In this document: positions 1 through 32,439 of the stretch, piece after piece | Layout of the letters: the number at the start of each line of letters is the position of its first letter | How positions within the stretch are numbered: position 1 is the stretch's first letter | NCBI GenBank assembly: GCA_016871575.1 | Contig: VHCW01000052.1 | Location: 1-32,439 of the forward strand | Origin: Verrucomicrobiota bacterium | GTDB taxonomy: Bacteria; Verrucomicrobiota; Verrucomicrobiia; Palsa-1439 | Reading direction: 5' to 3' | Length of the DNA: 32,439 bases | The notes under the pieces: model-generated | Seen by the model: only the letters and a program-made list of their open reading frames with translations | Told to the model about the DNA's origin: nothing | Databases searched by the model: none | Program-made: the position numbers and the translations under genes

Positions 1-2
1 AC

Positions 3-101
3 CCGTTCGAAAAAGTGCCTCTCTACGAGCTACTTGCGGAAACCGACTTCAGCCCTGTGGACACGCTAAACCACAACCAGTTGTTGCTGTGGACGTTATG
101 A
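3..101 (+). CDS. 3' end of an unidentified gene (partial)
   Basis: The window opens inside a reading frame that encodes 32 residues and stops with TGA at 99-101. The tail begins PFEKVPLYELLAETDF and ends HNQLLLWTL. Charged and hydrophobic residues alternate as in a real protein, while the other two forward frames give poor sequence. Some IS4-type transposases end in a short tail of the type NQL-hydrophobic-aromatic, so a transposase C-terminus is possible, but 32 residues cannot establish this. The downstream 108 bases carry no gene, only the likely promoter of the next operon. Confidence 0.35.
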   Translation, partial: PFEKVPLYELLAETDFSPVDTLNHNQLLLWTL

Positions 102-171
102 GCGGACACTCGTGACGTTTGCAGTCTTTTCTTTCGCTGTTCCCAGATGGCTTGCAAGCTTTGCGAAGGGC

Positions 172-200
172 GTGACGGGCGGCAATGGTTGCGCTAAGAT
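172..200 (+). promoter_or_regulatory. Candidate promoter of the exopolysaccharide operon
   Basis: A -35 box GTGACG (172-177) and a -10 box TAAGAT (195-200) are separated by 17 bp. Only nine bases lie between the -10 box and the ATG at 210, so the transcript would have almost no 5' leader, and no Shine-Dalgarno sequence is visible. The -35 box is weak (four of six to consensus); the call rests mainly on spacing and on the same layout at other genes in the window. Confidence 0.45.
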
Positions 201-209
201 GCGGCCACG

Positions 210-1991
210 ATGAATCGGCGATGGCAACTTGCATTTTGTCTGGCGGCGCTTTGCCTGTTGTACGGTTTTCATGTCGCGCTGAAAACCGGCAAGATTTTCG
301 CGAATCCCACGTGGGATTCGCGCGATGAGGTCGGCCAGTTCTGGAGCGAGTTCGCCTTTCAATACGGGTTCGCCAAGTTTTTCGCCGAACGCCCGGTCTC
401 GGATTGGGCGCAACTGGCGCGCGACCGTAACGTCCAGCATCCCGACGAGATCAACGACTGGGCCGAGTTCACTGTCGCGATGGAGGTGCCCGTCGGGGTG
501 TTGTATCGCTGGTTGAAACCGTCCGTGCCGTTTCACGTCTGGGTGGTTTGGTACGACTGCCTTGTGGGGAGCCTGACGTTGTTCGGATTGTTTCTGCTGG
601 CGCGGGCGCTGTGGCGGAACGATTTTGCCGGGCTGATGGCGGCGGTGTTCTACGCCGCGCTCTATCCGAGCTATGGACGGACGGTGAAGAACCTGTTTCT
701 CCGCGAGGATTTCGCGTTGCCGCTGATTGTGCTGGCGTTGTGGGCCACGGTGCGGATGTGGCAGGAGGAAAAATCTCCGCGATGGGAAGTGAGCGCGGCG
801 TTGTTATGGTTGGCGGCACTGGCAAGCTGGCATCTGACGCAGTTTGTGCTGGCCGTCGGTGTGGCGGCGACAGTGCTGGTGTATCTCGGTCGGGGCGAAA
901 CGCCGCGCCGGCCGTGGTTTGTCCTGACATTGCTGGCAGGAGCGTTGGCGGTGCCGGTGCTGCGGGTGAAACAATTTTATCTGTCGCCGACAATGTGCGT
1001 GTTGGTGGCATTGTCGATCGCGGTCTGGATCAACGGCGGACGGAAGAAGGCGACGATGGTGTTCGCCGCGTGGCTGGCGGTGTTGCTGGCGGCGGGCGCG
1101 TTGTGGCGGACATCGTACGGCGAGTATGCGCACGTCTATCAAATGTTTTTCTACAAGCTCCGGTTCCTCGGCGTAAAACCGGCGGAGCCGTCGCTGTTGC
1201 CGTGGGAGGCGCGATGCCTGTGGGAAGGCGCGTTCAACACGGCGGCGCTGGCGGATTTCTGGAGGCATTTGCTTTGGTGCGGGCCGTTGGCGGTCGTCGC
1301 GGCATGGAAGACTGGAAGAATGGAAGTATGGAAGATGGCATTCGTGGTGTTCGCGGTGTTGCTGGCGCCGCTGAGTTGGATGGTGGTGCGGTATTTCACG
1401 TTCCTCGCGCCAGCGGTGGCCGTGGTGGCAGCGGGCGTCGTGACGCGGGGGTTGGGTTGGAAACTAGCCGCGGGGGCGGCGGCGGTCTGGCAATTGGCAA
1501 TGTTGGATTGGCAACCGCTGGATCGAACACCGGTGCGGCCGGAAGTGTATCGCCCGGTGGTGGCTTGGTTGCGCGAGAATACCGAGACAAACGCGGTCGT
1601 GTTGTCGGGTGTGTCGGAGTCGCCGGTTTGGTGGGCGTTTACGGGGCGGCCGACGGTGCTGCATTCGAAGTTTGAGAACCAACGGATCCGGGAACGGTAT
1701 CGGGAGTTCTTGGCGGCGTTGTACGGGAGCGAGGCGGAACTGGCGGCGTTTGCCCGGAAGCACGGGGCGAAGTACTTCGTGTACGACCTGGGCAGTCTGG
1801 TGACCGGCCCCGACACGTGGCGGTACAAGGCGGACCGGTTGGGCGCATTGCCGTCGGATTGCGTGGCGCGTCGGATGGCGGAACGACCGGAGGAGTTGAA
1901 GGAATTCCGTCTGGAATTCCGTTCGGGCCGGTTTGCGGTGTTTCGGGTGTTGCAATCAGAGTGGCGGTCGTTTAGTGGAGAACAATCATGA
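210..1991 (+). CDS. GT-C fold membrane glycosyltransferase-like protein
   Basis: 593 residues, strongly hydrophobic over the first ~430 with about ten or more membrane segments, then a soluble C-terminal part of ~150 residues. After the first membrane helix (~7-24) a loop carries the acidic cluster DSRDE (36-40), the place where GT-C enzymes (PMT, STT3/PglB, ArnT types) carry metal- or substrate-binding acidic residues. The C-terminal stretch beginning VVAWLRENT and containing SPVWWAFTGRP resembles the periplasmic domain found after the membrane part in STT3-like and GT39-like proteins. It probably transfers a sugar from a polyprenyl-phosphate donor at the outer face of the inner membrane, which fits the exopolysaccharide genes that follow. 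Donor and acceptor cannot be told. It is the first gene of the operon and overlaps the next by four bases (ATGA at 1988-1991). Confidence 0.7.
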   Translation: MNRRWQLAFCLAALCLLYGFHVALKTGKIFANPTWDSRDEVGQFWSEFAFQYGFAKFFAERPVSDWAQLARDRNVQHPDEINDWAEFTVAMEVPVGVLYRWLKPSVPFHVWVVWYDCLVGSLTLFGLFLLARALWRNDFAGLMAAVFYAALYPSYGRTVKNLFLREDFALPLIVLALWATVRMWQEEKSPRWEVSAALLWLAALASWHLTQFVLAVGVAATVLVYLGRGETPRRPWFVLTLLAGALAVPVLRVKQFYLSPTMCVLVALSIAVWINGGRKKATMVFAAWLAVLLAAGALWRTSYGEYAHVYQMFFYKLRFLGVKPAEPSLLPWEARCLWEGAFNTAALADFWRHLLWCGPLAVVAAWKTGRMEVWKMAFVVFAVLLAPLSWMVVRYFTFLAPAVAVVAAGVVTRGLGWKLAAGAAAVWQLAMLDWQPLDRTPVRPEVYRPVVAWLRENTETNAVVLSGVSESPVWWAFTGRPTVLHSKFENQRIRERYREFLAALYGSEAELAAFARKHGAKYFVYDLGSLVTGPDTWRYKADRLGALPSDCVARRMAERPEELKEFRLEFRSGRFAVFRVLQSEWRSFSGEQS

Positions 1992-3301
1992 ACGGGACTT
2001 TCGCTGCTGCGGGTTCAAGATTCTTCCTCTGCTGGCTTGGGCTGGTCGTTGGGGTGGCGGTATTGGTGCGAGTTGGGTATGCGTGGAGTTTGGGTGCCCA
2101 GCCACCAACATGGGCGGATGAGTATGCACATGATGAGATTGCGTGGAAGCTGGTGGAAACGGGGCGTTACGAATCGTCGGCGTATCGGGCGGCGCCGTTT
2201 GTACCGTGGTGTATGGCAGCGGTGTATGCAGTGTTCGGACATGATTACCGGGCGGCGAGGATGTGTCAGGGGATTGCCGGCGGAGTCCTGTTGGTTCTGG
2301 CGATTATTGGGACCGGCTCGATTCTTTTCAATCGCGCCACGGGACTGTTGGCCGGAGTGGGAGTGGCGTTGTATCCCCAGTTAATATACTTCTCGGGAAT
2401 ATTTTATGCAGAACACATGTTTGCGGTCTTGCTGGGGATGATGGTGTTTTGTCTAGTGCGGTGGCAACAGGTGCAACGAAATGCGTGGTTAGTGGCAGGT
2501 GGTGTGTTGTTGGGGTTGTCAGCATTGTGCCGTCCAGTAGCGTTGGGGTTGGCTCCGTTTGTATTGGCGTATGTGGTGTGGAAGGCACCCGGTCCGCGGA
2601 GGTGGCGGAGTGTGTTGTTTTTTGTGTTGGCTGCGGGACTGGTAATAGCGCCATGGATAGCCCGAAATGCGGCAGTCTTTCGTCACTGTGTGGTGATATC
2701 GACGGGAAGCGGCATTCATCTCTGGCGGGGCAACAATGAGGTGTCGCGAGGAGATGCGGATGACCGGCACTTGATGCCTTTGGGGGATTTGTGGAAGGAA
2801 CGCGTTGCATGTTTGAAGGCTGCAGAACAGGAGGAAGCTTTCAAGCGTGTGAAGAGATTACATCTGGAAGTGGGTCAACTTGATGAAGTTGATGCAGATC
2901 GTCGCTTCGGTGCGGAAGGGCGTCGTTGGTTGCTGGCGCACCCGCAGGAGTTCTTCAAACAGAGTTGTCGGCGTTTGATTACCCTTTACTCGGCTTTCTC
3001 GAAAACGTTGACTCAGAATGACACCACAAATGCACGGAACAGGTTCATTGCCGCCATCAGTTTCTACCCGGTGCTGGGACTTGGTTTGATTGGCGCGGTG
3101 TTGGCTTGGCGTCGGACACGGGCAAGCTGGGTGGTGCATGCTGTGATTGTGGGACTGACGTTGGCTTATCTTCCCATGACCGCATGCACTCGTTTTCGCA
3201 TCCCGCTGGACAGCTTGTGGATCCTGTTGGCGAGTGTCACCGTTGTGGAGATGTGTCGTTGGGTCGGCGGCAGATTTGACTTGGGTAAACCGAATCATTA
3301 G
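1988..3301 (+). CDS. GT39-family (PMT_2-like) membrane glycosyltransferase
   Basis: 437 residues with roughly nine to eleven membrane segments. The first periplasmic loop has the GT39/PMT_2 signature: an Asp-Glu pair (D44-E45) followed by a Tyr, a helix ending in an Ala, and 'ETGRY' before the next membrane helix. The internal HLWRGNN motif (~240) is common in GT39 proteins that use polyprenyl-phosphate sugars. The likely role is addition of a sugar to a lipid-linked or exported glycan. The start ATG overlaps the stop of the upstream gene, and a GGAGA sequence 7 bases ahead of it (1977-1981) is a good ribosome site, in line with translational coupling. Base composition drops somewhat compared with neighbours (more T-rich, less codon bias), which may indicate a different history from the exosortase-EpsI genes. 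Confidence 0.8.
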   Translation: MNGTFAAAGSRFFLCWLGLVVGVAVLVRVGYAWSLGAQPPTWADEYAHDEIAWKLVETGRYESSAYRAAPFVPWCMAAVYAVFGHDYRAARMCQGIAGGVLLVLAIIGTGSILFNRATGLLAGVGVALYPQLIYFSGIFYAEHMFAVLLGMMVFCLVRWQQVQRNAWLVAGGVLLGLSALCRPVALGLAPFVLAYVVWKAPGPRRWRSVLFFVLAAGLVIAPWIARNAAVFRHCVVISTGSGIHLWRGNNEVSRGDADDRHLMPLGDLWKERVACLKAAEQEEAFKRVKRLHLEVGQLDEVDADRRFGAEGRRWLLAHPQEFFKQSCRRLITLYSAFSKTLTQNDTTNARNRFIAAISFYPVLGLGLIGAVLAWRRTRASWVVHAVIVGLTLAYLPMTACTRFRIPLDSLWILLASVTVVEMCRWVGGRFDLGKPNH

Positions 3302-3304
3302 AGT
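3276..3304 (+). promoter_or_regulatory. Possible internal promoter before the exosortase gene
   Basis: TTGACT (3276-3281), 17 bp, TAGAGT (3299-3304). It lies across the 3' end of the GT39 gene and would start a transcript about 20 bases ahead of the exosortase ATG at 3332. The 30-base gap here is the largest in the operon and AT-rich. There is no further evidence. Confidence 0.35.
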
Positions 3305-3331
3305 ACAAAATTAATAAGTACTTTGTGCCGC

Positions 3332-4285
3332 ATGAGCAAGATCCTGACGATGCTGTTCGCAAAGAGATCGCCCTCTTCCTTGAATTGGGTGGGGTACGCA
3401 TTGTGCGGGGCATTGATCGGATTCGTCTATCAGGCGTATTGGGGCCAACTCATCGGTCCCAGTATGACAACCTATCAATGGTTGATCGTGCACTGGAAGG
3501 ATATTTCGCACTATTCGCATGGTCCGTTGATTCCGTTGATCGCTGCGGGTCTGGTGTGGTGGAAGCGTCAGGAACTCACGGCGGTGGCGATCCGTCCGCA
3601 ATGGCGCGGACTGGAAGTGGTGGCGTTGGCAATGGCGCTCTATTACGCGGGGATCAAGGGAATTGAACCCAGAACGGTGGTGATCTCATTTGTGATGTTG
3701 CTGTATGGGTTGGTGTTGACGCTGGCGGGCCGGGAGGCGTTTCGAGTATTGTTCTTTCCGATATCGTTCTTGTTCCTGATGATCCCTTTGAACTTCCTGG
3801 AGGAACGCGTGGCCGTGCCGTTGCAGCATTTGATGGCCATCTGTTCGACGGCGGTTCTGAACGCTTTTGGGATCGCAACGCAACGGGTCGGCACGCAGAT
3901 GTACTCGCAGATGTTCCAGTTTCACGTGGACACGCCGTGCAGCGGCATCCAATCGCTGATGGCTTTGACGACGGTGACGGCGGCTTATGCGTACGTTACA
4001 CAACACAAGCAGTGGAAACGCTGGCTGCTGTTTCTGTCGGCGATTCCGCTGGCGGTGCTGGGAAACATGGCACGCGTGATTGTGGTGGCCATGGTGGCGC
4101 AAATCTACGGACAGAAACTGGCAATGGAACTGCACGACACGGTGGCGGGTTACATTGTGTTTGGCGTGGCGCTGGTGTTGATGGTGTTTTTCGGCTGGCT
4201 GTTGGAACTCCCGTACGGACGGCTGTGGAGCCACTCCGTCAAGCCGGTTGAACCGCAGAAAGACTTGTTGCGAGACATCCCATGA
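3332..4285 (+). CDS. Exosortase (EpsH/XrtA-type transpeptidase)
   Basis: 317 residues, about eight membrane helices. Exosortases process proteins with a C-terminal PEP-CTERM-like sorting signal at the inner membrane. The family triad is visible: Cys203 in TPCSGIQ, Arg248 in NMARVIVV and His268 in LHDTVAGY. The N-terminal YSHGPLIPL motif (~61-69) is also typical of the family. The start is taken at ATG 3332; a TTG at 3323 in frame would add three residues but has nothing to recommend it. No clear ribosome site is seen for either. The stop overlaps the ATG of the EpsI-like gene by four bases, the classic epsH-epsI arrangement of exosortase exopolysaccharide loci. No PEP-CTERM substrate is encoded in the window; substrates are usually scattered in the genome. 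Confidence 0.93.
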   Translation: MSKILTMLFAKRSPSSLNWVGYALCGALIGFVYQAYWGQLIGPSMTTYQWLIVHWKDISHYSHGPLIPLIAAGLVWWKRQELTAVAIRPQWRGLEVVALAMALYYAGIKGIEPRTVVISFVMLLYGLVLTLAGREAFRVLFFPISFLFLMIPLNFLEERVAVPLQHLMAICSTAVLNAFGIATQRVGTQMYSQMFQFHVDTPCSGIQSLMALTTVTAAYAYVTQHKQWKRWLLFLSAIPLAVLGNMARVIVVAMVAQIYGQKLAMELHDTVAGYIVFGVALVLMVFFGWLLELPYGRLWSHSVKPVEPQKDLLRDIP

Positions 4286-5037
4286 ATCCTCCCGCTCCAT
4301 CCAATCCGACTTCCGCCGCACCCGTCACGCGGGTGCTCGGCGTGAAACAGCTCGCGTTGATTGTCGTCATCCTGGGCGCGACGGTCCTGTTGACCTCGTT
4401 GACCTCCGACGTGACGAAAGTCTCCGAACCGGGCATCCTTCTTGTCAACGGCAAACTCCATCTGCCGGATACCGTTGGCGATTGGGCGGCCGGCCCCGCC
4501 GAGGGCTTGAGTGAAGCGGAGAGGCGCATTTTGCCGGCCGACACGGACGGCATCCGCCGCCGCTACAGCCGGGCCGGGAAAGGCGAGATCACCTGCTCGA
4601 TCGTCTTGTCGGGCCGCGACGTGACCAGCATTCACCGCCCCGAGCTTTGCCTGCCCGGCCAAGGTTGGAACATTGAGTGGGCACAAATCGAAACAATCCG
4701 CAGCCCCGCCGCGGAAGGGGGGGGACTGAAGGTCATGCGGATGAATGCGGCGCACACCGTCACGATGGCAGGCCCGAACCGGCCGGCGCGCGCCATTTTC
4801 ATCTACTGGTTTGTCGGCAAGGACCGCGTCACGCCCCACCACTGGCAACGGATTTTCTGGACGACCCGCGACCGCGTCCTGCGCAACCGGAACCACCGGT
4901 GGGCGTACCTGTTGATTGCCGCTCCCGTGCGTCCCGAAGAGACCGCCGAGGCGCTCGAACGCGCCAATGCGGACGCGATGCAGTTGCTCAGCGGGTTTGT
5001 GGAGCAATTGTATCCGGTGCTTCGTCCGCCGCCATGA
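4282..5037 (+). CDS. Exosortase-associated EpsI-like protein (DUF3485)
   Basis: 251 residues with one N-terminal membrane helix (~22-40) and a periplasmic domain. The diagnostic EpsI motif SIHRPELCLPGQGW (116-129) is present, with a conserved His118 and Cys123; a second conserved region follows, containing IYWFVGKDR and a downstream Arg-rich stretch. In other bacteria epsI is always near, or fused to, exosortase and takes part in exopolysaccharide or PEP-CTERM protein export; its exact chemistry is unknown. The His/Cys pair has suggested a processing role. Overlap with the exosortase (ATGA at 4282-4285) implies co-translation. Residues 10-20 before the helix are Pro/Ser/Ala-rich and probably unstructured. 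Confidence 0.9.
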   Translation: MNPPAPSNPTSAAPVTRVLGVKQLALIVVILGATVLLTSLTSDVTKVSEPGILLVNGKLHLPDTVGDWAAGPAEGLSEAERRILPADTDGIRRRYSRAGKGEITCSIVLSGRDVTSIHRPELCLPGQGWNIEWAQIETIRSPAAEGGGLKVMRMNAAHTVTMAGPNRPARAIFIYWFVGKDRVTPHHWQRIFWTTRDRVLRNRNHRWAYLLIAAPVRPEETAEALERANADAMQLLSGFVEQLYPVLRPPP

Positions 5038-5058
5038 ACTTTACCGTCATTCCGTGCC

Positions 5059-6450
5059 ATGCTCCAGCAACAACGCGATATTTACATTGATCTGCATCAG
5101 CTTCTGGATGCGCTGGTGATTGCATTTGTTTTTTGGGTTGCCCATGTCCTGCGCGAACAACTGGCGATTCAGTTTCCAGAGAACTTCGTCATGGTCGTTC
5201 CTTTCAGCCAATACAAATGGCTGTACCTGATCATCCTGCCGCTCTACCCGTTCCTCTTGAACGCAAACGGGTTTTACTCGCGTCCGTTCCATGTGCCCCT
5301 CCCGCAGACCTTGTGGATTCTCTCCAAGAGCGCCTCCATCTGCGCGTTGATTGTCATCGTGGCGATGTATTTCCTGAGCCTGACCATGCTCAGCCGCGGG
5401 TTTATCGTCTTGTTCGCCTTCTTCAGCGTGGCTGCGCTCGCCGCCAAGGACATGCTGCTGCGCGCCTATCTTCGCTCCCGCGTGGGGACAACCATTTCCA
5501 CAAGACCGGTGCTGCTGGTCGGCTCGCCGGAGCGGAACGCGGAATTTGAAAAACTGCTGACGGAACGCCCCGAATGGGGCATGACGGTTGTTGGGAAGCT
5601 CGATGCCACGCGGGAATCGCTCCGCAAACTGCCGGCCTTGCTCCATCGCCAGCCGATCGGCTGCGTCATTTTCAACGTCGGCCGCACCTATTTCGACGAC
5701 GTGCAGACGGCCATCCTCGCCTGTGAAACCGAAGGCGTCGAGACCTGGCTGGTGGCCGATTTCGTCCGCACCGCCATCGCCCGCGTCGCCATCGCCGATT
5801 TTCACGGCAAACCGATCCTCGTCTTCCGCACGGCGCCCGACGTCTCCTGGCAACTGGTCACCAAACGTGTGATGGACATCATCGGCGCCGTGCTGGGGTT
5901 GCTGGTCATCGGCCCGTTGGTCATGCTGCCCACGATGTTGGCCATCCGCCTCACGTCGCCGGGACCGGTGTTGTTCCGCCAAAAACGCAGCGGCCTCCAC
6001 GGACGGCTGTTCACCATGTACAAGTTCCGCTCCATGACCAACAACGCCGAAATGCTCCGCGCCGAACTGGAGGCGTTCAACGAAATGACCGGTCCCGTCT
6101 TCAAAATCGCCAACGATCCCCGCGTCACGCGCGTCGGCCGGTTCATCCGCACGACCAGCATTGACGAGTTGCCCCAGCTCTGGAACATCCTGAAGGGCGA
6201 CATGAGCCTCGTCGGCCCGCGCCCCCCCATCCCCAGCGAAGTCGAGAAATATGACACGTGGCACCGCCGCCGTCTCTCCATGCGGCCCGGTTTGACTTGC
6301 TTGTGGCAAGTCAGCGGACGCAACCGGATCGGGTTCGACCAGTGGATGAAACTCGACCTCCAATACATTGACACATGGTCGGTCTGGCTCGACCTGAAAA
6401 TCCTCGCGCGCACGGTTCCCGTCGTTTTCAGCGGCTTCGGCGCGCACTGA
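5059..6450 (+). CDS. Polyprenyl-phosphate sugar phosphotransferase (WbaP/EpsB-like)
   Basis: 463 residues. Four N-terminal membrane helices (~14-31, 53-69, 88-108, 112-130) are followed by a Rossmann-like domain (~149-250, starting VLLVGS), one further hydrophobic segment (~277-297) and the bacterial sugar transferase domain. That domain shows KFRSM (322-326), [10 protein letters not shown] (369-378), VGPRPP (from 385) and [13 protein letters not shown], all hallmarks of enzymes that move a sugar-1-phosphate from a nucleotide sugar to undecaprenyl phosphate. This is the initiating step of exopolysaccharide assembly on the cytoplasmic face. The architecture matches the 'exopolysaccharide biosynthesis polyprenyl glycosylphosphotransferase' family. 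The sugar transferred (glucose or galactose are usual) cannot be read from sequence. Confidence 0.93.
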
Positions 6451-6456
6451 TTTCTT

Positions 6457-7407
6457 ATGACAACCAAAACCAAAACCCCCGTCAGCGTCATCACCGGCGG
6501 CGCCGGTTTCCTCGGCTCACACCTTTGCGACCGTCTCCTCGCCGAGGGACACCGCGTCGTCGCGCTGGACAATCTCCTCACCGGCAGCACCGACAACATT
6601 GCCCACCTCGCCGGCGAACCGCGGTTCACCTTCATCAAGCACAACGTCACCCAGTACCTGTACCTGCCCGGCCGCGTGGATTACGTGTTTCATTTCGCCT
6701 CGCCGGCCAGCCCGATTGATTACCTGGAGTTGCCGATCCAGACGCTCAAAGTCGGCTCGCTCGGCACGCTCAACTGCCTCGGCCTCGCCAAGGCAAAAAA
6801 CGCCACCTTCCTGTTGGCCTCCACGAGCGAATGTTACGGCGACCCGCTGGAGCATCCACAAAAGGAAACCTACTGGGGCAACGTCAATCCCATCGGCCCG
6901 CGCGGCGTCTATGACGAGGCGAAACGCTTTGCCGAGGCGATGACCATGGCCTACCACCGCTATCACGGCGTTGACACCAAGATCGTCCGCATCTTCAATA
7001 CCTACGGCCCGCGCATGAGATTGCGCGACGGACGGGTGGTGCCCGCCTTCATCAGCCAGGCGCTCAAGGGAAAACCGCTGACCGTTTTCGGCAACGGCTC
7101 GCAAACCCGGAGTTTCTGTTACGTCAGCGACGAGATAGACGGCATCTGGCGGCTCTCGCAAGCGAACTATCACGAGCCAGTCAACATCGGCAATCCGACC
7201 GAGTTCACCATCCTCGAATTCGCCGAGCTGGTCCGCCGGCTTCTCAACAGCAAATCGCGCATCGTCCGCAAACCGTTGCCCGTGGACGACCCGAAACAAC
7301 GCCGGCCCGACATCACGTTGGCGAAAAAACTTCTCGGCTGGCAGCCAGGAGTGGACCTCGAAACCGGCCTGCGCCGCACCATCGAGTATTTCCGCAACAA
7401 AGTATAG
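6457..7407 (+). CDS. uxs: UDP-glucuronate decarboxylase (UDP-xylose synthase)
   Basis: 316 residues, extended short-chain dehydrogenase fold. The NAD-binding loop GGAGFLG is at 14-20, STSE at 122-125, and the catalytic Tyr152-x3-Lys156 in VYDEAK. The stretches [12 protein letters not shown]-like ([12 protein letters not shown], 139-150), FHFASPASP and [10 protein letters not shown] distinguish UDP-glucuronate decarboxylases from UDP-galactose 4-epimerases and dTDP-glucose dehydratases. The product, UDP-xylose, is a donor for the glycosyltransferases of this operon, so the polymer may contain xylose; this is an inference. Some bacterial homologues are annotated only as NAD-dependent epimerases, so a different UDP-uronate activity is the main alternative. 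It is the last operon gene, six bases after the sugar transferase, and it converges on the next gene with 12 bases between stops. Confidence 0.88.
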
Positions 7408-7419
7408 CCGCGGCGCCGG

Positions 7420-8298
7420 TTACTTCGCCAACTCCGCGCAGGTGGCGTGGAAGAACTTCACGCACTGGGCGATTTCAGGCACGGAGTTGTCCCAGTTGTG
7501 CTCGTACTCGACGCAGAACGCGCCCTTGAATCCTTGCCGCTTCAACTCCTGCATCACACCCTTGGTGTTGCCAACGCCGGTGCCCCACGGCACATCGTGC
7601 GCCTTGGGCGCCTTGTCGTTGAGGTCCTTGAAATGCAGCGCAATGACGCGCCCTTTGAGTTTCTTGATGCACTCGACCGGGTCCAGCCCCGAACGAATCC
7701 AATGCCCGGTGTCCGCGCACGCGCCCAACAGCGGGCTGCGCCCCTTGACGGCGGCCAACACGGTTTCCGGGTCCCAGTAGAACGACGGCTTCGGATGATT
7801 GTGGATGGCGACCTTGATGTTGTATTCCTTCGCCAGTTTCTCGACGACGTCCATCACCTTCGGCAGGTTCTCCATCTTCTTGCCGGTCTCCGGCTCGGCG
7901 ACGAGCACATCAATGCCGAACTTCTTGGCCGCCTCGAAAATCTTCCGGCTCTCCGCTTCATCGGCCGTCGGCTTGACGACGCCCATGTTGACGAACTTCG
8001 GGTGGATGCCTTTCGCTTTCATCCGCGCCTGGATGGCGGCAAAATCCGCGTCGGAAAGCGTCGGCGTCGGGACCCGCGTGAGTTTGCCGTCCACCATCAT
8101 GCCCACGCCGCCGGAGACGCTCATGTGCTTCGCGCCGGTCTCGGCGGTCTTGTCAATGGCGTCGAAGATGGTGAAATTCTTGAACGTGTAGGAATGGACG
8201 GCCACCGTCCAGCCGAGCTTGTCGGCGGCGGTTTTCTTCTGGGCCATCGCCCACGGGGCGAGCAACACGACAACGGCGAGAATGAGTAATTTTTTCAT
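7420..8298 (-). CDS. Secreted sugar phosphate isomerase/epimerase-like TIM barrel protein
   Basis: 292 residues with a clear signal peptide (MKKLLILAVVVLLAPWAMA, cleavage near 19). The mature part is an AP-endonuclease-2/xylose-isomerase-like TIM barrel: conserved metal-site stretches are IHNHP (His after the fifth strand), CADTGHW, IALHFKDLN and CVEYEHNWDNS. Proteins of this kind in Verrucomicrobia and Planctomycetes are periplasmic and often accompany oxidoreductases that act on sugars or inositols, but no such partner is next door, so substrate and reaction remain open. The ATG at 8298 is preceded by a -10 box only nine bases away and by no ribosome site, so it is probably read from a near-leaderless mRNA. 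Confidence 0.85.
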   Translation of the reverse strand: MKKLLILAVVVLLAPWAMAQKKTAADKLGWTVAVHSYTFKNFTIFDAIDKTAETGAKHMSVSGGVGMMVDGKLTRVPTPTLSDADFAAIQARMKAKGIHPKFVNMGVVKPTADEAESRKIFEAAKKFGIDVLVAEPETGKKMENLPKVMDVVEKLAKEYNIKVAIHNHPKPSFYWDPETVLAAVKGRSPLLGACADTGHWIRSGLDPVECIKKLKGRVIALHFKDLNDKAPKAHDVPWGTGVGNTKGVMQELKRQGFKGAFCVEYEHNWDNSVPEIAQCVKFFHATCAELAK

Positions 8299-8307
8299 GG
8301 TGCAGGA

Positions 8308-8359
8308 CTCTTACTACTCTTGCGTAAGAATTGCAACGCTTCTCCGTTTCCGGTACTCT
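8308..8359. promoter_or_regulatory. Divergent promoter with one shared palindromic -35 box
   Basis: TTGCAA at 8331-8336 is its own reverse complement. Rightwards it is followed after 17 bp by TACTCT (8354-8359), seven bases before the thiE GTG at 8367. Leftwards, on the minus strand, it is followed after 17 bp by TAAGAG (8308-8313), nine bases before the ATG at 8298. Both promoters have ideal spacing and would give leaderless or almost leaderless mRNAs. Two polymerases could not occupy the shared hexamer together, so the two genes should compete for initiation. Confidence 0.65.
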
Positions 8360-8366
8360 GTGCCCC

Positions 8367-9005
8367 GTGCATAAACGTCCCATCACAGAATGCCGGTTGT
8401 ACGGTTTCGTTGACACCGCCTATCTCGCCAAGCGTGACCCGGCGGAAGTCGCCCGCCAGCTCATTGCCGGCGGTGTGGACATCATCCAGGTCCGCGCCAA
8501 GAAGGAAAACCATTCCAAGCTCGTTGCGATCGGCTCGGCCGTCGTTCAAGCCGCGCGGGAATCGCCGGTGCCCGTCATCATCAATGATGACATCGAGGCC
8601 GCCATCAAGACCGGCGCTGATGGCGTGCACCTCGGTCAGGAGGACTGGGCAAAACTTCCGCGCGCCGAGCGGTGCCAACGCCTGATGAAACTGGATGTTG
8701 TCGGCCTGAGCACCCACTCGCTCCAACAGGCCATCGAGGCCGAGCGCGACGGCGCCAGCTACATCGGTGTCGGCCCCCTGCACGCGACGGGAACAAAACC
8801 CGGCCGCGCGCCCGTTGGCCTGACGTTGGTTCATCAAGTGGCCGCGCGCGTGCACGTGCCGTTTTTCGCCATCGGCGGCGTCACGCTGGAGAACCTCAAC
8901 AACGTCCTGATCGCCGGCGCGAAGCGCATTGCGGTGGTCTCCGCCATCCTGAAAGCGCCCGACGTCACGAAAGCCGCGGCCGCGTTTAAGGAACGATTGG
9001 CATGA
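8367..9005 (+). CDS. thiE: Thiamine-phosphate synthase
   Basis: 212 residues from the GTG at 8367. The TIM-barrel enzyme joins hydroxymethylpyrimidine diphosphate and thiazole phosphate to make thiamine phosphate. Visible family motifs are IIQVRAKKE (diphosphate-binding Lys/Arg), [23 protein letters not shown], the [13 protein letters not shown] loop and FFAIGGV near the end. An in-frame TTG at 8331 would add 12 residues, but that TTG is the first half of the apparent -35 box, and the GTG sits exactly where the transcript should begin, so the shorter form is preferred. No TPP riboswitch can fit between promoter and start. The gene overlaps the release-factor-like gene by four bases (9002-9005). 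Confidence 0.88.
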
Positions 9006-9415
9006 GCGCGTTCCCGGTCAATCCCGACAAGGAGTCCCAACTCGCCCAGCGCATGGCCGCGCTCGGCGTCCACGAAACGGACATCGAGGAAACGTTCGTC
9101 CGCTCCGGCGGCCACGGCGGCCAGAATGTCAACAAAACCTCCACCTGTGTGATGCTCGTCCACCGGCCCACCGGTCTCTTGGTGAAATGCCAGGCCACGC
9201 GCCAGCAAGCCTTGAACCGGTTTCTCGCCCGGCGATTGTTGCTCGACAAGATTGAGGCTCGACAAAAGGGTTTTGTGGACGCCGAGCGTGCCGCCCGCGA
9301 AAAGATCCGCCGCCAGAAACGCCGTCGCAGCCGTCGCGCCAAAGCCAAGATGCTCGACGACAAATCCCATCACGCCGCCAAGAAAAAAGCCCGCCAGTCT
9401 GGCAATTGGGATTAG
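9002..9415 (+). CDS. Release-factor-like GGQ domain protein (ArfB/YaeJ-type)
   Basis: 137 residues made of a single class-I release factor catalytic domain plus a basic tail. The motif [11 protein letters not shown] holds the GGQ tripeptide (39-41) that hydrolyses peptidyl-tRNA in the ribosome. The codon-recognition domains of RF1/RF2 are absent. From ~95 on the chain is very rich in Lys and Arg ([14 protein letters not shown]), as in ArfB/YaeJ, whose basic tail lies in the empty mRNA channel of stalled ribosomes. Ribosome rescue is therefore the likely role. The [13 protein letters not shown] form, rather than the SGPGGQHVN form of E. coli ArfB, is closer to the 'peptide chain release factor-like protein' group, whose function is less well known. 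Translationally coupled to thiE by ATGA overlap. Confidence 0.85.
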
Positions 9416-9560
9416 CCGCGTGGAAACCTTGCAGTAATCAATTCGGCTGTGCTCATGTTGACATGATTATGCGTGGAGATGGTTGGAATCAAGCGGGGAG
9501 AACCGGTTTTACCCCTTGCCTGTCCTTTTACGCGCCGCCCTTTCAAACTCGCCCATAGCA

Positions 9561-9962
9561 CTACGGCGTCTGGATGGTCAATTGCGGAAAGCTGGGTCGA
9601 AAATCAGCCGGATTGCGTGTGAGCAGTCCTTGAAAGCGCATGGCAAATCCGCCGATCAACACATCTGCCAACGGACGTTTCCGTGCCGTCCCGGTCCGCC
9701 GTCCGACCACATGGCGATTCCAAGCAATTGCTGACGCGCGCGTGTCAGTCTCCGTCCACGGTTCGCGCCAATCAACACATGCGTGATAGAGAAATTCTTG
9801 CTGCGCCTTCACATCACCGTCAAAGACCGGCGACAATTCCACGTAACTGACCGGACAAACGATCAACCCTTCCGTGCGCAGGCGATCCAGCAGTTGAGCG
9901 AACGAAATGCCATAAGTCGGATCGGCTTCCGCCACATCAATCAGCAAACACGTGTCCACCAC
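9561..9962 (-). CDS. PIN-domain toxin (VapC-like)
   Basis: 133 residues. VapC toxins are Mg-dependent ribonucleases that block translation. Acidic residues of the PIN active site are in place: Asp3 in VDTCLLIDV, Glu42 in SYVEL, Asp99 in LADVLIGG, and an Asn/Asp pair near 116-119 in LLTRNPADF. The start is GTG at 9962; an in-frame TAG lies immediately upstream, so the gene cannot begin earlier. It follows the small upstream gene by 8 bases, the order antitoxin-toxin that is usual for vapBC. Cognate target RNA unknown. Confidence 0.85.
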   Translation of the reverse strand: MVDTCLLIDVAEADPTYGISFAQLLDRLRTEGLIVCPVSYVELSPVFDGDVKAQQEFLYHACVDWREPWTETDTRASAIAWNRHVVGRRTGTARKRPLADVLIGGFAMRFQGLLTRNPADFRPSFPQLTIQTP

Positions 9963-9970
9963 CTACGCCA

Positions 9971-10189
9971 TCAATCAGCCTCGCCGGCGCGGAGTTCGGC
10001 CATCCAGTCATTGGTTCGGCGCGGTTGGGGATGAATCCGGCGCGCGAATCCCAACATCGCCCGGGCCCCCAGCGGCAAGGAGGAAGCGGCCGGTGCGGTT
10101 TCTTGCGCTTCCAGCCAAGCCAGCAACTGGCGCGCGTGCGCGTCATCAAGACTGCGCACTTTTTCCAAGACCATATCCACTGTGCTCAT
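9971..10189 (-). CDS. Antitoxin of the VapC-like toxin (VapB-type, putative)
   Basis: 72 residues starting at ATG 10189 (MSTVDMVLEKV). The N-terminal half is helical and charged, the second half basic (GFARRIHPQPRRTNDW) and the end acidic (AELRAGEAD). No standard AbrB, RHH or Phd signature can be pointed to, so the antitoxin role rests on position, size and the operator at its promoter. An upstream in-frame extension to 10324 runs through the promoter and is rejected. Confidence 0.65.
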   Translation of the reverse strand: MSTVDMVLEKVRSLDDAHARQLLAWLEAQETAPAASSLPLGARAMLGFARRIHPQPRRTNDWMAELRAGEAD

Positions 10190-10195
10190 GGCCAA

Positions 10196-10224
10196 ACCAT
10201 AGCCTGTCGCGTATTGGCTGGCAA
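10196..10224 (-). promoter_or_regulatory. Promoter of the toxin-antitoxin operon (leaderless)
   Basis: Read on the minus strand: TTGCCA (10219-10224), 17 bp, TATGGT (10196-10201), then six bases to the ATG at 10189. Transcription should begin at or within a base or two of the start codon. Confidence 0.65.
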
Positions 10225-10229
10225 GCCAA
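10214..10229. promoter_or_regulatory. Inverted repeat over the -35 box: likely antitoxin operator
   Basis: Six-base arms TTGGCT and AGCCAA around a four-base centre, covering the whole -35 box of the toxin-antitoxin promoter. This is where a VapB-VapC complex would bind to repress its own operon. The assignment is positional. Confidence 0.5.
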
Positions 10230-10247
10230 CACCCGCCCTTTTTCGGC

Positions 10248-10276
10248 TTGTTCACCATATCCGGCCTTGCTACTCT
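10248..10276 (+). promoter_or_regulatory. Candidate promoter of the SET-domain operon
   Basis: TTGTTC (10248-10253), 17 bp, TACTCT (10271-10276). The -10 box is identical to that of thiE. A transcript would begin near 10283, leaving about 235 bases before the ATG at 10519, unlike the leaderless arrangement elsewhere in the window. Confidence 0.45.
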
Positions 10277-10334
10277 CTGCGCCGAAGGAGAAACCAGCCA
10301 CATCAAACTGAACCAGTAACTCAAAACCTATTTG

Positions 10335-10435
10335 CGTAGCTTCGGCTGCGGGTCTCGTTAGAAAACCGCGAATTTTCAGGAGAGGACCCACCGGAGCCGC
10401 GCCCCACAAGGGCGCGGCTTGGCGTATTCCTCTCC
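10335..10435 (+). ncRNA. Candidate structured leader RNA or small RNA
   Basis: Stems seen by eye: a six-pair hairpin with a UUCG tetraloop (10335-10350); GAAAA/TTTTC around CCGCGAA; a perfect ten-pair hairpin AGCCGCGCCC/GGGCGCGGCT with loop CACAA (10395-10419); and a perfect eight-pair stem GGAGAGGA (10379-10386)/TCCTCTCC (10428-10435) that encloses it. GGTC (10351-10354) can instead pair with GACC (10385-10388), which shares bases with that outer stem, so two folds exclude each other, as in riboswitches and attenuators. I do not recognise a known RNA family. A DNA-level repeat is the alternative. Confidence 0.4.
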
Positions 10436-10518
10436 AAGGCGCTTCGCGGTGCCTGTAACGGGGGTGCGTTGAGTTCGCGCCCCTTTGTTTTGTCCGCAGT
10501 CTGGCGCGCGCCAGATAA

Positions 10519-11376
10519 ATGTCCGCCCACCACACCGCCCAAGAACTCGCCGCACTCCGCCAACGGGTAGATGCCCTCTACACGCCGTTGGAGGACGCTG
10601 TTCGGGAACTTCATTCCCGTCGGCGTCGTTTCGCGGGACGCACGCCGGGGCGCGATTGGTTGCCCACCGGTATTCCCGATCATTCGCAGGGCTACGCTTT
10701 TCTTTGTCGTCACGTCGCCACCCCTTGCTTCGAGACCCTGCACTTTCTGGAATCGGCCAAGCAGGCGGGACTGTTACCGGTTCTTGGAGATTTTTCCGAA
10801 GACAAATTCTGCACCAAGAACGCCACAAAGCTCGCGCTTGGTCGTATGGGGTTTCAGTGCGGGTTCAACCGCCACGGACACCGGCTGGTCGAGTTCGTCA
10901 ATGTGGTGCGTTTGGACCAGCGGGCTTGCCGGATTGGCGACCTGAAGACGCTCTGGAACCAGAACCTCATTGCCTTTCACCATGAACTCCTCGCCCACGC
11001 CCTCAACAGCAACCGGCATCCCTTCGTGCATGATTACTCCGCCCAATGCACTCATGCGGGCAACTGTCCTACCGGGTTTTACCGTCATTATCTGCTACGA
11101 ATCTGTCTGGCCGATCTCATCTTATTTGAGGACTTCTTGCTCGACGAACAGGAGCTGCCCTTCACCCGCGACATCGTGCTGCCCGCCTTTGATGCAGTGA
11201 CCGCTGAGTACGGCCTCAAGCCTCTCATCGTTCGCCTCACCTCAGCGGAAGAAGAAACCTCCCCACACTGGCTCTGGTATCCGGGGGAGTTAAAGCCTTT
11301 TGTCCAAGATGCTCTTCGATCTGATGCCGGCGTCCGTCTTTCGCATCACCGCCGAAAGGTTGAACCATGCGGATAA
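10519..11376 (+). CDS. Protein of unknown function in the SET-domain operon
   Basis: 285 residues, apparently soluble and cytoplasmic: no signal peptide or membrane helix. I do not recognise a family. The N-terminus (1-40) is a likely helix. The middle has scattered Cys and His residues (DKFCTKNA, GFQCGFNRHGHR, AFHHELLAHA, HDYSAQCTHAGNCPTGFYRH); the last pattern, with Cys-x5-Cys and several His, could bind a metal. A helical stretch ILFEDFLLDEQELPF follows, and the C-terminus is basic (HHRRKVEPC). The start ATG follows a perfect 16-base palindrome by three bases. The gene overlaps the SET-domain gene by ten bases, so the two are probably made together and may act together, for example as substrate or adaptor and methyltransferase. 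Confidence 0.7.
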   Translation: MSAHHTAQELAALRQRVDALYTPLEDAVRELHSRRRRFAGRTPGRDWLPTGIPDHSQGYAFLCRHVATPCFETLHFLESAKQAGLLPVLGDFSEDKFCTKNATKLALGRMGFQCGFNRHGHRLVEFVNVVRLDQRACRIGDLKTLWNQNLIAFHHELLAHALNSNRHPFVHDYSAQCTHAGNCPTGFYRHYLLRICLADLILFEDFLLDEQELPFTRDIVLPAFDAVTAEYGLKPLIVRLTSAEEETSPHWLWYPGELKPFVQDALRSDAGVRLSHHRRKVEPCG

Positions 11377-11936
11377 AAAAACATATCCCGCCGCTGCGGA
11401 TTGAAATCAAACCATCCAAGATACTTTGGGGACAAGTTGGGTTGTTCGCCGCGTGTCCCTTACGGAAAGGAGCATTGGTTGCTGCCGCCAAGGACTTTGC
11501 TGAGGTATTCGTTCCCCAAGCGAAAGTCCGTAAGATGGATCGAGTCACGCAGGACAGAATAATCGCTCATTGTGGCGCGACGAGAGGCGGGTATTTATTG
11601 CCGCGCCATTGCGACCTGAATCGGTTGTCGATCCAATGGTACATGAACCACAGTTGCGACCCGAACGTGGGATTTGATCAGAAGGACAATTTCGTGGCTT
11701 TGCGCAAAATCGTGGCCGGTGAGGAGTTGGTATTTGATTACGGGACTCTGCATGAGAATCCAAAATGGCGGTTGGCGTGCAAATGCGGCACGTCGAAATG
11801 TCGCGGTGTTGTAACTGGCAGTGATTGGAAGCTGCCGGAACTCCAGCGGCGCTATCAAGGTCATTTTGTGTCGTATCTTCGGGCGAAAATCCGGAAAGCA
11901 ATTCAGGGTGAAAACAAGACCGCAAAAGCGAGTTGA
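11367..11936 (+). CDS. SET-domain protein lysine methyltransferase
   Basis: 189 residues. SET domains transfer a methyl group from S-adenosylmethionine to lysine. The expected elements occur in order: an N-terminal ILWGQVGLFA strand-turn (19-28), the cofactor motif NHSCDPN (94-100), GEELVFDYG with the catalytic Tyr (118-126), and a post-SET zinc motif Cys-x-Cys-x4-Cys (138-145), which with Cys97 would complete a zinc site. No chromatin-type pre-SET domain is present; size and layout are those of small bacterial SET proteins. The substrate is unknown; the unknown protein encoded just upstream with overlapping ends is one candidate. A Lys/Arg-rich tail ends the chain. The next gene starts three bases after the stop. 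Confidence 0.88.
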   Translation: MRIKKHIPPLRIEIKPSKILWGQVGLFAACPLRKGALVAAAKDFAEVFVPQAKVRKMDRVTQDRIIAHCGATRGGYLLPRHCDLNRLSIQWYMNHSCDPNVGFDQKDNFVALRKIVAGEELVFDYGTLHENPKWRLACKCGTSKCRGVVTGSDWKLPELQRRYQGHFVSYLRAKIRKAIQGENKTAKAS

Positions 11937-11939
11937 TCC

Positions 11940-12449
11940 GTGACTAGCTTTCGTGGCCTGTTCAAGCGCAGTTCGGAGTTAGCGCTCGGCGTCTCCACAA
12001 TGACCGTCATCGCTTTCGCCTTCGACTACGTTCTTTACCCGGCAGTGATCTACTGGCTTGGCCTTGTGATTGGCGGGGTGGTGATGGCCGGACTGTCGTT
12101 TCTGGTTTGTTGGTTGCTGTTGTGGTTCTACGACCGCAGCGGACGCGACTGGCTGGGGATTGAGGCGGCCAAGCAGATCCGGGAATACGTCGGACATTCG
12201 CGCTGGCGACGCTGGCTGGCGTGGGTGTTGCGCCAAGGTGACTTTGTGGTGTGCGTCGCGCTCTCCATCAAGTTCGACCCGTTCATCACGACGGCCTACA
12301 TGCGGCACGGGGCGTTCAACGGGATGAGCCGGCGCGACTGGCGCATCTTCTGGGCGAGCTGGTTCATCGGCAACGCCTACTGGACGTTCGTCTGCTTCGG
12401 CGGCGTCACAACCCTTCAATGGCTCTGGCGCGCAGTCATGCCGTCATAG
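11940..12449 (+). CDS. Membrane protein of unknown function
   Basis: 169 residues with GTG start directly after the SET gene. Two membrane helices lie close together near 22-40 and 42-65, a cytoplasmic basic stretch with SRWRRWLAWV follows, and further hydrophobic segments occur near 100-112 and 137-160. The motif IKFDPFITTAYMRHGAFNGMSRRDWRIFWASW is conserved-looking, with a positively charged loop between two helices. I cannot name a family. The three-base spacing makes it part of the operon with the SET-domain gene. Confidence 0.7.
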   Translation: MTSFRGLFKRSSELALGVSTMTVIAFAFDYVLYPAVIYWLGLVIGGVVMAGLSFLVCWLLLWFYDRSGRDWLGIEAAKQIREYVGHSRWRRWLAWVLRQGDFVVCVALSIKFDPFITTAYMRHGAFNGMSRRDWRIFWASWFIGNAYWTFVCFGGVTTLQWLWRAVMPS

Positions 12450-12492
12450 CGGTCCCCCTCCCGGTGAATACGCGTTGTAACGGGACTTGAGA

Positions 12493-14328
12493 TTAACGCT
12501 CCGCCAACTCGTGAAGCCGCGACTCGGCTTCTTCCCACTCTCGCTCCGCACGAACCAATGACTCAGCGATCCCGGTCAACTGACGGTTGATTTCCACGGC
12601 GCGGCCCGGTTTCTCATACGTCTCCGGTGACTCTAACTCGGCGGTCAGCTCACGCTGCGCTTTCTCCAGCTTGGTGATCTCAGCTTCCGCATCGTTCACG
12701 GCTTTCTGTGCTTCACGACGCTCGCGGGCGCGGGCTTGGCGCGCTTCGGATTCGGCGCGTTTTTGGAGGGCTACGCTCTGTCGTGGCCGAGAGACAGGGG
12801 CGGACGCGACGGAGCGTGTCCTTCCAGACGGCGGCAGCTTGGCGGACTTGTCGAGGTAGTATTGGTAGTCGCCGTGGTAATGGGTGAGTTTGCCGTTGTC
12901 AACGTGCAGGACGTGCCGGGCCAGTTGGCGGATGAAATAAACGTCGTGGCTGATGAAGATGAGCGTGCCGGTGAATTGTTCGAGCGCGCCGATGAGTGCG
13001 TCAATGCTCGCCATGTCGAGGTGCGTGGTCGGCTCGTCCATCAAGAGCAGGTTCGGCGGATCGAGCAAGAGTTTCACGAGCGCCAACCGGCTTTTCTCGC
13101 CGCCGCTGAGGACGCCGACGGGCTTGAACACGTCGTCGCCGCGAAACAGGAATGAGCCGAGCACAGTGCGGACAAATTCTTCCCCGACGCGCTGCGGCGT
13201 GTCCATCGCCTCTTCGAGCACGGTCCGGTCGGCGCGCAGCATCTCGACGCGATACTGGGCATAGTACCCGACCCGGACATTCAACCCAGGCTCGCGCGCG
13301 CCCGCCTGCACCGGCAGGACGCCTGCCAGCAGTTTCAGCAACGTGGACTTGCCCGCGCCGTTGGGGCCGACGAGCACGATGCGCTGGCCGCGTTCCACAT
13401 CGAGGTTCATCCCGTGGTACACAATGGTCTCGCCGTAGGCGTGATGGATGTCGTTGAGCGTGATGACGCGGTGGCCGCTGCGCGGCGGCTGCGGGAACCG
13501 GAACTTGATGGTTTTGCCGTCCTTGACCGGCGCCTCGATCTTGTCCATGCGCTCAATCTGCTTGAGCTTGGCTTGCGCCTGGGTGGCCTTGGTGTTCTTG
13601 GCGCGGAACCGGTCCACGAACTCTTGAAGTTGCTCGATCTTCTTCTGCTGGTTCTTGTAGGCGGCGAGCAACTGCGCCTCATTCGCCTCGCGCTGGACGA
13701 GGTAGTCGTCATAGTTGCCCCGGTACCGAATGAGCTTGGCTTGGCGGATCTCGACGATGCTGCCGACGAGTTGGTTGAGGAAATCCCGGTCATGGGAGAT
13801 CAACAGGATCGCGCCAGGATAGTTCATCAGATATTGCTGGAACCATTGCAATGCTTCGAGGTCGAGGTGGTTCGTCGGCTCGTCGAGCAGCAGCAGGTCG
13901 GGCTGTTGCACCAACAACCGGGCGAGATACGCGCGCATCACCCAGCCGCCGCTCATCGTCTTGGCGGGACGGTCGAAGTCGCGCTCGCGAAACGCCAGCC
14001 CGCTCAGGATTTGTTTTGCCTTCGGCGCGAGTTGGTGGCCGAGAAATTCGGCAGCCTCCCGCGGAATGGACGTCGCCAGTTCCAACACCGTCTCCTCGCC
14101 GACCGGCGCGGTTTCCTGCGGCAGATGGCCGATGGTGGCATTGCGCTCCAGCAGAATGTCGCCCGCGTCGGGCGTGTCCTGTCCGAGTGTGAGCGCAAAC
14201 AGCGTGGACTTGCCGGCGCCGTTGGGGCCGACCAGCCCGATCCGCTCGCCGCGATTGACCTGCAACGTCGCATCCTCGAAGAGAGTGCGCGCAGCGAATG
14301 ATTTGGTGATGGCGGAGATCGTCAACAT
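12493..14328 (-). CDS. ABC-F family ATPase (YheS/Uup-type)
   Basis: 611 residues, two ATP-binding cassettes in one chain and no membrane domain. Walker A GPNGAGKST occurs at 34-42 and 321-329; the signatures are MSGGW (~125) and LSGGEKSR; Walker B/switch regions LLLLDEPTNHLD and LLLMDEPTTHLD are followed by LLISHDRDF and IFISHDVYF. The linker (~205-285) is helical and charged, as in the P-site tRNA interaction motif of translational ABC-F proteins. A coiled-coil C-terminal extension rich in Arg, Glu and Ala covers the last ~110 residues, as in Uup and YheS. The role is probably ribosome-associated ATP hydrolysis that relieves stalled translation. The frame is open upstream to 14760, but that part runs through a repeat and the promoter; ATG 14328 is chosen because the protein aligns from MLTISAITKSF. 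Confidence 0.93.
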   Translation of the reverse strand: MLTISAITKSFAARTLFEDATLQVNRGERIGLVGPNGAGKSTLFALTLGQDTPDAGDILLERNATIGHLPQETAPVGEETVLELATSIPREAAEFLGHQLAPKAKQILSGLAFRERDFDRPAKTMSGGWVMRAYLARLLVQQPDLLLLDEPTNHLDLEALQWFQQYLMNYPGAILLISHDRDFLNQLVGSIVEIRQAKLIRYRGNYDDYLVQREANEAQLLAAYKNQQKKIEQLQEFVDRFRAKNTKATQAQAKLKQIERMDKIEAPVKDGKTIKFRFPQPPRSGHRVITLNDIHHAYGETIVYHGMNLDVERGQRIVLVGPNGAGKSTLLKLLAGVLPVQAGAREPGLNVRVGYYAQYRVEMLRADRTVLEEAMDTPQRVGEEFVRTVLGSFLFRGDDVFKPVGVLSGGEKSRLALVKLLLDPPNLLLMDEPTTHLDMASIDALIGALEQFTGTLIFISHDVYFIRQLARHVLHVDNGKLTHYHGDYQYYLDKSAKLPPSGRTRSVASAPVSRPRQSVALQKRAESEARQARARERREAQKAVNDAEAEITKLEKAQRELTAELESPETYEKPGRAVEINRQLTGIAESLVRAEREWEEAESRLHELAER

Positions 14329-14340
14329 CGGAGGCCGCGC

Positions 14341-14369
14341 ACCGTACTGGCAGATGACAAACCGGGCAA
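14341..14369 (-). promoter_or_regulatory. Promoter of the ABC-F gene
   Basis: On the minus strand: TTGCCC (14364-14369), 17 bp, TACGGT (14341-14346), twelve bases before the ATG at 14328, with no ribosome site between. It supports the choice of start. Confidence 0.55.
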
Positions 14370-14402
14370 CAACAATTCGCGTGCATTCAGGCGGGTTCGT
14401 GG

Positions 14403-14577
14403 CTAGTGTTCCGTCCAAGCACAATGAAAGGGTAGTTCGTAGTAAGCCACGCAGCGAAGCGAAGTGGCGTTGTGGATGTCGTCGCGTCCAAACGGTCCGC
14501 ACTCCGCCCCGAAACGACACGGGGCTGCGTGCGTTACTACAAACACACCCTTCCATTCGAGTTTGACGGAGCACTGG
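14403..14577. repeat. 175-bp inverted-repeat element (MITE-like)
   Basis: The two ends are imperfect inverted copies over about 53 bases: CTAGTGTTCCGTC (14403-14415) matches the reverse complement of GACGGAGCACTGG (14565-14577) with two mismatches, and after a diverged gap 14423-14455 matches the complement of 14524-14557 at about four in five positions, including GTAGTAA/TTACTAC. The middle (~70 bases) has no reading frame worth noting. Size, long terminal repeats, and position between two divergent genes fit a non-autonomous transposable element. No clear target duplication is seen. Confidence 0.6.
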
Positions 14578-14587
14578 AAAACACAGC

Positions 14588-16525
14588 ATGAAACATATTT
14601 CTCTTTTTCTCTGCCTGGCAGCGGTACTGAGCGCCGCCGAAGAATCCCCCTTCCCCGGCCCGCGCGGCGAAAAACTCGATCTCACGACGCGCGAGGACAT
14701 CTGGGACAAACCACCGGGCAAGCATTTCCTGGCGGAGTTCGTCCGCGTGCCGCGCGACAAGGTGGTCGGGTTCGCCCTCTACACGCACGAGAACAGCGTG
14801 TTGAAGATGACGGCGCAACTTTATCCGTTGCAACCGGGCGAGCCGCGCGAAGTCCGTCTCGAACTGAAGACCGGCGATCAATGGCGCGAAGTCGCCCGCG
14901 CGCCGGTACTTTATCCGGGCTGGTCGGCGCATTTCCGCATCAAACCGTGGAACGCCACCCGCAACGTGCCCTACCGGGTCCGGCACGGCGAGACGGCGAT
15001 GTTCGAGGGATTAATCCGACGCGATCCCGTGAACAAGGATGTGATTGTGGTCGGCTCGCTCTCGTGCGATTCCAACAAGGACCGGGGCGACCGCGCGGAG
15101 ATTGTCGAGAAACTGAAACGACAAGACCCCGACCTGCTTTTCTTTGCCGGCGACCAGAGCTACGATCATCAGGAACACACCGCCGCGTGGCTGTTGTGGG
15201 GCTGGCATTTCCGCGACGTCATCAAGGACCGGCCCGTGGTGACGATTCCCGACGATCACGACATCGGTCAGGGCAATGTCTGGGGCGAAGGCGGCATTGT
15301 GGCGGACTCGCCCAACGGCGATTCGGGCGGCTACTTTTACCCGCCGGAATACATCCGCATGGTTGACCGGTGCCAGACGTGGCACCTGCCGGATCCGGTT
15401 GATCCGCGTCCGATTGCCCAGAACATCGGCGTTTATTTCACACGGCTCCGCGTCGGCGGCGTGGACTTTGCCATCTTGGAAGACCGCAAATTCAAAAGCG
15501 GCCCGAAGGGGAAAATCCCCCAGATGGGACCGCGTCCCGACCACATCCGCGAGCCGGGCTACGACCCGAAAGCGATTGACCTGCCCGGCCTCCAACTGCT
15601 CGGCGAACGTCAGATGGCATTCCTGCGCGCGTGGGGACAGGACTGGACGCGCGCCCGCATGAAAGCGGCGCTCTCGCAGACCGCATTCTGCGGCGCGGTC
15701 CACATGCACGGCTCCAAGGCGAACCGGCTGTTGGCCGACCTCGATTGCAATGGCTGGCCGCAAACGCAACGCAACCTGGCGCTGGCCGAGTTGCGACGGG
15801 CGCTGGCCTGTCATCTCTGCGGCGACCAACATCTCAGCGTCGTCGTCAAACACGGCATCCACGCCTTCCGCGACGGCCCCTACGGTTTCACCAACCCAGC
15901 CATCGTCAACAGCTACTATGGTCGCTGGTGGGAACCGGAAGACGGCAAGCCCGGTGCGAATCCGATTCCGAACAGTCCGTTGCCGTGGACCGGCGATTAT
16001 CTCGACGGCCTTTACAACCGGATCACGATGGTTGCGTACGCGAACCCGACGTTCGCCGACATCAAGACGATGGCCCAACATCAGCGCGACCCGAAAGCCG
16101 AACTCGGCGACGGCTACGGCCTGATCCGCTTCAACACCAAAACCGGCCAAACCACCTTCGAGTGCTGGCCGCGCTACGCCGACCTCCACCGCGGCGATGC
16201 CGCGCAATATCCCGGCTGGCCGGTGACGTTCCGCATGGAGGACAACGACGGACGCGCCGTGTTCGGTCATTTGCCGGAACTCGTCGTGACCGACGCGCAA
16301 GACGCGGTGATCCAGGTCGTCAACGAAAAGGACGGCGACATCCTCTACACGCGACGGATCCGAGGCGACCGGTTCCGTCCGCCGGTGTACGAAGCGGGCA
16401 CCTACACGGTAAGAATCGGGCGGGACCGGCCCGATCTATGGAAAACCGAAAAAGTTTCACCGGGCCAGTCTCGCAAAGAAATCCGCGTCCCATTGGGAAA
16501 ACCCAAGCCCGTCAAGAAACGCTGA
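14588..16525 (+). CDS. Secreted PhoD-like metallophosphatase
   Basis: 645 residues with a short signal peptide (MKHISLFLCLAAVLSAAEE, cleavage near 17). An N-terminal beta domain (~20-145) precedes a calcineurin-like phosphoesterase domain of the PhoD type: GSLSCDSN (156-163), FFAGDQSYDH (186-194), DDHDIG (222-227) and CGDQHLSVVV with its metal-binding His. A C-terminal ~130 residues look like a beta-sandwich (VTDAQDAVIQVVNEKDGDILY). PhoD enzymes cleave phosphate mono- and diesters outside the cytoplasm with Fe and Ca; here the exact substrate is open. The promoter is not obvious; the gene begins only ten bases after the inverted-repeat element, which has probably separated it from, or supplies, its control region. 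Confidence 0.88.
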   Translation: MKHISLFLCLAAVLSAAEESPFPGPRGEKLDLTTREDIWDKPPGKHFLAEFVRVPRDKVVGFALYTHENSVLKMTAQLYPLQPGEPREVRLELKTGDQWREVARAPVLYPGWSAHFRIKPWNATRNVPYRVRHGETAMFEGLIRRDPVNKDVIVVGSLSCDSNKDRGDRAEIVEKLKRQDPDLLFFAGDQSYDHQEHTAAWLLWGWHFRDVIKDRPVVTIPDDHDIGQGNVWGEGGIVADSPNGDSGGYFYPPEYIRMVDRCQTWHLPDPVDPRPIAQNIGVYFTRLRVGGVDFAILEDRKFKSGPKGKIPQMGPRPDHIREPGYDPKAIDLPGLQLLGERQMAFLRAWGQDWTRARMKAALSQTAFCGAVHMHGSKANRLLADLDCNGWPQTQRNLALAELRRALACHLCGDQHLSVVVKHGIHAFRDGPYGFTNPAIVNSYYGRWWEPEDGKPGANPIPNSPLPWTGDYLDGLYNRITMVAYANPTFADIKTMAQHQRDPKAELGDGYGLIRFNTKTGQTTFECWPRYADLHRGDAAQYPGWPVTFRMEDNDGRAVFGHLPELVVTDAQDAVIQVVNEKDGDILYTRRIRGDRFRPPVYEAGTYTVRIGRDRPDLWKTEKVSPGQSRKEIRVPLGKPKPVKKR

Positions 16526-16551
16526 AAGAAAGAGGAGCGGGGCAAAGAAGT

Positions 16552-17646
16552 TCATTCGTCGCCGAAACAGACGCCGAGGGAACGGGCCATGCGGATCGCA
16601 TGCGAGTCGGGTTCGAGCAGGCGCGGCGCTTGGCCGGGGACGCTGAGCGAGACGCTGCCGATGCGGCCTTGTTGGACGCAGACCATCCGGTTGAATTTGT
16701 TTTGTGCGAGCAACTCGACGGCGCTCGTGGCGAATTGCGTGGCGAGATAACGGTCGAAGGGCGACGGTCCGCCGCCGCGCTGGAGGTGGCCGAGAATCGT
16801 GTAACGCGTCTCGATGCCGGTCCTGTCTTCAATCTGCTGGGAGAGCACGGCGGAGATGCCGCCGAGACGAACGGCTTCCGGTGACCCGGCCACTGTCTGG
16901 CGAATGACAACCCCGCCGCCGACCGGCTTGGCGCCTTCGCTGACGACGATGATGCTGAACCGCCGGCCGCGCCGGCAGCGCGCGTGGATGGCTTCGCAAA
17001 TGTTGTCGAGTTGATAGGGGATTTCCGGAATCAGGATCACATCGCCGCCGCCGGCGATGCCGCTGCCCAGCGCCAGCCACCCGGCGGTGCGGCCCATGAC
17101 TTCGAGCAGCATCACGCGATGATGCGAGAAGGCCGTGGTGTGAAGTTTGTCCACAGCCTCGGTCGCCGTGGTCATGGCCGTGTTGTAACCGAACGTCCAT
17201 TCGGTGCCGCGCACGTCATTGTCAATCGTCTTCGGGACGCCGACGATGCGCAGGCCGAGCTTGGACATTTTGTGGCTGCATTGCAGCGTGCCGTCGCCGC
17301 CGACGGCGACCAGCGCATCGAGCTTGAGCTTGCGGTAGTTGCGGACGACGTCGCCGGAGGCGTCGCGGCGTTTGTCGGGGCAGCGGTGATCGTCCACGTA
17401 ATCGAACGGGTTGTCCCGGTTGGTGGTGCCGAGGATGGTGCCGCCCTGCGTGAGGATCCCGGACACGTCGTCCCATTTCAGCCAGCGTCCTGCGCCGGTG
17501 ACAAGGCCGCGAAAGGCATCGTAGAAACCGTACACCTGCCAGCCGTGGGCATGAATGGCGGTCTTGACGATGCCGCGCACGACCGCGTTGAGTCCGGGCG
17601 CGTCGCCGCCGCCCGTGAGGATGCCGATGCGTTGGATGCGTTTCAC
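16552..17646 (-). CDS. pfkA: 6-phosphofructokinase
   Basis: 364 residues from GTG 17646. It phosphorylates fructose 6-phosphate in glycolysis. Motifs: GGGDAPGLNA (12-21), GGDGT (116-120), PKTIDND (138-144) with the catalytic Asp, MGRTAGWLAL and the fructose-phosphate-binding end LGHLQRGGGPSPFD. In place of the Asp of pyrophosphate-dependent enzymes it has Gly in GGDGT, which favours ATP, but it has Lys in PKTIDND where E. coli PfkA has Gly. This Gly/Lys combination marks the 'mixed' group of phosphofructokinases, in which ATP-dependent actinobacterial enzymes fall. ATP as donor is therefore the better guess. The upstream sequence has a weak TTCACT/CACACT pair close to the start. Confidence 0.92.
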   Translation of the reverse strand: MKRIQRIGILTGGGDAPGLNAVVRGIVKTAIHAHGWQVYGFYDAFRGLVTGAGRWLKWDDVSGILTQGGTILGTTNRDNPFDYVDDHRCPDKRRDASGDVVRNYRKLKLDALVAVGGDGTLQCSHKMSKLGLRIVGVPKTIDNDVRGTEWTFGYNTAMTTATEAVDKLHTTAFSHHRVMLLEVMGRTAGWLALGSGIAGGGDVILIPEIPYQLDNICEAIHARCRRGRRFSIIVVSEGAKPVGGGVVIRQTVAGSPEAVRLGGISAVLSQQIEDRTGIETRYTILGHLQRGGGPSPFDRYLATQFATSAVELLAQNKFNRMVCVQQGRIGSVSLSVPGQAPRLLEPDSHAIRMARSLGVCFGDE

Positions 17647-17712
17647 GGGCGCAAGTGTGGCACAGGAACGCCGGCAGTGAAAGCGTTTTCCCGTCGCAGG
17701 AAACCCAGGCGA

Positions 17713-19716
17713 TTACGCGTGTGCCGAAGCTTGACCGGGTTCCGGTGGAGGAAGAAAAACGGCCTCGTCCGCCGTCGCAACACCCTTCGGTTCTTCCGGC
17801 GACGCCGGAGCGGCAGGCGCCGATGTGGAGGGCGGAGAAGCAAGGCGACCGGTCTTGATAATCTCTTCAATCTCCGAGGCGTCGAGTGTTTCGCGTTCCA
17901 ACAGCGCCTCGGCCATCGCCACCAAGCGGTCCCGATGTTGGGTGAGGATTCCCTTCGCCCGGTTGTAGCAGGATTCGATAATGCTGCGGACTTCTTCATC
18001 AATCTCGCGCGATGTCTGTTCGCTGACGTCGCGTCCCTTGAAGAGGTCCCGACCGAGGAACATGTGTTCTTCCCGGTCGCTGACGTTGACCATGCCGATG
18101 CGCTCGCTCATGCCCCATTCGGTCACCATCTTGCGCACGATTGCCGTTGCCTGGCGGATATCGCCGGCGGCGCCGCTCGTGTAATCGCCAAAAATCAGTT
18201 CCTCGGCAATGCGCCCGCCCATGATGCCGGCCAGTTCGTCCAGCAACTGGCTTTTGCTTTCGTGGTACTTGTCTTTTTCCGGAAGCGAAAAGGTGGCGCC
18301 GAGATACATGCCGCGCGGAATGATGGTGACCTTGTGCAACGGCTCGGTGTGTTCTAGCTTGCACATCACCAAAGCGTGTCCCGCTTCGTGGTACGCGGTG
18401 ATCTTCTTGTCTTTCTCATCGAGCACGCGGCTGCGGCGTTCGCGTCCCCACCGCACCTTGTCGCGCGCCTCCTCCAGGTCTTCCATGGCGACCGATTTCT
18501 TGTCGCGGCGCGCGGCCAACAGCGCCGCCTCATTGATGAGATTGGCGAGATCAGCGCCGGAAAAACCGGGGGTGCCGCGGGCGATGACTTTGAAATCCGC
18601 GTTCTTGTCCAGTTTCACGTTCCGCGCGTGAACGAGGAGAATCTCCTCGCGCCCGTTGAGGTCGGGCATATCAATCACAATCTGACGATCAAAACGCCCC
18701 GGCCGCAACAACGCGGGATCAAGAACATCCGGGCGGTTGGTGGCCGCCATGATGATGACGCCTTCTTGCGTGTCGAACCCGTCCATTTCCACGAGGATCG
18801 CGTTGAGGGTCTGCTCCCGCTCGTCGTGGCCGCCGCCGATGCCGCTGAAACGGGAACGGCCGACGGCGTCAATTTCATCTATGAAAATGATGCACGGCGC
18901 GTTGCGTTTGCCCTGCTCGAACATGTCGCGCACCCGGCTCGCGCCGACGCCGACGAACATCTCGACAAAATCGGAGCCGCTGATGGAAAAGAACGGCACG
19001 TCCGCTTCGCCCGCGATGGCTTTTGCCAGCAACGTCTTGCCGGTGCCCGGTGGGCCGACCATGAGCACGCCCTTGGGAATCCGCCCGCCAAGGCGTTGAA
19101 ACTTCTTCGGGTCCTTGAGGAACTGGATGATCTCCTCGACTTCCTCCTTGCCCTCCCTCATGCCGGCGACGTCCTTGAACGTGACCTTGTTGCGCTCGCG
19201 GCTGAGCAGGCGGGCGCGTGACTTGCCGAAACTCATTGCGCCCTTGCCGGCCACTTTCAATTGGCGGATGAACAGGAAATACAACAACACCACAAAGAGA
19301 ATCGGCCCCAGCGACCATGACAGGACCTGCACCCACCACTGGCTGGTTTCCTCAAACGCGATCTGGATATTCCGCGACTTGAGGTATTTGTAAATCTCAT
19401 CGCTGTACTTGGCGCGACTGACAAATTGAACCGCGCCCTTCTTGTCGTCCTCGTATTGGCCCTTGAGTTTGTCGAGCGCGCCGGTGCCGGCTTCGATGAT
19501 GATGCGCTTGACGTGTCCACCATCGATTTTCTCCTCCAACTGGCCGTAGGAAAGCTCCACGACCGGCACGCGCTGTGACTGTTGGTAGCGCCACAGCAAC
19601 GGGAGCACGATCAAGACCACCAGCCAGACCACCAAAATGACACGGTTCGACAGCCCCGGTCCGCCGGACGGGGGCGTGCGTTTCAGCCGCGGAATAAGTG
19701 GAGGTTTTTCTTCCAT
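17713..19716 (-). CDS. ftsH: ATP-dependent zinc metalloprotease FtsH
   Basis: 667 residues. FtsH is a membrane-anchored hexameric AAA+ protease for quality control of membrane and regulatory proteins. Membrane helices at ~26-43 and ~130-150 flank a periplasmic domain. The AAA domain has Walker A GPPGTGKT (221-228), Walker B IIFIDEID (276-283), the pore motif MFVGVG (253-258) and the second region of homology [20 protein letters not shown]. The protease site is HEAGH (443-447) with the third zinc ligand in the following helix (EELIFGD). Length is normal. The C-terminal 45 residues are a Pro/Ala/Ser-rich tail with no recognisable motif. The start ATG lies 18 bases after a good -10 box. Confidence 0.97.
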
Positions 19717-19734
19717 GACAGAGCGAACGGTCGC

Positions 19735-19763
19735 ACGCTAACACAGCCCCCCCGCCAATGCAA
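19735..19763 (-). promoter_or_regulatory. Promoter of ftsH
   Basis: On the minus strand: TTGCAT (19758-19763), 17 bp, TAGCGT (19735-19740), 18 bases before the ATG. The expected leader is about 11 bases and has no purine-rich ribosome site. The spacer contains a run of seven G. Confidence 0.55.
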
Positions 19764-19802
19764 CCGGTTTGATGGCGCTTTGATGGCGCTGCGGAAAAGT
19801 TG

Positions 19803-19831
19803 TTGACGAGATATGCTTTATGATGTAAAGC
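19803..19831 (+). promoter_or_regulatory. Promoter of the membrane-protein/regulator pair
   Basis: TTGACG (19803-19808), 17 bp, TAAAGC (19826-19831), seven bases before the ATG at 19839. The -10 box is poor (three of six), but it lies inside the operator palindrome, as expected for a repressed promoter. Confidence 0.45.
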
Positions 19832-19836
19832 ATATC
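19810..19836. promoter_or_regulatory. Perfect 11-base-arm palindrome: operator of the winged-helix regulator
   Basis: Arms GATATGCTTTA (19810-19820) and TAAAGCATATC (19826-19836) around TGATG. It covers the spacer and -10 region of the promoter and ends two bases before the start codon. The downstream co-transcribed winged-helix protein is the natural candidate to bind it, as an autorepressor. Confidence 0.65.
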
Positions 19837-19838
19837 CC

Positions 19839-20417
19839 ATGAACACGAACTGGGCCGAAGACAATCTTTCCCTGATACGCACTTTGATGGAACGCGCCTC
19901 CATTTACCGGCGCGCCCTCGCCCCCATCATGATCGCGGCGGGCGTCATTGGCACAACGGCGGCGGTTGCGGGCTTGTCTCTCCGCCTTGATGCGCCAAGC
20001 CAGTTTCTGGCGTGCTGGATCGGCGCGGCTGTGGTGGCGTTGCTTTCAGCCTTTGCGTTGGCACGGCGCGAAGCCATCCGCCTGCGCGAGGCGTTCTGGT
20101 CTCCACCCGCGCGGCGCGTGGGGCTGGCGTTGTTGCCGGTGGCCGTGGCAGGAGTCATCGCTGCGTTTGTTGAGTCTGACCCCGCCCGTCTGGCGGGATG
20201 GTGGCTGTTGATCTATGGCGTTGGCCTGCATGGCGCGGGTTTTTTCATGCCGGGCGGCGTGCGACGGCTGAGTTGGTTTTTTGTTGCTGCCGGTGGTGTC
20301 GCCTTGGGATGGGGCGCTTGCTCGCCCCACGTGATCATGGGGCTTGGCTTTGGCGGCCTGCATTTGGCTTACGGAATCTACCTCTACACCACTCGTTCGA
20401 GGCCAATATCGCTGTGA
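19839..20417 (+). CDS. Membrane protein of unknown function, paired with a regulator
   Basis: 192 residues: a ~25-residue amphipathic N-terminus (NWAEDNLSLIRTLMERASIYR) followed by about six closely spaced membrane helices (near 28-47, 56-75, 92-110, 117-135, 141-158, 162-182) with short loops. The loops hold no obvious catalytic residues. Membrane proteins of this size are often encoded with a small winged-helix regulator in many bacteria, with the regulator controlling both, but a function is not known to me. Its TGA overlaps the GTG of the regulator (GTGA, 20414-20417). Confidence 0.75.
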   Translation: MNTNWAEDNLSLIRTLMERASIYRRALAPIMIAAGVIGTTAAVAGLSLRLDAPSQFLACWIGAAVVALLSAFALARREAIRLREAFWSPPARRVGLALLPVAVAGVIAAFVESDPARLAGWWLLIYGVGLHGAGFFMPGGVRRLSWFFVAAGGVALGWGACSPHVIMGLGFGGLHLAYGIYLYTTRSRPISL

Positions 20418-20722
20418 ACCTGGACGCGTTCCAACAGTTGGACAAGGTCATCCACGAGAAAACGCGCCTTGCCATTGCGTCGCTGCTCGCGGCGTCGCCG
20501 GAACTCTCCTTTACGGAAATCCGCGACAACCTGAACCTGACGGATGGCAATCTTTGCATTCAGCTTCGCACGCTTCAACAGGCGGGATACATTGCCATCA
20601 CGAAAACCTTCGAGAACCGGCGTCCACGCTCAACGTGCGCCTTGACCGCCAAGGGACGACGGGCATTTAGTGATTACATCGGCATTCTGGAGCAGATCGT
20701 CCGCCAGAATCGCCCGAACTAG
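20414..20722 (+). CDS. Winged-helix transcriptional regulator
   Basis: 102 residues starting at GTG 20414. It has an N-terminal helix (FQQLDKVIHEKTRLAIASLL), the helix-turn-helix at ~32-55 (SFTEIRDNLNLTDGNLCIQLRTL), a wing at ~60-78 (YIAITKTFENRRPRSTCALT) and a C-terminal dimerisation helix. This is the pattern of the small 'winged helix DNA-binding' regulators related to MarR/ArsR (HTH_34 type), which lack a separate ligand domain. A longer frame back to 20198 lies inside the preceding gene and is not used. It probably binds the palindrome at 19810-19836 and perhaps the similar one at 20766-20782. No Cys pair for metal sensing is present. Confidence 0.85.
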   Translation: MNLDAFQQLDKVIHEKTRLAIASLLAASPELSFTEIRDNLNLTDGNLCIQLRTLQQAGYIAITKTFENRRPRSTCALTAKGRRAFSDYIGILEQIVRQNRPN

Positions 20723-20765
20723 AGAATACCCATGAATAAACACCACAGCCCCGTCATGGCCATGC

Positions 20766-20782
20766 ACTTTGTAATATAAAGT
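20766..20782. promoter_or_regulatory. Second operator-like palindrome, upstream of ispH
   Basis: 17 bases, ACTTTGT-AATATAAAGT, with seven of eight positions paired. Its central 15 bases match those of the palindrome at 19810-19836 in 12 positions. It ends one base before the ispH ATG and covers the AT-rich stretch TAATAT (20772-20777) where a -10 box would lie. Confidence 0.5.
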
Positions 20783-20783
20783 T

Positions 20784-21647
20784 ATGAAAATCCTGCGCGC
20801 AACGCATCTCGGCTGGTGCTCCGGCGTCCGCAACGCCGTGGCGCTGGTCGCCAACGAAGCCCGGCGCGGTCGCGTCGCCGTGCTGGGCGAGTTGGTCCAC
20901 AATGAAACCGTCAATGCAGCCCTTCGCGCTGCCGGCGTCCAGTTGACCGGCAATCTCGACGCACTCAATGCCGACACCGTCATCGTGACGCCGCACGGCT
21001 TGTCGGACACGAAACTGGCGCGGGTGCGCGAGCGCGTCCCGCGCGTGCTCGACGCGACCTGTCCGCTTGTCCGCCGCGCGCACCGCGCGATGCGTGAACT
21101 GGTCGCTGCCGGGTTTCATCCGGTGGTGATCGGGCAACGCGGACACGTGGAAGTCCGTGGATTGACCGAAGACCTTGCCGAATTCGATGTCGTCCTGACG
21201 AAAGAAGACGTGCGCCTGTTGCCGCCCCGCTGGCGCTATGGCGTCATCGCGCAAACCACGCAGCCCGTCGAACGCGTTCAGCAATTGCTGGATGCCATTC
21301 GACGGCGGTTCGCCGAATCGGAGGTGCGGTTTGTGGACACCGTCTGCCGGCCGACAAAACTGCGGCGGGCCGCGGCCATTGCGTTGGCGCAACACTGCGA
21401 CGCGGTGGTGGTGATTGGCGGCGCGCGAAGCAACAACACCCGCGAGTTGGCGACGACGTGCGCACGGTGTTGCCGGCGCGTCTTCCGCGTCGAGAGCGCC
21501 GGCGAACTGAACGCGTCGTGGTTTGACGATGCGGAAACGATTGGCATCACGGCGGGCACTTCCACGCCGGATGAAGTAATTGAGGCGGTGGAACAATGGT
21601 TGTGGACGCTCGCGGAGGTGAAACATGAGATCCATCAAGCTGCGTAA
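20784..21647 (+). CDS. ispH: 4-hydroxy-3-methylbut-2-enyl diphosphate reductase-like protein
   Basis: 287 residues. IspH (LytB) is the iron-sulfur enzyme of the last step of the MEP isoprenoid pathway. The three cluster-binding cysteines are present: Cys12 in WCSGVRNAV, Cys93 in LDATCPLV, Cys188 in VDTVCRPT. Substrate residues are also there: His39 in LVHNE, His71 in TPHG, His121 and Glu123 in GHVEVRG, the QTT motif (157-159), SNNTREL and ITAGTSTPD near the end. It is shorter than E. coli IspH (316), and the sequence between motifs is divergent, so it may be a second, specialised copy. It overlaps the radical-SAM gene by 23 bases. Confidence 0.83.
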   Translation: MKILRATHLGWCSGVRNAVALVANEARRGRVAVLGELVHNETVNAALRAAGVQLTGNLDALNADTVIVTPHGLSDTKLARVRERVPRVLDATCPLVRRAHRAMRELVAAGFHPVVIGQRGHVEVRGLTEDLAEFDVVLTKEDVRLLPPRWRYGVIAQTTQPVERVQQLLDAIRRRFAESEVRFVDTVCRPTKLRRAAAIALAQHCDAVVVIGGARSNNTRELATTCARCCRRVFRVESAGELNASWFDDAETIGITAGTSTPDEVIEAVEQWLWTLAEVKHEIHQAA

Positions 21648-23148
21648 ACAGATGTTTGAGGCGCCGCCGTTGCCGGCGACGCGAAGCGGTGCGGTGCAAG
21701 AGCGGCTCGCATTGCTGGTGAACCCATTCTATGCAAAGGACGTTCACACGAGCTTTGGAAAGCACGTGTTGACGCCGAGCGTGGCGCTCACCAGTGTCGC
21801 AGCAGCGACACCCAAGGAGTGGTCAGTGCGCTACTGGGACGAGAACTTGTTGCAAGGAACGCCGCCATGCGACCCGGTGCCGCAGGTGGTCGGGATCACC
21901 GTGCACCTGACATTTGCGCGGCGGGCGTTCGAGTTGGCGGACTGGTTTCGCCGGTGCGGCGCCGTGGTGGTGCTCGGCGGAATGCACGTAACGGCTTGTC
22001 CGGACGAGTGCGCGCCGCACGCCGACGCGATTGCGATCGGCAACGGCGTTGTGTTGTGGCCGCAGATTTTGCGCGATGTGGAGGCGGGCACGCTGGCGAA
22101 AGTGTACCGGGCAGACTACACGAACTCGTTTGCGGACGAACCGCCGCCACGACGCGATGTGCTGGACCGGGAAAGTTACCTGACAACGACGAGCCTGATC
22201 GCAACGCGCGGATGCCACAATCGTTGCCGGTTCTGTTACATGGCGACGCAGGGTGTGCGGATGCCGTTGCAAACGCGCGACCCGCAGGCAGTGGCGGCGG
22301 AGTTCGCGGCGGAAGGAAATCCGTACGGCGTGTTCATTGACAACAACCTCGGCTCGCAGCCGGAGTATTTGCGGGCGTTATGCCGGGCATTGCGGCCGCT
22401 GGAGAAAATCTGGAGCGCAGCCGTGAGCCTCGATGTGGCGGACGATCCGTCGGTCGTCCGCGAAATGGCGCTGGCAGGTTGTACGGGCGTATTCGTCGGA
22501 TTTGAAACGCTGAACGACCAGAATCTCGCGGACGCGCGAAAGAAAACGCCACGCTGCGCAGACTATGCGCGGCGGGTGCGGTTGTTTCACGATAATGGCA
22601 TTCAAGTGAACGGCAGCTTTGTATTCGGATTCGACGGCGACGGTTCGGATTGTTTTGCGCGGACGTGCGAGTGGATTGAGGCGCAACGGTTGGAGTGCGC
22701 GACATTTCACATCCTGACGCCGTATCCTGGCACACCGTTATTCGCGCAGTTGGAGGTGGAAGGGCGCTTGTTGCATCGCAACTGGGAGTTGTACGACACG
22801 GGGCATGTGGTATTTCGCCCGAAACGAATGAACGCGGAGCAACTGGCGGAAGGTTATGCGTGGAGTTACCGGCGATTGTTTTCGCACGCATCGGTCTGGC
22901 GGCGGCGCCCGGAGGACTGGCACGCCGTCGCGCCGTATCTGGCGATGAGCTACCTGTACAAGCGGGCCAATTGGCTCTGGCCGGTGCTGATCCGCCAGCG
23001 ATGGACGGGCAGAGCGTGGCGTCCGCTCATCGAAGCGTCGTGTCGCCGGCATTTGCGGCTTCGCCGGCGATTGGCGGGAAGCAAAGTTTGGCTTGATTTG
23101 CCGTCAGAACCGGCGAGAATGCAGCGTGCGCAAGCGGGCGTAGCATAG
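21625..23148 (+). CDS. B12-binding-domain radical SAM protein
   Basis: 507 residues. The N-terminal ~40-160 is a cobalamin-binding-like Rossmann fold (VVGITVHLTFARRAFELADW, VVLGGMHVTACPDE, ADAIAIGNG). The radical SAM domain follows with CHNRCRFC (Cys197-x3-Cys201-x2-Cys204), then GVFIDNN, FVGFETLND and HILTPYPGTPLF. The ~110-residue C-terminal part resembles the DUF4070 region of this family, which includes methylases such as hopanoid methylases and many uncharacterised members. The reaction here is unknown. It has a strong ribosome site, GGAGGTG four bases before the ATG, inside ispH. The last five codons and the TAG stop coincide with the 5' end of the tRNA gene. Confidence 0.85.
   Translation: MRSIKLRKQMFEAPPLPATRSGAVQERLALLVNPFYAKDVHTSFGKHVLTPSVALTSVAAATPKEWSVRYWDENLLQGTPPCDPVPQVVGITVHLTFARRAFELADWFRRCGAVVVLGGMHVTACPDECAPHADAIAIGNGVVLWPQILRDVEAGTLAKVYRADYTNSFADEPPPRRDVLDRESYLTTTSLIATRGCHNRCRFCYMATQGVRMPLQTRDPQAVAAEFAAEGNPYGVFIDNNLGSQPEYLRALCRALRPLEKIWSAAVSLDVADDPSVVREMALAGCTGVFVGFETLNDQNLADARKKTPRCADYARRVRLFHDNGIQVNGSFVFGFDGDGSDCFARTCEWIEAQRLECATFHILTPYPGTPLFAQLEVEGRLLHRNWELYDTGHVVFRPKRMNAEQLAEGYAWSYRRLFSHASVWRRRPEDWHAVAPYLAMSYLYKRANWLWPVLIRQRWTGRAWRPLIEASCRRHLRLRRRLAGSKVWLDLPSEPARMQRAQAGVA
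23093..23120 (+). promoter_or_regulatory. Candidate tRNA promoter inside the radical-SAM gene
   Basis: TTGATT (23093-23098), 16 bp, GAGAAT (23115-23120), 13 bases before the tRNA 5' end. It would give the tRNA its own promoter within coding sequence. Confidence 0.35.
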
Positions 23149-23207
23149 TGGAAATGCACCGGCTTCCCAAGCCGGCGAGGAGGGTTCGATTCCCTTCGCC
23201 CGCTCCA
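23134..23207 (+). tRNA. tRNA-Gly, anticodon CCC
   Basis: 74 bases with encoded CCA. Acceptor GCGGGCG (23134-23140) pairs with CGCCCGC (23197-23203); D stem GCAT/ATGC; anticodon stem CCGGC/GCCGG with loop TTCCCAA, anticodon CCC; T arm with GGTTCGATTCC. It reads GGG codons. Its first 15 bases are shared with the end of the radical-SAM gene, and it converges with the gene that ends at 23216. Confidence 0.95.
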
Positions 23208-23215
23208 CTTTGTTG

Positions 23216-23644
23216 TCAGTTGCGAACGCTGACGGCCAGCACAATCCAGTCGTTGCCCACTTCCGGTCCTTTCACGAGAAGATGGCCGTTTTCAACGATC
23301 TCGACCACGCTCCTCAGCAACAGTGTCTTGCCGGAGTACCATTCAAATTCCAATTTCTGCTGGCGTTTGCCGGATGACTTGGGGGTAACGAAGAGGGAAA
23401 AGTTTTCGCCGAGATCAAGCCGCAGTTTTGCGCCAGCCTTCAGCGGCTGCCGCTGCGCGCCAAGCTGCTGGTAAAACTGGTAGCCAAACTTTTCCTTCAG
23501 CTTGGCGTGAATGTCCGCAAGCGCCGCGTCGGATTTCCCGATTTCATTGGAGGCGCGGATGAGCCGGGCTTCCACGCTCGTTGCCTGCGCTGTCCCTGCG
23601 AACAGAAGCGACAACACCAGTGTCGCGATCCAGCGCATGATCAC
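23216..23644 (-). CDS. Secreted protein of unknown function in the sigma-factor operon
   Basis: 142 residues with a signal peptide (MRWIATLVLSLLFAGTAQA), preceded by two extra residues if the GTG at 23644 is used; ATG at 23638 is the alternative. The mature part is an N-terminal helix (VEARLIRASNEIGKSDAALADIHAKLKEKF) and a beta-rich half (LRLDLGENFSLFVTP, KLEFEWYSGKTLLLRSVVEIVENGHLLVKGP). I do not recognise a family. The GTG overlaps the anti-sigma stop (GTGA), so it is the last gene of the rtcB-sigma-anti-sigma operon; it may be a periplasmic partner of the anti-sigma factor. Confidence 0.7.
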   Translation of the reverse strand: MIMRWIATLVLSLLFAGTAQATSVEARLIRASNEIGKSDAALADIHAKLKEKFGYQFYQQLGAQRQPLKAGAKLRLDLGENFSLFVTPKSSGKRQQKLEFEWYSGKTLLLRSVVEIVENGHLLVKGPEVGNDWIVLAVSVRN

Positions 23645-24180
23645 GTCTCGCTGTTCTCAAAGCGCTGTTTCATCTCATCGAGATCGGCTGTCCATTCGAG
23701 GCCGGACACCCAGATCACCGCGACGTCGGACTCGGCGCCTTTCAAGGGCGTGGCGACCGTGTTCGGAATGACGGTATCTACGCGTTCCACCAGCACGGTG
23801 CCGGGACCGGCGGAATGCGGTTGCTGGAGCATCACGCCGGTGAGCAGCGCGACCATCAGGCCGGAGGTGGCGGTTGCCAAGGCGCCGCGGTGCACCAGCA
23901 GCCAGTCGGCCAAGGACAGGCGCGGGACGGGAATGAACACGGTCTGCGGTTCGCGCGTGGTGATGTCGCGCTTCACTTTCGACCAGAAAAAATCAGCCGA
24001 ATCGCTCATCTCGATGATGGGCGGACACGCGGCAAGCGTTTGGCGCACGCGTTCGACCCGTTGGAGTTCAGCGGCGCATTGCGGGCAATGCCGCACGTGC
24101 CGTTGGGCGAGCCACCGGGACAATCCTTTCAGTTCGCCGTCGGCCAGCGCGCTGAGTCGTTCTGTGTTGTGCTGTTTCAT
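23641..24180 (-). CDS. Zinc-finger anti-sigma factor
   Basis: 179 residues. The N-terminal domain has the ZAS motif His28-x3-Cys32-x2-Cys35 in RHVRHCPQCAAEL, found in cytoplasmic domains of anti-sigma factors that hold ECF sigma factors. One membrane helix follows (~100-120, around LATATSGLMVALLTGVML), then a periplasmic tail of ~55 residues with the sequence VIWVSGLEW, conserved-looking for this family. Start is ATG 24180, overlapping the sigma stop by four bases; an upstream in-frame start at 24255 lies within the sigma gene and is not used. Confidence 0.85.
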   Translation of the reverse strand: MKQHNTERLSALADGELKGLSRWLAQRHVRHCPQCAAELQRVERVRQTLAACPPIIEMSDSADFFWSKVKRDITTREPQTVFIPVPRLSLADWLLVHRGALATATSGLMVALLTGVMLQQPHSAGPGTVLVERVDTVIPNTVATPLKGAESDVAVIWVSGLEWTADLDEMKQRFENSET

Positions 24181-24821
24181 AAAACCTTTTGTAATAATTT
24201 CTGCAAATGTTTGCGGGCGTAGTGAAGCCTCGACATCACCGTGCCCATCGAGCATCCGACCGCTTTGGCGATCGCCGCGTAATCCAACCCGTCAAACTCC
24301 CGGAGCTGGACCACAAGGCGATGTTCGGGCGAGAGCTTTTCGAGCGCCGCCTCGATAAATTCGCGCAATTCCCGCCGACGGACCTCATCGGTCGGCAACG
24401 GCTGGTTCGAGGGCGGGATCTCGACGTCGGCATCGGCGTCGGGATCCATGGCTTCCTCGAACTCCACCGTCGGCCGGCGGTCGCGCCGGCGGACGTGGTC
24501 AATGCACAGGTTGGTGGTGATGCGGTACAGCCACGTGTAAAACGAGGCGTTCTTCTTGAACCCGCGTATCGCCTGCCAACCCTTGACAAATGTTTCCTGA
24601 GAAAGATCTGTTGCGTCCTGTTCGTTCCTCACCATGCCGAGTGCCAGGGCATACACGCGGTGTCGGTATCGGTTGACGAGCTCGCCATAGGCTTCCATTC
24701 GCCCCCGCTGGCATCGCTCGACCAGCTCCCGATCACTCAACTCGGTGAGAACTTCTCGGTTCGCTTGCTTCGACGCTGCGTTCCCTTGATTATTCAACAC
24801 CGCTGTTTGTCGCGCGCGCAT
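24177..24821 (-). CDS. ECF RNA polymerase sigma factor
   Basis: 214 residues. Region 2 has the usual DLSQETFVKGWQ and FYTWLYRITTNLCIDHVRRR (promoter melting and -10 recognition), region 4 has LSPEHRLVVQLREFDGLDYAAIAKAVGCSMGTVMSRLHYAR (helix-turn-helix for the -35 box). The acidic linker (DPDADADVEIPP) separates the two, and the ~24-residue N-terminus is an extension. It probably activates an envelope or stress regulon when released by the anti-sigma factor encoded next. The ATG at 24821 overlaps the rtcB stop by one base (TGATG), so the frame extending back into rtcB is ruled out as the start. Confidence 0.92.
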   Translation of the reverse strand: MRARQTAVLNNQGNAASKQANREVLTELSDRELVERCQRGRMEAYGELVNRYRHRVYALALGMVRNEQDATDLSQETFVKGWQAIRGFKKNASFYTWLYRITTNLCIDHVRRRDRRPTVEFEEAMDPDADADVEIPPSNQPLPTDEVRRRELREFIEAALEKLSPEHRLVVQLREFDGLDYAAIAKAVGCSMGTVMSRLHYARKHLQKLLQKVL

Positions 24822-26254
24822 CAGCCTTTGATCACTCCGATGGGCCGCAGCCGCGCCACCTTGCGCGCGAGACCGGCTTGATGACAAACTTCCACCACTT
24901 CCGAAACGTCCTTGTACGCCCACGGAGCTTCTTCCAACGCGGTTCCTTTGCCGTGCGCCATCATGACAACACCGGCCTCGTCCATCGCGCGCCGCAGGTC
25001 CGCCATCGAGCCGTGCCGCGCCGCTGCCGCCCGGCTCATCGTCCGTCCCGCGCCGTGGCACACGGTTCCGAACGTCTGTTCCATCGCCGTCTCGGTGCCG
25101 GCCAGCACAAACGAACAGCGGCCCATGTCGCCGGGCACCAGCACGGGCTGGCCGATCGCGCGATAGCGCGCCGGCAATGACTCGTGCCCCGGCGGAAACG
25201 CGCGCGTCGCGCCCTTGCGGTGCACGCACAATGTCTTGCCGCCGTGTTCCTCCATCTTCGCGATGTTGTGCGGCACGTCGAACACCAGTTCCATTTCCAG
25301 CGCGCGCGGCGAAATCCGCAGCGCGTGTTGAAACGCGCGCGCGGTCTTCACCATCAATACCTGACGGTTGGCGAACGCGTAATTCGCCGCGCATCGCATC
25401 GCCGCCAGATAGTCCTGTCCTTCCGCCGACTCCACCGGCGCGCAAACCAACTGCCGGTCCGGCAAACTGATCCCGTACTTCTGGGGCGCGCTCCGCATGG
25501 TCTTCAGGTAATCGTCGCACACCTGATAGCCGAACCCGCGCGAGCCGCAATGGATCATCGCCGTCACCTGTCCCATGGACAACCCCATCACCTCCGCTGC
25601 GCGCTCGTCGAAGATTTCGTCCACCACCTGCACTTCCAAAAAATGATTTCCGCTGCCCAATGACCCGAGTTGTCCCGCGCCGCGCTCCAGCGCGCGGTTG
25701 GTGATCCCCAACGGCTCCGCGCCTTGCAGGCAACCTCGTTCCTCGATAAAGTCGAGGTCATCCGGTTTTCCGAATCCACGGTTCACCGCCCACGCCGCGC
25801 CCTGGCGGACGCACGCCTTCTCGTCGGCGTGCGACAAATCGAGATCGCTTCCCTCGCCCAATCCGCAGGGCACATCGCGGAACAGTTGCGCGACCAGTTC
25901 CTTGATGCGCGGCGACACCTCGGCCTGTTGCAGTCCCGTCCGCATCAGGCGCACGCCGCAATTGATGTCGTAGCCGACGCCGCCCGGCGAGATCACACCG
26001 CCTTCTTCCGGGTCCGTCGCGGCGCAGCCGCCGATGGGAAAGCCGTAGCCCCAATGAATGTCCGGCATCGCCAGCGAAAACTTCTGTATGCCCGGCAACG
26101 TGGCGACATTCGCCACTTGTTCCAGCGCGTTCTCATCCAGCGCCTGTCGCAGCATCGTTTCCGAGGCATAGACGCGGCCCGGCACCCGCATCCCGCTCTT
26201 GTGCGAGACCGGCAGCTCCCAGAGCCAATCGTTGATTTTGTGCAACTCGCTCAC
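24821..26254 (-). CDS. rtcB: RNA-splicing ligase RtcB
   Basis: 477 residues from GTG 26254. RtcB joins RNA ends with 2',3'-cyclic phosphate and 5'-OH, using GTP and Mn, in tRNA splicing or RNA repair. Metal-site residues are Asp96 and Cys99 in GYDINCGVR, the His in LGSGNHFLEV, and the His in MIHCGSRGFG; the guanylylated His is expected in the HGAGRTMSR region. Length and MPDIHWGYGFPIGG near the start fit the family. The RtcA cyclase and archease genes are not here. It is the first gene of an operon with an ECF sigma factor and its anti-sigma factor, and its promoter is leaderless. Confidence 0.95.
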   Translation of the reverse strand: MSELHKINDWLWELPVSHKSGMRVPGRVYASETMLRQALDENALEQVANVATLPGIQKFSLAMPDIHWGYGFPIGGCAATDPEEGGVISPGGVGYDINCGVRLMRTGLQQAEVSPRIKELVAQLFRDVPCGLGEGSDLDLSHADEKACVRQGAAWAVNRGFGKPDDLDFIEERGCLQGAEPLGITNRALERGAGQLGSLGSGNHFLEVQVVDEIFDERAAEVMGLSMGQVTAMIHCGSRGFGYQVCDDYLKTMRSAPQKYGISLPDRQLVCAPVESAEGQDYLAAMRCAANYAFANRQVLMVKTARAFQHALRISPRALEMELVFDVPHNIAKMEEHGGKTLCVHRKGATRAFPPGHESLPARYRAIGQPVLVPGDMGRCSFVLAGTETAMEQTFGTVCHGAGRTMSRAAAARHGSMADLRRAMDEAGVVMMAHGKGTALEEAPWAYKDVSEVVEVCHQAGLARKVARLRPIGVIKG

Positions 26255-26260
26255 ATCGGC

Positions 26261-26289
26261 AGTTTACCCGGTGGCCGCATGGCATTCAA
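26261..26289 (-). promoter_or_regulatory. Promoter of the rtcB operon (leaderless)
   Basis: On the minus strand: TTGAAT (26284-26289), 17 bp, TAAACT (26261-26266), six bases before the GTG at 26254. Both boxes are four of six or better. It is a housekeeping-type promoter, not an obvious ECF one. Confidence 0.65.
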
Positions 26290-26342
26290 CATCGCAATAA
26301 CCGACAGAAGAATGGCACAGCCGCAACCAACAGAGCGATGTC

Positions 26343-26371
26343 TTGCCTCGCGTGGCGCGCTGCGATACAAC
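26343..26371 (+). promoter_or_regulatory. Promoter of the PQQ-type propeller gene (leaderless)
   Basis: TTGCCT (26343-26348), 17 bp, TACAAC (26366-26371), seven bases before the ATG at 26379. The TTG at 26343 is in frame with the gene but belongs to the -35 box. Confidence 0.6.
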
Positions 26372-26378
26372 GCAGGGC

Positions 26379-29300
26379 ATGAAGATCAAGTTGTCTCTCT
26401 TTGTTGTCGTGTTGGGATTCTGGTGCGTCGCGTGGACGGAGGCTGAGGACTGGCCGATGTGGCGGCACGACAACGGGCACACGGCGGCTTCATCGCTCGA
26501 ACTTCCCAACTCGCTCCGCCTCCAATGGAAACGTGAATTGCCTCCACCGGCGCCGACGTTTCCGGGTGATCTTCGCTTGTGCTTCGACAGGTCTTACGAG
26601 CCGGTGGTGTCGGGGAAACGATTGTTCCTGCCCTCGATGGTCACCGATAGTGTCACGGCGCTCGACACCGACACGGGACAGGAATTGTGGCGCGTCTTCG
26701 CCGATGGACCGGTGCGGTTTGCACCGGTGGCGTGGGAGAACAAAGTTTATTTTGTCTCCGATGACGGATTTCTGTATTGCGTGAGCGCCGATGACGGACG
26801 GTTGCTCTGGAAGTTCTCGCCAATGGAACCGGAACGGCAAGCGTACAAACTTCTCGGCGACGAGCGGCTGATTTCGCGTTGGCCGGCGCGCGGCGGGCCG
26901 GTGCTCGCGGACGGAACGGTCTATTTCGCCGCCGGCATCTGGCAGTTTGAAGGCGTCGCGGTCTGCGCGGTGGACGCCAACACGGGCAAAGCGCGCTGGG
27001 TGAACAAGGAATGCGCCTTCGTGAAGGACGGCCTCGTGGATCACGGCGCGCGGTTTGATGGCGGCGTGTCGCCGCAAGGTTATCTCACCGTGCTCGGCTC
27101 GAAACTGATCGTGCCCTGTGGACGGGCGTTGCCGGCGTTTTTTGATCGCGCCACGGGACGGATGGAGCCGTACACGACCGGCTGGGGCGGTCGCATCGCG
27201 CTGGCCAAGGGAAACTGGTACGCGTCCGTTGCCGGCGACTGGCTGTTTCAAGCCGGCGATCTCTACCGAATCCGCTCGGACATCACGCCGCCGAAACCGT
27301 CCGATTACATGCCACTGAAAGAGTTCGCCCGACAGATGAAAGTGTCGGACGAAACGATGGAGGATTGGATCAAGCAGTTCAAACTCGAAGTCGTCACGCG
27401 CGACGGCGAACGCTGGCTGCGCGTCCGCAACAGCGACGATGCCACGTACCTCACGTGGAACACCCAGCGAAAGAGCCTGCCAGACCGACCCGGCGAGCAA
27501 CACACGCTGGAGACGCGCACGCGCTTGCAGATTGACCCGACCAACGCGAAGGAACTCGGCGTCTTCCGCGAGCCGGTCCTGACTCCCGGCGCGATGTATT
27601 ATTCGGTCGCCACCAGCGACAGCATCCGTTCCATCCGCAACAGCAACGCAGACCGCGTGCAGCCGAAGGTGTTCACCTACACCGAAATTGTTGCGTGTGA
27701 CCTGACCAGTCAACCGGAATGGCAGACTTCATTTCTCGGCGGCTATGGCTGGAGCCGGGCGACGTTCATGCAGCTCTGGAGCCTGCCATCAACGCTGAAG
27801 GTCCACATCAAGGCCGGGTCGCGCCTCTACGCCGGCGGCCCGAAGACAGTCGCGGCAGTGGACACCGAGTCGGGAAAGATCTCCTGGCAAACCTCCATCG
27901 TCGGCACGCCGAACCGGATGCTCACCGCCGACGGCAAACTGTTTGTCGTCACCGTCGAGGGAACACTCTACTGCTTCGGCGCAGAGAGACGTTCACCGAA
28001 AACTTACGCCGTCGAAGCGTCATCCATGTCGCGCGACCGCTGGACAGCGCGCGCCGCGGAAATCCTCCGAAAGACCGGTGTGCGCGATGGCTACTGCGTT
28101 GTGTTGGGCGTTGGAAGCCGGCGATTGATCGAAGAACTCGCGCGCCAATCCGCGCTGCGGATGATCGTCCTCGAACCCGACACCGCCAAGGTCGCGTCGG
28201 CCCGGCGCGAGTTCTTCAAGCTTGGCCTGTACGGGATGCGCATTCACGTGGTGCAAGGTGATCTCGCCACGTTGCGACTGGCGCCGTACTTGGCGAGCCT
28301 CGTCATCTCCGAAGAACCGGCAACCGATAACCGGTATTCCGAACTGTTGCGACCGCACGGAGGAGTGGCCTATTTCGGATCGGTCGTCGAGCGACGGGAC
28401 GCGTTGCCCGACAGCGCAGACTGGTCGCACGCGAGCGGTGACGCCGCGCACACGTTTGCCTCGCAGGACCGGCGAATTGTTGCGCCGTTGGGTGTGCTCT
28501 GGTTTGGCGGTGGACTTGATCGGACGGTGCCGTGGATTGAAGGCGGCCCGCCCAAACTGCCCAGCGAAGCAGAACCTTCACCCTACGACGGAGCAGGGCC
28601 GACGCCCCGCGTGGCCGGCGGACGAATGTTCGTGCAAGTGGGCGATAACCTGTATGCCTCCGACATCTACACCGGCCGGCATCTGTGGACGAAAACCTTG
28701 AAGGCGCTCGACAGTGTTACCGCAACCGAAGACAGCATCTATACTGTTGTCGGGAAAAACTGTCTCCGGCTCGATGCCGCCACTGGCAAACAACAGGCCG
28801 CGTTCCGCAGCCCGTCGGGCGCCGACTGGCGCGAGATTCGTGTTCGCGGCGACCTGCTGATTGGCACGACCGGCAAATGGCTGGTCGGCATGGACCGGCG
28901 CACCGGCGAGACGCGCTGGAAACAAGAATCGCAGCGCGACGAATTCGGTTTCGCTATTGGGGCTGACCGGGTGTTCTGCGTGGACTACTGGCAACTGGCG
29001 CATCGGCGCCAGGATGACCCGAAGACGGAGGAAGCGGAGATCATTGCGTTGAAACTCGCCACCGGCGAGTTGCTCTGGCGAACCCCAACCACCGCGACGG
29101 CAACCGACCTGCCAAAACCAAGAAGTTTCGACCCACCGCTGAAACCGCAACTGGGATTTTCCGAACCGGCGGATGTGTTGCTGTTCACGCGCAACCAGGC
29201 CACCGCCGCGGCGCATCGCGGCGCCAGCGGCCAGTTGCTCTGGGCCAAGGACTGGCCGTGCAAAGAGCCGCGGACATTCACCAGCCATCATCCGCCGATT

Positions 29301-29657
29301 ATTTTGGCGGACCGCTTCATCACGCATCAAGGTTTTGTGGTGGATTTACAGACCGGCGAATCGGTTTCGACGCGGCTGTGGCAAAAACGGCGCGGTTGTC
29401 CCCGCGCGCTGGCGTGTGCCTACACGGTTTTCGTGCGGGATGCGTTTGTCTCGTATATTGACATGGCCAGCGGCGCGCAGACGTTTCTGCGCGGCATTCG
29501 TTCCGGTTGCACCGCCAGCCACATTCCCGCCGGCGGCATCGTCGTTGCCCCGCACTATTCGCGCCACTGCAACTGCAATTACCCGCTCAGTTTCTCGTCG
29601 GCGTTCGTGACGATGCCGGAAGTGGCGTCGTGGGACCTTGCTCGCGCGCAGAAGTAG
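26379..29657 (+). CDS. Secreted PQQ-type beta-propeller protein with embedded methyltransferase-like domain
   Basis: 1092 residues; signal peptide MKIKLSLFVVVLGFWCVAWTEA. The mature N-terminus DWPMWRHDNGHTAASS is typical of BamB/PQQ-like propeller proteins. Repeats such as VTALDTDTGQELWR, VYFVSDDGFLYCVSADDGRLLWK, VAAVDTESGKISWQT and LVGMDRRTGETRWK form propeller blades on both sides of an insert. The insert (~549-670) resembles a class I SAM methyltransferase: RAAEILRKTGVRDGYCVVLGVGSR, IVLEPD at the end of strand 2, MRIHVVQGD. The C-terminus has GCTASHIPAG and CNCNYPLS, cysteines common to this large family in Planctomycetes and Verrucomicrobia. No dehydrogenase active site is recognised. Function and ligand are unknown; start at ATG 26379 is fixed by promoter and signal peptide. 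Confidence 0.85.
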   Translation: MKIKLSLFVVVLGFWCVAWTEAEDWPMWRHDNGHTAASSLELPNSLRLQWKRELPPPAPTFPGDLRLCFDRSYEPVVSGKRLFLPSMVTDSVTALDTDTGQELWRVFADGPVRFAPVAWENKVYFVSDDGFLYCVSADDGRLLWKFSPMEPERQAYKLLGDERLISRWPARGGPVLADGTVYFAAGIWQFEGVAVCAVDANTGKARWVNKECAFVKDGLVDHGARFDGGVSPQGYLTVLGSKLIVPCGRALPAFFDRATGRMEPYTTGWGGRIALAKGNWYASVAGDWLFQAGDLYRIRSDITPPKPSDYMPLKEFARQMKVSDETMEDWIKQFKLEVVTRDGERWLRVRNSDDATYLTWNTQRKSLPDRPGEQHTLETRTRLQIDPTNAKELGVFREPVLTPGAMYYSVATSDSIRSIRNSNADRVQPKVFTYTEIVACDLTSQPEWQTSFLGGYGWSRATFMQLWSLPSTLKVHIKAGSRLYAGGPKTVAAVDTESGKISWQTSIVGTPNRMLTADGKLFVVTVEGTLYCFGAERRSPKTYAVEASSMSRDRWTARAAEILRKTGVRDGYCVVLGVGSRRLIEELARQSALRMIVLEPDTAKVASARREFFKLGLYGMRIHVVQGDLATLRLAPYLASLVISEEPATDNRYSELLRPHGGVAYFGSVVERRDALPDSADWSHASGDAAHTFASQDRRIVAPLGVLWFGGGLDRTVPWIEGGPPKLPSEAEPSPYDGAGPTPRVAGGRMFVQVGDNLYASDIYTGRHLWTKTLKALDSVTATEDSIYTVVGKNCLRLDAATGKQQAAFRSPSGADWREIRVRGDLLIGTTGKWLVGMDRRTGETRWKQESQRDEFGFAIGADRVFCVDYWQLAHRRQDDPKTEEAEIIALKLATGELLWRTPTTATATDLPKPRSFDPPLKPQLGFSEPADVLLFTRNQATAAAHRGASGQLLWAKDWPCKEPRTFTSHHPPIILADRFITHQGFVVDLQTGESVSTRLWQKRRGCPRALACAYTVFVRDAFVSYIDMASGAQTFLRGIRSGCTASHIPAGGIVVAPHYSRHCNCNYPLSFSSAFVTMPEVASWDLARAQK

Positions 29658-29665
29658 TAGTCCCG

Positions 29666-29730
29666 GTTGTAGGCCACGTGACCTCACGTGGCGAATCCCG
29701 CAACGCCGCGTCAGTGACGCGGCCTACAAC
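29666..29730. repeat. Cloverleaf-like palindromic repeat between convergent genes
   Basis: Outer arms GTTGTAGGCC (29666-29675) and GGCCTACAAC (29721-29730) are perfect complements and enclose two hairpins: CCACGTGACCTCACGTGG (29674-29691, eight-pair arms) and 29705-29723 (nine-pair arms around one G). It resembles REP/BIME-type repeats and may act as a bidirectional terminator between the propeller gene and the sulfatase. Its right arm contains the TAG stop of the sulfatase. Confidence 0.7.
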
Positions 29731-31205
29731 TTTGCCGCGCGCCAGCCGGCGTCGAGCTTGGTGGTAAGTTCCTGCACCAACGCGGCGTTCTCGGGGCGGG
29801 CGGCAATGTTCTCCAGTTCCACCGGGTCGTTGCGGTAGTCGTAGAGTTCCAACGCGACCGTCTCATCTTGTTTCTGCCAGCGGGTGAAACGGTAGCGGTC
29901 GGTGCGCATCGAGTGGCCGATGACCGGACCGCGCTTGATTTGGCTGAACGCGGCGCTCTTCCACGGTTTGTCCGGCGCATCAAGCAACGGCGCGAAGCTG
30001 GTTCCTTCCACGTGCGACGGAATCGGCAGCCCGGCCAGCTCGCACAACGATGGGAAGATGTCCACAAATTCGACAAGCGCATTGCATTTTATACCGGTAA
30101 CTTTTCTCCCCGGCGCACTGACGATGAGCGGCGCGCGCGCGTCCAGTTCGAAGTTGGTGTTCTTGCACCAGAGGCTCTGTTCGCCCAAATGCCAGCCGTG
30201 GTCGCCCCAGAGAATGACAATGGTGTTCTCGCGCAAGCCGAGCCGGTCGAGTTCGGCGAGCAGACGACCGATCTGCGCGTCCACGAAACTGACACAGGCA
30301 TAATAACCATGGCGCAACTCGCGTATCTGTTCCGGGCTTGGGTCTTTCTCCTTCATGTTCGTGTATTGTCCCCGCAGTTCGCCGCTGGTGTGTAGGGCCA
30401 TGGGGGCGGCATCTTTCGGCGGAGCAGAGGGGGTGGGGAGTTCGATCTTTGAGCGGTCATAAAAATCCCAATACTTCTTCGGGGCGACAAACGGCAGATG
30501 AGGCTTCAGGTAGCCAACTGCCAGAAAGAACGGTTTCCTCTTCAGCTTGCCCAGTGCTTCGATGGCGAGGTCGGTCATCTGCCCGTCGTAGAGTGTTCTA
30601 TCCGGTACGTCTGGAGCCTCTGTGGCCAATCCTTGGACGAACTCCTTTTTCCAGCCGTCCGGGTCAGCGTGTGGCTTCTTGTATTTCTTCGCGTACTGTT
30701 GGCGCGCGATCTCGATGCCCTGCGGCGAGAAATAATACTGCGGGCTGCCGTACCAGTGCGGTTCTGTCCAAGACGGCTCGTCATCGCACTTGCGTCCCAC
30801 ATAGGCCGTCTCGAATGCCCCATGATAAATCTTGCCGAACGCCTGCGTGGTGTAGCCGTGTAGTTTGAACTGCTGCGGCAACGCAATGATATCCGGTGCC
30901 TTTTTTCGAAAGTGCGTGCCGTTATCCATGACACCCGTCGAGTCCGGGCGCAACCCTGTCAGCAGGCTCGCGCGCGAGGGGTTGCAGACCGAATACTGAC
31001 AGTACGCTCGATTGAAAACGACCCCGCGCGCAGCCAACCGGTCAATGTTCGGACTGATGATATGCTTCTGGCCGTAGCAACCGAGTTCCGGCCGCAAATC
31101 GTCCAGCGCGATGAATAGGACATTCGGTCGTTGCGTCTCAGCCGCACCGGACATGGCGCACAACGTGAACATGGCAAGCAGAATCAGTGTTGAATGATGT
31201 TTCAT
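29724..31205 (-). CDS. Secreted sulfatase (iduronate-2-sulfatase-like)
   Basis: 493 residues from ATG 31205; signal peptide MKHHSTLILLAMFTLCAMSGAAE. The sulfatase signature Cys74-Asn-Pro-Ser-Arg78 (CNPSRASLLTG) marks Cys74 as the residue converted to formylglycine. Metal ligands are Asp35-Asp36 in IALDDLRPE and the pair in ILWGDHGWHLGE. The VLFIALDDLRPELGCYG start and FFLAVGYLKPHLPF stretch are like iduronate-2-sulfatase family members, which remove sulfate from glycosaminoglycan-like or algal polysaccharides. The substrate is unknown. The maturing enzyme is not in the window. A start at 31271 would lie inside the upstream gene. The stop codon falls in the palindromic repeat. Confidence 0.92.
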   Translation of the reverse strand: MKHHSTLILLAMFTLCAMSGAAETQRPNVLFIALDDLRPELGCYGQKHIISPNIDRLAARGVVFNRAYCQYSVCNPSRASLLTGLRPDSTGVMDNGTHFRKKAPDIIALPQQFKLHGYTTQAFGKIYHGAFETAYVGRKCDDEPSWTEPHWYGSPQYYFSPQGIEIARQQYAKKYKKPHADPDGWKKEFVQGLATEAPDVPDRTLYDGQMTDLAIEALGKLKRKPFFLAVGYLKPHLPFVAPKKYWDFYDRSKIELPTPSAPPKDAAPMALHTSGELRGQYTNMKEKDPSPEQIRELRHGYYACVSFVDAQIGRLLAELDRLGLRENTIVILWGDHGWHLGEQSLWCKNTNFELDARAPLIVSAPGRKVTGIKCNALVEFVDIFPSLCELAGLPIPSHVEGTSFAPLLDAPDKPWKSAAFSQIKRGPVIGHSMRTDRYRFTRWQKQDETVALELYDYRNDPVELENIAARPENAALVQELTTKLDAGWRAAKL

Positions 31206-31218
31206 AGTTGGTTTGGTA

Positions 31219-32439
31219 TCACTTGGTATTGAGCCATAGCGATTTGATTGTTTCCACAGTTTGGTTAACAAGCACTTGACCGCCTTCGGGTCCCACTCGG
31301 TTGCTTTGGATCACTGCGCTGTAACTGCCGCCACGCACAGCGCGTTCAGTGGGGATATAGGTGCCCGGTCCCGCGAGCTGAATGACAAAGGTTTGCACGG
31401 CAGGACTGCGGGCCTTTATCTGGATGCCATAGTCGGTGAACAATTCAAAATCGTTCGTCGCAATGGCCACGTCACCCAGACGGAGAACGTGCAATTCCAT
31501 CTTATAAGGTTTTGCCGTGCCGGCCTGCTGGGCTTCGTATCGGTTTACCACATCTTGGTGCCAAAGGTGATTCCATCGCTCGGCAGGATTCTTGGTGTAC
31601 TTGGCAGCCTCTTTTCGCGCTTCGGTCGCCTCAGTTTCTGTGACCTTGCGCATGGGGAGTTCGATTTCTTTTACGCAATGACGCAGCACAGAATCGGCGC
31701 GCTTGTCCTTCTGTGCGACTTCATAGGTGTCCTCCCATGCGTTGACGATCCGGCGGGCCATTTCCTCCAACGGCGTGAGGTCTCCCCGCAGTTTGCGCAT
31801 CCGGGCGTTGGCGGATTGGTCATACCGCGGCACGGGCATCTGATCGCCGGCGGCACCGGTCCATGCGAGCACGAATAGATTCTTGCCATGTTGCTCGCGC
31901 AGTTTATTGCGCACCGGATGCCAGAAGTCCGCGTTAATGTTTGAGCCGTGCACGTGCTGCGCAGGACAGGGCACATTAATGGCAGTGCCGATGAGGCGAT
32001 CCTGCTGGTCCCAGAAGAACAACACGTCCAAGTTGTGGTCTTCATAGCCCTCGATGGCGCGGAAGTCCGGGGTGTTGGTAGGCCCTGTCATCTTGGTGGT
32101 GCCGTCGGCATAGGTGATGCGGCGATTGTGCGCGATGACCGCCTGGCCTTGGCCCCATCCGACCTTGCCGGGACGTCGTTGCTGCCAACTCTGGACGATG
32201 GCATCAGCTACCTTGTCAGTCATGAACCCCGTGTACTCGGCCGGTTTCATGACGCCATGTTCCGGTATCGTATAACGATCTTCGGTGGTGACCGGGGCGG
32301 CATGCGTGTGTGTAGCGCTGAGAAAGATCTTCTCGGTATCAATGTCTTTGCTCTTTTGTTTTACTTTCTCGCGCACTTTTTCCAAAACTCCCTGTCGAAT
32401 GGCCACGATGTCGCAGGAAACGATGATGGCTGTGTCGAG
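31219..32439 (-). CDS. Neutral/alkaline ceramidase-like protein (N-terminus beyond the window)
   Basis: At least 406 residues are visible; the frame stays open to the window edge, beginning LDTAIIVSCDIVAIRQ, so the N-terminus is missing. The neutral-ceramidase N-terminal domain type is shown by ISCD-like start, the SATHTHAAP motif (metal-binding His pair) and PCPAQHVHGSN with a further His. The family hydrolyses amide bonds of ceramides, but the shorter bacterial homologues with this pattern are often of unknown substrate. The C-terminal part includes GDVAIATNDFELFTDYG and GGSYSAVIQSNRVGPEGG. It is thirteen bases upstream of the sulfatase, in the same orientation, so a shared operon for breaking down sulfated lipids or glycans is possible. 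Confidence 0.8.
   Translation of the reverse strand, partial: LDTAIIVSCDIVAIRQGVLEKVREKVKQKSKDIDTEKIFLSATHTHAAPVTTEDRYTIPEHGVMKPAEYTGFMTDKVADAIVQSWQQRRPGKVGWGQGQAVIAHNRRITYADGTTKMTGPTNTPDFRAIEGYEDHNLDVLFFWDQQDRLIGTAINVPCPAQHVHGSNINADFWHPVRNKLREQHGKNLFVLAWTGAAGDQMPVPRYDQSANARMRKLRGDLTPLEEMARRIVNAWEDTYEVAQKDKRADSVLRHCVKEIELPMRKVTETEATEARKEAAKYTKNPAERWNHLWHQDVVNRYEAQQAGTAKPYKMELHVLRLGDVAIATNDFELFTDYGIQIKARSPAVQTFVIQLAGPGTYIPTERAVRGGSYSAVIQSNRVGPEGGQVLVNQTVETIKSLWLNTK

Follow-up and report, generated by a model that had tools for sequence, protein, structure and literature searches.

A multi-copy family of structured leader RNAs with a terminator-like hairpin, represented upstream of a SET-domain operon in a Verrucomicrobiota bacterium

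The window (the whole stretch of DNA analysed, 32,439 nucleotides of a Verrucomicrobiota bacterium) contains an operon on its plus strand that is preceded by a long leader. The first gene of the operon (10519-11376, +) encodes an unclassified protein of 285 aa, for which no Pfam, PADLOC or NCBIfam match was obtained and only one homologue was found among 285 other genomes of the class. The second gene (11367-11936, +) encodes a SET-domain protein (PF00856, E 1.9e-10), and since it overlaps the first by 10 bases (11367-11376), the two are probably translationally coupled. A possible third gene with a GTG start (11940-12449, +; 169 aa, unclassified) follows. Just upstream, and divergent to the leader, lie two small genes (9561-9959 and 9971-10186, both on the minus strand) resembling a VapC-type toxin and its antitoxin, the VapC call being weak (NCBIfam VapC, E 0.005). 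One consensus promoter in this region, at 10224-10196, faces the VapC-like pair.

The leader had been described in a first-pass annotation as a long structured region with mutually exclusive folds. The elements named there, i.e. a UUCG hairpin, an eight-pair stem, a ten-pair hairpin and a competing GGTC (10351-10354)/GACC (10385-10388) pairing, are all present where it placed them. They belong to a single structured RNA element (10281-10490, +) composed of hairpin H1, three consecutive helices (P1, P2 and P3), a short P4, an apical hairpin P5 and a terminator. H1 (10335-10350, +) is the UUCG-capped hairpin and carries the most conserved sequence of the family described below (GCGUAGC-UUCG-GCUGC). 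P1 pairs 10353-10360 (UCUCGUUA) with 10456-10463 (UAACGGGG) (+), and all six of its modelled pairs are compensated in alignment A3 (see below); the last bases of its 3' arm are also the first of the terminator stem. P2 is formed by 10366-10372 (CCGCGAA) and 10443-10449 (UUCGCGG) (+), with compensatory changes in 7/7 pairs. P3, the eight-pair stem, joins GGAGAGGA (10379-10386) to TCCTCTCC (10428-10435) (+) in eight perfect pairs, and P5, the ten-pair hairpin, joins AGCCGCGCCC (10395-10404) to GGGCGCGGCT (10410-10419) (+); both helices covary.

Two elements at the 3' end were absent from the first-pass annotation. The first is a terminator-like hairpin, GGGGGUGCG-UUGAGUU-CGCGCCCC (10460-10483, +), followed by a U-rich tail, UUUGUUUU (10484-10491), with a stem that covaries across copies. 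The second is the hairpin UCUGGC-GCGC-GCCAGA (10500-10515, +), which ends three bases ahead of the start codon. The terminator loop (10469-10475 in the window) is conserved throughout the family, as AGUAAGU in type I and UUGAGUU in type II copies; as a plain terminator does not need a conserved loop, this one may bind something. The U tract of most copies (10484-10491 in the window) is often interrupted by G or C (UUUUGUUU, UUCGUUUU, UUUGUUUU), as would be expected of a leaky terminator.

The folding energy of the leader is -91.9 kcal/mol, which corresponds to z = -4.9 relative to 200 dinucleotide-shuffled sequences, but the reverse strand scores equally, and energy alone is therefore no proof of an RNA. 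The strand and the reality of the element were settled by covariance model R1, built from six other copies with the window copy excluded, which matches the window element over its full length on the plus strand (85.2 bits, E 2.1e-17). The predicted transcription start lies at ~10280-10284. The promoter proposed at 10248-10276 fared less well: promoter-like -35 (TTGTTC, 10248-10253, +) and -10 (TACTCT, 10271-10276, +) boxes are indeed present, but their score (6.5, compared to a shuffled mean of 7.1) does not stand out by itself and they were missed by a consensus scan. What speaks for them is solely their position, at which other copies have better boxes (e.g. TTGACG-18-TATTCT at locus L011).

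A further property overlooked in the earlier annotation is that the leader is multi-copy. BLAST against its own genome returned nine places including the leader itself. The closest paralogue is 88% identical over 10281-10486, while the seven others share only ~50 bases around H1; when read, these places proved to be full-length relatives with the same plan and altered stems. Model R1 detected 16 copies in this genome at E < 1e-14, and copies in 14/39 genomes of near relatives, in 36/286 genomes and 24/137 genera of the class (about an eighth of the genomes), and in 13/388 genomes of a sample drawn across the phylum. A scan for exact matches to a pattern covering H1 and the adjoining flank favours type I copies with GTCC; combined with the class search, it added 99 loci, of which 80 came from named genomes. 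Most of these 80 were Verrucomicrobiota, with some Kiritimatiellota, Lentisphaerae and Phycisphaerae; a few loci came from metagenome bins labelled Deltaproteobacteria, Acidobacteria or Actinomycetota, labels that may be binning errors. Altogether ~137 distinct copies were collected from Verrucomicrobiota and related phyla, mostly in metagenome-assembled genomes. One copy is carried by a cultured strain, Geminisphaera colitermitum TAV2 (L142, NZ_ABEA03000166.1), ahead of a gene for a putative DNA methyltransferase, and the family is thereby open to experiment. In one genome (G008), three contigs (L035, L041, L050) break at an identical point, between AAACCATA and TCAGCTTCGGCTG at the start of H1, as if assembly had halted inside the repeated leader.

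Neither the window element nor the copies on 19 other loci matched any Rfam family at gathering scores, and permissive thresholds gave chance-level matches only, which agrees with the earlier statement that no known riboswitch class could be recognised. No description of a sense leader RNA of this kind was found in the open-access literature. Judged by sequence comparison, the window leader is thus one copy of a previously uncatalogued structured RNA family of ~200 nt.

The fold of the family was examined in two alignments. A4 comprises 96 distinct sequences, obtained by the pattern scan and the class search. Standard pairs make up 96.0% of its cells, and both partners have changed in 37/46 pairs; its covariation score of 0.556 compares with 0.181 for shuffles and 0.05-0.11 for slid partners. 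In A3 (43 sequences, including those of the window's type), the corresponding values are 95.1%, 37/46 and 0.597; in slid-partner controls 34-56% of cells are paired. It should be noted that the model used for fitting the alignments has this same structure, so that they are biased towards it, although the model was trained on six sequences only. The covariation is overwhelming, and on this comparative evidence the main fold of the family is real. Two sequence types can be distinguished. In type I copies, H1 is followed by CUGUCC and the terminator loop resembles AGUAAGU. Type II copies, to which the window element belongs, number about a dozen in several genomes and are marked by GGxCU after H1, GAAAACCGC...UUUUC, GGCUUGGCGU and a UUGAGUU loop.

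Several pairings compete with this fold. Alt2 joins the bases just after H1 to bases at or near P3; in the window it pairs 10350-10355 (GGGUCU) with 10384-10389 (GGACCC) (+) and takes in the GGTC/GACC pairing of the first-pass annotation. It closes an early 5' self-fold that competes with P1 and P3, is present in the predicted minimum free energy (MFE) structure of transcripts ending before ~10425, and shows compensatory changes in other copies, so that the claim of mutually exclusive folds is strengthened. Outside the GUCC copies the partners co-vary (GCUGUCU/AGACAGC, GGUCUC/GAGACC, GGGCU/AGCCC, UGGCC/GGCCA), while departures in L020, L031 and L067 are uncompensated, and the support for Alt2 is therefore good but not perfect. 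Of the 99 GUCC copies, 62 have GGAC where it would be expected, compared to a chance level of 19%. The self-fold also contains HA, in which GAAAA (10361-10365) pairs with UUUUC (10373-10377) (+) and the P2 strand CCGCGAA lies in the loop; its counterpart in type I copies, CGAAA...UUUCG, is conserved. The other P2 strand lies in the loop of HB, GGCGC (10438-10442) with GUGCC (10449-10453) (+). HB is nearly invariant, with few compensated exceptions, and the permutation gain is small (4.45 compared to 4.35 pairs), so it is retained as a suggestion with weak statistical support.

MFE folding of growing transcripts of the window leader gave Alt2 and the early hairpin up to ~145 nt (ends before ~10425), then P2, P3 and most of P1 from 180 nt, and next the terminator. 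Ordered refolding was also predicted for the copy at L092. These folds represent equilibrium at each length and are not a kinetic simulation. The alternative folds covary and are predicted in the sequence, yet overlap with the terminator stem is limited to the outer pairs of P1, and an antiterminator strand is not clearly discernible in the RNA. Through these shared outermost pairs, P1 could weaken and Alt2 strengthen termination, which is offered as a suggestion only.

Copies of the family are consistently placed ahead of same-strand genes: of the ~126 copies for which sufficient sequence follows, 119 have an open reading frame on the same strand that begins within 130 nt of the terminator, and the spacing is tight (median 35 or 70 nt). 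This placement lends support to the cis-regulatory reading of the first-pass annotation. The idea that the leader is a device of the SET-domain operon was, however, not upheld. No copy was found near SET homologues at 14 loci in 13 other genomes, and the family is used by many genes. A control element dedicated to the first gene of the operon was likewise rejected, as this gene is a near-orphan and its sole homologue (L172) has no copy. Taken together, these loci indicate that the leader stands outside any SET system and was placed before the window operon.

In 78/128 copies tested, a third strand is present beyond the terminator. It is complementary to the 3' half of the element (the P3 and P2 strands plus GGUGCCUG), with up to nearly 30 pairs. 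Comparison of duplex energies gave a mean of -37.7 kcal/mol for cognate and -28.7 kcal/mol for non-cognate combinations, and 0/20,000 permutations were as low; without the constant GUGCCUG part, the means were -23.3 and -17.5 kcal/mol, respectively. The cognate strand ranks first in only 15/78 cases because related copies cross-pair. Folded alone, the element adopts P1-P2-P3, whereas in the MFE structure of the full leader of third-strand copies, the third strand displaces the 5' strand, which resumes its self-fold. Third-strand copies also have a hairpin ending no more than three bases before the ATG in 64/72 cases, compared to 14/47 in the other class, and a Shine-Dalgarno-like sequence in 10/72, compared to 19/47. 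In the window copy a third strand is lacking (z = 0.5), and a hairpin near the ATG is present. As the third strand is transcribed only past the terminator, it cannot decide the termination of its own transcript and must act later, in translation, processing or stability, or in resetting the RNA.

The type of gene behind the leader differs sharply between the two classes. Defence genes (restriction-modification [R-M], BREX, Dnd, Hma) stand behind ~57/73 third-strand copies, counted from BLAST cluster representatives and not by a per-protein scan, compared to 6/46 others, two of which (L050, L118) probably do have a third strand. For this association, Fisher p = 1.5e-12, but the copies share ancestry and come from related genomes, so that they are not fully independent and p-values are indicative. 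According to Pfam, the first gene behind third-strand copies encodes an N6_N4 methylase in 26/73 cases; ResIII, C5 methylase, MmeI, HsdR, Mrr, BrxA, RadC and EcoRI methylase were also found. PADLOC type III methyltransferase models matched in 28 third-strand copies, and scans of cluster representatives added type I, II and IIG R-M, DndC, HmaA, HmaB, DrmD-like helicases and TmtA. By a simple hydropathy rule, signal-peptide-like starts occur in 22/47 genes behind copies without a third strand, compared to 4/72 behind those with one. As copies mostly precede restriction and DNA-modification genes in related bacteria, the leader is probably a shared switch for them. The reverse association, from methylase family to leader, was rejected as a strong one: for a methylase family often found behind the leader, only 3/30 loci in other genomes carry it, which indicates that the leader is not essential to those genes. 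Two copies of the same genome as the window (L009:1501-1703 and L013:1501-1702) precede paralogous MORN-repeat lipoprotein genes, and a third related gene (L049, genome G001) also has a copy, so that leader and gene seem to have been duplicated together. Three other type II copies (L045, L046, L052) are located ahead of methyltransferase-type genes, and with this context a defence role of the window operon is possible.

In the reading that we consider reasonably probable, the window leader would belong to a new family of leader RNAs that act in cis, contain their own intrinsic terminator and serve as the shared attenuator of a regulon. Sequence comparison shows a promoter-proximal start, H1, the P1-P2-P3-P5 architecture, a terminator hairpin, a same-strand gene, multiple copies and a competing 5' self-fold, while the promoter, termination and read-through are predictions. 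According to energy folding, the nascent RNA would first form the 5' self-fold of Alt2 and HA, which the 3' half would then invade to give P1-P2-P3 beside the terminator. Most transcripts would end at the terminator as a ~200-nt RNA. The balance would be shifted by a shared trans factor or condition, allowing RNA polymerase to reach the gene, with the signal probably being read through the conserved H1 and the A-rich 5' segment. In third-strand copies, the read-through RNA is predicted to refold, its 3' half pairing with the third strand and its 5' half resuming the self-fold. Ahead of defence genes, the third strand and the AUG-flush hairpin would add a second layer of control after transcription, at the level of translation, processing or stability. 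In the window copy, the core, the terminator and the pre-AUG hairpin are present but the third strand is not, and only the attenuator step is therefore proposed for it.

A broader interpretation, to which we give about one chance in three and which is thus put forward tentatively, is a phylum-wide immunity RNA regulon. One RNA core would keep R-M, BREX, Dnd, Hma and exported-protein genes behind a terminator and would respond to a shared trans signal, which might be a failure of normal termination or the take-over of the host by an infecting phage; three-strand exchange would reset the RNA after read-through and control translation via the AUG-flush hairpin, and the SET operon would be an uncharacterised member.

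Other explanations were weighed against the attenuator. As the terminator would release a ~200-nt RNA, a small RNA could exist alongside the leader role. The stronger form of this idea, that the terminated RNA is itself the product (a multi-copy trans-acting small RNA or a protein sponge, with read-through incidental and, in third-strand copies, possible pairing with the neighbour's mRNA near its start codon), appears rather unlikely. It would account for the promoter-like sequence and terminator of each unit, the discrete size, the 16 paralogues, and the conservation of the unpaired A-rich 5' segment and the terminator loop; but the tight spacing to a same-strand gene, the better fit of the third strand to its own copy and the dependence of gene type on leader type tie the RNA to its neighbour in cis. 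A metabolite riboswitch of an undiscovered class seems improbable. Such an RNA would likewise be a conserved, covarying, terminator-linked leader with alternative folds, yet conservation here is confined to one hairpin and single-stranded segments with no evident junction pocket, an antiterminator stem is absent, and the R-M, BREX, Dnd and exported-protein genes have no common pathway; with such a mixture of defence and exported proteins, no ligand suggests itself. A leader peptide was also considered, as the 5' segment of some copies terminates in ...AAC CAR TAR, which looks like Asn-Gln-stop, and was rejected because there is no in-frame ATG and the motif is lost in distant copies.

The same order of parts is found in ToxIN (PMC5772629), and many of the neighbouring genes encode potentially self-harming nucleases, so the RNA could act like an antitoxin in an operon of the type III toxin-antitoxin style, binding the downstream protein and holding it in restraint. 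This we regard as very improbable, since one core stands before unrelated proteins (methylases, helicases, DndC, BrxA, lipoproteins, MORN and SET proteins) and the RNA, by eye, is one non-repetitive ~200-nt fold with no short tandem repeats. Among the Pfam and PADLOC matches listed for the downstream genes (methylases, helicases and others), no ToxN/AbiQ/CptN-type nuclease was present. The least credible explanation is a mobile or dispersed repeat (MITE- or REP-like) that is gene-adjacent by chance, for which there is hardly any room left even though the family has many copies per genome, a patchy distribution (36/286 genomes) and many hairpins. The first-pass annotation had named many near-identical copies as the sign of a repeat; 16 copies do exist, but the closest shares 88% identity and all others have diverged much further. 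This strong divergence within a genome, the compensated stems and the end of homology at the promoter, with no shared flanks, argue for a paralogous regulatory family, as does the fixed orientation to the next gene. With the probes used, mobile elements gave no copies: IMG/VR had no match to the H1-plus-flank pattern, and plasmid and phage records had none to one type I copy.

As a candidate attenuator, the family resembles known terminator-containing attenuators and riboswitches in being a 5' leader with mutually exclusive folds and a terminator-like hairpin just before the gene. It differs from them in matching no Rfam family, in having no clear antiterminator, and in its third strand past the terminator, its up to 16 copies per genome and the unrelated genes it precedes. 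The D12-methyl RNA motif is a candidate motif found upstream of D12-class DNA methyltransferase genes, and thus also a structured RNA ahead of DNA methyltransferase genes; the copies tested here match no Rfam family. Type III operons such as ToxIN share the order of promoter, structured RNA, terminator and protein gene, as well as a link to phage defence, and in ToxIN the terminator between toxI and toxN sets the RNA:protein ratio (PMC5772629); the present family differs in having no tandem RNA repeats, no ToxN-like nuclease among the matches listed and one core combined with many unrelated proteins. R-M genes are otherwise controlled by proteins and antisense RNAs, such as the RptR repressor and the EcoRI antisense RNA, which limit their expression (PMC3874152, PMC12255303). 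These regulators are DNA-binding proteins or antisense RNAs from reverse promoters, whereas the RNA described here is a sense-strand leader found across many defence systems.

How bacterial anti-phage systems are held in check and released is poorly understood (PMC12255303), and one RNA family ahead of many unrelated defence operons would represent a common control point. The family would, in addition, offer a clear example from nature of three-strand RNA refolding in a fixed order. Should the link to defence not hold, it is still a large, strongly covarying RNA family that is missing from Rfam 15.

Finally, another class of cis-regulatory RNA was detected close to one of the copies in the same genome: a DUF805 RNA (RF03081, 70 bits) at L012:2580-2649, ~0.9 kb downstream of the leader. 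The genome also contains three reverse-transcriptase genes (PF00078), at G000:C5:71229, C156:5104 and C16:10198.

Follow-up and report, generated by a model that had tools for sequence, protein, structure and literature searches.

Does the placement of an RNA ligase gene in one operon with an envelope-type stress sigma factor and its anti-sigma factor mean that RNA repair and envelope stress defence are made as one response? The question arises from a head-to-tail run of four minus-strand genes in the 32,439-nt stretch of Verrucomicrobiota DNA that was analysed here as a whole (the window): rtcB (24821-26254; 477 aa, GTG start; Pfam RtcB, E 7e-171), an ECF sigma factor gene (24177-24821; 214 aa; sigma-70 regions 2 and 4, E 3e-21 and 5e-14), an anti-sigma factor gene (23641-24180; 179 aa; Pfam zf-HC2, E 1.4e-5) and a gene encoding a small secreted protein (23216-23638; 140 aa; no Pfam match). 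The tight packing of these genes, put forward in a first-pass annotation of the locus, is borne out by their coordinates. Of the overlaps of one to four bases that it described, those at two junctions stand, with one base common to rtcB and the sigma gene (TGATG) and four common to the sigma and anti-sigma genes (ATGA), and the third exists only if the secreted-protein gene starts at an overlapping GTG rather than at the ATG 2 nt past the anti-sigma stop. A terminator scan of the region gave 4 sites versus 4.1 expected, none of them at the rtcB/sigma junction. Past the end of the cassette a tRNA-Gly(CCC) gene lies on the opposite strand, and at 20784-23148 (plus strand) ispH and a B12-binding-like radical SAM gene overlap by 23 nt. 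Divergent from rtcB, 26379-29657 (plus strand) encodes a large PQQ beta-propeller protein with, by eye, a methyltransferase-like middle part; the gap of ~120 nt between this gene and rtcB contains the putative rtcB promoter.

Judging by its sequence, the rtcB product belongs to the full-length (archaeal/Thermus-like) 3'-5' RNA ligases. Its RtcB domain spans the whole length of the protein (profile positions 1-426 of 426, Pfam), residues 4-477 align with Pyrococcus PH1602 (1uc2) at E 2.5e-161, including the segments DINCGVR, GSGNHFLEVQ and VHRKGATRAFPPGH, and it is the single RtcB match in the window's genome. The sigma protein of 214 aa contains Sigma70_r2 and Sigma70_r4_2 only (Pfam), as in ECF (group IV sigma70) factors, and its best solved matches are ECF chains of the sigma-H/AlgU type (RpoE/AlgU-type, E 3e-34); homology to these chains starts at about residue 24-25, and the annotated ATG overlaps the rtcB stop. 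The anti-sigma factor carries an N-terminal H-x3-C-x2-C (zf-HC2 above cut-off) that is kept in an alignment of 10 orthologues, as in class I zinc-type anti-sigma factors, followed by a hydrophobic stretch at about residues 97-118 (by eye) and a conserved C-terminal V-I-W-V-x-G-L, and it matches the RseA model weakly, under the cut-off. The small secreted protein (alignment A1, 10 orthologues) begins with a signal-peptide-like N-terminus (by eye), and its AlphaFold model (pLDDT 87, eight strands) is that of a predicted beta-sandwich. A structure comparison returned no PDB match with E <= 0.001, and searches with this protein and 9 orthologues returned neither a Pfam match nor a match to the RseB/MucB family.

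The survey of rtcB neighbourhoods that the first-pass annotation had proposed covered the order, close relatives and 384 genomes of the class, and the sigma/anti-sigma pair behind rtcB proved to be kept. We find the four-gene order in 10 genomes of the families f1 and f4, related groups of uncultured Verrucomicrobia-type bacteria from two small orders within a single class, and this rules out a linkage unique to the window's genome. Among the 11 f1 genomes, 6 carry a full-length rtcB, with the cassette behind it in 4 and without it in 2 (G004, G008). The full order is present in 6 of the 7 f4 genomes, and in the seventh, G044, an rtcB fragment lies at one contig end and the anti-sigma, secreted-protein and yqeY genes open another contig. 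Elsewhere in the class, the 1.5-kb flanks of 18 other full-length rtcB loci contained a sigma gene in 0/18 cases, and a wider RtcB protein scan of 80 loci found one behind rtcB only in L031, which is the G001 contig; flanks are limited in both sets, and because they vary in the 80-locus scan and some of its loci end soon after rtcB, absence of the cassette is not certain for each locus. When the trees are compared, the f1 and f4 RtcB proteins fall into a single clade of 12 (support 1.0); on the sigma side, the linked genes cluster together with two unlinked ones of f1, with those of f4 as sister. The simplest reading of these trees is that rtcB and the cassette would have been joined once. A single origin in both trees is what neutral synteny would leave behind, in which genes once joined were never parted and read-through has no importance. 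It weighs against functional coupling, in which RNA-repair demand and the envelope response would rise and fall together on one transcript, with translational coupling through the overlap of rtcB and the sigma gene.

The surroundings of the linked genes bear on the same two possibilities. The window's flanking genes (PQQ protein, radical SAM, ispH) are absent around the other nine linked loci, and since the order itself recurs in 10 genomes, the arrangement goes beyond chance. The rtcB-cassette block thus outlasts its surroundings, the window's other neighbours being kept in 0/9 of the other linked loci, which counts against neutral synteny, with the qualifier that overlapping genes are hard to part undamaged and that this is itself able to keep them together. 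An order retained in two families with changed flanks argues for coupling, as does the stop-start overlap of rtcB and sigma (TRATG) in 4/4 linked f1 loci with no terminator visible. The f4 junction is a short spacer, for example of 7 nt (L131) or ~40 nt (L132).

When the search was centred on the cassette, the secreted-protein family was found in 113/384 genomes of the class, with one match per genome. At 40 further cassette loci (L170-L209), of which 39 come from other genomes and one is the split locus of G044, cut by a contig end and possibly linked, rtcB was found in 0/40 and a sigma gene matching the same profile in 36/40. On this distribution of sequences, the cassette predates its link to rtcB and is more widespread. 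Inside f1, G005 and G006 have the cassette without a full-length rtcB, and G004 and G008 have rtcB without the cassette, the secreted family being missing genome-wide. The coupling of RNA repair with envelope stress suggested by the first-pass annotation sits poorly with a cassette that usually occurs without rtcB and an rtcB that can occur without the cassette; separability in both directions inside f1 speaks against it, and several independent separations are in keeping with neutral synteny. In G004 and G008 YqeY comes directly after rtcB (L137, L138), and yqeY follows the secreted-protein gene in 7/10 linked loci (it was not found there in the window, L128 and L134) as well as in G006, G014 and G044. 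From the split loci and these YqeY positions, it therefore appears that an ancestral rtcB-sigma-anti-sigma-secreted-yqeY operon came apart both ways. YqeY marks where that operon ended; the window's genus lacks it and has the tRNA-Gly gene in that position. In another family, f9, the sigma gene usually stands behind a conserved helical protein (~220 aa, no Pfam match), often with rlmN before it (L177:2608-4510, L182:4096-4815), and a cassette with such upstream neighbours is a further point against coupling.

We then turn to the promoters. Upstream of rtcB lies a putative leaderless sigma70-type promoter (26261-26289, minus strand), composed of TTGAAT (26289-26284), 17 nt and TAAACT (26266-26261), with this -10 element 6 nt 5' of the GTG start. 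The leaderless promoter claimed earlier is thereby upheld as a sigma70-type pattern: TTGNNN-N16/17-TANNNT, with its end 6-9 nt 5' of the rtcB start codon, is present in 13/13 f1/f4 loci, including those of the cassette-less G004 and G008, versus a chance rate of 21/7997 ATG/GTG positions in the same loci, the pattern having been fixed after inspection of these same 13 loci; a slightly looser test was passed by 3/97 other rtcB genes. The contrast with the RtcR control of E. coli also holds, as an RtcR gene was detected in 0/17 f1/f4 genomes searched, with a positive E. coli control; another control of rtcB is therefore conceivable, which is a point for coupling.

A different motif marks the sigma gene, where a putative autoregulatory ECF promoter, TGAAT-N16-CGTCGAA (24769-24796, minus strand), with CGTC at 24775-24772, lies inside the annotated sigma N-terminus. 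Within a search zone of up to 220 nt before the conserved protein start, TGAAT-N16/17-CGTC is found at the sigma gene in 40/46 loci of the class, among them 10/10 rtcB-linked ones, over a background of 57/6360 random 250-nt windows (0.9%), and a matrix search found it upstream of rtcB in 0/13 f1/f4 loci. Membership of rtcB in the sigma regulon via its own upstream region was rejected, the matrix from 40 sigma-gene sites giving nothing above background at 13/13 rtcB genes, and TTGAAT in the rtcB promoter was weighed as an ECF -35 element, against which stand the -10 of TANNNT, not CGTC, and the absence of the full ECF motif. The distribution of the ECF-type motif (10/10 linked sigma genes, 0/13 rtcB genes) speaks against the proposal that RNA repair and the stress sigma factor form one response; two separate conserved promoter motif types argue against coupling, and a cassette with its own promoter motif is compatible with neutral synteny. 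The first-pass annotation would have counted its reading as overturned by a terminator together with a second, active promoter separating the sigma gene from rtcB: a separate putative promoter motif was found there, and no terminator was seen. Early hallmarks of ECF systems, in the available part of PMC8103513, are a co-encoded anti-sigma factor and an autoregulated promoter whose -35 and -10 elements hold AAC and CGT, respectively. Here the zf-HC2 protein is co-encoded with a 4-nt overlap with the sigma gene, and CGTC stands at the right spacing in 40/46 loci of a putative promoter whose -35 element is TGAAT, without the AAC core.

Because in 25/40 loci the motif shares an open reading frame with the sigma gene, inside the annotated N-terminus, part of its conservation there could be at the protein level (M/L/V-N-x6-A/P-S-K/N). 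Mere protein conservation is opposed by the 15/40 loci in which the motif is out of frame or non-coding relative to the sigma gene, by codon bias, the Asn codon of the motif being AAT in all 25 in-frame loci versus 39/109 elsewhere in the same genes (with the caveat that the motif search itself demands AAT), and by sites genome-wide; such conservation keeps some probability for f1/f4. In f9 the motif ends directly 5' of the sigma ATG.

Upon scanning the window's genome for TGAATN{16,17}CGTCNAA, we observe 7 sites versus 3 at the wrong spacing. The six sites outside the sigma gene precede genes for a DUF6600 protein, a DUF1501 protein, a 3-keto-disaccharide hydrolase, a Gfo/Idh-type protein, a glycosyl hydrolase/transferase and a small Gly/Tyr-rich exported-type protein, and most of these candidate targets have signal-peptide-like starts. 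Summed over the 10 linked genomes, there are 74 sites at the right and 29 at the wrong spacing, compared with 40 and 44 in nine other cassette genomes and 11 and 13 in six cassette-less genomes. A candidate sigma regulon is thus supported by motif counts for f1/f4 only, because the nine other cassette genomes show no enrichment. Among chosen sites, the motif is kept before orthologous genes, in two genomes (G003, G010) before the one for DUF6600 and in G001 before the glycosyl one. Targets were read across genomes at 20 chosen sites (shared, or from G013, G028 and G001) of 107 in cassette genomes, and since these were chosen, their secreted character is no unbiased count. A backwards-pattern control proved too lenient, because non-cassette genomes exceed it too, and was replaced by the wrong-spacing control.

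The operons RpoE-RseA-RseB and AlgU-MucA-MucB are envelope-stress operons in which genes for an ECF sigma factor, an anti-sigma factor and an exported protein stand together. The cassette is like them in its gene order, its predicted autoregulatory promoter and its secreted or envelope candidate targets (for RpoE, the available part of PMC8103513). Unlike in them, the exported protein is a predicted beta-sandwich of 140 aa without an RseB/MucB match, the anti-sigma factor is of the zf-HC2 kind and scores under the RseA cut-off, the -35 element is TGAAT and rtcB lies upstream. The description of an envelope-type sigma cassette stands, given a membrane-type anti-sigma factor and a secreted protein; the accompanying claim, that RNA repair is co-made with it as one response, does not. 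As in E. coli rtcBA under RtcR, in the portion of PMC7790460 available, rtcB is the first gene of its operon, whereas here the f1/f4 genomes searched have no RtcR, there is no adjoining rtcA and, in place of sigma-54 control, the putative promoter is leaderless and sigma70-type. In the accessible part of PMC3973293, RtcB-Archease operons likewise combine a full-length RtcB of the same type with a partner, which here is a signalling cassette and not archease. The literature searched on rtcB with ECF sigma factors, anti-sigma factors with RNA repair, and rtcB gene neighbourhoods, as far as its text was accessible, held no such link, and the cassette is absent from the titles and abstracts of that searched on Verrucomicrobia ECF systems. 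A class-wide, single-copy cassette of ECF sigma factor, anti-sigma factor and secreted, predicted beta-sandwich protein with its own motif is apparently undescribed in the literature searched.

Overall, the observation is confirmed and the first-pass reading partly supported, its proposed coupling mostly not: the parts are ordinary, and their conserved order is unusual. Most probably, what lies downstream of rtcB is an envelope-type ECF cassette of the ordinary, autoregulated kind, in a common operon in which each unit has its own promoter. Starting from the gene content, the conservation, both motifs and the loss pattern, we infer promoter activity, read-through, an envelope signal and a role of the secreted protein as follows. 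A housekeeping leaderless promoter would transcribe rtcB, and the transcript would run on into the sigma gene, there being no visible terminator, to give basal sigma and anti-sigma factor. On the model of RpoE-RseA, the sigma factor would stay bound to the anti-sigma factor at the membrane and be let go upon an envelope signal, perhaps sensed with the secreted protein. Once free, the sigma factor would activate the TGAAT-N16/17-CGTC promoter at the start of its own gene, upon which the cassette and a set of secreted-protein genes, in most linked relatives yqeY too, would rise and rtcB would stay flat. The join of rtcB and the cassette would have arisen once, before f1 and f4 split, and would later have parted both ways in some f1 genomes.

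Neutral synteny, with its single origin and repeated separations set against a block that outlives its neighbours, we consider unlikely. A real functional coupling, in which order, overlap and missing RtcR are answered by two promoter types and a linkage that dissolves either way, is about as unlikely. There is nevertheless room for a selected link, given how long the join has lasted and, in f1, the TRATG overlap. It is an improbable variant, confined to f1/f4, that the cassette is wired to RNA repair, with rtcB read-through and translational coupling setting the sigma and anti-sigma level; if so, cells with a high RNA-ligation demand would meet envelope stress already armed, and the sigma promoter would co-induce the translation-linked protein YqeY.

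Returning to the ordinary cassette with its own promoter, an attractive reading is corrected, in that RNA ligase and stress sigma factor stand side by side under different predicted promoters. What is gained, for a cassette present in 113/384 genomes of the class, is a defined promoter motif together with a list of candidate targets. The history of this cassette, joined to rtcB once and parted several times, can serve to test whether genes linked in an operon share a function.
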